From an uncultured Lactobacillus sp. (lineage in GTDB: Bacteria; Bacillota; Bacilli; Lactobacillales; Lactobacillaceae): a stretch of 40,392 bases of DNA. The notes under the pieces were generated by a model. It made no database searches and was not told the DNA's origin. It saw nothing but the letters and a program-made list of their open reading frames with translations. Shown here in pieces: positions 1-40,392 of the stretch. Position 1 is the first letter of the stretch. Every line of letters begins with the position of its first letter. The stretch spans positions 1 through 40,392 of the forward strand of contig CAKNLX010000010.1 in assembly GCA_930989465.1 (NCBI GenBank), given 5' to 3'. The position numbers and the translations under genes were made by a program.

Positions 1-295
1 AGTTGTAAGTCAAGTAAGCAATAACTGCTTCCATGGCTGCTCTACCTCTAGCCTTGTTGGCTAAACCGATTGGCAAACCTACAGTAAACAAAATACCTTC
101 TTGGTTGAATACTGTCCAACCACCAGCTGAAATTGTGTCCCAAACTGAGTTCCATGTAGTTCCCGGGTTGGCAATTGAACCAAACAGAGTCGGGTTATTG
201 AACAAACTACCTAAAGCTACGACAATACCCGCAAACGAGAACAGCATAACTGGGACGAACATAGCGGCCCCAAACCGCTGTATTTTCTGCATCAT
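1..295 (-). CDS. PTS EIIC component, maltose/alpha-glucoside type (MalP/GlvC-like), N-terminal part only
   Basis: The first 98 residues of a membrane sugar permease of the phosphotransferase system; the rest lies beyond the left edge. The protein begins MMQKIQRFGAAMFVPVMLF and continues with a hydrophobic segment and the GGWTVFNQ and GLPIGLANKARGRAA regions, typical of EIIC proteins of the glucose superfamily and closest, from memory, to Bacillus MalP/GlvC. The ATG at 295 has an AGAGG ribosome binding site 9 bases upstream; the ATG at 292 is an alternative. It would import and phosphorylate a maltose-type disaccharide at the membrane. A cre-like site overlaps its -35 box, suggesting CcpA repression, and palindromic operators lie further upstream. 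The exact sugar cannot be told from this fragment. Confidence 0.85.
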   Translation of the reverse strand, partial: MMQKIQRFGAAMFVPVMLFSFAGIVVALGSLFNNPTLFGSIANPGTTWNSVWDTISAGGWTVFNQEGILFTVGLPIGLANKARGRAAMEAVIAYLTYN

Positions 296-528
296 AATCG
301 TTTACCTCTGAAGAAAAAAATTAAATCAATAACTTATTCTTACATCTACACCTGCATCTACATCTTTATTTCATCAGATCAAGTCAACCGCAAGGTGCTC
401 ATACAATTGACTTTTGCCATTTGTGCTTCACACAAATATTTACTCCTCAAAAATGTTTTAAGATAAAACGTCCAGTTGATATCAAATTCTGAACTTAACT
501 CTATCTTAGTAGCTAGCTTACATTTTTA

Positions 529-556
529 TTTATACCATAGTTTTAAGCTAATGTAA
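529..556 (-). promoter_or_regulatory. Predicted promoter of the PTS gene
   Basis: On the minus strand a TTACAT -35 box (551-556) and a TATAAA -10 box (529-534) are separated by 16 bases. Transcription from here would give a leader of about 225 bases before the ATG at 295, unusually long for this window. I saw no recognisable riboswitch in that leader. Confidence 0.5.
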
Positions 557-565
557 GCGTTTTTT
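552..565. promoter_or_regulatory. cre-like site (CcpA)
   Basis: TGTAAGCGTTTTTT matches 12 of 14 positions of the cre consensus TGWNANCGNTNWCA; only the final CA is missing. It overlaps the -35 box of the predicted PTS promoter, a position expected for carbon catabolite repression. Binding is inferred. Confidence 0.5.
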
Positions 566-607
566 AAAACTATGACTTATTGTTTCATAAAGTTAAGATG
601 ATATTTC

Positions 608-627
608 ATTTCATGAAATTTATTTCA
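608..627. promoter_or_regulatory. Palindromic operator candidate, copy 1
   Basis: ATTTCATGAAAT (608-619) is a perfect 12-base palindrome. Overlapping it, TGAAAT-TT-ATTTCA (614-627) is a second one. The 18-base string at 601-618 recurs exactly at 777-794. It lies about 50 bases upstream of the -35 box of the PTS promoter, fitting an activator site. The TGAAA/TTTCA half-sites resemble those of RpiR-family sugar regulators such as GlvR; this assignment is inference. Confidence 0.5.
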
Positions 628-776
628 GCCCTTCAATGATGTATATACCAATATTTATACCCCCTTTATTTTGCTTGTCGCGCCTATGTTTAATCATTTA
701 CTTTACATACAAAAATAACATGTCAATAAATATGCTATAGACATTCTCTATTTATACACATAAAATCCTCTGCAAT

Positions 777-802
777 ATATTTCATTTCATGAAACGAAAC
801 AA
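777..802. promoter_or_regulatory. Palindromic operator candidate, copy 2
   Basis: An 18-base exact repeat of 601-618 (777-794) runs into GAAAC, giving the near-palindrome TTTCATTTCATGAAACGAAA. It lies between the two divergent genes, about 45 bases upstream of a possible -35 box for the HAD gene. The same regulator presumably binds both copies. Confidence 0.45.
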
Positions 803-842
803 GTGATAAAACCTTTTTCCTTTCCAAGATGAACTACTTTGC

Positions 843-872
843 TTACTGAAATAACACAAAGTCTGGCATAAT
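843..872 (+). promoter_or_regulatory. Possible promoter of the HAD phosphatase gene
   Basis: TTACTG (843-848) and CATAAT (867-872) are separated by 18 bases, ending 33 bases before the start codon. The match is moderate. The rest of the 296-905 gap holds the PTS promoter and the two operators described separately. Confidence 0.35.
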
Positions 873-905
873 TAACGGTAAGTTAAATGCACAGGAGGAA
901 TTATT

Positions 906-1712
906 ATGACAATCAAATTTATTGCACTTGATACCGATGGTACCTTGCTTAATTCAACAGGTAAGATTTTGCCCAGTACAAAAAAGGCAGTTAAAACAGC
1001 TTTAGACCAAGGAATAAAAGTTGCTTTATGTTCTGGTCGGCCAATCGCAGGATTAAAACATTTTATGGACGAATTAGGAATTATTGGACCTGATCAATAT
1101 GCTATCACTCTTAATGGCGCAATTACCCGCACAGCAGATGGCAAGATAATGACTAAAGATCTAGTTTCTAATCGACTTTATCGTAAAATGTATGCTTTTG
1201 CTAACGAGCATCATTTACCTTTTAACGTTGTTTCCCCTGATTCAAAAATAATTACAGGAGATCATGATGTTGATTTAATGGTTTATACTCAAGCTTACGA
1301 AAATAGTGCGACTTTATACATTAGAGAGCCAGATGAATTGCCTAGTGATTTTGAAATTGCTAAAGGTTGTTTTGCCACTAAAGCTAAGTTGTTAGACCAA
1401 TGGGAGGATAAAATTCGCCAAGAATTTGGGCAAGAGCTGTATATTGTTCGTGCCGACGATTGCTTCTTAGAGCTACTTCACCCTAATGTTAATAAAGGAA
1501 CCGGATTAAAAGAATTAACTGAAAAACTTGGCATTACTCCAGAAGAGGTCATGGCAATTGGAGACGAAAGAAATGATATTACCATGTTTGACTTTGCTGG
1601 AACAGCTGTTTGCATGGGTAATGGCTCCGAAGAAGCGAAAAAGCATGCTGATTATGTTACCACTTCAAATGACGAAGATGGCATCAGCAATGCTTTTGAG
1701 AAATTTTTATGA
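906..1712 (+). CDS. Cof-type HAD-IIB family phosphatase
   Basis: A 268-residue cytoplasmic sugar-phosphate phosphatase of the Cof/YidA group. Motif I is LDTDGTLLNS with the nucleophile and acid Asp9 and Asp11. Motif II is CSGRP. The motif III lysine lies in NVNKGTGL, and motif IV is IGDERNDITMF. The C2-type cap occupies roughly residues 85-190. Length and layout are normal for the family. AGGAGG sits 9 bases upstream of the ATG. Members dephosphorylate a range of sugar phosphates, flavin or nucleotide phosphates; the substrate cannot be read from sequence. It is divergent from the PTS permease across a shared operator region, which hints at sugar-phosphate turnover. A second Cof-type protein is at 6635-7462. 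Confidence 0.93.
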   Translation: MTIKFIALDTDGTLLNSTGKILPSTKKAVKTALDQGIKVALCSGRPIAGLKHFMDELGIIGPDQYAITLNGAITRTADGKIMTKDLVSNRLYRKMYAFANEHHLPFNVVSPDSKIITGDHDVDLMVYTQAYENSATLYIREPDELPSDFEIAKGCFATKAKLLDQWEDKIRQEFGQELYIVRADDCFLELLHPNVNKGTGLKELTEKLGITPEEVMAIGDERNDITMFDFAGTAVCMGNGSEEAKKHADYVTTSNDEDGISNAFEKFL

Positions 1713-1719
1713 ACAACCT

Positions 1720-1770
1720 AAAACAAGTATCTGAGAAGTGATTAATCTTTCCTAGATACTTGTTTTATTA
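1720..1770. terminator. Bidirectional terminator
   Basis: AAAACAAGTATCT (1720-1732) and AGATACTTGTTTT (1754-1766) form a perfect 13-base-pair stem with runs of A and T at its ends. It sits between the convergent HAD and patatin genes and can serve both. Confidence 0.85.
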
Positions 1771-2616
1771 TTTGTTCAAATATTCACGCAAAGCTGGCAA
1801 AACTTTCTCCGCCTCAACTCGTCCGACCTCATACACTCGTCGCATCTCTTTTTTATCTGTTTCTAAAGTGCCAATTTCAAGCGGAAACGGTGGACGAATA
1901 ATAAACGCCTTGCCAGCTTCTTCATCCTTTTCCATTTGGTCAAGCACTGCGTTATAATCCTCAGCTCTTGTGGATAACTTTTCTAGCACTGCTGGATATT
2001 CACGCAAAAGCACTTTCTCTAGTGGATAAATCTTACTCTGCTTCTTACGATAAGATTTTGGCTGCGTCGTAATGACCACTTTTTTATTACAATTCTTCTG
2101 CTTTAAAAAATCATATGGAATCGAATCAGATACACCACCGTCAAAATAGTAATGCCCATGAATTGCAACTGGATGAGCAAAAAATGGAATCGACGACGAG
2201 GCTCTAATCCACTCTAAGTCAACATAACCTGCATCATGTAATTGATGATAAACCGGCTCACCTGTTGCAGCATCAGTTGCAACACACCAAAAGTCCATTG
2301 GATTAGTCATAAATTTTTCTTTATCAAAAACATCCAACTTATCAGGCAAAATATGGTAACAAAAGTTAGCCGCATACAAATTGCCTGACCGCCGCCATGA
2401 CTTCCAACTAGCATAATATGGTTTCCCCGCAAAGCGCATGTTGTAGCGCAATACTCTTCCCTTTTGCTCCGACTTCAAGTTTACGCCAAAGGCAGCACCG
2501 GCTGAAACGCCAATTGCTAAATCAAAGGTTATGTCATTTTCTAAAAACGCATCAATTACGCCAGCTGTAAACAGCCCACGCATTGCTCCACCTTCAAGTA
2601 CTAACCCACTTTTCAT
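1768..2616 (-). CDS. Patatin-like phospholipase family protein (YjjU type)
   Basis: An approximately 282-residue Ser/Asp-dyad lipid acyl hydrolase. The oxyanion loop is EGGAMRG (residues 8-14), the nucleophile elbow is GVSAG with Ser38, and the catalytic Asp is in YFDGGVSDSIP near residue 160. All three patatin elements are intact. I start it at the ATG at 2616, preceded by AGAGGG. The frame can be extended to a TTG at 2634, but that codon lies inside or before the ribosome binding site. No signal peptide is visible, so it probably acts in the cytoplasm or at the inner membrane face. It stands alone: xfp upstream has its own terminator and the HAD gene is convergent. The natural substrate is unknown. 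Confidence 0.9.
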   Translation of the reverse strand: MKSGLVLEGGAMRGLFTAGVIDAFLENDITFDLAIGVSAGAAFGVNLKSEQKGRVLRYNMRFAGKPYYASWKSWRRSGNLYAANFCYHILPDKLDVFDKEKFMTNPMDFWCVATDAATGEPVYHQLHDAGYVDLEWIRASSSIPFFAHPVAIHGHYYFDGGVSDSIPYDFLKQKNCNKKVVITTQPKSYRKKQSKIYPLEKVLLREYPAVLEKLSTRAEDYNAVLDQMEKDEEAGKAFIIRPPFPLEIGTLETDKKEMRRVYEVGRVEAEKVLPALREYLNK

Positions 2617-2631
2617 ATTTTCCCTCTTTAT

Positions 2632-2663
2632 CAAAAAAAGACCTACGCTTTTCGCATAGGTCT
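2632..2663 (-). terminator. xfp terminator
   Basis: Read on the minus strand, AGACCTATGC-GAAAA-GCGTAGGTCT forms a 10-base-pair stem with one G-U pair, followed by seven T. It lies just after the xfp stop codon and just before the patatin gene. Confidence 0.88.
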
Positions 2664-2683
2664 AATTTATTCTTATTTTAATT

Positions 2684-5083
2684 TTACTTCAAGCCCGACC
2701 ATTGCCATTCCGTTACTTCTGGCATATCCTTACCATTGTCACGAATGTATTGATGGTGCTTTTCAAGCAAGTCATCCATGTGACTGATGAAGTCCGCATT
2801 CTTGCCCTTCAAAGCTGGGATGCTTTCTATGGCATCCTTAGCTAGGTCAAAGCGATCAAGATGATTCAATACCCGCATGTCAAATGGGGTAGTAATATCA
2901 CCATTTTCTTCATAGCAGTGAATATGAACATTGTAGCGCTTGCGAGCAAACCAGATGGATTCCATCATGCTCTTGTAGCCATGCCATGCAAAGATTACTG
3001 GCACATCCTTAGGGAATAATCTGTCAAATTCTTCAGTTGAAAGACCATTCTTGTTGTCCTTAGGATCCATGAGCTTCATGACGTCAACTACGTTAATGTA
3101 GCGAATCTTCAAATCTGGGAACTTCTTGTGCAAGATATCGATTGCGGCTAAAGTTTCAATAGTTGGTTCAGTTTCAGTTGAAGCAAAGACAACGTCTGGC
3201 TTAACGCCCTTGTCAGTTGAAGCCCAATCAATGTAGCCTAAGCCCTTGTCTACCAACTTCTTGGCTTCTTCAATTGAGAACCATTGTGGACGAGGCTGCT
3301 TAGAAGTTACCAAAACATTGATGCATTCTCTATCTTTCAAGGCCTTATCGCCCACTGCCAAAAGCGTATTAGTGTCTGATGGCAAGTATTCATGAACAAG
3401 ATCTGGACGGTTCTTTTCATACAAGTGAGTCAAGATACCTGGATCTTGGTGAGTGTAACCATTGTGGTCTTGTTGGAATACAGTTGAAGTTGCGACAAAG
3501 TTAAGTGATGGATAATCATGACGCCAGTATTGTTCCTTAGCTTTTCTTAACCACTTCATGTGTTGCGTGAGCATGGAGTCAACTACTCGGCCAAAGGCTT
3601 CATAAGTAGCGAAGAAGCCATGACGACCAGTCAAAACATAGCCTTCAAGGAAGCCCTCATCTTGGTGTTCTGACAATTGTGAGTCAATCACACGGCCACT
3701 TGGAGCCAGGTTTTCATCATTTGGTTCATGAACTTCTGGTTCCCATTGGCGCTTTTGATCATCAAGTAATTGGAACAAGCGGTTTGATTTAGATTCATCT
3801 GGACCAAAGCCGCGGAAAGTAGTTGGGTTGAGCTTAGCAACTTCATCCAAGTACTTAGCCCATTCAACCATGTCTTGAGCTTCAACTGAACCTGGCTTGT
3901 CAAACTTCAAAGCAAATTTGCGGTAGTCTGGCAAGTTAAGCCGCTTAGGATCAAGACCACCGTTAGTGATTGGGTTCATGGCCATTCTATGTTCACCCTT
4001 AGCAGTGTTTTCAGTTACGATTTCCTTAGGTGAACCGTCTTCATTAAACAATTCTTCCGGCTTGTAGCTTTCCAGCCAATCAGTAAGCATATCAGCGTGT
4101 TCCATATCGCCTTGAGCAACTGGAATTGGAATTTGGTGAGCCCGGAATGAATTTTCAATTGGGTTGCCATCCAAGTCCTTCTTTGGACCAGTCCAGCCCT
4201 TAGGGCATTGGAAAATAATCATTGGCCAATGTGGCAAGGTAGCATCATTGTTTTCACGGGCATGCTTTTGAATAGCCTTGATTTCTTCAATGACTTCATC
4301 CATGGTCTTAGCCATTTCTTCGTGAACCTGCATTGGGTCCTTTTCACCGTCAAAACGGCCGCCCTTAAAGACTGAAACAAAGTGAGGATCCCAACCCATG
4401 CCGCGGAAGTATTCGGTTAATTCTTGATCGCTCATGCGAGAAACAATGGTTGGGTTAGAAATCTTAAAGCCGTTGATTTGCAAGATTGGCAGAACTGCAC
4501 CATCTTTAATTGGGTTAATGAACTTGTCACTAAACCATGAAGCAGCTAAGGGACCAGTTTCAGCTTCACCATCACCAATTTCAACAGCGGCAATAACATC
4601 TGGATTATCCAAAACAGCACCAGTACCGTGTGAAAGTGAGTAGCCTAATTCCCCACCTTCATGAATTGAACCTGGAGTTTCAGGAGCAGCGTGAGAAGCA
4701 ACACCACCTGGGAAACTAAAGCGTTTGAATAGCTTAGCCATCCCCTTTTCGTCCTGGGTAATCTCTGGGTAACGTTCAGTATATGAACCATCAAGATATG
4801 AGTTAGAAACCATTACCTGACCACCGTGACCTGAACCCTCAATATAAAACATGTTCAAGTCATACTTCTTAAGCACACGATTCAAGTGAGCATAAATAAA
4901 GTTTTGTGGTGCAATCGTGCCCCAGTGACCAATTGGCTTAGGCTTAACGTCTTCTGCCACCAACGGAGTCTTGAGAAGCGGATTCTTCATCAAGAACAAT
5001 TGACCAACTGACAAGTAGTTGGCTGCGCGCCAATATGCATCAACGCTCTTTAAATAGTCTTTTGAGTCATAATCAACTGCCAT
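2684..5083 (-). CDS. xfp: Xylulose-5-phosphate/fructose-6-phosphate phosphoketolase
   Basis: A 799-residue thiamine-diphosphate enzyme that phosphorolytically splits xylulose 5-phosphate (and often fructose 6-phosphate) into acetyl phosphate and glyceraldehyde 3-phosphate (or erythrose 4-phosphate). Full length with the family landmarks: [26 protein letters not shown], the TPP/Mg motif GDGEAETGP, and [13 protein letters not shown] in the pyrimidine-binding half. The ATG at 5083 ([11 protein letters not shown]) is chosen because AAAGGAG lies just before it and it matches the usual N terminus; an upstream in-frame ATG would add 13 untypical residues. It stands alone, with its own promoter and terminator, divergent from a DeoR regulator. 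In homofermentative lactobacilli it serves pentose and nucleoside sugar catabolism, fitting rbsK and rpiA nearby. Dual substrate use is inferred. Confidence 0.97.
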
Positions 5084-5144
5084 CTTATTCTCCTTTGAGC
5101 ATTTAAGAGTGCTCTTGTTCATTTGTTCTTTTGTTTACACTTAT

Positions 5145-5172
5145 ATCATACCAAATTATCTAAAAAGTTCAA
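5145..5172 (-). promoter_or_regulatory. xfp promoter
   Basis: On the minus strand TTGAAC (5167-5172) and TATGAT (5145-5150) are 16 bases apart, about 60 bases upstream of the xfp ATG. A short inverted repeat GAGCA/TGCTC lies in the untranslated leader just before the ribosome binding site; its role is unclear. Confidence 0.65.
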
Positions 5173-5273
5173 CTATTTTTATAATTGGATCCTACCAATT
5201 TAAAAAATAAGTATTTAATTTAAAATTGCATCCCTTTTTTGTTGCTATATCAACCTTTTAATGCTTTGATATA

Positions 5274-5295
5274 AGTATTTAGCTGCTTAAATACT
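5274..5295. promoter_or_regulatory. Operator candidate for the DeoR-type regulator
   Basis: AGTATTTA-GCTGCT-TAAATACT is a perfect inverted repeat of 8-base arms. AAATACTGA recurs at 5289-5297 and 5320-5328. It lies between xfp and the divergent DeoR gene, so the regulator may control both itself and xfp. The rest of the 5173-5383 gap is AT-rich with no other feature I can name. Confidence 0.4.
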
Positions 5296-5383
5296 GATAA
5301 GTACAGATAAACAAATATCAAATACTGACATAATCAGTGCAAAATTATTCATTCATGTTAGATTACTAAATGGAGGGCATGAG

Positions 5384-6148
5384 ATGACCCAAGAAGAAAG
5401 ATTAATACAAATTAAACAGTTACTTGAAAAAAAGCACCAATTATCAACTAGACAGATTGCAGCTCACTTCAATGTATCATTTGATACGGCAAGACGAGAT
5501 GTAATTCATCTAACTGAAACTGGTCAAGCAATTAGAGTTCATGGTGGTTTGATGGAAATTAATTGCAACAGCGTACCTGATTTTTTAGCAAGAAATCAAG
5601 TACAATCACCGGTTAAGATGAAAATGGCTAGAATAGCAAAGAGATTTGTTCATCCAGGTCAATGTGATTTCATCGGTTCATCAACTACGTTAAAGCAGCT
5701 CTGTCCAATGCTTAATGGTATTGACATGCAGATCGTCACGAATTCAATCGACAACGCATTAAGCTTATTAGCAACAGAAATCCCATCAGTCAGATTGTTG
5801 GGCGGCGTTATCAACAAAAAGCAGCGTTTCATTTATTCTGAAACAGCATTAGAAACATTGCGTCAAATCCATTTCAATACTGCATTTATTGGTGGATCTC
5901 GAATCAGAGATGACGGCGTATATACACCAAGCATGGCTGATTCCAAAATTGTCGAAACCGCCGCTAGTCGCGCTAATCAAGTTGTATTAGTTGCCGAAAA
6001 ATATAAATTTACTAATCAATCCTCTTCGCCATACATGTCTGTCCCCCTCAATCAGATCGATGTCCTTATTACCGACACCCCATTGCCTGAGGAATTAAAG
6101 CATCATTTTAATCCAAAAACGCAAATTATACCTGTTTTAAAGGAGTGA
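5384..6148 (+). CDS. DeoR/GlpR family transcriptional regulator of sugar metabolism
   Basis: A 254-residue repressor-type protein. The N-terminal winged helix-turn-helix spans about residues 3-57 (STRQIAAHFNVSFDTARRDV is the recognition region). The C-terminal DeoR sensor domain (about 75-235) is related to ribose-5-phosphate isomerase and binds sugar phosphates; motifs include FIGSSTT, LLGGVI and FIGGSRIRDDG. GGAGG lies 7 bases before the ATG. It is divergent from xfp with an inverted repeat between them, so regulation of phosphoketolase by a sugar phosphate is plausible but inferred. Its stop codon lies 5 bases before the next start, so the two are translated as a pair. Confidence 0.9.
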   Translation: MTQEERLIQIKQLLEKKHQLSTRQIAAHFNVSFDTARRDVIHLTETGQAIRVHGGLMEINCNSVPDFLARNQVQSPVKMKMARIAKRFVHPGQCDFIGSSTTLKQLCPMLNGIDMQIVTNSIDNALSLLATEIPSVRLLGGVINKKQRFIYSETALETLRQIHFNTAFIGGSRIRDDGVYTPSMADSKIVETAASRANQVVLVAEKYKFTNQSSSPYMSVPLNQIDVLITDTPLPEELKHHFNPKTQIIPVLKE

Positions 6149-6153
6149 TAGTT

Positions 6154-6513
6154 ATGTTCAGTCTCTTTAACCAAAAGAAACAAAGCGAAAGTCGTGAAGT
6201 ATACCAAGATTTGAAGAATTTTTATAATAGTTTTTTTAGCAATATCTACAATGAAATGAATATTGGTCGCTATCGGCAGATTCGCGATGCAATTGGGCTT
6301 GTTCTTAATAAGTTCGACAGTGGTGATCATCCTCTTGAATACACTAGCAAATTGGTCATGTATATTCAGGCTCGAGTTGCCATGAATCACCTGCATCTAA
6401 CTCATGAACAGCAAGACCTAATGAAAAAGCTAAGTGACGCTACCAAATATGTAAATATTTCTTATGTTTATCTGAGTCCGCTCACTTCGGTAGAACAATT
6501 TGTTAATATTTAA
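6154..6513 (+). CDS. Small helical protein resembling bacteriocin (enterocin A-type) immunity proteins
   Basis: A 119-residue, entirely helical-looking protein with no signal peptide or membrane segment. The pattern YNSFFSNIYNEM...RDAIGLVLNKFDSGDHPLEYTSKLV followed by LTHEQQDLMKKLSDA resembles the four-helix EntA-type immunity proteins that protect producers of class IIa bacteriocins at the membrane receptor. Similarity is judged by eye, so the family call is tentative. The ATG at 6154 is chosen because AAGGAG lies 8 bases upstream; a GTG at 6145 overlapping the DeoR gene is less likely. No bacteriocin precursor, exporter or peptide sensor kinase is adjacent, so it is an orphan coupled to a sugar regulator. 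Class IIa bacteriocins use a sugar PTS as receptor, so regulated expression with sugar metabolism could make sense. Confidence 0.5.
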   Translation: MFSLFNQKKQSESREVYQDLKNFYNSFFSNIYNEMNIGRYRQIRDAIGLVLNKFDSGDHPLEYTSKLVMYIQARVAMNHLHLTHEQQDLMKKLSDATKYVNISYVYLSPLTSVEQFVNI

Positions 6514-6551
6514 GTGTATCTAGAACCTGCTCTAGATGAAAAAATGAATCC

Positions 6552-6587
6552 AAAAAGACCGAGTAGCTGATCTGCTCGGCCTTTTTA
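6552..6587 (+). terminator. Terminator of the DeoR-immunity operon
   Basis: AAAAAGACCGAGTAG (from 6552) pairs with CTGCTCGGCCTTTTT (to 6586) over a five-base loop, with one A-C mismatch and one wobble, ending in T5. Confidence 0.85.
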
Positions 6588-6634
6588 TGCAATAATATTG
6601 TTAAAAGATATAGATTTTTTCAAAGGAAATAATT

Positions 6635-7462
6635 ATGACAAAATTACCATTCAAAGTTGTTGCTGTCGATATGGATGGCACTTTCATGCATGATGATCAA
6701 ACTTTCGATCACAAGCGCTTTGACCGCATCTTAACAGAATTACACAAAAAGGGGATTCACTTTATCGTTTCAAGTGGGCGCCCTTATACCAGATTACGCA
6801 AAGATTTTGCTGGCTTTTTAAACCGAATCGACATGATTGCTGACAATGGCTCGCTTTTGCTTCAAGATAATCAAATTATTAGCACTCATTTGCTCACTTA
6901 TAAAACAACCTTAGATCTAATAAGTTTTATCAAAGAGCATTATTCCAAGAGTTCAATTATTGTCACTGGGATCAACAATTCATATACAACTATTAATGCT
7001 TCTCCTAGTTTTAAGCAGACGATGAACTTCTATTACCCCGATCGAATTGAAGTTACTGATTTAGCAGCGGCTATCAATCCGCAGGATATGATTACTAAAA
7101 TCACCTTAAGTTATCAATATGATTTTTCCGCGGAATTAGAAAAAGAATTCAACCAAACCCATGCCGAGAAGATTCACTGTACTTCTAGTGGTTTCGGTTT
7201 GCTTGATATTGTGCCTTACAGCGTTAATAAAGGGAGCGCTCTAAAATACTTCTTACGCTATTTTGGTGCTAAACCCAATGAATTAATTGCCTTTGGCGAC
7301 GGAATGAATGATGCTGAGATGTTAAAACTAGCCGGTTACAGTTATGCGATGGCTAATGCAGAAGATCATGTTAAGAAAATCGCCAAGTATGAGGCCCCGA
7401 GTAACAATGATGATGGAGTTTTAGAGGTGCTTGATTCATATTTAGCTAAAGTAGAGAAATAA
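6635..7462 (+). CDS. Cof-type HAD-IIB family phosphatase (second copy)
   Basis: A 275-residue cytoplasmic phosphatase of the YcsE/SupH-like group. Motif I is VDMDGTFMHDD with Asp12 and Asp14, motif II is SSGRPYTRL, the motif III lysine is in SVNKGSALKY, and motif IV is FGDGMNDAEML. The cap domain lies between about residues 85 and 190. AAAGGAA precedes the ATG. It is a single-gene unit between two strong terminators. It is only distantly similar to the protein at 906-1712, sharing motifs rather than overall sequence, so it is not a recent duplicate. Likely sugar-phosphate or flavin-nucleotide phosphatase; substrate unknown. Confidence 0.93.
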   Translation: MTKLPFKVVAVDMDGTFMHDDQTFDHKRFDRILTELHKKGIHFIVSSGRPYTRLRKDFAGFLNRIDMIADNGSLLLQDNQIISTHLLTYKTTLDLISFIKEHYSKSSIIVTGINNSYTTINASPSFKQTMNFYYPDRIEVTDLAAAINPQDMITKITLSYQYDFSAELEKEFNQTHAEKIHCTSSGFGLLDIVPYSVNKGSALKYFLRYFGAKPNELIAFGDGMNDAEMLKLAGYSYAMANAEDHVKKIAKYEAPSNNDDGVLEVLDSYLAKVEK

Positions 7463-7501
7463 TAATTACTGTAAACTAAAACCGTCTGAATGAGCAAAAT
7501 A

Positions 7502-7557
7502 AAAAAGTAGCCAAGTTTTCTTAAACTAATTGACTTAAGAAAACACAGCTACTTTTT
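7502..7557. terminator. Long bidirectional terminator
   Basis: Two nested perfect stems: AAAAAGTAGC with GCTACTTTTT, and inside them GTTTTCTTAA with TTAAGAAAAC. It separates the convergent HAD and GntR genes. Its right arm overlaps the stop codon of the GntR gene (7556-7558), so the last codon of that gene is part of the hairpin. Confidence 0.9.
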
Positions 7558-8281
7558 ATTTACCCAAATTAACAAAGGTATTAAAGTTCATATAATGATA
7601 ATGCACGCGCATATTTGATACTTCAAACGGCGTCCCATCATCCAAGAAGAAGATCCCTTCCATTACACCAACAGGTTCAGTCGGCTTCAAATTTAGCTTC
7701 TGCTGATCTTCTTCATTCGATGGTTCAACAGTGATATTCAAGAATGACTTAGTAACGGTCTTTCCCTGTTCATCTTCCAAATAGTTAAACAAAGACTTTT
7801 GTAAAGTCTCTGGCTTTAATTCCGGCACAATTTTAATCGGCAAATATCCAGTCTCAATTAAAAATGGTTGTTCATCTAACAGTCGCAGACGCTTGAATTC
7901 ATAAACAAAATCATTTTCATTTAAAAATAAGTCTTCCGCAATTTCTTTAGTTGCCTTAATCACATGAAAATCAAGCAACTTAATTTGTTGTTTTTTACCA
8001 GGGACTTTAAAAGAATCAGTGATTCCAAGATTCGATCCATCATAACGAAACATTGCCTGTTTGCGCAAATATAGTGGATTAATAAAAGTTCCACTACCTC
8101 GCTTTTTAAAAACGATCCCTTGTTGAGCCAACAGCTCCAGCGCACGCTTCATTGATGATCGACTTACCTGATAGTGTTCGGCTAGACTGCGTTCATCAGG
8201 CAGTCGCATCCCCTTATACTGATTATTCAAAATATTCTGTTTAATGTCATGCATAACTGTCCGATAAACATAATCTGCCAT
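7556..8281 (-). CDS. GntR family regulator, HutC/UTRA subfamily
   Basis: A 241-residue transcription factor. Residues about 6-68 form the GntR winged helix-turn-helix (LPDERSLAEHYQVSRSSMKR, then RGSGTFI). Residues about 90-235 match a UTRA ligand-binding domain (VYEFKRLRLLDEQPFLIETG, then GVMEGIFFLDDGTPFEVS). The ATG overlaps the hydrolase stop codon in a TAATG arrangement, so both are made from one message, the enzyme first. It most likely represses its own operon in response to a nucleoside, a ribose derivative or a phosphorylated sugar; ligand and operator are inferred, not seen. Confidence 0.93.
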   Translation of the reverse strand: MADYVYRTVMHDIKQNILNNQYKGMRLPDERSLAEHYQVSRSSMKRALELLAQQGIVFKKRGSGTFINPLYLRKQAMFRYDGSNLGITDSFKVPGKKQQIKLLDFHVIKATKEIAEDLFLNENDFVYEFKRLRLLDEQPFLIETGYLPIKIVPELKPETLQKSLFNYLEDEQGKTVTKSFLNITVEPSNEEDQQKLNLKPTEPVGVMEGIFFLDDGTPFEVSNMRVHYHYMNFNTFVNLGK

Positions 8282-9207
8282 TATTCTCGTCCTTGATCTG
8301 CCTTTTTAATACTATCAATAAACCAAGTTGCAAACTTATCCAAGTCCACATCTGTCGCAATCTCCGCATTGGCATGTTCTTGGTCCATAAAATCCATTAC
8401 GCTGGCACCATAAGTATATTGCCCGCGCAATTCAATATTCACGTTTGCCTTTTTCATTGTAAACATTTCCGGATGAAGCATAATTCCAACTGCAGTCGGA
8501 TCATAAATCTTAATTCGCGGATCACCGTCTGGTTCATGAATGTTAGAGAAAAGTGAATACAACATATTACCCACTTCACCACATGTCTTAACTTTATCCA
8601 TTTGCTCTGGTGTTAAATGGGCCTTATTTCCAATTTCAAGTGGAGCAACCTTAACTAGCAATCCACTATGAAAAACTACCTGCGCTGCTTCCGGATCTCC
8701 CGCAATATTATATTCCGCAAATGGGCTATGATTTCCGTGACCAATATTACCACCCATAATTACAATTTCCGCAATATTTTCTTTAACTTCAGGATATTGC
8801 TTAAAAAGTAAGGCAAAGTCAGTTAATGGTCCAATGCCCATCAGAGTTATTTTTTCTGGACTACTTTTAATTTCCTTAGCCATCAACGTTGCAGCAAGAC
8901 CAGGTTCAATTAAAGAATCATCAGCTTGTTCAAATTCAAAGCCGGCAATCCCTGTTTTACCATGAACCGAAGCAGCACTAATCATTGGTGCCACCAGTGG
9001 TTGATTAGCACCCACTACGACAGGAACCTTAGTATGCAAAAACTTTTCTAAATTTAAGGTATTTTGCAAGGTATATTTCAGTGCCACGTTACCCCAAGTA
9101 GGCACAATCATGCGCACATCAAGTTCTTGTGCAAAAAGACTAATCGTCATGGCAGCAATGTCATCAATGCCAGGATCAGTACTGATAATTAAAGGTCTCT
9201 TGTTCAT
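8281..9207 (-). CDS. Nucleoside hydrolase (inosine-uridine preferring family)
   Basis: A 308-residue cytoplasmic enzyme that would hydrolyse ribonucleosides to free base and ribose. The calcium site STDPGIDD (Asp11, Asp15, Asp16), the loop VHGKTGIAG, MGGNIGHGN and AEYNIAGDPEAA are all present, as is the late calcium-binding Asp in KIYDPTAVGIM. In characterised inosine-uridine hydrolases that last Asp is preceded by a catalytic His; here it is Tyr, which may change leaving-group activation or base preference. GAGGA lies 8 bases before the ATG. It is first in an operon with its GntR regulator. Released ribose could feed the ribokinase and isomerase encoded at 11430-13048. Confidence 0.92.
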   Translation of the reverse strand: MNKRPLIISTDPGIDDIAAMTISLFAQELDVRMIVPTWGNVALKYTLQNTLNLEKFLHTKVPVVVGANQPLVAPMISAASVHGKTGIAGFEFEQADDSLIEPGLAATLMAKEIKSSPEKITLMGIGPLTDFALLFKQYPEVKENIAEIVIMGGNIGHGNHSPFAEYNIAGDPEAAQVVFHSGLLVKVAPLEIGNKAHLTPEQMDKVKTCGEVGNMLYSLFSNIHEPDGDPRIKIYDPTAVGIMLHPEMFTMKKANVNIELRGQYTYGASVMDFMDQEHANAEIATDVDLDKFATWFIDSIKKADQGRE

Positions 9208-9244
9208 AAAATTATCCTCTCGTATTAAGTACTTTTATAATAGC

Positions 9245-9278
9245 AAAAAACCAACCAATTAAGAAAGTGGTTGGTTTT
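9245..9278 (-). terminator. kup terminator
   Basis: AAAACCAACCA (9247-9257) and TGGTTGGTTTT (9268-9278) form a perfect 11-base-pair stem. On the minus strand it ends in six T, between kup and the nucleoside hydrolase gene. Confidence 0.88.
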
Positions 9279-9288
9279 ATTCTGATAA

Positions 9289-11298
9289 TTATTTTTCTTT
9301 TTTGGGTTTAATACGTTGAATGTGTTCTTCTTCATGGTCACCTAATACTAATGGCACACGCTCAACCACAGTATCGGCATACTCCAGTCCGAACCAAGAT
9401 GCAGGGTTAGAAGATAAATTCTGCAGCCATACTCTTGCTTCAACCATGAACTTTTCATAGCCTGTCAATTTAGTTAATGGACTAATTACGTCGTTAACAA
9501 TTACAAAGGCGAAGTCCCCTACATCACGACCCGGTGTAGTAGTGAATTGTTGTGGTTGAGCTTCAATCGTTCCATCAGCGATCAAATCATGAACAATTTG
9601 CCGCAAATAAACATTTACACTGGTTTGTTTTCTAAAACCTAAATACAACTGAACGTTAATTACATTCTTAGTACCATAAGTATTGACCGCGTATTCTGCA
9701 GTATATGGCTCGTTAGTAACATTAACAGTTACAAACCAGTAAGCCTTAGCCCGTTTAGGTCTCTTATCCAAAATTGAATAAAGCATTTCGCGCTTAATGA
9801 ATTTATTATACTTAACCTTAGCCATATAAACTACATTCGTAGCGTAAACTGGATAATCATCACAGTGGCTCAACTCAGTCAACATATCTGTATATTCATC
9901 TAAGCGAACATAAGCATTCTGCTCCTCACGCTTATCACGGATCTTATTGCCATAGAACCACACGTACATGATTGCCAAAATAAAACCAGCAATTAAAACA
10001 GTGACGTAACCGCCATGCAAAAACTTAGTTAAGCTTGAGAATAAGAACATCCCTTCAATAAAGGCAAAGACTACTAAGAAAATGCATCGTATTGATAGCG
10101 CGGTACCTTTTTTACCCAGATATTCAAATAATAAGATAGTTGTCATCAACATGGTAACCGTGATGGCCAGACCATATGCTGCTTCCATATGATGTGAAGT
10201 TCTAAATAAGAAAACAATTGCAACTGTAATGACACAGATCATCTTATTAATTGAAGGAATATAAATCTGTCCCTTCTCATTTGAAGGATAGATAATATTC
10301 ATTCTTGGTAAAAATTTTAAACTACTTGCTTCAGCTACTAAAGTGAATGAACCCGTAATCAAAGCCTGAGAAGCAATAATAGCGGCAATCGTAGCCAAAG
10401 CAATAGCAAACAATCTTAGACTACTTGGTACTGCTTCAAAAAATGGATTGAAATCACCATTACCAGCATGATAATTAGCATTTTGTAAAATCCAGACGCC
10501 TTGCCCTAAATAGTTTAAAATCAAGCAAACAAACACATAAGGCCAAGAGCCCATAATATTACTTTTCCCGACATGTCCGACATCTGAATAAAGAGCCTCA
10601 GCACCAGTAGTTGCCAAGAAAATTGAACCTAAAATCAAAATACCCACTTTATTAGCAGGACTAAATAAAATACGCAAAGCATGAATTGGATTAATTGCAT
10701 CAAGCAAACTCCAATCATGGCTTAAGTTCATAAGTCCAATAAGCCCTAAAAAAGTAAACCACAGGAGCATGATTGGACCAAAGGCCTTACCAATCACACT
10801 CGTTCCCATTCTTTGAATTGAAAATAGTAAAACCAGGATAACAATAGTAATCAAGATAACCATATCTTGCGACGAAACTGGAATTACATCACCAAAGCGC
10901 ATATTTTTCAATCCTTCAATTGAAGTTGTAACAGTCACAGCTGGAGTTAATGTCCCATCAGCTAACAATGCTGCTCCACCAATTAAAGCTGGGATAACTA
11001 GCCATTTAGCCCTCTTTCTAACCAATGCATAAAGAGAGAAGATCCCTCCTTCACCATGATTAGTCGCCTTCAAGGCAATTATCACATATTTGACCGTTGT
11101 CAATAATGTAACAGTCCAAAAAATCAACGAAATGGAGCCAACAATTAGTTCACGGTTAACATTACTAATTCCACCATTTTCAGTCACAATCGACTTCATA
11201 ACATACAAAGGACTAGTACCAATATCACCATAGACAATGCCGATAGCAATTAAAAGGCCAGCAAAAGACACCTTTTGCTTACCAGATATTTTATTCAT
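9289..11298 (-). CDS. kup: KUP/HAK/KT-type potassium uptake protein
   Basis: A 669-residue membrane potassium transporter, probably a proton symporter. The signature GIVYGDIGTSPLYVMKS is near the N terminus. About twelve hydrophobic segments follow in residues 12-460, and the last 200 residues form the soluble KUP C-terminal domain. Length is normal. GAGGA lies 8 bases before the ATG, and a strong promoter lies upstream. It stands alone between two terminators. Recently, KUP proteins of lactic acid bacteria have been reported as c-di-AMP targets; nothing in the DNA here shows such control. I see no truncation. Confidence 0.96.
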   Translation of the reverse strand: MNKISGKQKVSFAGLLIAIGIVYGDIGTSPLYVMKSIVTENGGISNVNRELIVGSISLIFWTVTLLTTVKYVIIALKATNHGEGGIFSLYALVRKRAKWLVIPALIGGAALLADGTLTPAVTVTTSIEGLKNMRFGDVIPVSSQDMVILITIVILVLLFSIQRMGTSVIGKAFGPIMLLWFTFLGLIGLMNLSHDWSLLDAINPIHALRILFSPANKVGILILGSIFLATTGAEALYSDVGHVGKSNIMGSWPYVFVCLILNYLGQGVWILQNANYHAGNGDFNPFFEAVPSSLRLFAIALATIAAIIASQALITGSFTLVAEASSLKFLPRMNIIYPSNEKGQIYIPSINKMICVITVAIVFLFRTSHHMEAAYGLAITVTMLMTTILLFEYLGKKGTALSIRCIFLVVFAFIEGMFLFSSLTKFLHGGYVTVLIAGFILAIMYVWFYGNKIRDKREEQNAYVRLDEYTDMLTELSHCDDYPVYATNVVYMAKVKYNKFIKREMLYSILDKRPKRAKAYWFVTVNVTNEPYTAEYAVNTYGTKNVINVQLYLGFRKQTSVNVYLRQIVHDLIADGTIEAQPQQFTTTPGRDVGDFAFVIVNDVISPLTKLTGYEKFMVEARVWLQNLSSNPASWFGLEYADTVVERVPLVLGDHEEEHIQRIKPKKEK

Positions 11299-11341
11299 AA
11301 GTTTTTATCCTCTATTTCACTTAAAAATTAAAATTTTTACT

Positions 11342-11370
11342 AGTATAGAAAAAGTCTAGATTTTTTGCAA
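11342..11370 (-). promoter_or_regulatory. kup promoter
   Basis: On the minus strand TTGCAA (11365-11370) and TATACT (11342-11347) are exactly 17 bases apart, about 45 bases before the start codon. Confidence 0.7.
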
Positions 11371-11390
11371 TAAAAATATATCTTTTAAAA

Positions 11391-11417
11391 AAATAAAAAA
11401 GGAGATGAAATCTCCTT
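11391..11417 (-). terminator. Terminator of the rbsK-rpiA operon
   Basis: AAGGAGAT-GAA-ATCTCCTT (11399-11417) is a perfect 8-base-pair hairpin. On the minus strand it runs into a T-rich tract (T6, A, T7). Confidence 0.85.
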
Positions 11418-11429
11418 CAGTCACTTAAT

Positions 11430-12122
11430 TTACTTTTTCTTATCTTCGATGGTGCCATCACTATGAGCAATAATTACTTCGTCACACATATCCAGGAACA
11501 AGCCATGTTCAACTACGCCAACAGTATGATCAAGGTAATCAGCTAAACCATGAGGTGCTGGAACAGGATCTGCAGCCAAATCAATAATATAATTTCCATA
11601 GTGAGTCACATAACGTTGATTGCCTTCCATACGCCACCGAGGCTTTAATCCTTCTTGTTCAAAACGTTTAAAGTTTTGTTCACAAGAAATTGGTAAAACT
11701 TCAACTGGTAATGGGAAGCCGCTTAAACGATGCACTAATTTTGATTCATCAACGATCCAAATGATCTTCTTAGAATTGATTGCTACATTTTTTTCTAAAG
11801 TTAATGCACCACCGCCGCCTTTGATTCCATCCAAGTTATTGGCAACCCGATCAGCACCATCTACAGTTAAATCAGCTTGATCAATATCGGCCAATTCACT
11901 AACTTTAAAGCCTAAGCCCTCAAGTTGTTTTTTACTACGGTTACTAGTAGTTACGATAGCCTTCAGTTTTAAGCCGTCTTCATCTTTGCGCTTACCTAAA
12001 GCATCAATGAAAAAGGCAACGGTTGAACCTGTACCAACGCCCAATACCATACCTGATTTAACCATGGCAGCTGCTTTTTCTGCTGCTTCTTTTTTCAAAC
12101 GATCTTGTTCTTGCTTGTTCAT
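11430..12122 (-). CDS. rpiA: Ribose-5-phosphate isomerase A
   Basis: A 230-residue cytoplasmic enzyme interconverting ribose 5-phosphate and ribulose 5-phosphate. Conserved elements are GVGTGSTVAFFIDAL, TTSNRSK, the DGADRV loop with the catalytic Asp, and KGGGGALTLEK. Its ATG overlaps the last base of the ribokinase stop codon (TAATG), so translation is coupled. It is last in the operon, directly before a terminator. Together with RbsK it feeds ribose into the pentose phosphate pool, from which Xfp can draw after epimerisation; no epimerase gene is in the window. Length is typical. Confidence 0.96.
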   Translation of the reverse strand: MNKQEQDRLKKEAAEKAAAMVKSGMVLGVGTGSTVAFFIDALGKRKDEDGLKLKAIVTTSNRSKKQLEGLGFKVSELADIDQADLTVDGADRVANNLDGIKGGGGALTLEKNVAINSKKIIWIVDESKLVHRLSGFPLPVEVLPISCEQNFKRFEQEGLKPRWRMEGNQRYVTHYGNYIIDLAADPVPAPHGLADYLDHTVGVVEHGLFLDMCDEVIIAHSDGTIEDKKK

Positions 12123-13048
12123 TATTCATCATCCTCCATCGCCTGTTTAACTTCCTGTTCAGTTGGAATTGAAGGCTGAGCACCTAAACGTTGTACGGCA
12201 ATTGAAGATGCACGACTTGCAATTTTAGCTGCTTCTTCAAAGTTAGATAGGTCAGAATTCAAATTGCTTACCAAATATCCAATAAAGGTATCTCCTGCAC
12301 CAGTAGTATCGGCTGCTTCAACTTTATAAGCTGGTATTAATTCTTCAACATCGGGAGTTGAAATATACGCACCCTTATCACCATAGGTAATAACCACGTT
12401 TTTTACACCAAGCATGTGTAGTTTTTCTGCATTAGTGGCCAGCGTTGAATTATCTTTAATTGCAATGCCAGTGATCTTGGCACTTTCAGTTTCATTCGGT
12501 GTAATGATATCAGTATATTGCAGTAATTCTTTAGGAATCTCATCAACTGCAGGAGCTGGATTTAAAATAGTGATTTTTTTGGCCTTTTTAGCAATCTTAA
12601 ATGCTTCAAGCGTCACATCTAGTGGGATTTCGAATTGAGCAATTACACAATCCCAACTCTTAATCAAATCACCAGCTGCACGGATATCTTCCACTGTCAG
12701 TTCATAATTTGCGCCGTGATCAATAATGATGTCATTTTGCCCAGCTTCATTCAACGTGATATAAGCATGGCCTGTCTTTGCCCCCATTGTGGTTTGCACA
12801 TAAGTTGTGTCCACGCCATAACTCTTGAGCTGATGCGTGATAAAATTTCCTTCACTATCTTCACCTACACGGTTAATAAGGTAAGTTTCAGCTCCACTTT
12901 TAGCAGCTGCAATTGCCTGATTAGCACCCTTACCGCCACCAGCAGTAGTAATGTCTAGCGCATTAATTGTTTCACCAGGCTTAGGAAAGTCTTTTACATG
13001 TAATGTTGTATCAACATTACTTGAACCAATAACTACAATCTTCTTCAT
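12122..13048 (-). CDS. rbsK: Ribokinase
   Basis: A 308-residue PfkB-family kinase that phosphorylates ribose to ribose 5-phosphate. The sugar-binding GGGKGANQAIAAAKSG and the C-terminal anion-hole signature DTTGAGDTFIGYL with the catalytic Asp are intact. I place the start at the ATG at 13048, which has GAGG 9 bases upstream. An ATG at 13057 in frame directly abuts that GAGG and is unlikely. A TATAAT box lies in the 13049-13137 gap, preceded by a TTCAA/TTGAA inverted repeat, so the operon may have its own promoter. No ribose transporter is next to it; internal ribose from the nucleoside hydrolase is one plausible source. Confidence 0.95.
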   Translation of the reverse strand: MKKIVVIGSSNVDTTLHVKDFPKPGETINALDITTAGGGKGANQAIAAAKSGAETYLINRVGEDSEGNFITHQLKSYGVDTTYVQTTMGAKTGHAYITLNEAGQNDIIIDHGANYELTVEDIRAAGDLIKSWDCVIAQFEIPLDVTLEAFKIAKKAKKITILNPAPAVDEIPKELLQYTDIITPNETESAKITGIAIKDNSTLATNAEKLHMLGVKNVVITYGDKGAYISTPDVEELIPAYKVEAADTTGAGDTFIGYLVSNLNSDLSNFEEAAKIASRASSIAVQRLGAQPSIPTEQEVKQAMEDDE

Positions 13049-13137
13049 TATGAGCATCCTCTTCTAAAAATGGATTTATTCAACCTCAATTATAACAAAA
13101 AACGTATTCAAAATATTGAACACACATTTTTGAAATC

Positions 13138-13941
13138 TTACTGTAAAATACCACCATTAACGAAGCCTTTTAAGCGCTCAGCTTCCCACTTCAATGTATC
13201 TGAATCGTCAACTTGCGAGATCTTATACCCAACGAAATATGGTGAAGCATAGAATCGTGGAATAATCTTGCAACAAGTACCTTGACCATCATTAATTGGA
13301 TAGAAAAATAAGTTATAAGAATCAACACCATGTGACAAGACTGAACGCACATATTGTGTGCCCTTTTGAATCAAATCGGCCCAAGTATCCAAATTAGTAT
13401 TATCATGTGTCAAAATATTTACTTCTTGGTAGCCTTGAACTGGACGCGCTGATAAGTTCATTTCAACTGAACCCGAACGCCCGACTTCAAATCCTTTAAA
13501 GTTATCAGCGCCAATATCGTGATAGCCATCTTTATGATATAAGCCCACGATCTGCATATGTGGATGAGTTAAAGAACCATCAGACTTGGGACCAAAATTT
13601 TTATACCAAAGCACACTCTGATAACGGCCTGAATTATTCATTTTTTGAAAACACTTCAAGCCAAACTTCATCAACTCTTGATTATCTTCACGCGTATAAG
13701 TTGAAATATCTCCCTGGTGATCACTTGATTCAATTAAAATTGTTTGATTAGTATCCTTTAACGTAGGGTACTTATTCTTCAACCAAATCTTATCGCCATC
13801 TTTTTCATAAATATTAATTAGATGCTGCACATCACAAAAAGGACAGCCAGCATTCTGATTTCCTTGCCGATTACCATAATCATAATCATATGGCTTACGC
13901 TTACCAATTGAATATTCATACACTAAAGGATTCTTATCCAT
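13138..13941 (-). CDS. DUF4931 protein, GalT/HIT-like nucleotidyl transferase or hydrolase fold
   Basis: A 267-residue cytoplasmic protein. A CPFC zinc-type pair is at Cys33/Cys36, and SLTHPHMQIV near residue 125 resembles the HPHGQ active-site motif of galactose-1-phosphate uridylyltransferase within the HIT superfamily. TILIESSDHQGD is also typical of DUF4931. The active-site pattern suggests transfer or hydrolysis of a nucleoside phosphate, but no reaction is established to my knowledge. The ATG at 13941 is preferred (AGGTG upstream) over a GTG at 13950. It lies 89 bases upstream of rbsK on the same strand, so it may be co-transcribed with the ribose genes. Confidence 0.75.
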   Translation of the reverse strand: MDKNPLVYEYSIGKRKPYDYDYGNRQGNQNAGCPFCDVQHLINIYEKDGDKIWLKNKYPTLKDTNQTILIESSDHQGDISTYTREDNQELMKFGLKCFQKMNNSGRYQSVLWYKNFGPKSDGSLTHPHMQIVGLYHKDGYHDIGADNFKGFEVGRSGSVEMNLSARPVQGYQEVNILTHDNTNLDTWADLIQKGTQYVRSVLSHGVDSYNLFFYPINDGQGTCCKIIPRFYASPYFVGYKISQVDDSDTLKWEAERLKGFVNGGILQ

Positions 13942-14104
13942 ATTTTTCACCTGCTAAACCAAAGATATCATACATTTAACATCATTTTAACAATTTTATC
14001 GGCTAATTGTGAACATTTTTATTAATAAAACTAGGAATAGTACGTCTATATATGATAAACTACCTTTGTAAAAGAAATACATGATATACATGAGAGGAAG
14101 AATC

Positions 14105-15409
14105 ATGAAATTCTATAAAAAATTGGTACTTACTGGTGCCGCAGCTTTAGCTGTTCTAGGCTTGAGTGCATGTTCAAATAACAATTCTAGTTCATCTTCA
14201 TCTAATAAGAAGATTCCAACTAAGATTAACAAGAAGACTACCGTTACCTTTTGGTATTCACTAACTGGTAATGCGCAAAGCAGTTTGCAAAAATTGACTA
14301 AAGATTTTGAAAAGAAAAATCCTAACATTACTATCAAGTTGCAAAGCCAAGGTGGCAACTACTCTGATTTACAATCTAAGTTGGTTTCAGGTTTGCAATC
14401 GCCAAAGGATTTACCGACAATTACTCAAGCTTATCCTGGCTGGCTTTACAATGCTGCCAAGAACAATATGCTTGTTAACCTAACCCCATACATTAACAAT
14501 TCTGAAATTGGCTGGGGCTCATATGCTAAGAGTGGCATTAAGAAAGCTCTTTGGAATGGTGCAAACATCAACGGTACACAATATGGTGTTCCTTTCAACA
14601 AGTCAGTTGAAGTACTTTTCTACAATAAGACCTTACTTGATAAGTATGATGTTAAAGTCCCAACTAACATGAGTGAATTGGCTTCTGCATCCGCAAAAAT
14701 TTACCGTGAAAGTCACCACAAAGTACGCGGTGTTGGATTTGATGCTTTAAACAATTACTACATGATGCAAATGAAGGAAACTTACGGCAAAGACTTCAAT
14801 AAGAACTTAAACTTTGCTGCCAAGGATTCCGTTAAAGCCATCAACTACTACGCTAATGGAGTAAGAGCCGGCTACTTCATGCAAGCTGGTACTGAAAAGT
14901 ACATGTCAACTCCATTCAACAATGGTCGCGTTGCTATGTTCATCGGTTCAACTGCCAATGAAGCTTACCTTAAGCAAGGACTTAAGAAGGGTTACACTTA
15001 TGGTGTAGCTGCTCGTCCAAGCACGATGAACGTACAACAAGGTACTGACATTTATATGTTCAAAAAAGCAACCGCAATGCAAAAGTCAGCTGCGTTTAAG
15101 TACCTTAAGTTCTTAACTTCTAAGTCATCACAACTTTACTGGGCTAAACAAACAGGCTACATGCCAGTTAATACTGCTGCTATCAACGACAAGGTTTACC
15201 AATCTGCCAAGAACAGCAAGATCCCAGCAATTATTGCCAAGACCTCTAAGAACCTTTACTTCTTACCAGTAACTAAGAATGCTACTGCCGCATATGATCA
15301 AGTTAATGCTAACATGCAAACCATTTTAGCTAAGGCAAGTAAAAAGCAATCATGGAATAGCGATATCAAGACTGGTAAAGATAAGCTTGATGCTGCTTGG
15401 AAGCAATAA
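14105..15409 (+). CDS. Extracellular solute-binding lipoprotein, family 1 (carbohydrate or glycerol-phosphate type)
   Basis: A 434-residue lipoprotein. Signal peptide MKFYKKLVLTGAAALAVLG is followed by the lipobox LSAC and a Ser/Asn-rich linker. The mature part has the family 1 binding-protein fold (VTFWYSLTGNAQSSL, KFEKKNP-like segment, GVPFNKSVEVLFYNKTLLDKY, and late helices), similar in type to UgpB or MalE. GAGAGGAAG precedes the ATG at 14105; the frame is open further upstream but without support. No permease or ATPase gene is adjacent, and a terminator follows at once, so the partner transporter must be encoded elsewhere. The ligand is unknown. The gap at 13942-14104 holds an AT-rich promoter region without a clear -35 box. 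Confidence 0.9.
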   Translation: MKFYKKLVLTGAAALAVLGLSACSNNNSSSSSSNKKIPTKINKKTTVTFWYSLTGNAQSSLQKLTKDFEKKNPNITIKLQSQGGNYSDLQSKLVSGLQSPKDLPTITQAYPGWLYNAAKNNMLVNLTPYINNSEIGWGSYAKSGIKKALWNGANINGTQYGVPFNKSVEVLFYNKTLLDKYDVKVPTNMSELASASAKIYRESHHKVRGVGFDALNNYYMMQMKETYGKDFNKNLNFAAKDSVKAINYYANGVRAGYFMQAGTEKYMSTPFNNGRVAMFIGSTANEAYLKQGLKKGYTYGVAARPSTMNVQQGTDIYMFKKATAMQKSAAFKYLKFLTSKSSQLYWAKQTGYMPVNTAAINDKVYQSAKNSKIPAIIAKTSKNLYFLPVTKNATAAYDQVNANMQTILAKASKKQSWNSDIKTGKDKLDAAWKQ

Positions 15410-15431
15410 TTTTTCAAATAAAATATCTATC

Positions 15432-15470
15432 AAAAAAAGAAGTTCAGTATTAATTGAACTTCTTTTTTTT
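15432..15470. terminator. Bidirectional terminator
   Basis: AAAAAAGAAGTTCA and TGAACTTCTTTTTT form a perfect 14-base-pair stem over an 8-base loop, followed by further T. It separates the convergent binding-protein and DUF2325-like genes. Confidence 0.92.
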
Positions 15471-15472
15471 AC

Positions 15473-16873
15473 CTAATTATTTACTAAAAATGGATATTGA
15501 ATTTGATCATTATCAGTTACATTCAACTTGTAACGAGCACGATATAAAGCCTTTTCTACCGCTAATTGCCCTGCAGTTGTGGCCATTGCAATCGAATATG
15601 ACTTGTGTGGTGAATTGATCAGGATTTGACTGATAGAATGCTTAATGTATGACTGGATTAGAATGACATAATTCGATTCCTTACATGCACGTAAAACATT
15701 AGAAGCCTGTTTCATCTCGATAATTCGAGCTACTCCATTGTGTGCTTCAATCACCTTAGCCAAGTTAGAGGTTAAGCTCTTGTCTCCTACTACAACGGTA
15801 ACTCGTTTTTTATCGAGGTCAAAATCAATTCGGGAAGCATAGTCTTCATTTTGCTTTTCAGACGACTGCTTCTCCTTTTTTTCTAATTGATGCAATAAAG
15901 ACTTGTGTCTACCTTTAGTCTTGTGCTTTTCCGTTTCTTTATTTTTATCCGGCTTTTCCTTCTTTTCTGGAATAGTAACTTCAGCTTCGGCATAACGCCA
16001 TCTAACCCTAATGAAGGATGGATCACTGACTCGCCAAACAATACTAATCAGGTCATTTTCGTGTAAGTTAAAGTGACTTACAGTATTCATGTCTAAGTAT
16101 AAAATAGCTTTTTCAGGATTTACTTGACTTAGGTTTTTGCCATTAGAGTCCTGCTTGATGTATAAACCAAAAGAATCACGGTGAACTACCGCTGGACCAA
16201 ATTCGATAATTTCCTCATCTGGCGCAAAAGACTTTGCATGATGCTCAACTTTAATAATTGGACGATTGCCACTGTCATTTAAGTGATCTAGCAAAGTAAC
16301 TGTATCACCGTTTTCCAGCTTTTCAATTCTAGTCAAGTGTTCATTAAAATATTGTACTGAATGACCATTCTCATCCACTGCTTCTGCACCTAGCAGCTTA
16401 CGTCTAATCTCATATTGTTTTTCCTTTGGTTTAGCCACAGGAATTATTTTCTTAACCACAGGCTTAGGAATAGGAGTTATGGTCGCATATTTGTTTTTAT
16501 TCTTTAAAACCGTAGGACTCAGAGCTTTAGCAGCTTCTTCTTTTTTAGCTTTTTCTTTTTCAAGCTCTTCCTTCGTTTTTTTCGGCTTTATTTTTTCTAC
16601 AGTATTTTCATCATTTTCTTCTTTAGTTTCTATTTCAGTTTTATTTTCTGGCTTATTCTCAGTTTTTATTTCTGGCTCATTTTTTACAGCCTGATCAGCT
16701 TTTTCCGCAATTTTAACGACTTCATTCTTATTCTCAGGTGGATTGCCTAGTACTGCCTGGTTATATATTTTACTAATAATTTTCAACGCAATCATTGACT
16801 GCTTCAGTGATTGGGGATCGCTCCCCGTCGCCTGCATTAAATCAATAATATCTTTTCTATAATCAATCGTCAT
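15473..16873 (-). CDS. Uncharacterised multidomain protein with a DUF2325-like C-terminal domain
   Basis: A 466-residue soluble protein without signal peptide or membrane segment. Residues 1-45 look like a small helical domain. About 48-125 is a highly charged Lys/Glu-rich, probably coiled or disordered stretch. About 150-305 is a beta-rich region (YEIRRKLLG to TIPEKKEK). About 305-345 is a second Lys-rich linker. About 355-450 resembles DUF2325: KRVTVVVGDKSLTSNLAKVI, then NYVILIQSYIKHSISQIL, with the usual Rossmann-like beta-alpha pattern and a conserved-type His. DUF2325 has no firm function to my knowledge. The ATG is supported by an AAGGT upstream. It is transcribed alone, divergent from a secreted protein gene. 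The lysine-rich linkers could bind nucleic acid or acidic polymers; this is speculation. Confidence 0.6.
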   Translation of the reverse strand: MTIDYRKDIIDLMQATGSDPQSLKQSMIALKIISKIYNQAVLGNPPENKNEVVKIAEKADQAVKNEPEIKTENKPENKTEIETKEENDENTVEKIKPKKTKEELEKEKAKKEEAAKALSPTVLKNKNKYATITPIPKPVVKKIIPVAKPKEKQYEIRRKLLGAEAVDENGHSVQYFNEHLTRIEKLENGDTVTLLDHLNDSGNRPIIKVEHHAKSFAPDEEIIEFGPAVVHRDSFGLYIKQDSNGKNLSQVNPEKAILYLDMNTVSHFNLHENDLISIVWRVSDPSFIRVRWRYAEAEVTIPEKKEKPDKNKETEKHKTKGRHKSLLHQLEKKEKQSSEKQNEDYASRIDFDLDKKRVTVVVGDKSLTSNLAKVIEAHNGVARIIEMKQASNVLRACKESNYVILIQSYIKHSISQILINSPHKSYSIAMATTAGQLAVEKALYRARYKLNVTDNDQIQYPFLVNN

Positions 16874-17023
16874 ATATTTACCTTCTTATTTCTTAAATAT
16901 GAATATTATACAAAAATTTTTAATGCTAATCTAATTCTTTATAGATTTTTATATTATTTTTCCTGTAAAACCATTATAATAAAAGTAGTTAAAATATCAT
17001 TTATTAAATGGGGGGAGACTACT

Positions 17024-17521
17024 ATGAAAAAGAAACTTTTACTTTTCGTATCCTTTTTAGCCGGTTTATTGTTCTTGGTATCTACACCAACTTATGCTAG
17101 CAAGCTTCCTAAAGGCTATGGTATTGCTAAAACCTTTACCACACCAAAAGCAACCCGTGGCACCTGGTATTATCGCGAAAAGGGTGATAAAACAATTTCT
17201 AAGGTAAAGATCACTGCTCATAGCGTAGATGGTAAAAAGCTTTACGTACCTTCACAAAAGTTCTTCGAGAAAAATGTTTACAACGTTTCAGCTAAGAAGC
17301 GTAATCAGTTCATCAAAAAAACTGAAAATATTTATGCTGCAGCTAACTATAAAAAGGGCTTCAATGTCAACAATTGGGTTAACTTAGCTGGTGATGGTGA
17401 ATACTACATCCCTGTTACTAGAACTGTTAACGGCAAAAAGGTTAAGGCATTAAGAATAGCTACTGGTGCTGGTCCTTATACTGCTGCATATGCATACAAA
17501 ACTAAGGCATTGGTTAAATAA
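17024..17521 (+). CDS. Small secreted protein of unknown function, RGTWY family
   Basis: A 165-residue exported protein. MKKKLLLFVSFLAGLLFLVS is a signal peptide with probable cleavage after TYA (residue 25-26). The mature part is small, basic and rich in Lys and Tyr, with RGTWYYREKG near residue 45 and no Cys. A strong GGGGGGAG ribosome binding site suggests high expression. The same RGTWY start and a similar tail (LRIATGAGPYTAAYAYKTKA against LYLAYSSGDIHNALFKNKA) occur in the lipoprotein at 38522-39106, so the two appear to belong to one lactobacillus family. I do not know its function; a cell-surface role is inferred from export only. Confidence 0.75.
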   Translation: MKKKLLLFVSFLAGLLFLVSTPTYASKLPKGYGIAKTFTTPKATRGTWYYREKGDKTISKVKITAHSVDGKKLYVPSQKFFEKNVYNVSAKKRNQFIKKTENIYAAANYKKGFNVNNWVNLAGDGEYYIPVTRTVNGKKVKALRIATGAGPYTAAYAYKTKALVK

Positions 17522-17533
17522 TCATTGTCTAAC

Positions 17534-17564
17534 GAAAAAGCAAATTAGCATAATTTGCTTTTTC
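17534..17564. terminator. Bidirectional terminator
   Basis: GAAAAAGCAAATTA-GCA-TAATTTGCTTTTTC is a perfect 14-base-pair hairpin between the convergent secreted-protein and hydrolase genes. Confidence 0.92.
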
Positions 17565-17566
17565 TT

Positions 17567-18487
17567 TTACCGATTTTTACTTTTCCGTATTTCTCCTTCA
17601 AAAAGAGCGGTCAATTTTGCCAAACTCTTATGATCAGGATAGCGTTGAACTAATTGCTCAATTTTATCGGTAGCTAATTTTTTTACTTCTTCGGCTGAGC
17701 CCATTTTCTCTAAAAAATCTGCCAAATCACCTGAACGAGCAAGTAACTTACGCTCACTACGACTTTCTGCCAGAAAAGCTTGATCAACCTTACGTAACTT
17801 CAAACTACCATCTGCATTAAAGTGATATCCTCCCCACATATGCTGCTTAATTGGTTGCATCGGTTCGCTATCCACATAACACAATTTTCCTACCATATGG
17901 TGCGTCTCAGTAATTCCTAACGTAACCGGGTCATAAATATCGACATAGTTAAAAATTTTCTCCCGCATTTTAGCCACCTGACGTCGTTCAGCTGGCGTCA
18001 GTAAAAGCCAAATATTGGTTCCTTCATACAGATAAGCAGCTGCAATTGCTTCTGGATGACGACAATTAGCTAAAGCAAACTGAGCATTAATTGAACCTAA
18101 CGAATGACCATAAATATAAATTCTACTACCTTTAAATTGATTAATTGTCTGATTCAATAAGTGAGCAGCTGACTTTAATTGGCTAGGAATCGTCCGTTTT
18201 CGTGCAAGCAGTGCTTTTAAAATTGGTAGATTAGTTTTAATCCATTCATCACGCCAAGTTTGTGGAGTCCCCTTTTTAAAACCATATGATCCTTTAAATA
18301 AGATTGTTATTTCATTCGGACTTGAAATGACGAAGGCTCGCATCCCATCCTTAGCATAAACATTACGACAAACAGTTCCAAGATAATGTTGATCTATTTT
18401 GATAGTATCACCCAGCTGCAATTCATCATATGCCTTTTTAGTTAATTCAACTCGTTCACGATCTGTTAACTGTGCATTTACACTCAT
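17567..18487 (-). CDS. Alpha/beta hydrolase, Mbeg1-like (DUF2974) lipase-type protein
   Basis: A 306-residue soluble hydrolase. The nucleophile elbow is IYGHSLGSINAQFALA with the presumed catalytic Ser near residue 130, after a lipase-like region (EITILFKGSYGF, then GTPQTWRDEW). A later LYEGTNIW and DIYDPVTLG hold a candidate catalytic Asp, and TETHHMVG or KQHMWGGYHF a candidate His. This layout matches the Mbeg1-like/DUF2974 family. No signal peptide is seen. The ATG is preceded by a weak AGGAAAA. It follows the terminator of the amino acid ABC operon and so is probably a separate unit. Ester or lipid substrate unknown. Confidence 0.78.
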   Translation of the reverse strand: MSVNAQLTDRERVELTKKAYDELQLGDTIKIDQHYLGTVCRNVYAKDGMRAFVISSPNEITILFKGSYGFKKGTPQTWRDEWIKTNLPILKALLARKRTIPSQLKSAAHLLNQTINQFKGSRIYIYGHSLGSINAQFALANCRHPEAIAAAYLYEGTNIWLLLTPAERRQVAKMREKIFNYVDIYDPVTLGITETHHMVGKLCYVDSEPMQPIKQHMWGGYHFNADGSLKLRKVDQAFLAESRSERKLLARSGDLADFLEKMGSAEEVKKLATDKIEQLVQRYPDHKSLAKLTALFEGEIRKSKNR

Positions 18488-18502
18488 AATTTTTCCTAAA
18501 AT

Positions 18503-18546
18503 AAAAAACTAACTCTTACTATTATGTTAGCATGAGTTAGTTTTTT
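18503..18546 (-). terminator. Terminator of the amino acid ABC operon
   Basis: AAAAAACTAACTC (18503-18515) and GAGTTAGTTTTTT (18534-18546) form a perfect 13-base-pair stem after the last permease gene. Confidence 0.88.
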
Positions 18547-18562
18547 TGGATAATTTGAGCCT

Positions 18563-19216
18563 TTAATCATATTTTTTCTGCAAGTAATTTGCAATCGTTG
18601 ACAAGCAGAAACAGACAATAAAGTACATGATTGCAATAATCACATACATTGGAATTAAGTAAGTCGTGTTCTGACTGTAAATAATTTGTGCGTGGTATAA
18701 AAGCTCTGGCAAAACAATGATAGTTGCCAATGAAGTATCCTTAACCAATGATACAAATTGTGATAATAATGCCGGAATCATATTGTGCAAAGCTTGTGGC
18801 ATAATTACATGATACATAGCCTGACCATACGACATCCCGTTGGAACGGGCACCTTCCATTTGACCCGAATCAACTGAGCCAATTCCTGAACGAACAATTT
18901 CTGCTAGCATTGCACCTTCAAAGATGACTAACGCTGCAATTGAAGCTGTCGTTGGATTCGTTACAATACCTAATTGAGGTAAACCAAAATAAGTAAAGAA
19001 GATGATCAACAATAGCGGCAAGTTTCGAATAATATCAATAATAAAGCCTACAATTGCAGACACATACTTAATTTTCATGTAGCGAACTAATCCTAAGATT
19101 AATCCTACTACGAAGCTTAATGCAATTGAAATTAATGAAACATAAATCGTTACCCAAAGTCCTTGTAATAAGAAGCGGATATCGACCCATGAATATGCAT
19201 GAATAAAAGTTTCCAT
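18563..19216 (-). CDS. Polar amino acid ABC transporter permease (GlnP/HisM type)
   Basis: A 217-residue inner membrane permease with about five hydrophobic segments. The ATPase-docking EAA loop is EGARSNGMSYGQAMYHVIMP. The N-terminal part (LLQGLWVTIYVSLISIALSF) is typical of the His/Glu/Gln/Arg permease family. It is the last gene of a four-gene operon, 17 bases after the other permease, and would form a heterodimeric channel with it. Amino acid specificity comes from the binding protein and cannot be fixed here; an acidic or amide amino acid is the family norm. Confidence 0.93.
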   Translation of the reverse strand: METFIHAYSWVDIRFLLQGLWVTIYVSLISIALSFVVGLILGLVRYMKIKYVSAIVGFIIDIIRNLPLLLIIFFTYFGLPQLGIVTNPTTASIAALVIFEGAMLAEIVRSGIGSVDSGQMEGARSNGMSYGQAMYHVIMPQALHNMIPALLSQFVSLVKDTSLATIIVLPELLYHAQIIYSQNTTYLIPMYVIIAIMYFIVCFCLSTIANYLQKKYD

Positions 19217-19233
19217 TCTCTATCCCTTTCCTA

Positions 19234-19875
19234 TTAGTTGACTAATTTTTTCTCTAAATGACGCATGTAGTAACTAAGCGGCAAAGTCAAGATCAAGTAG
19301 AACAATCCAACAATAATATAAGTATCAATTGTTTGGAACGTTGAGAACGCAATCAATTGTGCTTGATACATCAAGTCAAAACCGGCAACAAAGGCCAAAA
19401 CTGAAGAGTTTTTAACCAAGTTGACAAACTGGTTGCCTAGTGGTGGAATCACTATCTTCATCGCTTGAGGTAAGATGACATAACGCATGGCTTGCACATA
19501 GGTCATACCGTTGGAGCGAGCACCTTCCATTTGACCAGTTCCAATTGAATTAATTCCCGCACGAACGGTCTCTGCAATAAACGCTGATGTATAAAGCGTT
19601 AAACCAATTGTCCCCGCTTGAAATCCTGACAATTTCACAATATAACGTGGAACGATCAAATAAAAGATCATGACAATTACCAGCAAAGGTATATTTCTAA
19701 AAATCGCAATATAGATCTTCGCGATCACTTGGCCAAATTTAGATGGTGCTACCTCAAGCAAGGCAAAAATCACGCCTAAAATCAAACTGAAAACTAGAGC
19801 AATAATACTACTTAAAATAGTATTCCAAAAACCTGTTAGGAAGCTGCCCCAGTTGTTAGTAATAATTTGCCACAT
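19234..19875 (-). CDS. Polar amino acid ABC transporter permease (GlnM type)
   Basis: A 213-residue membrane permease paralogous to its downstream neighbour. The EAA loop is EGARSNGMTYVQAMRYVILP and FRNIPLLVIVMIFYLIVP is the usual transmembrane motif. Its ATG overlaps the last base of the binding-protein stop codon (TAATG), so the two are translationally coupled. It is third in the glnQ-binding protein-permease-permease operon. Confidence 0.93.
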   Translation of the reverse strand: MWQIITNNWGSFLTGFWNTILSSIIALVFSLILGVIFALLEVAPSKFGQVIAKIYIAIFRNIPLLVIVMIFYLIVPRYIVKLSGFQAGTIGLTLYTSAFIAETVRAGINSIGTGQMEGARSNGMTYVQAMRYVILPQAMKIVIPPLGNQFVNLVKNSSVLAFVAGFDLMYQAQLIAFSTFQTIDTYIIVGLFYLILTLPLSYYMRHLEKKLVN

Positions 19876-20693
19876 TATTTCAAAACCCCCTTTAGACTAA
19901 AACCAGGAATTCCAGCAAACCACTTTTTAATCAAACGGTCATAAGTACCATTCTTTTGTAATTCATTCAAAGCTTGGTCGATATGATCAGCCATTTGTTT
20001 TTGTCCCTTATTAACAGCAATTCCGTAAGGAGCATTACTATAGACGCCGCCGACTAACTTATAACCAGGATTTTCTTGAGCGATACCGGCAAGCAAACCG
20101 TTGTCAGTAGTTAATGCCACACCTTGGTTAGCCTTCAATGCAGACATTGCTTGACCATAGTCATCATATTGCAAAATCCGCGCTTTAGGGGCATACTTAT
20201 GTACATCATCAACTGCGGTAGTTCCTTTAACGGCCAAAACAGTTTTGCCTTCCAGATCCTTAACATTCTTGATCTTACTATTATTAGGCACTAACAAAGA
20301 TGAACCGGCTGGAAAGTATGGCTTAGAGAAGGTTACTTGCTTGGCACGTTCTGGTGTAATAGTCATTGTGGCTAAAACAGCATCAACATTTCCATTTTTT
20401 AAAAGTGGGATTCTAGTGTTGGCAGTAGTAGTAACAAAATCGGTTTTAGCATCTTTACCTAGCATTTGCTTAGTTAAAGCCTTAGCCAAATCGATTTCAA
20501 ACCCTTCAATATGTCCTGTCTTAATGTTCGTTAAGCCAAACAATCTAGTATCTGCTCTAACGCCCCAAACAATCGTCTTGCTCTCTTTTACTTTTTGATA
20601 AACATTGCTACTAGCATGCTGACCACAAGCTGTTAAGGTAAACGCTAATAGAATCAGCAAAGGCAAGAAAAGAAATCTTTTTATCTTTTTCAT
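19875..20693 (-). CDS. Amino acid ABC transporter substrate-binding lipoprotein
   Basis: A 272-residue lipoprotein with signal MKKIKRFLFLPLLILLAFTL and lipobox LTAC. The mature part is a family 3 binding protein: TIVWGVRADTRLFGL, IEGFEIDLAKALTKQ, the loop TTTANTRIPLLKNGNVDAV and ATMTITPERAKQVTFSKPYF. It binds a polar amino acid outside the membrane and delivers it to the two permeases. A close paralogue without transporter genes is at 29154-29972. AAGGTGA-type and similar binding sites join it to glnQ, 11 bases upstream. The T-box ahead of the operon points to an amino acid signal, tentatively Asn. Confidence 0.94.
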   Translation of the reverse strand: MKKIKRFLFLPLLILLAFTLTACGQHASSNVYQKVKESKTIVWGVRADTRLFGLTNIKTGHIEGFEIDLAKALTKQMLGKDAKTDFVTTTANTRIPLLKNGNVDAVLATMTITPERAKQVTFSKPYFPAGSSLLVPNNSKIKNVKDLEGKTVLAVKGTTAVDDVHKYAPKARILQYDDYGQAMSALKANQGVALTTDNGLLAGIAQENPGYKLVGGVYSNAPYGIAVNKGQKQMADHIDQALNELQKNGTYDRLIKKWFAGIPGFSLKGVLK

Positions 20694-20704
20694 GGCATGT
20701 CACC

Positions 20705-21445
20705 TTAATCTTTAGAAATAACTTTGCTTAAAAATTGCCGAGCACGTTCAGTATCTGGATGAGCAAAGAATTCTTCTGGCTTGCGATCTTCTAAAATATG
20801 ACCATTATCAAAGAAAATTAAGCGATTGCTTACTTCTCTAGCAAAACCCATCTCGTGGGTAACCACAACCATAGTAATGCCTTGTTCAGCAACATATCTC
20901 ATAACTTCTAAAACATCTTCAATCATTTCTGGGTCAAGGGCACTAGTTGGTTCATCAAATAAAATCACCTTAGGGTGCATTGCTAATGATCTAGCAATCG
21001 CTACTCTTTGTTTTTGTCCACCAGATAATTGACGAGGATAAGAGTCAATTTTATCGGCCATACCTACTTTTTCAAGATATTGCATCGCTACTTTACGGTT
21101 CTCATCATCAGGACGCTTTAGCACAATCTTAGGCGCCAGCATAACGTTCTCTAACACAGTGTGATTATTGTAGAGATTAAAGTGTTGGAATACCATCCCA
21201 ACATTTTTACGAATCTTATTAATATCGGTCTTTTTATCAGCCAAATCATACCCAGTTACAATTAATTGACCGCTATTAATTGGTTCCAAGCCATTCATAG
21301 TTCTAATTAAAGTACTCTTACCTGAACCAGATGGACCAATAATTGAAACCACTTGGCCTTCATCAATCTTTAAGTTAATATCCTTCAATGCATGGAGCTT
21401 TCCGTAGTACTTATCAACATGCTTAAATTCAATAATTGCTGTCAT
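20705..21445 (-). CDS. glnQ: Amino acid ABC transporter ATP-binding protein
   Basis: A 246-residue cytoplasmic ATPase, first gene of the operon. Walker A is GPSGSGKST, the signature is [16 protein letters not shown], Walker B is [14 protein letters not shown], and the switch His is in [13 protein letters not shown]. All catalytic motifs are intact. An AAGAAAGGTAG ribosome binding site precedes the ATG. About 210 bases separate it from the T-box terminator; this spacer is AT-rich with a GCTAAAA/TTTTAGC inverted repeat and no open frame that I can support. The symbol follows common usage for this family and does not prove glutamine as substrate. Confidence 0.93.
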
Positions 21446-21655
21446 GGCTTCTACCTTTCTTTCCTTTGTCTACACAATATAATTATTTTACTCTTCTTAA
21501 AGCTAAAACTAAATATTTTAGCAATTCAAAATAGTATAATAGCCTGCTAATCTTATAAATTTATTCGGTTTTAGCAAAATATATTTGTATTTAGCTAGAT
21601 TAAAGTAATCATATTAACGCTACTTACGAATTTATTAACTACTAACTTTTAGGAT

Positions 21656-21925
21656 AAAGAAAAAGTCCCTCATCCCTAAACTGGGACGAAAGACTTCTTT
21701 CCGCGGTACCACCCACATTGCCTATTAGATATAGACCTACTCATGAAGCACTATCATGCTTCACCGGTGTGGTAACGTACCGGAGACGTCTCAACCTACT
21801 CTAAGAATTGTTATTTCGGTGAGCTGCTAAAAGTGTTTTTCAATAGTTCAGGGTCTATTGGCTTTTCACTAGCACCAACTCACTGTTAGAAATAAACTAT
21901 CTACTTGTCTTTTTCATAGCCTTTT
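21656..21925 (-). promoter_or_regulatory. T-box riboswitch leader of the amino acid ABC operon
   Basis: On the minus strand the leader has the stem I elements AGTGAG (21879-21884) and GGTGCTAGTGAAAAGCC, pairing back through CTCAC. The conserved antiterminator string GGGTGGTACCGCGG follows (21701-21714). A terminator is formed by AAGTCTTTCGTCCC and GGGATGAGGGACTT with a T-rich tail (21656-21696). Uncharged tRNA binding would favour the antiterminator. The specifier region reads CGAAATAACAATTC; AAC (Asn, 21810-21812) is my best reading because T-boxes favour NNC codons and Asn control of such ABC operons has been reported in lactobacilli. AUA or ACA are alternatives. Confidence 0.93.
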
Positions 21926-22083
21926 AATTTATTTATATGTATTTAACCTTATTTTGGGATAAAAAGCAAGCAAAATTTCTTATAATTCAAAATGAATCCG
22001 TTTTTAATACAAATAAATGCTGTTAATATTCGGAAAATAGCTTAAAATATTTAGTGATATATTGAAAAACAAAGGAGTTTGAA

Positions 22084-22713
22084 ATGGGAAAACTTGAAAA
22101 ACCCGTTATCATTGGAATTGCTGGTGGTTCTGGAAGCGGCAAAACTACCATCGCTCATGAAATTGCGGATAATATTAATGATCAAGATCGCATTATGATC
22201 ATGACCCAGGATTCTTATTATAAAGATAATACTGGTGTATCAATGGAAGAAAGAATGAAAATTAATTATGATCATCCTGATGCTTTTGATATGCCGCTAC
22301 TTGAGGCACAATTAAGTCAGTTAATGCACAGAAAACCGATTGAAATGCCAACTTATGATTTTACCGCTCATACTAGAAGCGATGAAACTATTCATGTTGA
22401 GCCGGCCGATATTATTATCTTAGAAGGAATTTTAGTCCTCTTCAATGAAGATATTCGCAATTTGATGGATATTAAAGTTTATGTTGATACCGATGATGAT
22501 ATCCGTTTTATTCGCCGACTTGAGCGCGATATGAAGGAACGTGGTCGTTCACTTGACTCTGTTATTAATCAATATTTGGGTACAGTTAAGCCAATGTACA
22601 ACCAATTTATTGAACCAACCAAGCGCTATGCCGATATCATCGTACCTGAAGGTGGGGAAAATGATGTTGCAATTGACATGTTAACTACTAAGTTACAATC
22701 TGTTTTGAAATAA
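22084..22713 (+). CDS. udk: Uridine kinase
   Basis: A 209-residue cytoplasmic kinase that phosphorylates uridine and cytidine to UMP and CMP in pyrimidine salvage. The P-loop is [55 protein letters not shown] and [13 protein letters not shown] are the conserved family segments. An AAAGGAGTTTGAA ribosome binding site precedes the ATG. It is divergent from the T-box leader and transcribed alone up to a strong terminator. It complements the nucleoside hydrolase at 8281-9207, which would degrade the same class of nucleosides. Confidence 0.97.
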
Positions 22714-22718
22714 GCAGC

Positions 22719-22760
22719 AAAAGACCTGATAATCACAAAGCGAAGATTATCAGGTCTTTT
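22719..22760. terminator. Bidirectional terminator
   Basis: AAAAGACCTGATAATC (22719-22734) and GATTATCAGGTCTTTT (22745-22760) form a perfect 16-base-pair stem between the convergent udk and MFS genes. Confidence 0.93.
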
Positions 22761-22777
22761 CTTTATTCTAAATTATC

Positions 22778-24169
22778 TTAATTTTGATTATCATCTTGTG
22801 CATTAGCTGTGTCCAAAATTCGGTTATACTTCTTGGCAAAAAAGACCAAAAGCAAGACACTAGCAATAACATAAATTACCGCTGCAATGTAATAGGCATT
22901 TGCATAACCATCTTGGGTAGTAAATAAGTAAAATTCGGTGAAGAGTCCATCAATGACACCGACAACAGCATAAGCAATCTGAACTACTCCAGTAAAGGCT
23001 GGACGCAAGTCCTTATCAACAATAACCATCTGAACTTCTTGTTGAATTGGCATTGTGGCATTGGCTAATCCTGTTCTTAAGAAGAGCAAAAGACCGACAA
23101 TTACAAACAAAACTGTCCCGCTACCTAAGCGACGACCGTTAGCCAGCAACAACATAACTGGCACACAGGTCAATGTACCTGCAGCAACAGAAACAATCGC
23201 CCCCATCTTCTTTTCCAAGAATGGCGCAAAGAAATATCCAATTAGCATCGCTGCTTGAACAAAGGTGTTAATGGTAGAAGTAACATCACGTGGAATGTGC
23301 AAATAACTATTCAAATAAATCGGCACATAAACAGCAACTAAACGAGCACCAAGTTGAATACCGGCAATATAGACAATCCACATCAATGTCTTCTTGCTCA
23401 AAAGCTTTTTATACATAGCCATCTTCTCTGCTCTGCTAGGTTCCTTGTCATCTGCAGTAGAACGATAATCACGTGGCACATCATGAATAAACAAAGCCAA
23501 AACAAAGGCTAACATGGTTACGGCAGCCGTAATGTAAAGCAGGATTCTGTATGAATTTGTATAATCTGCTAAAGTTTGACCAGTTAACATCTCTGACTTA
23601 CCAGAAAGAACAGATGCCTCATGATAAGGAATGCCTCTAATCAAACCAAAGAACCAAACGACAGCTTTCCCACCTAAAAACGTACAGATCGTTTGTGTAA
23701 TCAAATTAACAATCATTACTGTTGAGAACATCTTAGTTCTAATTTTTCCCGGAACATATGAGGTCCACATTAATGGATACATCAAATCATAAACCCCAAT
23801 TGCTGTCCAAGAAATAGTATAAGCGATCATGATGATAATTTGATTGGTTGTGATACAGGTTAAGGCCATAAAAATTGCCGTCATTGGTGGCAAGATCAGC
23901 AAAATCTTTCGATAGCCCCATTTATGAACCGTCGCAATCATGACTGACATCAAAATTGCTGTCGCCGCATTAAAAATGTTTAAACCTGAAATCAAGTGTG
24001 GCGCTACAATCTTGTAGTAAGACAAGGCTGCATCATTCGTAATCCCAGTTACTGCACCTAAAATACCATAAATCCATAAGTAGACAATGACATTGTGTTT
24101 ATAACGTGGATTCCAATTTTTAATCGCCTCAGCCTCAGCTTCCTTTTCCGCATTGCTTCGTCGAGCCAT
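22778..24169 (-). CDS. MFS transporter of unknown substrate
   Basis: A 463-residue membrane transporter with about twelve hydrophobic segments and a charged N-terminal stretch (ARRSNAEKEAEAEA). A central loop near residues 230-255 (DVPRDYRSTADDKEPSRAEK) separates two six-helix halves. I place the start at the ATG at 24169, which has AGGGGAC upstream; an upstream in-frame ATG at 24205 would put the cre-like site and ribosome binding site inside the gene. It lies 106 bases downstream of ykoE on the same strand with no terminator between, so TPP-controlled read-through is possible. A cre-like site before it suggests carbon catabolite control. Confidence 0.85.
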   Translation of the reverse strand: MARRSNAEKEAEAEAIKNWNPRYKHNVIVYLWIYGILGAVTGITNDAALSYYKIVAPHLISGLNIFNAATAILMSVMIATVHKWGYRKILLILPPMTAIFMALTCITTNQIIIMIAYTISWTAIGVYDLMYPLMWTSYVPGKIRTKMFSTVMIVNLITQTICTFLGGKAVVWFFGLIRGIPYHEASVLSGKSEMLTGQTLADYTNSYRILLYITAAVTMLAFVLALFIHDVPRDYRSTADDKEPSRAEKMAMYKKLLSKKTLMWIVYIAGIQLGARLVAVYVPIYLNSYLHIPRDVTSTINTFVQAAMLIGYFFAPFLEKKMGAIVSVAAGTLTCVPVMLLLANGRRLGSGTVLFVIVGLLLFLRTGLANATMPIQQEVQMVIVDKDLRPAFTGVVQIAYAVVGVIDGLFTEFYLFTTQDGYANAYYIAAVIYVIASVLLLVFFAKKYNRILDTANAQDDNQN

Positions 24170-24185
24170 ATAAGTCCCCTTTTTT

Positions 24186-24199
24186 TGAAAACGTATACA
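24186..24199. promoter_or_regulatory. cre-like site upstream of the MFS gene
   Basis: On the minus strand TGTATACGTTTTCA matches 13 of 14 positions of the cre consensus. It lies 17 bases upstream of the start codon, where bound CcpA could block elongation or overlap a promoter. A related GTATACG string in opposite orientation is at 24248-24254. Confidence 0.5.
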
Positions 24200-24275
24200 A
24201 TACATCTAACCTTATTCTATCACTCAAATGGTATTAATAAAGTGTGTGTATACGAAAAGGTATGGTTTATAGTTT

Positions 24276-24854
24276 CTAGGCAACTTTAGGTTTTAATGCT
24301 TTATCGAAAAGATTGGTAATCAATTTCACTAGGACACCATCAAACAGTAATGATGAAATCATACTTACAATAAACATCAAAATTTGTACATTAACCTGAT
24401 AATGACTCCAACCAAACAAAAAGTAACTTGGTATAAAACCACCTAAATTGGCAAAGAAAGCACCAGTCAAAACGCTCTTCCATGAGAACTTTTCATAGCG
24501 TTCTTTTTTAGGGAAAAAGCCGATCTCGTTCATTGCTCCTTGAATTAACCCCTCAAAAATAGTCAAGGCTCCCCACTGGCCACCGATCGCCATCTCAACC
24601 GTGGCAGCCAGCAATTCACCAATAGTTCCAGCTCCCTTAGTTGGTACAAAATACATCGCTAAAGGAGCAGCCATATACCATAAGCCAGTAAAAACGTTGT
24701 CAACAACCGGTGCATAACCGGTGGGTAAAAAGCTTAATTTTACTAAGTTATACACATTGTTAAAGCCATAAGTGTAAATCACACCCATGATGATCCCGAT
24801 TAAGGCAACTAAAATAACTGATTTTACATTCCATTTTGACGATCTAGTAAACAT
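24276..24854 (-). CDS. ykoE: ECF transporter S component for a thiamine precursor (YkoE family)
   Basis: A 192-residue membrane protein with about six hydrophobic segments. GLWYMAAPLAMYFVPTKGAG followed by TIGELLAATVEMAIGGQWGA is typical of YkoE, the substrate-binding component for hydroxymethylpyrimidine or thiamine. A TPP riboswitch directly upstream supports a thiamine role. In Bacillus, YkoE works with the dedicated ATPase YkoD and YkoC; neither is here, so it probably uses a shared energising module encoded elsewhere. The start ATG at 24854 is fixed by AAGGAGC, which lies inside the riboswitch expression-platform hairpin. The downstream MFS gene may be co-transcribed. Confidence 0.88.
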   Translation of the reverse strand: MFTRSSKWNVKSVILVALIGIIMGVIYTYGFNNVYNLVKLSFLPTGYAPVVDNVFTGLWYMAAPLAMYFVPTKGAGTIGELLAATVEMAIGGQWGALTIFEGLIQGAMNEIGFFPKKERYEKFSWKSVLTGAFFANLGGFIPSYFLFGWSHYQVNVQILMFIVSMISSLLFDGVLVKLITNLFDKALKPKVA

Positions 24855-24860
24855 AAAAAA

Positions 24861-24892
24861 TGCTCCTTACTAACATACTGTCAGTAGGAGCA
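24861..24892 (-). terminator. Riboswitch expression platform: terminator that also holds the ykoE ribosome binding site
   Basis: On the minus strand TGCTCCT-ACTGAC pairs with GTTAGT-A-AGGAGCA, one bulged A, followed at once by TTTTTT and the ATG. The 3' arm contains the AGGAG ribosome binding site, and the T-run is the spacer between it and the start codon. Upstream CTAACA can pair with TGTTAG in the hairpin, offering an antiterminator. Confidence 0.75.
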
Positions 24893-24918
24893 CACAAATA
24901 AAAGTTAATTCTCTTGTT

Positions 24919-24998
24919 AGCACTTTCCCTTGCGCAAGTATTATCTTGTTCAGGTTCGAAGGGTATTATCTCAGCATTACGCACCCCTAGTGACATTT
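24919..24998 (-). ncRNA. TPP riboswitch (THI element)
   Basis: On the minus strand the conserved aptamer strings occur in order: GGGGTGC, GCTGAGA, ATACCCTTCGAACCTGA, GATAATACTTGCGCAAGGGA. CACT and AGTG at the ends can close the P1 stem. It precedes ykoE, so thiamine pyrophosphate would turn the gene off. A likely promoter with an extended -10 box (TGCTATACT, -10 at 25021-25026) lies just upstream. Confidence 0.95.
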
Positions 24999-25034
24999 CA
25001 TTTATTTATCAATTAAGTCAAGTATAGCACATTG

Positions 25035-26804
25035 TTAATCAAATGCCATTTGATCTGTGTAAAGTTTGTAATAAAATCCCTTTTCTTTAAGCAGTGCCTC
25101 GTGGCTGCCTTCTTCGATCACATTACCATCTTTTAACACAACAATCTTATTAGAATTCAAGATCGTCTTTAACCGGTGAGCAATCACAAAGCTTGTTCGT
25201 CCAGCAATCACAGTATCCATTGCCTTTTGAATCTTTTCTTCTGTTACCGTATCTACGTTAGAAGTTGCTTCATCCAAGATTAGGAATGGTGGATTCGTTA
25301 AAATTGTCCGAGCAATTGACATTAATTGCTTTTGCCCAGTTGAAAAGATTGAGCTAGCATCGCTAACTTGAGTATCGTAACCATCAGGCAAAGTCTCAAT
25401 AAAATCATGGATATTAGCCTGCTTAGCCGCTGAAATCACTTCATCCATTGAAGCATTCGGCTTACCATAACGAATATTGTCCGCTACAGTACCAGTAAAT
25501 AAGACAGAGTCCTGCAGGACGATCCCAACATTATTTCGCAATGATGTTAGTTGAATATCACGTACATCTGTCCCGTCAAAGGTTACTTTACCTGAATTAA
25601 CATCATAGAAGCGATTTAACAGGTTCATAATCGTAGTTTTACCTGAACCGGTTGGTCCGACCAGAGCCACTGATTGGCCCTTATCAACCGAAATATTTAC
25701 TCCGTGCAAAATTTCTTTATCTTTATTGTAGCCAAAATGAACATTTTCTAGCTTGACACCATGATTCAAACCACTAATGACCTTACCATTTGGCACTTCG
25801 TTTTCATCTTTTTGTTCTTCAACTGTAGCTAATCTTCTTGCCCCAGTTAAAGCTAATTGAATCATGGAATAAATTGAAGTAATTTGCGTCAAAGGTTGGA
25901 AATAAACTTGTGAATATTCAACGAAAGTTACAATCAAGCCCAATCCAATAGCCTGAGAAATTTGACCGGAAATAATCATCCAAGACCCCATAGCGATGAC
26001 AATTGCCAAATTAAGTAAGTTCAATCCGTTCATCAATGGGAATAGGATTCCCGAATAAAATTGCCCCTTAAACAAAGCGGTTCTTACTTTATTGTTGTAG
26101 ACCTTGAAGCCATCAACCGATTCTTGACGCAAACCATTGGTAATAATCACCTTTTCACCATTGATCTGTTCGGTAATATAACCATTTAAATCGCCAATTT
26201 CATCTTGCTGCTTATCGATATAAACGCGAGCTTTTTTCATTAAAAGGACACTAATAATCAAAATGAATGGTGTTGTCGCAATCGTAGTCCAAGCCAAAGT
26301 ACTATTAATCGTGAACATCACAATAATTGTTCCCACGAACATAATTCCCTGGGAAATAATTTCAAAAATCGCATTGTTCATTGCGTTGAAAATATTATCC
26401 AAATCGGAAGTAAATAGCGATAAAAGTTTACCATCCTGATGAGTATCAAAGTAGCGCACTAACATCCGTTGAAACTTGGCAAATAGATTCTCACGCATGT
26501 CATTAGTTGAATCCGCATTGAACTTGGACATTACCATCCAAGCAATAAAAATCGCTATCTGGCTCAATAAGTAAAACAAGAACATCGACCATAACGCGCT
26601 ATAGAACGTGTTCATGGATGCTGTACCCTTTTTTAAATCAACCAAATAAGTAGTTAAAGCGGTAACTGAACGGCCTAAATATGTAGGTGCCATAACCTGT
26701 GCACCACTCGAAATCAAAGAAAGGATAACCACAATAGTGATTCCCTTCCAATAAGGCTTCAAATACTTAGCAAAATAGCGCAATGCCTTTTTCGTATTAC
26801 TCAT
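25035..26804 (-). CDS. Heterodimeric ABC exporter, LmrD/BmrD-type half (catalytic Glu present)
   Basis: A 589-residue half-transporter: six transmembrane segments in about residues 15-310, then an ATPase domain. Walker A is GPTGSGKTT, the signature is degenerate (FSTGQKQLMSIART instead of LSGGQ), Walker B is FLILDEATSNVD with the catalytic Glu, and the switch His is in FVIAHRLKTI. Its ATG directly abuts the stop codon of the partner gene, with GGAGGAAA upstream. Together the pair have one canonical and one degenerate nucleotide site, the hallmark of LmrCD/BmrCD-type multidrug or lipid exporters. Substrate unknown; the MarR gene upstream suggests drug or stress response. No clear terminator follows. 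Confidence 0.93.
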   Translation of the reverse strand: MSNTKKALRYFAKYLKPYWKGITIVVILSLISSGAQVMAPTYLGRSVTALTTYLVDLKKGTASMNTFYSALWSMFLFYLLSQIAIFIAWMVMSKFNADSTNDMRENLFAKFQRMLVRYFDTHQDGKLLSLFTSDLDNIFNAMNNAIFEIISQGIMFVGTIIVMFTINSTLAWTTIATTPFILIISVLLMKKARVYIDKQQDEIGDLNGYITEQINGEKVIITNGLRQESVDGFKVYNNKVRTALFKGQFYSGILFPLMNGLNLLNLAIVIAMGSWMIISGQISQAIGLGLIVTFVEYSQVYFQPLTQITSIYSMIQLALTGARRLATVEEQKDENEVPNGKVISGLNHGVKLENVHFGYNKDKEILHGVNISVDKGQSVALVGPTGSGKTTIMNLLNRFYDVNSGKVTFDGTDVRDIQLTSLRNNVGIVLQDSVLFTGTVADNIRYGKPNASMDEVISAAKQANIHDFIETLPDGYDTQVSDASSIFSTGQKQLMSIARTILTNPPFLILDEATSNVDTVTEEKIQKAMDTVIAGRTSFVIAHRLKTILNSNKIVVLKDGNVIEEGSHEALLKEKGFYYKLYTDQMAFD

Positions 26805-28538
26805 TTATTCATTTCCTCCTTTCTTACCTTTTTGTGTCTTGAAGATTTCTTGGTAAACCGGCGAAGTCTTAAGCAATTCTTCATGCGTACCTTGTGCCAC
26901 TAATTTACCGTCATCTAACACTAAAATTGTATCGGCATTAATCACTGAAACAATCTTTTCCGCAATGATAAAAGTAGTAGTATCAGGCAGCTCATGCTCT
27001 AAAGCTTGCTGTACTTTCTTCTCACTTTCCGCATCCAGAGCAGAAGTTGAATCGTCCAAAATCAAAATTGGTGCTTTAGCAATCAAGCCACGTGCAATAG
27101 ATAGACGTTGCTTTTGCCCACCGGAAAAGTTAGCAGAACGCTCCTCTACTTCATGATCGAAAGAATCGTTATAACGCTCAATAAATTCTGATGCTTGCGC
27201 CATATTGGCAGCACGCTGCAATTCATGTAATTTAGCCTGAGCATTACCTTGACGCAAATTAGATGCTATTGTACCTGAGAAAAGAACTGCTCGCTGCAGC
27301 ACAAAAGAAACAGTTTTGCGTAATGCAGCTTCAGTTACATCCTTAATATTTTGACCGCCAATTTTTACTTCACCCTTAGTTGGATCATATAAACGAGCAA
27401 TTAATTGGGCCAAAGTTGATTTACCAGCACCTGTTGCCCCAACGATACCAACCATTTGACCTGGCTTAATCTTAAACGAAATATCCTTTAAAGTAGGATC
27501 ATCCCCATCAGGATAAGTAAAGGAAACATGATCAAACTCTACGCTACCGCTAAGAGGTGCAACCGAACCACTTTCCACAAACTTGACATCTGGTTCAGTC
27601 TCCAATACCTCACGAATACGTCCAAGAGAAATATTAGCTCTTGAAAATTGCATTAAGGTCATTCCGGCAATCATGATCGTAAATAGCAGGGTTAAAACAT
27701 AGTTCACGAATGGACTGACTACCGCAATATCACTTGGATGTGCCGTAATATTTTTACCAATTAAATAAACAATTAAAGCAATTACGGTATAAGCGATCAT
27801 CTGAAAAGCTGGTATAATTGCAGAGAACCAGTAACCAATCACAATGTTGTAGTCATTCAATTGGTCCGAAGTTTGATCAAACTTTTTAATTTCTTGTGGA
27901 CCTTGATTAAATGACTTAACCACTCTCACACCTTGCAATGTTTCTTGTGCTTGATTAGAAATTTGGTCCATCATTTCTTGGAATTTGGTAAACAAACTAT
28001 TCATTTGTCTTAAAACGTAAGCGCCAAAACCAAAAATAAGTGCAACCATGACCACTGGTGCCCACCAGAAGCGCGGAATAATCACGATACAGAAGATAAA
28101 TGAACCGACAATTAAAATCGGCAACCGCAACATCTGCATAAATAGCTGCATCATCATGTTCATTACCTGGTTCATATCGTTGATCAACCGTGTAGTTAGA
28201 GAACCTGCTGAAAATTTCTTAATATTACCAAAAGAGAACGTTTGAATCTTAGCATAGGTATCTTCACGCAGATCACTAACTACTCCTTGTGCAATTTTCG
28301 CTGCAAAATAAACGTTAAAAATACCCGAAATAATTGCAATTATACCTAGGACTACTAGCCAGATTCCATCAGACAAGACTGCTTGCTTCTGATTCGCCAT
28401 CAATGCCTTTTGAATATTTTCCAATAATTTAGGCTGATATAATCCAGAAAACGCTGAAACTAAGATAGCAATAATTGCACAAACAACATCTTTTTTATAA
28501 CGCTTTAAGTATGGAAGAATTATTTTAAAGTTTTCCAT
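26805..28538 (-). CDS. Heterodimeric ABC exporter, LmrC/BmrC-type half (degenerate catalytic site)
   Basis: A 577-residue half-transporter with six transmembrane segments then an ATPase domain. Walker A is GATGAGKST and the signature is canonical (FSGGQKQRLSIARG), but Walker B is LILDDSTSALD, with Asp in place of the catalytic Glu, and the switch His is replaced in FIIAEKIVSV. This is the expected degenerate partner of the downstream gene. The ATG at 28538 is chosen because AAAGGAG lies 5 bases upstream; an upstream GTG at 28556 would include that site. It overlaps the end of the MarR gene by 14 bases, so its translation is coupled to the regulator. Confidence 0.93.
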   Translation of the reverse strand: MENFKIILPYLKRYKKDVVCAIIAILVSAFSGLYQPKLLENIQKALMANQKQAVLSDGIWLVVLGIIAIISGIFNVYFAAKIAQGVVSDLREDTYAKIQTFSFGNIKKFSAGSLTTRLINDMNQVMNMMMQLFMQMLRLPILIVGSFIFCIVIIPRFWWAPVVMVALIFGFGAYVLRQMNSLFTKFQEMMDQISNQAQETLQGVRVVKSFNQGPQEIKKFDQTSDQLNDYNIVIGYWFSAIIPAFQMIAYTVIALIVYLIGKNITAHPSDIAVVSPFVNYVLTLLFTIMIAGMTLMQFSRANISLGRIREVLETEPDVKFVESGSVAPLSGSVEFDHVSFTYPDGDDPTLKDISFKIKPGQMVGIVGATGAGKSTLAQLIARLYDPTKGEVKIGGQNIKDVTEAALRKTVSFVLQRAVLFSGTIASNLRQGNAQAKLHELQRAANMAQASEFIERYNDSFDHEVEERSANFSGGQKQRLSIARGLIAKAPILILDDSTSALDAESEKKVQQALEHELPDTTTFIIAEKIVSVINADTILVLDDGKLVAQGTHEELLKTSPVYQEIFKTQKGKKGGNE

Positions 28539-28977
28539 TTTTACTCCTTTCTTCACTTAAAAAATGCCAAAAAGTAGTGCTCCATTCTTCTGAAAGCTTA
28601 GCTAACAATTTCATTTTGTCAGTTCCCATGGCTTGAGCCGTTTTTTCCTCTAACTCAAATAGAGGACGCAACCTGTCATAAGCATATTTCCGCCCTGCTT
28701 CGGTAAGCTGGCAAAATCGAACTCGCTTATCGCTAGGATCAACAGTCATCGTGATATGATCATGATCACGCAGAATCTTAATTCCTTTGTTAATCGACTG
28801 CTTGGGTAAATCACTCAGATTTACTAATTCTCTTTGTGTCAATTTTCCCCGAATCAGTAATTCATACATGATTACCACTAAATAGTCCGGCAAGTCATGA
28901 TCCTGCTCCCATTGGCTATAAGCACGGCTGCCATGGATAATTGATAGATTTAATTTTTCTGTCTCACTAATTTTCAT
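28525..28977 (-). CDS. MarR family transcriptional regulator
   Basis: A 150-residue winged-helix repressor. The DNA-binding core is LTQRELVNLSDLPKQSINKG with the wing TMTVDPSDKRVRFCQLTEAG, both typical of MarR proteins. It is the first gene of an operon with both exporter halves and ends inside the next gene. It most likely represses its own promoter and is released by an exported compound. LmrCD in Lactococcus has a PadR-type regulator instead, so the pairing differs. The ATG at 28977 lacks a strong ribosome binding site (GGTGG is the nearest). Confidence 0.92.
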   Translation of the reverse strand: MKISETEKLNLSIIHGSRAYSQWEQDHDLPDYLVVIMYELLIRGKLTQRELVNLSDLPKQSINKGIKILRDHDHITMTVDPSDKRVRFCQLTEAGRKYAYDRLRPLFELEEKTAQAMGTDKMKLLAKLSEEWSTTFWHFLSEERSKNGKL

Positions 28978-28994
28978 TACTTCACCACCATATT

Positions 28995-29044
28995 TAGTCT
29001 ACATGCATGCCAAATATATTAGTATGCACATGGACTATTGTCAA
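28995..29044 (-). promoter_or_regulatory. marR-exporter promoter with overlapping inverted repeat
   Basis: On the minus strand TTGACA (29039-29044) and TAATAT (29016-29021) are exactly 17 bases apart. An interrupted inverted repeat spans the spacer and the region after the -10 box: TAGTC (28995-28999) against GACTA (29033-29037), with GCAT/ATGC elements inside. This is where a MarR dimer would block transcription. Binding is inferred. Confidence 0.65.
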
Positions 29045-29089
29045 ATCATTTTGTCAAAATAAGACTATAATTAAAGTAAAGAAACAATT

Positions 29090-29118
29090 TTTGCATCTAA
29101 ATTTCAAATTGGTATAAT
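29090..29118 (+). promoter_or_regulatory. Promoter of the orphan amino acid binding protein
   Basis: TTTGCA (29090-29095) and TATAAT (29113-29118) are exactly 17 bases apart, 36 bases before the start codon. No T-box or other leader structure fits in the short untranslated region. Confidence 0.65.
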
Positions 29119-29153
29119 AAAAAAATCATCAAGTAAAACAAGGCAGGGATTAT

Positions 29154-29972
29154 ATGCGTAAAAAGTTTTTATTAATAATTTCAATAGTGGTCCTGTTTGC
29201 TTTGCCATTAAGTGGCTGTAAGCAAAACAAAAAGCAAAACGTTTATCAAGCAGTTAAAACTAGTAAAACCATTAACTGGGGCGTCAAAGCCGACACGCCA
29301 TTATTCGGCTCAATAAATATTAAAACAGGCAAACTTAATGGCTTTGAAATTGATTTAGCTAATGCATTAACCCATGAAATGCTAGGCAAAAATGCCAAAG
29401 CCAATTTCATAACAACAACGGCCAACACCAAGATTCAGCTTCTAAAAAACACGAATGTCGACGCCGTCATTGCAGCAATGACCATTACGCCTGAACGTAA
29501 AAAACAAGTCGAATTCAGTCACCCTTACTTTCCTGCTGGACAGTCAATTATGGTTGCTGACAGTAGCGCCATTAAAAATGCTAAAAATTTGAATAACAAG
29601 AAAGTGCTTGTAGTTAAAGGAACTACTGCCGCCGATGCTATCCATCAAGTTGCTGCTAAAGCGGAAATTTTACAATTCGATGATTACGGCCAAGCTTTTG
29701 CCGCATTAAAAGCTGGACAAGGAGATGCCTTTGTAACTGATAACGGAATTTTAGCTGGGATTTTGCGTGATAGTTCCGGCTATAAATTAGTTGGCGGCAC
29801 CTTTACCAACCAGCCATATGGTATTGCAGTTAATAAGGGGCAAAATGACATGCTCAAGCATATCAACACTGCATTAGCAAAACTAGAAAAGAATGGCACA
29901 TATAATCACCTAGTTAAAAAATGGTTTGGCAACATTCCTGGTATGAACATTAAAGAACTAGAAAAGAAGTAA
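29154..29972 (+). CDS. Orphan amino acid ABC substrate-binding lipoprotein
   Basis: A 272-residue lipoprotein with signal MRKKFLLIISIVVLFALPL and lipobox LSGC. It is clearly paralogous to the binding protein at 19875-20693 over its whole length: same length, shared strings NVYQ, FEIDLA, TTTANT, MTITPER, PYFPAG, GYKLVGG and PYGIAVNKGQ. No permease or ATPase gene accompanies it. It could lend a second specificity to the GlnQ-type transporter at 18563-21445, as multiple binding proteins sometimes share one permease. The ATG has GCAGGGA upstream. It is transcribed alone from its own promoter, without the T-box that controls its paralogue. Confidence 0.92.
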   Translation: MRKKFLLIISIVVLFALPLSGCKQNKKQNVYQAVKTSKTINWGVKADTPLFGSINIKTGKLNGFEIDLANALTHEMLGKNAKANFITTTANTKIQLLKNTNVDAVIAAMTITPERKKQVEFSHPYFPAGQSIMVADSSAIKNAKNLNNKKVLVVKGTTAADAIHQVAAKAEILQFDDYGQAFAALKAGQGDAFVTDNGILAGILRDSSGYKLVGGTFTNQPYGIAVNKGQNDMLKHINTALAKLEKNGTYNHLVKKWFGNIPGMNIKELEKK

Positions 29973-29973
29973 G

Positions 29974-30011
29974 AAAAAAGGCTAAGATCAAAATTTTGAT
30001 CCTAGCCTTTT
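29974..30011. terminator. Bidirectional terminator
   Basis: AAAAGGCTA and TAGCCTTTT enclose the palindrome GATCAAAATTTTGATC, with one A-C mismatch, giving a long hairpin between the convergent binding-protein and amidotransferase genes. Confidence 0.88.
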
Positions 30012-30014
30012 CGC

Positions 30015-30683
30015 TTATTTAGCAATGAAATCAAGTAAAGTAAACATTACATCTTTATTTTTCTCAGGCACACCATGATTAATAATCTCTGTAGGCGTTT
30101 GATGTAAATCATTATTTTCTAAAGCATATGCTCCATCATTAATAGCAATCTCACGCACATTATCAATTTGCGGTTCAAAGTGGAACTGCAACCCAATTAC
30201 ATTATCTCCCAGTAAAAAGCCTTGATTCTTAACTAGATCACTAGAGAATAATAACTTAGCTTCGGTTGGAATTTCACTCATTTGTTCATGCCAATGAAGA
30301 GCTGTTAACTTATCCGGAATTCCTGTAATAGTCTGATCTTGCAAATAAACTGGTGCCCAACCTACTTCCTTAGCGGGTGCATCAAGTACCTTATAGCCCA
30401 AAGTTTTAGCAATCTGCTGGCTACCAAAACAAATTCCCAAGATCGGCTTGTGTTGATCTAACATTTTTCTAATCAACACACGTTCATTTTTGACCCAATC
30501 AAGATCATCATTAGGACTGTTTGGACTGCCTAGGACTACTAATAGATCTGTTTCATCAACAGTTGGCAAAATACCAAAATTCCCTGGATGGTAAACGAAC
30601 ATTTCGTTATCTCTAGCATGGCACCAGGCTTGAATAGAACCAGGTCCCTCATTAGGTGCATGCTGTAATACATTAACGCGCAT
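30015..30683 (-). CDS. Stand-alone class I glutamine amidotransferase
   Basis: A 222-residue cytoplasmic protein with the GATase1 triad: the nucleophile Cys in ILGICFGSQQIAKTLG, and His and Glu in GLQFHFEPQID. LLVVLGSPNSPNDD and LTALHWHEQMSEIP are typical of the GuaA-like stand-alone group often annotated as a GMP synthase homologue, but the synthetase part is absent and the length shows it is not GuaA. It may act on gamma-glutamyl compounds; the real substrate is unknown. AAAGGGA precedes the ATG. It is a single-gene unit divergent from the permeases; the 30684-30841 gap holds a TATAAT box but no leader peptide. Confidence 0.88.
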   Translation of the reverse strand: MRVNVLQHAPNEGPGSIQAWCHARDNEMFVYHPGNFGILPTVDETDLLVVLGSPNSPNDDLDWVKNERVLIRKMLDQHKPILGICFGSQQIAKTLGYKVLDAPAKEVGWAPVYLQDQTITGIPDKLTALHWHEQMSEIPTEAKLLFSSDLVKNQGFLLGDNVIGLQFHFEPQIDNVREIAINDGAYALENNDLHQTPTEIINHGVPEKNKDVMFTLLDFIAK

Positions 30684-30841
30684 AAAATCCCTTTCTCACT
30701 CAACAATATTTGTTTTTCATTCTACACTCAACCTTAGTGGTAAACAAGAAGAGTCAATTAATCTTTTATCGTATTTTTAGAAACTATATGTCACCTTATA
30801 TGATATAATGTTATACATATTTTTACATCTGGAGGACTTTC

Positions 30842-32173
30842 ATGGACAATCACCTTAAACGCAGTATTGGCTTAGGTTCTGCACTTTCAATTATCGTTGG
30901 AACCATTATCGGTTCTGGAATTTTCTTTAAACAAGCTTCAGTTTTAGATAGCGCAGGCTCAACCTTTATGGCACTTTTAGCATGGATTTTAGCTGGGATT
31001 ATCACATTAACCGCTGGCTTAACGATTGCGGAAATCGGTGCCCAGATGCCTTATACTGGTGGACTTTACGTCTATATTGAAAAAATTTACGGCCGCGTTT
31101 TAGGTTTTATGGCTGGTTGGATGCAGGCTATTGTGTACGGTCCTGCTATGATAGCTGCAGTTACCGGTTTTTTAAGTATTATGGTGACTAATCTCTTTGG
31201 CATCGGCACCGAATGGCGTATTCCCATTGGTTTGATCACTATCATCGCTATCGGCGGTTTAAACTTTTTAGAAAATAAAGTCGGTGCAGCCTTTGCTATA
31301 ATCACTACAATTGCTAAGATGATCCCTATTTTTGCAATTATCTTCTGCGGCATCTGCTGGGGTGAGCAAAACGCTGTCGCCCAAACTGTGACTGAGCTGA
31401 ATCGATCAACAGGTGGTCTTGGCGTAGCCGTTCTCGCTGCCCTTTTTGCCTATGACGGTTGGATCTTTATTGCAAATTTAGGTGGTGAAATTAAGAATCC
31501 ACAAAAATTATTACCCAAAGCAATCATCATTGGAATCACTACAGTATTAGTAATTTACGCGTTAATTACTATTGGTATTTTTAGTTTCATCCCTGCCGAT
31601 AAAATTCATGCATTAGGTCAAAATTCAACCACTTATTTGGCTGACGCTATTCTTGGTCCAATTGGCGGTAAAGTTCTATCTGTCGGCATTATTATCTCAA
31701 TGCTAGGCACTCTCAATGGAGAAATGCTCACCTTTCCTCGTATTATTTACGCTATGGCTAAGCGCGGGGATTTGCCTTTCTCAAGATTTTTATCATACGT
31801 TACACCTAAGGGAAAAGCACCAGTTATGGCTACTATGCTCTTAATTACCTTAACTGGAATTATGATGACTTTCTTCGATCCTGATTACCTATCAAATCTC
31901 TGCGTCTTCACAATTTATAGTTTCTATGTTTTAGCATTCTTTGGCTTATTCATTTTAAGATACAAAAATAAGGACCAACGTCCTTTCAGCGTGCCATTTT
32001 ATCCCCTAATTCCTTTAGTAGCAATTGCAGGCGGGCTCTTCGTTTTAGTCAGCCAATTCTTCAATGATCCCGCTGGCGTTTTGCTTTTTACTGGAATTAC
32101 CGCTGTCGGCTGGCCAATTTTCTTTTTAGTTAAAAAGATGAGCAAAGCACAGAATACGATTATCGAAGACTAA
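30842..32173 (+). CDS. APC family amino acid permease, SteT-like serine/threonine exchanger
   Basis: A 443-residue membrane transporter with about twelve hydrophobic segments. VGTIIGSGIFFKQASVLDSA is the substrate-binding GSG motif of helix 1, and LTIAEIGAQMPYTGGLYVYI, FAYDGWIFIANLGGEIKNP and GTLNGEMLTFPRIIYAMAKR align, from memory, with Bacillus SteT, a serine/threonine exchanger. CTGGAGGACTTTC precedes the ATG. It is the first of two tandem paralogues and intact. Unlike the second it has no serine-codon leader. No strong terminator follows; only a weak A/T hairpin at 32172-32189. Serine/threonine specificity is inferred from similarity and from the leader of the second copy. Confidence 0.88.
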   Translation: MDNHLKRSIGLGSALSIIVGTIIGSGIFFKQASVLDSAGSTFMALLAWILAGIITLTAGLTIAEIGAQMPYTGGLYVYIEKIYGRVLGFMAGWMQAIVYGPAMIAAVTGFLSIMVTNLFGIGTEWRIPIGLITIIAIGGLNFLENKVGAAFAIITTIAKMIPIFAIIFCGICWGEQNAVAQTVTELNRSTGGLGVAVLAALFAYDGWIFIANLGGEIKNPQKLLPKAIIIGITTVLVIYALITIGIFSFIPADKIHALGQNSTTYLADAILGPIGGKVLSVGIIISMLGTLNGEMLTFPRIIYAMAKRGDLPFSRFLSYVTPKGKAPVMATMLLITLTGIMMTFFDPDYLSNLCVFTIYSFYVLAFFGLFILRYKNKDQRPFSVPFYPLIPLVAIAGGLFVLVSQFFNDPAGVLLFTGITAVGWPIFFLVKKMSKAQNTIIED

Positions 32174-32189
32174 AAATCTCAAATTTTTC

Positions 32190-32218
32190 TTGTTCATTTT
32201 TAATAATTATGATATTGT
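32190..32218 (+). promoter_or_regulatory. Promoter of the serine-leader transcript
   Basis: TTGTTC (32190-32195) and TATTGT (32213-32218) are 17 bases apart, placing the likely start about 20 bases before the leader ATG. The -10 match is moderate. Confidence 0.45.
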
Positions 32219-32246
32219 AATTAAAATTAATTTAGGAGATTCAATT

Positions 32247-32300
32247 ATGATTTATCAAGACACCACATTGGCATACTCATCTAGCTCAAGTTCCAACTGA
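32247..32300 (+). CDS. Serine-rich leader peptide of a transcription attenuator
   Basis: A 17-residue peptide, MIYQDTTLAYSSSSSSN, with an ideal TTTAGGAG ribosome binding site 7 bases upstream and a TGA stop at 32298-32300. Six consecutive serine codons (TCA, TCT, AGC, TCA, AGT, TCC; 32277-32294) use both serine tRNA families, and two Thr codons precede them. The serine run overlaps the first arm of a hairpin, and the stop codon touches the second arm. This is the arrangement of his/trp-type leader peptides, in which ribosome stalling at scarce aminoacyl-tRNA changes RNA folding. It lies 100 bases before a SteT-like permease gene. Function is inferred; sequence features are seen directly. Confidence 0.85.
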   Translation: MIYQDTTLAYSSSSSSN

Positions 32301-32384
32301 ACTTGAGTGATTTTGGTGTACGTAAATCAGCAGCCGGATTCACTCAATCGTTTCTAGACGATAAGGTGAATCCGGCTATTTTTG
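32285..32384 (+). promoter_or_regulatory. Serine-responsive attenuator (pause hairpin, antiterminator, terminator)
   Basis: Three alternative pairings are visible. Pause hairpin 1:2 is CTCAAGTTC (32285-32293) with GAACTTGAG (32299-32307). Antiterminator 2:3 is 32303-32317 with 32333-32347: TTGAGTGA with TCACTCAA, extended by wobble pairs over UUUGGU with GCCGGA across one U-U mismatch. Terminator 3:4 is AGCCGGATTCAC (32332-32343) with GTGAATCCGGCT (32366-32377), then TATTTTTG. A ribosome stalled on the serine codons masks arm 1 and frees arm 2 for antitermination; one at the stop codon masks arm 2 and permits termination. The logic matches classical attenuation. Confidence 0.85.
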
Positions 32385-32399
32385 TATAAAGGAGAAAAA

Positions 32400-33719
32400 A
32401 TGGACAACAAGCTTAAACGCAGTATTGGTTTCGGCTCAGCTTTTTCAATTGTAATCGGAACTATCATCGGCTCTGGTATCTTTTTTAAGCAGGCTTCTGT
32501 TCTTGACAGTGCAGGTTCAACTACAATGGCCTTACTAGCTTGGATTTTTGGTGGTCTAATTACCTTGGCTGCAGGTCTCACCATTGCCGAGATAGGGGCG
32601 CAAATGCCCTACACTGGTGGTCTTTATGTCTACATTGAAAATCTCTATGGCCGCATTTTAGGCTTTATGGCTGGTTGGATGCAGATCATCGTGTATGGTC
32701 CTGCAATTATTGCCGCCGTTGCTGGTTTTATGAGCATCATGATGACTAACTTTTTTGGTTTGAATCATTCATGGCGCATTCCTTTGGCTTTAATCACAGT
32801 TTTAGCAATTGGAATCATGAATTTCTTTGAAAATAAGGTAGGTGCAATCTTTTCGGTCATAACCACGATTGCCAAAATGATTCCGATCGCTGTAATCACC
32901 ATTTGTGGAATCTGTTGAGGTCAACAAGATGCGATTAACCAGACTGTAGCAGAGGTTAGTCAACACACTAGTAACTTCGGTGTTGCTGTTTTAGCCACTT
33001 TATTCGGCTACGATGGCTGGATTTTAATCGCTAATTTAGGCGGCGAAATGAAAAATCCCCAAAAATTATTACCTCGAGCAATCATTGCAGGAATTACAGC
33101 TGTTTTGGCTATTTATACCCTAATTACAATTGGGATTTTCCGCTTCATCCCCGCTAATCAAATTCACCAACTAGGCGAAAACACTACTACTTATCTAGCT
33201 AACGCGGTTTTCGGTGCAATCGGAGGTAAAATTCTTTCCATTGGCATCATCATTTCAATAATGGGAACATTAAATGGGAAAATGCTAACCTTTCCTAGAA
33301 TCGTTTATGCCATGGCTAAACGAGGAGATTTACCTTTTTCTAAATACTTAGCCTATGTTACTCCTAAAGGAAAATCTCCCGTTGTTGCTACTTTGTTTAT
33401 CGTCCTTTTAGCCCTTTTAATGATGATTTTCTTTGATCCAGACCACTTATCAGATCTTTGCGTCTTTACAGTTTATTGCTTCTATCTTTTAGCCTTCTTT
33501 GGAATTTTTATCCTAAGAAAAAAGAATAAAGCAGAGCGTCCTTTCAGTACTCCACTTTATCCTTTTGTGCCTATAATTGCTATTTTAGGCGGTTTGTTTG
33601 TCTTAATCAGTGAATTAATTAATGATCCAGCTGGTGTTTTACTTTTTGCTGGAATTGTCATTATTGGATTACCAATTTTTTACGCCGTTAAGCGCATGAA
33701 CAAACATCGTTTGCATTAA
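32400..33719 (+). pseudogene. Second SteT-like amino acid permease, interrupted by one in-frame TGA
   Basis: A 440-codon reading frame paralogous to the upstream permease from MDNKLKRSIGFGS to the end, with all landmark motifs (IGTIIGSGIFFKQASVLDSA, FGYDGWILIANLGGEMKNP). Codon 173 (32916-32918) is TGA, where the paralogue has TGG in CGICWGEQ; the frame is otherwise open on both sides. A TGG-to-TGA change would truncate the protein after about six helices, so it is probably inactive, unless the base is a sequencing error or is read through. A restart at the ATG at 33048 would give only the second half. AAAGGAG precedes the ATG at 32400. Transcription is governed by the serine attenuator just upstream. 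Confidence 0.88.
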
Positions 33720-34519
33720 AGCGACCTTTCTACACTGTAGCTTGCTCGCCACAACTCTTCCATTTTAGCTAAACGATGCCAATCCCCTTTTTGACACATT
33801 GTATATAAAGCATGTGCAGGATCATAGGCGATTGGATTACCTTCTGTTTCCTTCAAATAAGCTCCAACAATGTTGATTAACATCATCCGAAAGCGTTCAA
33901 TCTCATTTCGGCTAAAGTAAGTTTCAAAATACTTGCTGGTTAAGCAATCAACCGTTGCTTGCGAGGCCTTATGCAAAGAAGCCGGATTCTTACGATAGTT
34001 ATATAAAGTATAGGTTGAAATTCCTGTTGCCTTACTTAAACTAGTAATCTTCACATTGCGATCAGTTACCAATTTTTCTGCTCTTTGTACATCGGTTAAA
34101 ATTTTCGGATGCTTAATGTGAGGAGGCATCGGAATACGTTTGCTTAACTCTGCAATTACTTTTTCAGCAGCTTCCCTCATTTGCTGAGTGGCTACTGTCT
34201 CACTTACCTTGTCATCAAGCAATTCTCCTACAACGAAAGTATGATCAGTCACTTCATACCTTCTAGTAATTGCATTGTAAAAATGGCCTTCAACCCCTGT
34301 GATCTTAACTGCATCAGTTCCAGCTTTCTCATAGTCAAAAAAGATGTGTTGTTGATCACCAGTTAATGGTGAAAATGGTAAATTATCTAACGTAAAAACT
34401 TGTACATTTAAAGTATAATCTGAATGAACGGAATCTTCTGCATCACTACGATACATTTTCACTTCCCGATCATGAATAAAATCTTCAAAAATAAGATTTT
34501 TTCCATATTTTTTTTTCAT
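33716..34519 (-). CDS. Uncharacterised protein with a helix-turn-helix-like segment
   Basis: A 267-residue soluble protein that I do not recognise. Residues about 1-115 are mixed alpha/beta with many acidic residues. Residues about 150-185 (VKITSLSKATGISTYTLYNY, then RKNPASLHKAS) look like an XRE-type helix-turn-helix in which a short helix, GIS turn and TYTLYNYRK recognition helix can be read. The rest is helical. AGGGGAT precedes the ATG. Its stop codon overlaps the stop of the convergent permease pseudogene in the shared TTAA at 33716-33719, with no terminator between. A regulatory DNA-binding role is possible but unproven. Confidence 0.7.
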   Translation of the reverse strand: MKKKYGKNLIFEDFIHDREVKMYRSDAEDSVHSDYTLNVQVFTLDNLPFSPLTGDQQHIFFDYEKAGTDAVKITGVEGHFYNAITRRYEVTDHTFVVGELLDDKVSETVATQQMREAAEKVIAELSKRIPMPPHIKHPKILTDVQRAEKLVTDRNVKITSLSKATGISTYTLYNYRKNPASLHKASQATVDCLTSKYFETYFSRNEIERFRMMLINIVGAYLKETEGNPIAYDPAHALYTMCQKGDWHRLAKMEELWRASYSVERSL

Positions 34520-34561
34520 TTCTTAATCCCCTTTTATATAGTCCTATTATCCATTATAAGC

Positions 34562-34590
34562 AAAAAACTAGCTTTTAAAAGCTAGTTTTT
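34562..34590 (-). terminator. Terminator of the aldo/keto reductase gene
   Basis: AAAAACTAGCTTTT and AAAAGCTAGTTTTT form a perfect self-complementary hairpin, with T-rich sequence on the minus strand. Confidence 0.85.
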
Positions 34591-34613
34591 GTTTTTATTA
34601 GAAAATATTCGGT

Positions 34614-35534
34614 TTAGGGCAAATAATTACCAGCAGCTAAGTATAAATCGTACCACTCTTGTCTAGTCAATCGAATCTTGGCACCTTTAGCAGAATCCCT
34701 AATGTGTTGCGGATTCATTGATCCAACTAGCATTTGAATATTTGCAGGATGACGTAAAATCCAAGCTGCAGCGATCGCATTTTTACCTACCTCATACTTA
34801 TCGGCCAGTTTTTGCAACTCTTGATTCAACTTGGGGAAGCCATCATTATCAATGAAAGTCCCTTCAAACATGCCATACTGGAATGGTGACCAAGCCTGCA
34901 CAGTAACTTTGTGTAGACGGGCATAATCAAGAAATTGGCTATCACGATCAACTGATGGTTTATCTACCATATTCATATGCATCCCAAAGTCAATCATTCC
35001 TGTATGTTTCAGGCTAAATTGTAATTGATTGAACATCAAGCGCTGGCTCAAGCAACTTTGTAACAATTTAAATTGAGCCGTATCAAAATTAGATACGCCG
35101 AAAAAGCGCACCTTACCTGCTGCCTGTAGTTGATCAAAAGCCTCAGCTACTTCTTCTGGATCCATCAATGCATCTGGTCGGTGAAGTACTAATGAATCAA
35201 GATAATCTAGTTGCATTCTTTCCAAAATTTCATCAACACTATGCAAAATATGTTCTTTAGAAAAATCATAACGTTTTCCTGGAACAATTCCTGTTTTAGA
35301 TTGAATAAACATCTCTTCACGCTTGATCTGCATTTGGCTAAAAGCTTGACCAAAAATCTCTTCTGATTTTCCACCGCCATAAATATCAGCAGAATCAATG
35401 AAGTTGATCCCAGCATCATAGGCGGCTTGAATTGCCACTTGAGCCTCTGGAACTGATTTTTGATTCATTCGCATAATGCCAAGTGCCATCGCTGGAATGC
35501 TTAAAGTAGTACATCCCATTTTGATTCGTTTCAT
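34614..35534 (-). CDS. Aldo/keto reductase (YdhF-like)
   Basis: A 306-residue NADPH-dependent oxidoreductase. The catalytic tetrad is visible: Asp47 and Tyr52 in FIDSADIYGGG, the Lys in FIQSKTGI, and the His in LVLHRPDAL. The NADPH-binding end includes MLVGSMNPQHIRDSAKGAKI. AAAGGAC precedes the ATG at 35534. It is a single-gene unit with its own terminator. Such enzymes reduce aldehydes and ketones, often in detoxification; the substrate is unknown. Confidence 0.93.
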   Translation of the reverse strand: MKRIKMGCTTLSIPAMALGIMRMNQKSVPEAQVAIQAAYDAGINFIDSADIYGGGKSEEIFGQAFSQMQIKREEMFIQSKTGIVPGKRYDFSKEHILHSVDEILERMQLDYLDSLVLHRPDALMDPEEVAEAFDQLQAAGKVRFFGVSNFDTAQFKLLQSCLSQRLMFNQLQFSLKHTGMIDFGMHMNMVDKPSVDRDSQFLDYARLHKVTVQAWSPFQYGMFEGTFIDNDGFPKLNQELQKLADKYEVGKNAIAAAWILRHPANIQMLVGSMNPQHIRDSAKGAKIRLTRQEWYDLYLAAGNYLP

Positions 35535-35621
35535 AATGTAAGTCCTTTCATTCTTTATTTACCTCACATCATGAACCAAAAATAGCTAAGTTTCAACCAC
35601 AAGAAATTCAATAATCTTTTA

Positions 35622-37244
35622 TTAATATATCTTAGCTACTGCCGATTGAATTGATTCTTTATCCAAAAATTCATCATAACTTGTATCTTGGCGACTAACA
35701 ATACCTTTAGGTCCAACTTCGATAATGTGGTTAGCAATAGTCTGAATAAATTCATGATCATGTGAGGTGAATAAAATTGAACCTGGATATGAAACAAGGG
35801 CATCATTTAATGCAGTGATTGACTCAAGATCTAAATGATTAGTAGGATCATCCATGATCAATACATTAGCCGGTTCAAGCATCATTCGGGACAATTGACA
35901 ACGAACCTTTTCCCCACCGGAAAGTACTTTGATCTTCTTTTCAATTTCTTCCCCACTAAAGAGCATTCGACCCAAGAACCCACGCAAGAATGTGTTATCA
36001 TCTTGTTCCTTAGTAGCATATTGCCGCAGCCAATCTAAGATTGTAAGTTCATCATTATTAAAGTTAGCGTTCAAATCGCGTGACATGTAGTTAAAGGCAG
36101 TTGTTTGACCCCAAGTCACTGTCCCAGTATCAGGCTTAATTTTGCCAGCAATAATATCAAGCAAAGCAGTTGTAGCCAAAGCATTACGTGATAAAAATGC
36201 TACCTTATCACCAGGACGCACGATGAAAGACACATTATCCAGAATCTTTTCACCATCAACCGAATAAGAAACGTTCTCCACCTTAACTAGATCATTCCCT
36301 AAGTCACGGTGCATTTCAAATTTTACAAATGGATATTTACGACTCGATGGTTTAATATCGTCCAAGGTAATTTTATCAAGTTGTTTCTTTCGAGAAGTTG
36401 CCTGACGTGATTTAGATGCATTAGCAGAAAAGCGGGCAATAAATTCTTGCAATTGCTTCATCTTTTCTTCTTTTTTAGCATTTTGGTTAGCAGCTAATTC
36501 ATTAGCTAGTTTGCTTGATTCATACCAAAAGTCATAGTTACCCACATAAAGCTGAATCTTACCACGATCAACGTCACACATTTCAGTACATACTTGATTT
36601 AAAAAGTGTCGGTCGTGGGAAACAACAATCACAATGTTAGGGTAATCAGCCAAAAAGTCTTCTAACCATTCAACGGTATGAACATCCAAACCGTTAGTCG
36701 GTTCGTCCAATAGCAAAATATCAGGATTACCAAACAAAGCTTGGGCCAATAAGACCTTAACTTTTTCGCTTTCAGGTAAATCCTTCATCATCATTTGATG
36801 TTCTTCTTCAGGAATCCCTAATGATTGCAGCAGCTTAGCCGCATCCGCTTCCGCATTCCAACCATCAAGTTCTGCGAACTTGCTCTCTAATTCAGCTGCC
36901 TTAACCCCATCTTCATCACCAAAGTCAGGTTTGGCATAAAGAGCATCTTTTTCTTTCATTACTTGATACAGTTCCTTGTGCCCTTGAATTACTGTGTCCA
37001 TGACAGAGAAGTCTTCGAAAGCAAAGTGGTCCTGATTCAAGCTGGACATGCGCTCATTGGGATCAATTGAAATTGAACCTGTTGTTGGTTCCAGTTTCCC
37101 CTCTAACAATTTAAGAAAAGTTGACTTACCGGCACCATTGGCACCAATTACGCCGTAGCAGTTGCCTGGAGTAAATTTTAAGTTAACGTCTTCATAGAGT
37201 GTGCGGCCACCAAATCGTAAACTAACGTCGGATACTGTAATCAA
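35622..37244 (-). CDS. ABC-F family ATPase, YkpA/YbiT type
   Basis: A 540-residue soluble protein with two ABC domains and a linker near residues 245-310, without membrane segments. ABC-F proteins act on the ribosome E site. Domain 1: Walker A GANGAGKST, signature replaced by LPESEKVKV, Walker B LLLDEPTNGLD. Domain 2: Walker A region LSRNALATTALL lacks the Lys, signature LSGGEKVRC is intact, Walker B IMDDPTNHLD has Asp for Glu. So one composite site (domain 1 Walker motifs with domain 2 signature) is intact and the other degenerate. Loss in the second Walker A is, from memory, common in YkpA; the changed first signature is further divergent. The start is TTG at 37244, with GAGG 8 bases upstream. 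Confidence 0.93.
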   Translation of the reverse strand: MITVSDVSLRFGGRTLYEDVNLKFTPGNCYGVIGANGAGKSTFLKLLEGKLEPTTGSISIDPNERMSSLNQDHFAFEDFSVMDTVIQGHKELYQVMKEKDALYAKPDFGDEDGVKAAELESKFAELDGWNAEADAAKLLQSLGIPEEEHQMMMKDLPESEKVKVLLAQALFGNPDILLLDEPTNGLDVHTVEWLEDFLADYPNIVIVVSHDRHFLNQVCTEMCDVDRGKIQLYVGNYDFWYESSKLANELAANQNAKKEEKMKQLQEFIARFSANASKSRQATSRKKQLDKITLDDIKPSSRKYPFVKFEMHRDLGNDLVKVENVSYSVDGEKILDNVSFIVRPGDKVAFLSRNALATTALLDIIAGKIKPDTGTVTWGQTTAFNYMSRDLNANFNNDELTILDWLRQYATKEQDDNTFLRGFLGRMLFSGEEIEKKIKVLSGGEKVRCQLSRMMLEPANVLIMDDPTNHLDLESITALNDALVSYPGSILFTSHDHEFIQTIANHIIEVGPKGIVSRQDTSYDEFLDKESIQSAVAKIY

Positions 37245-37289
37245 TCTCTTTACCTCGCTTAAAATATAAAATTATGTTTAAGTATATCA

Positions 37290-37327
37290 AAAAAGATGGT
37301 CCCTTATAATAGAGAATCCATCTTTTT
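37290..37327 (-). terminator. Terminator of the M42 peptidase gene
   Basis: AAAAAGATGG (37290-37299) and CCATCTTTTT (37318-37327) form a perfect 10-base-pair stem, with T-run on the minus strand, between the peptidase stop and the ABC-F start. Confidence 0.85.
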
Positions 37328-37337
37328 AAGCAATTTA

Positions 37338-38420
37338 TTAAAACTTTTTGAAGCTATCTAGCTTTTCCTGGGTAATATCACGAATAATTGCAGTAGCTAA
37401 ATCAACTGAAGCCTTAAAGTCCTTATAACTACTGAAACAATATGGTGAGTGTTCATAGCGCACCGGAATACCGATGACAATTGTTGGCGCACCATTTTCG
37501 TAGTAAATTGCAGCACCATCCTGACCGCCACCGGTTCTAACTGAACGAGTATATGGAATATTATTTTTATCAGCTAAATCACATGCATATTGTTGGAACT
37601 TAGGATTTGGTAAAAATGTCGTATCCATATCGCGCAACATTGGGCCACGTTTTAGACCAGTTTGAGAAAGCCAGTCAGGCGTAAAAGTATCATCAGCTGG
37701 ACAGCTTTCGAGTACCAGACAAAGATCTGGCTTAACTTTTCTAGCCGTTACATAGGCGCCACGCAAGCCAACTTCTTCTTGACTAGAAAGTGCAGCCACC
37801 ACGTCAAAGTTAGTTTCTTCACCCTTCAAATTATCAAGCACATCAACCATCGCACCAGCACCAAAACGATCATCAAAGTCTTTACCGAAGAATAAACCGG
37901 ACTTTTCATGATATTCGCATTTAACATCAACAAAGATAGGACAACCTGTATCAATCTTGTAGTCCTTGATTGTCTCCTCACGGCTAGAAGAACCAACATC
38001 AATTGACATATCTGCCACATCAGGTACATTATTGCGCTCAGCTGCTGTCATGAAGTGAGGCGGCTTAGTTGCTACAACGCCAGGGATATATTCTCCATCA
38101 CGATTGCGCACTTTAACGCGCAAGGCTGGAATATTATATTTTACCCAACCACCAAGTGGAACAAACTTAATTAAACCATTAGGGCGAACAGCTTGCGTAA
38201 TGAAGCCTACAGCATCTGAGTGCGCATCAAGTTGAATTACCGGTCGATTTCCCTTATTTTCTTTCTTGGCGGCATAAACATTGAGCATCCCATCTACCTC
38301 AATATCTGCCGTTTTTTCCGCATAACTAGTAAACAGCTTAACGAATTCTTCCTCAAAGCCCGAAGTTGAATTGGCATCTGAGAATTCTTTCAACATTTGG
38401 ATTTCTTGTTCTTTTTGCAT
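37338..38420 (-). CDS. M42 family metallo-aminopeptidase (glutamyl aminopeptidase/PepA type)
   Basis: A 360-residue cytoplasmic dinuclear-metal peptidase. Metal and catalytic residues are visible in the M42 pattern: His in LDAHSDAVGF, Asp in FGKDFDDRFGAGAM, Glu-Glu in SSQEEVGLRGA, the following acidic ligand near LESCPADD, and the last His in RYEHSPYCF. The substrate region GGGQDGAAIY is present. It trims N-terminal residues, often acidic ones, from peptides in the proteolytic system of lactobacilli. GAAAGGA precedes the ATG. Transcribed alone, divergent from the lipoprotein operon. Confidence 0.94.
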   Translation of the reverse strand: MQKEQEIQMLKEFSDANSTSGFEEEFVKLFTSYAEKTADIEVDGMLNVYAAKKENKGNRPVIQLDAHSDAVGFITQAVRPNGLIKFVPLGGWVKYNIPALRVKVRNRDGEYIPGVVATKPPHFMTAAERNNVPDVADMSIDVGSSSREETIKDYKIDTGCPIFVDVKCEYHEKSGLFFGKDFDDRFGAGAMVDVLDNLKGEETNFDVVAALSSQEEVGLRGAYVTARKVKPDLCLVLESCPADDTFTPDWLSQTGLKRGPMLRDMDTTFLPNPKFQQYACDLADKNNIPYTRSVRTGGGQDGAAIYYENGAPTIVIGIPVRYEHSPYCFSSYKDFKASVDLATAIIRDITQEKLDSFKKF

Positions 38421-38521
38421 AATTTTTCCTTTCTATAAAAAACGCTTAATTTAATTTTACCTAGAAAAACAGTCAAAGTAGACTATAATTAAAAATAATT
38501 ATTGCAAAGGAAAAATAAAAT

Positions 38522-39106
38522 ATGAAAAATAAATTTTCAATGATAATTCTTTTACCCCTGCTTTTTAGCCTATCAGCCTGTTCCAACCGTTCTAGTCGTC
38601 CCGCTACGGTTAACGAAACAGTAAGCAGTTCTGCGACACATAAAGCATCCAAACAGGCAAATGAGTTTAAGCCTAATTTAAAAAAGAAATATCCTGGCTT
38701 TAAGTTAACCAGCATCCCCGAACAATTTCGCGGTACCTGGTATCGTAGCGATCCACTGAGCAAATCAGCTCGCAAATTAATTATCAACAAGCATACAATT
38801 GGTGACTCAGTAGTTTATCGACAAGTGGATAAGTCCATTAAACTAGATCATAATTCTGAGCAAAAGAATAAAACCTATTCTGGTGGTGATTCCATGATCG
38901 CCATCGAACAACATCAAGGGCAGACTTGGATGCGCGTTCGTGAGTTTTTAACACCTGTAGATATTATTTATATTACTGGTCAATTTAAAGGACATCCTTG
39001 TTTATATCTTGCATATTCTTCCGGAGATATCCACAACGCACTTTTCAAAAACAAAGCACTAGCAATTAAGTATAAAAACTATGACTTTTCTAAAATTAAA
39101 TCATGA
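38522..39106 (+). CDS. Lipoprotein of unknown function, RGTWY family
   Basis: A 194-residue lipoprotein. The signal peptide MKNKFSMIILLPLLFSLSA contains the lipobox LSAC; a Ser/Thr-rich linker follows. From about residue 65, IPEQFRGTWYR and SARKLIINKHTIGDS resemble the secreted protein at 17024-17521 (ATRGTWYYREKG, ISKVKITAHSVDG), and the C-terminal ends are also alike. A TATAAT box lies at about 38484-38489. AAAGGA precedes the ATG. Its stop overlaps the next start (ATGA), so it is co-translated with a membrane protein. Function unknown; it sits on the outer face of the membrane. Confidence 0.78.
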   Translation: MKNKFSMIILLPLLFSLSACSNRSSRPATVNETVSSSATHKASKQANEFKPNLKKKYPGFKLTSIPEQFRGTWYRSDPLSKSARKLIINKHTIGDSVVYRQVDKSIKLDHNSEQKNKTYSGGDSMIAIEQHQGQTWMRVREFLTPVDIIYITGQFKGHPCLYLAYSSGDIHNALFKNKALAIKYKNYDFSKIKS

Positions 39107-39669
39107 AAGATATTAACAATCTACTACAACAAAAAAGTAACTTACTCTTAAAAATTAGCTCGTTACCCTTAAACCTATTCCCTTATTTAGTATTCAGCTT
39201 AATTATTAAACAAAATACTGCAATCAGCGTGCTGCCTTTTGCACTCTTCTATGCCTTTCGGCGCACAACATTGTTTTTATTTAAAGGCGGCGAAAATGAA
39301 GATAATGTTATTGGCCGGTTCGGTTTATTGGCAGCTTTATTAGGCTATTTCTTAGGGATTTTCGGCATCTTTTTACCAGTCCTTTACTGCATTAGTGCAT
39401 CCTTTGCCGGAATAGGCGCCGCATGTTTCCCTAGCGTTCAAAAACAAATCGCTATTCAAAGCGACTATCATCCAAGCAAAAATGATCTTTTTGCTTATTT
39501 CGGCGCAATTTTAATTTTACTAGCAATAGTTGTCTTTGTTGAACCACATCTGCCAACAATTTCATTTATCGCAATGCTCATTTATACGCTAATTGCTATA
39601 CTTGGCTTTTACTCACTTGATCTTGGTGCTATTCATAGTAAACTTTACAATTTATACTTTGAAACTTAA
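39103..39669 (+). CDS. Membrane protein of unknown function
   Basis: A 188-residue integral membrane protein with about five or six hydrophobic segments (for example PYLVFSLIIK, LLAALLGYFLGIFGIFLPV, FGAILILLAIVVFVE, FIAMLIYTLIAILGF). KGGENEDNVIGRFG is a short charged loop. It resembles half of a transporter, but I cannot assign a family. The ATG overlaps the stop of the lipoprotein gene by four bases. The MFS gene starts 14 bases after its stop, so the three form an operon. Confidence 0.75.
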   Translation: MKDINNLLQQKSNLLLKISSLPLNLFPYLVFSLIIKQNTAISVLPFALFYAFRRTTLFLFKGGENEDNVIGRFGLLAALLGYFLGIFGIFLPVLYCISASFAGIGAACFPSVQKQIAIQSDYHPSKNDLFAYFGAILILLAIVVFVEPHLPTISFIAMLIYTLIAILGFYSLDLGAIHSKLYNLYFET

Positions 39670-39683
39670 CAAAGGGAATAAAA

Positions 39684-40392
39684 ATGAATGAAAAACCTAT
39701 TTGGAAAAAGAATCTACTAGTCTTATCTATTGCGGTTTTTATCGCTGGTATCGCCTTCTCTGAAGTAATGCCATTTTTGCCATTATATATTGATACACTA
39801 GGCAATTTTACCCATAAGCAGTTAAACTTCTGGTCTGGTTTTATCTACTCCGGTACTTATTTTGTATCGGCGATAATTTCTCCCTGGTGGGGAAAACTAG
39901 CAGACAAAAAAGGTAGAAAGCCGATGACATTACGAGCTTCACTGGGAATGGCTATCGTCCTTGGCTGTATGGGGCTAGCTACCAACGTTTATCAATTATT
40001 CATCTTAAGAATGTTACAAGGTGTTTTTGCAGGCTTTGTTTCTAATTCCAATGCTCTAGTTGCAACTGAAACACCCAAAGAAAAATCAGGTCAAGCCCTT
40101 GGGACAATGGCCTCTAGCTTTACTGCTGGCAATTTGCTTGGACCATTTATCGGTGGCGCACTGGCTTCTATTTTCTCCTATCGTGTCACATTCTTTATCA
40201 CAGGAGGATTATTACTAATTGCATTTTTCTTATCACTTTTCTTTGTTCATGAAACAGACTTTAAACCAGTCACTGAAAAGAAACTTGATAAAGCCAGTGG
40301 CGTTATTAAGGAATTACGCTCACCACAATTAATTTTCGGCTTGCTTTTAACTACCTTGATTATTCAGGCGGCTAATAATTCGATCAATCCCA
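39684..40392 (+). CDS. MFS multidrug-type transporter, N-terminal part only
   Basis: The first 236 residues of a membrane transporter; the gene runs past the right edge. The segments FSEVMPFLPLYIDTLG, the loop motif A GKLADKKGRKPMTLRA, RMLQGVFAGFVSNSNALVA and GTMASSFTAGNLLGPFIGG (motif C-like) are typical of drug/proton antiporters of the DHA1 group, such as PmrA. AAAGGGAATAAAA precedes the ATG. It is third in an operon with the lipoprotein and the membrane protein. Confidence 0.88.
   Translation, partial: MNEKPIWKKNLLVLSIAVFIAGIAFSEVMPFLPLYIDTLGNFTHKQLNFWSGFIYSGTYFVSAIISPWWGKLADKKGRKPMTLRASLGMAIVLGCMGLATNVYQLFILRMLQGVFAGFVSNSNALVATETPKEKSGQALGTMASSFTAGNLLGPFIGGALASIFSYRVTFFITGGLLLIAFFLSLFFVHETDFKPVTEKKLDKASGVIKELRSPQLIFGLLLTTLIIQAANNSINP

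Follow-up and report, generated by a model that had tools for sequence, protein, structure and literature searches.

The his, trp, leu and thr leaders of enterobacteria combine a leader open reading frame (ORF) carrying control codons with mutually exclusive RNA pairings and a terminator, and T-boxes, in which the tRNA binds the RNA directly, are common amino acid sensors in Firmicutes. The mechanism of ribosome-mediated attenuation has been set out (PMC1183508), and leader-peptide attenuation is supported by mutations and reporters for the branched-chain leader Rli60 of Listeria monocytogenes (PMC5864092) and for the Leu-rich ilv-leu attenuator of Staphylococcus aureus (PMC5794164). A predicted His leader peptide replaces a T-box before hisS/hisZ in bacilli (PMC2965389), a Cys leader, uORFC-8-2, precedes cysS in Rhodobacterales (PMC8632094), and a Thr T-box precedes a SteT ortholog of the Bacillus cereus group (PMC2494555); what is said of these systems here and below refers to excerpts of the cited papers.

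Here, we analyzed a 40,392-nt stretch of DNA from an uncultured Lactobacillus sp. (GenBank assembly GCA_930989465.1, contig CAKNLX010000010.1), hereafter called the window, in which a short ORF with a run of Ser codons lies upstream of an amino acid permease gene. Judged from its sequence and that of its relatives, this element is very probably a ribosome-mediated transcription attenuator, responsive to how much charged tRNA-Ser is available. The control-codon ORF, the exclusive pairings and the terminator before the first gene are common to the element and the his, trp, leu and thr leaders, whereas the Ser control codons from both tRNA-Ser families, the permease target, an extra outer stem (P0) and the lack of a match to Rfam leader families set it apart from them. 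Rli60 and ilv-leu of S. aureus are likewise cases of leader-peptide attenuation in Firmicutes, but serve branched-chain amino acids and a biosynthetic operon, not a permease, in the excerpts cited (PMC5864092; PMC5794164). The His leader of bacilli is also a predicted amino acid leader peptide in Firmicutes, yet it concerns His and tRNA synthetase genes, and hisS of lactobacilli has a T-box (PMC2965389), while uORFC-8-2, similarly a tRNA-charging leader peptide predicted from comparative genomics, differs in amino acid (Cys), in host group (alphaproteobacteria) and in preceding a synthetase gene (PMC8632094). The T-box of the B. cereus group SteT gene serves the same kind of permease as an RNA sensor of charged tRNA, but for Thr rather than Ser and, in the excerpt cited, with no leader ORF (PMC2494555). 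Attenuation of this kind is known as a mechanism; the amino acid, gene, host group and P0 are new as far as we could see in the literature covered. An earlier reading of the window from its letters (the original prediction) knew of no described Ser-specific, ribosome-mediated attenuator of a serine exchanger in lactobacilli; this holds for the open-licence literature among the matches listed, where titles and abstract starts mention neither a Ser nor a Thr leader in lactobacilli, and where the matches on serine transport in Lactococcus contain no regulatory data.

Anatomy of the leader and of the permease gene

The features of the locus are collected in Table 1.

Table 1. Features of the Ser-codon leader and the adjacent genes, in window coordinates (MFE, minimum free energy fold; SD, Shine-Dalgarno)
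Feature	Position	Strand	Basis or remark
Tandem upstream paralog of the permease	30842-32173	+	73% identical
Putative leader promoter	32190-32218	+	-35-like TTGTTC 32190-32195, spacer 17 nt, extended -10 TGATATTGT 32210-32218
Leader SD, AGGAGA	32234-32239	+	sequence
Leader ORF	32247-32300	+	MIYQDTTLAYSSSSSSN*, 17 codons plus TGA
P0, 5′ strands	32248-32255 and 32260-32265	+	first leader codons; MFE, partner-swap test
Ser control codons, six consecutive (TCA TCT AGC TCA AGT TCC)	32277-32294	+	
P1 arm 1 (Ser-codon or pause hairpin)	32284-32293	+	folding, covariation
P1 arm 2, also part of antiterminator	32299-32308	+	folding, covariation
Antiterminator, 5′ strand	32303-32317	+	32304-32317 in MFE
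P0, 3′ strands	32314-32319 and 32322-32329	+	overlap end of antiterminator strand; MFE, partner-swap test
Predicted intrinsic terminator hairpin, -28.4 kcal/mol	32332-32377	+	folding, covariation
Antiterminator, 3′ strand, within terminator 5′ arm	32333-32347	+	32333-32346 in MFE
Terminator tail, A plus T-run	32378-32383	+	T-run itself 32379-32383; sequence
Permease SD, AGGAGA	32390-32395	+	sequence
Controlled gene, L-type amino acid permease (SteT/BasC-like by sequence)	32400-33719	+	interrupted by TGA 32916-32918

The 17-codon ORF with its ribosome binding site and the six Ser codons in a row, drawn from both tRNA-Ser families, are present in the sequence as originally predicted. Among the 608 ATG-started ORFs of 10-40 codons in the window (both strands, nested starts counted), two have at least five Ser within eight residues, and of these solely the leader is preceded by an SD-like site.

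The permease protein of a near-identical genome, G010, matches PF13520 (AA_permease_2) with 193.5 bits, over the cut-off. The best NCBIfam model of the permease is TIGR00911 (L-type transporter) with 197.3 bits, under its cut-off of 701.8, and the nearest solved chains are 9h76/6f2g (313 bits), of which we take 6f2g to be BasC; we infer that the permease carries serine. The window permease is interrupted by one in-frame TGA, and the G010 copy contains none; both this TGA and the outer stem P0 are absent from the original prediction. Because of the TGA and of a -10 sequence different from that of G010, the window copy may be decaying or may hold sequence errors. It is conceivable, if rather unlikely, that the switch of the window is a relic before a pseudogene, a reading that concerns this copy only and is compatible with attenuation. 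It draws on the TGA and the changed -10, and on a second genome, G058, in which the permease has a TAA and the Ser run is weak, whereas over positions 32236-32405 the window shows 100% identity to G010, which has an open permease gene, and the assembly of the window genome (G000) is 57.6% complete and may itself hold an error.

Distribution of the Ser-codon leader

A protein search of 75 Lactobacillus genomes yielded 25 full-length homologs that share at least 71% identity with the permease, a count that leaves out one 88% fragment in G013. The element is present at 22 of the 25; the other three, in G000, G010 and G068, are tandem copies. No Ser leader was seen before the tandem paralog of the window, and the window genome has no second match to R1, a covariance model built from 18 of these Lactobacillus loci. 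Over the 75 genomes, R1 gave 23 matches with E < 1e-8, of which 22 lie before orthologs and one, in G029, is an orphan. A plain DNA search matched the leader before the permease in few genomes, hence its sequence has changed far. A Ser-rich leader is found at all 21 fetched Lactobacillus orthologs, and many of these leaders otherwise have little in common with that of the window. The conserved Ser-run ORF and covarying stems that the original prediction had proposed to look for upstream of orthologous permeases are thus found in Lactobacillus, and no loss of the Ser codons or hairpins was seen among the 21 orthologs.

In Lactobacillus and Limosilactobacillus together, an ATG-started Ser-rich leader (at least four Ser within eight residues) is present at 90 of 106 permease loci, counted where the permease start is covered and with duplicates between collections included; the leaders comprise 55 distinct leader-to-ATG sequences. 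Named carriers include L. johnsonii, L. jensenii, L. psittaci, L. hamsteri and L. ultunensis in Lactobacillus, and Lim. reuteri, oris, vaginalis, mucosae, panis and coleohominis in Limosilactobacillus. Each distinct leader has four to nine Ser codons, the minimum of four being partly built in since leaders were sought by Ser, and two to five of them lie 5′ of arm 1 in all 55. The codons used are TCC (118), TCT (110), TCA (88), AGT (28) and AGC (21), with TCG at 0, so that it is the amino acid that is kept and not one DNA word. All 55 leaders have the TCA of arm 1 in frame, again partly by the choice of leaders for Ser; the codon following it encodes Ser, Ala, Val, Thr or Ile depending on the species, and neighbouring codons vary freely. 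Across the 55 leaders from two genera, the Ser run is retained while the remaining peptide varies.

The signals around the run are shared as well. The SD match before the leader comprises four to six bases in all 54 leaders with a value, the ATG with the best SD having been chosen where several were possible, and TATTCTAA occurs 33-44 nt upstream of the leader ATG in 40 of the 55 (TATTGTAA in the window). The stop codon starts 7 or 11 nt past a reference point, defined as 8 nt upstream of the conserved GAG in arm 2, in 48 of the 55 leaders; in the window this distance is 1 nt.

A readable leader is absent at 16 of the 106 loci, some Limosilactobacillus among them (L059-L062, L121, L122, L123, L125, L127, L130, L132, L078, L082, L138, L142 and L145). 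At L145 the sequence ends 3 bases upstream and the leader region lies beyond view, and at L078 the called permease start comes directly after an upstream stop codon. L082 retains the RNA (57.5 bits with R1) with the Ser run out of frame, and is the sole counter-case seen to the in-frame run; among 75 leader-less or control loci tested with R1, the RNA was found at this locus only. Most leader-less Limosilactobacillus genes fall near the base of the permease tree, on which five state changes are needed, the tree being a quick one of 72 chosen rows with 15 of 68 inner branches open and an outgroup that is not one clade.

More distant permease homologs were considered as further carriers and rejected, with R1 matches at 0 of 60 loci (E up to 0.01) and at 3 of 3 positive control loci. 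A uniform rule (an ATG-started ORF no more than 300 nt upstream with at least four Ser, or six Ser/Thr, within eight residues) recovered no leader ORF at nine paralogs of 35-40% identity or at the 11 loci L063-L073, and gave an ORF at two of the 40 loci L194-L233, with scattered Ser and no run of four. Looser scans of distant loci returned some Ser- or Thr-rich ORFs, including TTG-started ones. An occurrence outside Lactobacillaceae was likewise rejected within an order-level sample of 246 genomes under stricter filters, in which three of four weak extra-family matches resemble ordinary terminator hairpins and one is like nothing recognised. Three weak R1 matches were inspected in the genus search, namely the orphan in G029 and two that are unrelated (G070:C38 and G055).

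Predicted folding, covariation and switching

The original prediction described pause, antiterminator and terminator pairings, all of which were recovered by folding at coordinates correct to within 1-2 nt. The MFE of positions 32236-32400 is -53.6 kcal/mol against a shuffle mean of -31.1 (z -5.97), and none of 200 shuffles was as stable. This fold contains P1, the terminator, consisting of 32332-32344 with 32365-32377 plus an inner helix, and the outer stem P0 (32248-32265 with 32314-32329). Within 32280-32350 alone, the MFE contains the antiterminator, 32304-32317 with 32333-32346, together with a shortened P1 (z -2.19; 8 of 200 shuffles as stable), and one pair added by hand extends the antiterminator to 32303-32317 with 32333-32347. 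In the computed folds, the pause hairpin and the antiterminator exclude each other, and the antiterminator also excludes the terminator.

The same competition was computed for 54 leaders. In unmasked partial transcripts, P1 has at least six expected pairs in 39 and fewer than six in 15 of the 54. With arm 1 masked, the antiterminator reaches at least six pairs in 51 sequences, and its gain exceeds one expected pair in 46 and is at most one pair in eight. When the whole RNA is folded to equilibrium, the terminator prevails in all 54, even with arm 1 masked, hence control would have to be kinetic, decided while the polymerase moves. Classical attenuators are likewise held to decide during polymerase movement. 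P0 joins the bases just 3′ of arm 2 to the beginning of the leader transcript. The bases 3′ of arm 2 read UGGUGU in the window and GUGUAC, GGCAUU or GACGU in others; their partner site lies in the first codons in the window and some Lactobacillus, whereas in many Limosilactobacillus it overlaps the SD or precedes it.

Pair counts were taken from A1, an 18-sequence alignment of Lactobacillus only, because A2, a MAFFT alignment of both genera, misplaces arm 1. On A1, P1 and the terminator have standard pairs in 91.3% of cells, compared with at most 47.2% in slid controls. Double changes occur in 15 of 20 pairs (four of nine in P1 and all 11 counted pairs of the terminator), and none of 500 shuffles equalled the alignment on any one of the five measures. 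For the antiterminator, 84.6% of cells are paired, compared with at most 49.1% after sliding. Covariation above shuffles was, however, not found for it on A1, where 298 of 500 shuffles were at least as well paired, since arm 2 hardly varies in this alignment. Its register shifts by clade, for example with GAGUGAUUUUGG pairing with CCGAAUUCACUC, GGCUGAGUGAUU with AAUCAUUUGGC, GUGGUUGAGUGA with CUUUCAACCAC and AAAGCAGUUGAG with CUUAACUGCUUU. Against shuffled partners, antiterminators ranked 0 to 52 of 200, a number of them being weak. When partners were swapped among 54 distinct sequences, mean pairing was weaker in 2000 of 2000 permutations for each of P0, P1 and the antiterminator, and with Limosilactobacillus taken by itself, 8 of 2000 equalled the own pairs of P0; these permutations ignore the relatedness of the sequences. 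As far as such comparisons of sequences go, the antiterminator is kept, mostly through invariance or clade-wise change of register.

Two other explanations bear on these data. T-boxes being common amino acid sensors in Firmicutes, with one in the window and another before the SteT ortholog of the B. cereus group (PMC2494555, in the excerpt cited), the permease could be controlled by a T-box or a ligand-binding riboswitch, with the ORF incidental. Against this, no Rfam family, T-box and amino acid leader families included, has a covariance-model match at 32150-32420 up to E = 1, so that a known RNA family at the locus was rejected, and the conservation lies in the Ser codons and in short complementary arms, while the spacers vary in length and sequence; we regard such control as extremely improbable. 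The only T-box match (RF00230) in the window spans 21679-21926 on the minus strand: the T-box claimed at 21656-21925 is real, and its boundaries and strand are set by this match. We give equally little credence to translational coupling, by which the leader would only help ribosomes to reach the permease start and the hairpin would be structural. The distance from leader stop to permease ATG, about 80-130 nt on one short transcript, would suit such coupling; however, in 54 of 54 computed leaders a hairpin is predicted between leader ORF and gene, with an energy of -18.8 to -35.5 kcal/mol and followed by a T-rich tail (the tail being part of the leader search rule), every counted terminator pair covaries, and the window permease has its own SD.

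In the attenuation mechanism that we propose, RNA polymerase would start shortly upstream of the leader ORF, followed by a ribosome. When seryl-tRNA is plentiful, the ribosome would arrive at the stop codon, in or next to arm 2, and block arm 2, upon which the terminator would form. When seryl-tRNA is short, the ribosome would halt on the first Ser codons and cover arm 1, and the freed arm 2 would pair with the terminator 5′ arm before the 3′ arm is made, allowing the polymerase to enter the permease gene. This assignment follows from the Ser codons that precede arm 1 and from the position of the stop codon, by which a ribosome of the usual footprint would cover arm 1 if halted early and arm 2 if at the stop. 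We infer that ribosomes stall in this manner and that read-through is set by the charging of seryl-tRNA; the switch would probably permit permease production only when serine-loaded tRNA runs short. In the absence of translation, P0 and P1 would fold and transcription would stop. P0 would probably close the leader start region, so that few ribosomes load, and may thereby keep untranslated RNA in the off state and limit reloading of the leader.

Thr-rich sister leaders and physiological meaning

Among 15 weak R1 matches inspected in the family search, 12 are Thr- or Thr/Ser-rich leaders and three are unrelated hairpins (G354, G322 and G323). These Thr-rich leaders with some Ser, such as MSNQQSIIQVTSTSTTTTSNVVEYL*, lie in other genera and precede a different permease, whose best NCBIfam model is NF047867 (threonine/serine transporter ThrP) with 555 bits, under the cut-off of 850. 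A Thr-type leader is present at 24 of the 30 best ThrP-like homolog loci by a strict rule (25 by a looser one) and at two of 20 ThrP-like homologs picked lower in the list. Thr-type leaders span seven genera (g5, g6, which by its named contigs is Limosilactobacillus, g9, g14, g19, g23 and g25); at one locus, L180, the leader MYYHAQQLNRRFSTTSTSS* lies upstream of an L-type permease. One exact Thr-type pattern, searched in seven genomes, is present in two of Limosilactobacillus and absent from five of Lactobacillus, including that of the window. No Rfam match at gathering score was obtained at the Thr-type loci L181, L189 and L180.

Each of the 27 leaders of this class shows the arm motifs and a terminator-like hairpin, together with an antiterminator that pairs at -8.9 to -22.0 kcal/mol. 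For the antiterminator and for a pairing between the leader SD and the Thr codons, own partners were better than swapped ones in 2000 of 2000 permutations, and for P1 in 1985 of 2000, with 15 as good as the own pairs; the SD/Thr-codon pairing is weak in some loci, e.g., L259, L260, L262 and L280. Short blastn matches between the Ser and Thr classes (best E 1.7e-5) and leader alignments suggest that the two share one origin, which shared pairing constraints could also mimic. A broader proposal, to which we grant slightly less than an even chance, is that one scaffold underlies both the Ser and the Thr leaders of Lactobacillaceae. Its specificity would have been rewritten by in-place ACN/UCN swaps with compensating arm changes, and it would have been paired with different permeases of the two hydroxy amino acids; P0, and in the Thr class a pairing between the leader's own SD and its Thr codons, would gate the number of leader ribosomes, so that each transcript would be tested about once.

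The sister class also bears on whether the leader might sense slow translation in general, for instance under ribosome-targeting antibiotics, in the manner of resistance-gene leaders, the Ser run being a mere slow stretch. A ribosome stalled on the first codons for whatever reason would leave arm 2 free, and uORFC-6-1 before hflX has been proposed as such a uORF switch in Firmicutes (PMC8632094, in the excerpt cited). Nonetheless, general sensing appears very unlikely: all 55 Ser leaders have at least four Ser codons (partly by choice), Thr runs take their place upstream of the ThrP-like permease, no shared stalling peptide was seen, and the gene is an amino acid permease.

Attenuation by the supply of charged tRNA-Ser fits the likely physiology of the hosts. 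The phosphoserine transaminase gene serC (TIGR01364) was not found in nine of nine leader-bearing genomes tested, the incomplete G000 included, by a search whose control matched 11 of 14 known genomes, with Lactococcus lactis among the 11 and four of them over the cut-off. Serine uptake should therefore matter to these bacteria, and a dependence on outside serine or glycine is expected. If the mechanism is true, leader-peptide sensing would operate in a group that usually relies on T-boxes, and serine, and in lactobacilli threonine too, would join the amino acids read by leader peptides. The theory of selective charging holds that isoacceptors lose their charge at different rates (PMC1183508), and the Ser leaders, which mix codons of two unrelated tRNA sets, would be a natural test of it. 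The element occurs in well-known lactobacilli, such as L. johnsonii, L. jensenii, Lim. reuteri and Lim. vaginalis, and the leaders would indicate what two permease families probably carry, a point that their sequences do not settle by themselves.

Permease copies and leader promoter in the window

The window carries two permease copies in tandem, of which the switch governs only one, and the paralog that lacks a leader forms a long branch in a quick permease tree of 72 chosen rows. The controlled permease is interrupted by an in-frame TGA at 32916-32918, which may be a strain difference, decay or a sequence error; the frame is open in the near-identical genome G010. The -10 element of the leader promoter (window 32213-32220) reads TATTGTAA, and its G010 counterpart reads TATTCTAA.

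Features in the window and at the L. johnsonii locus
Feature	Location	Strand	Remark
T-box	window 21679-21926	minus
ATPase-like ORF	window 20705-21445		downstream of the T-box
TPP riboswitch	window 24908-24998	minus
Tandem permease paralog	window 30842-32173		no leader; 73% identical to the controlled permease
tRNA-Thr (AGT), two identical copies	L136 1083-1156 and 2891-2964

Other RNA elements and unusual settings

The T-box precedes an apparent amino-acid ABC transporter operon, judged by eye, to which the ATPase-like ORF would belong. The TPP riboswitch is followed by an ORF (24276-24854) for a membrane-protein-like product of 192 aa. Among the serine leaders, an orphan (L176; Lactobacillus genome G029, contig C33, 89849-89947) has a GTG start, the run SSSS and its own hairpin, with the permease absent behind it. 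The tRNA-Thr genes of L. johnsonii ATCC 33200 flank a leader-permease unit on both sides. Lactobacillus-type leaders with permeases also occur on contigs titled as Clostridiaceae and Bacteroides MAGs (L113, L119), which are probably mislabelled bins. Upstream of SteT-like permeases of another genus (L064-L070), TATAAATAT...TTTATA-like palindromes were noticed by eye, perhaps the mark of another regulator.

Threonine-rich sister leaders

Threonine-rich leaders were found at 24 of the loci L234-L263 and at L277, L280 and L180. In many of them, the Thr codons are predicted to pair with the leader's own Shine-Dalgarno sequence as well. Most of the threonine-rich leaders precede a ThrP-like permease, and seven genera of the Lactobacillaceae are represented.
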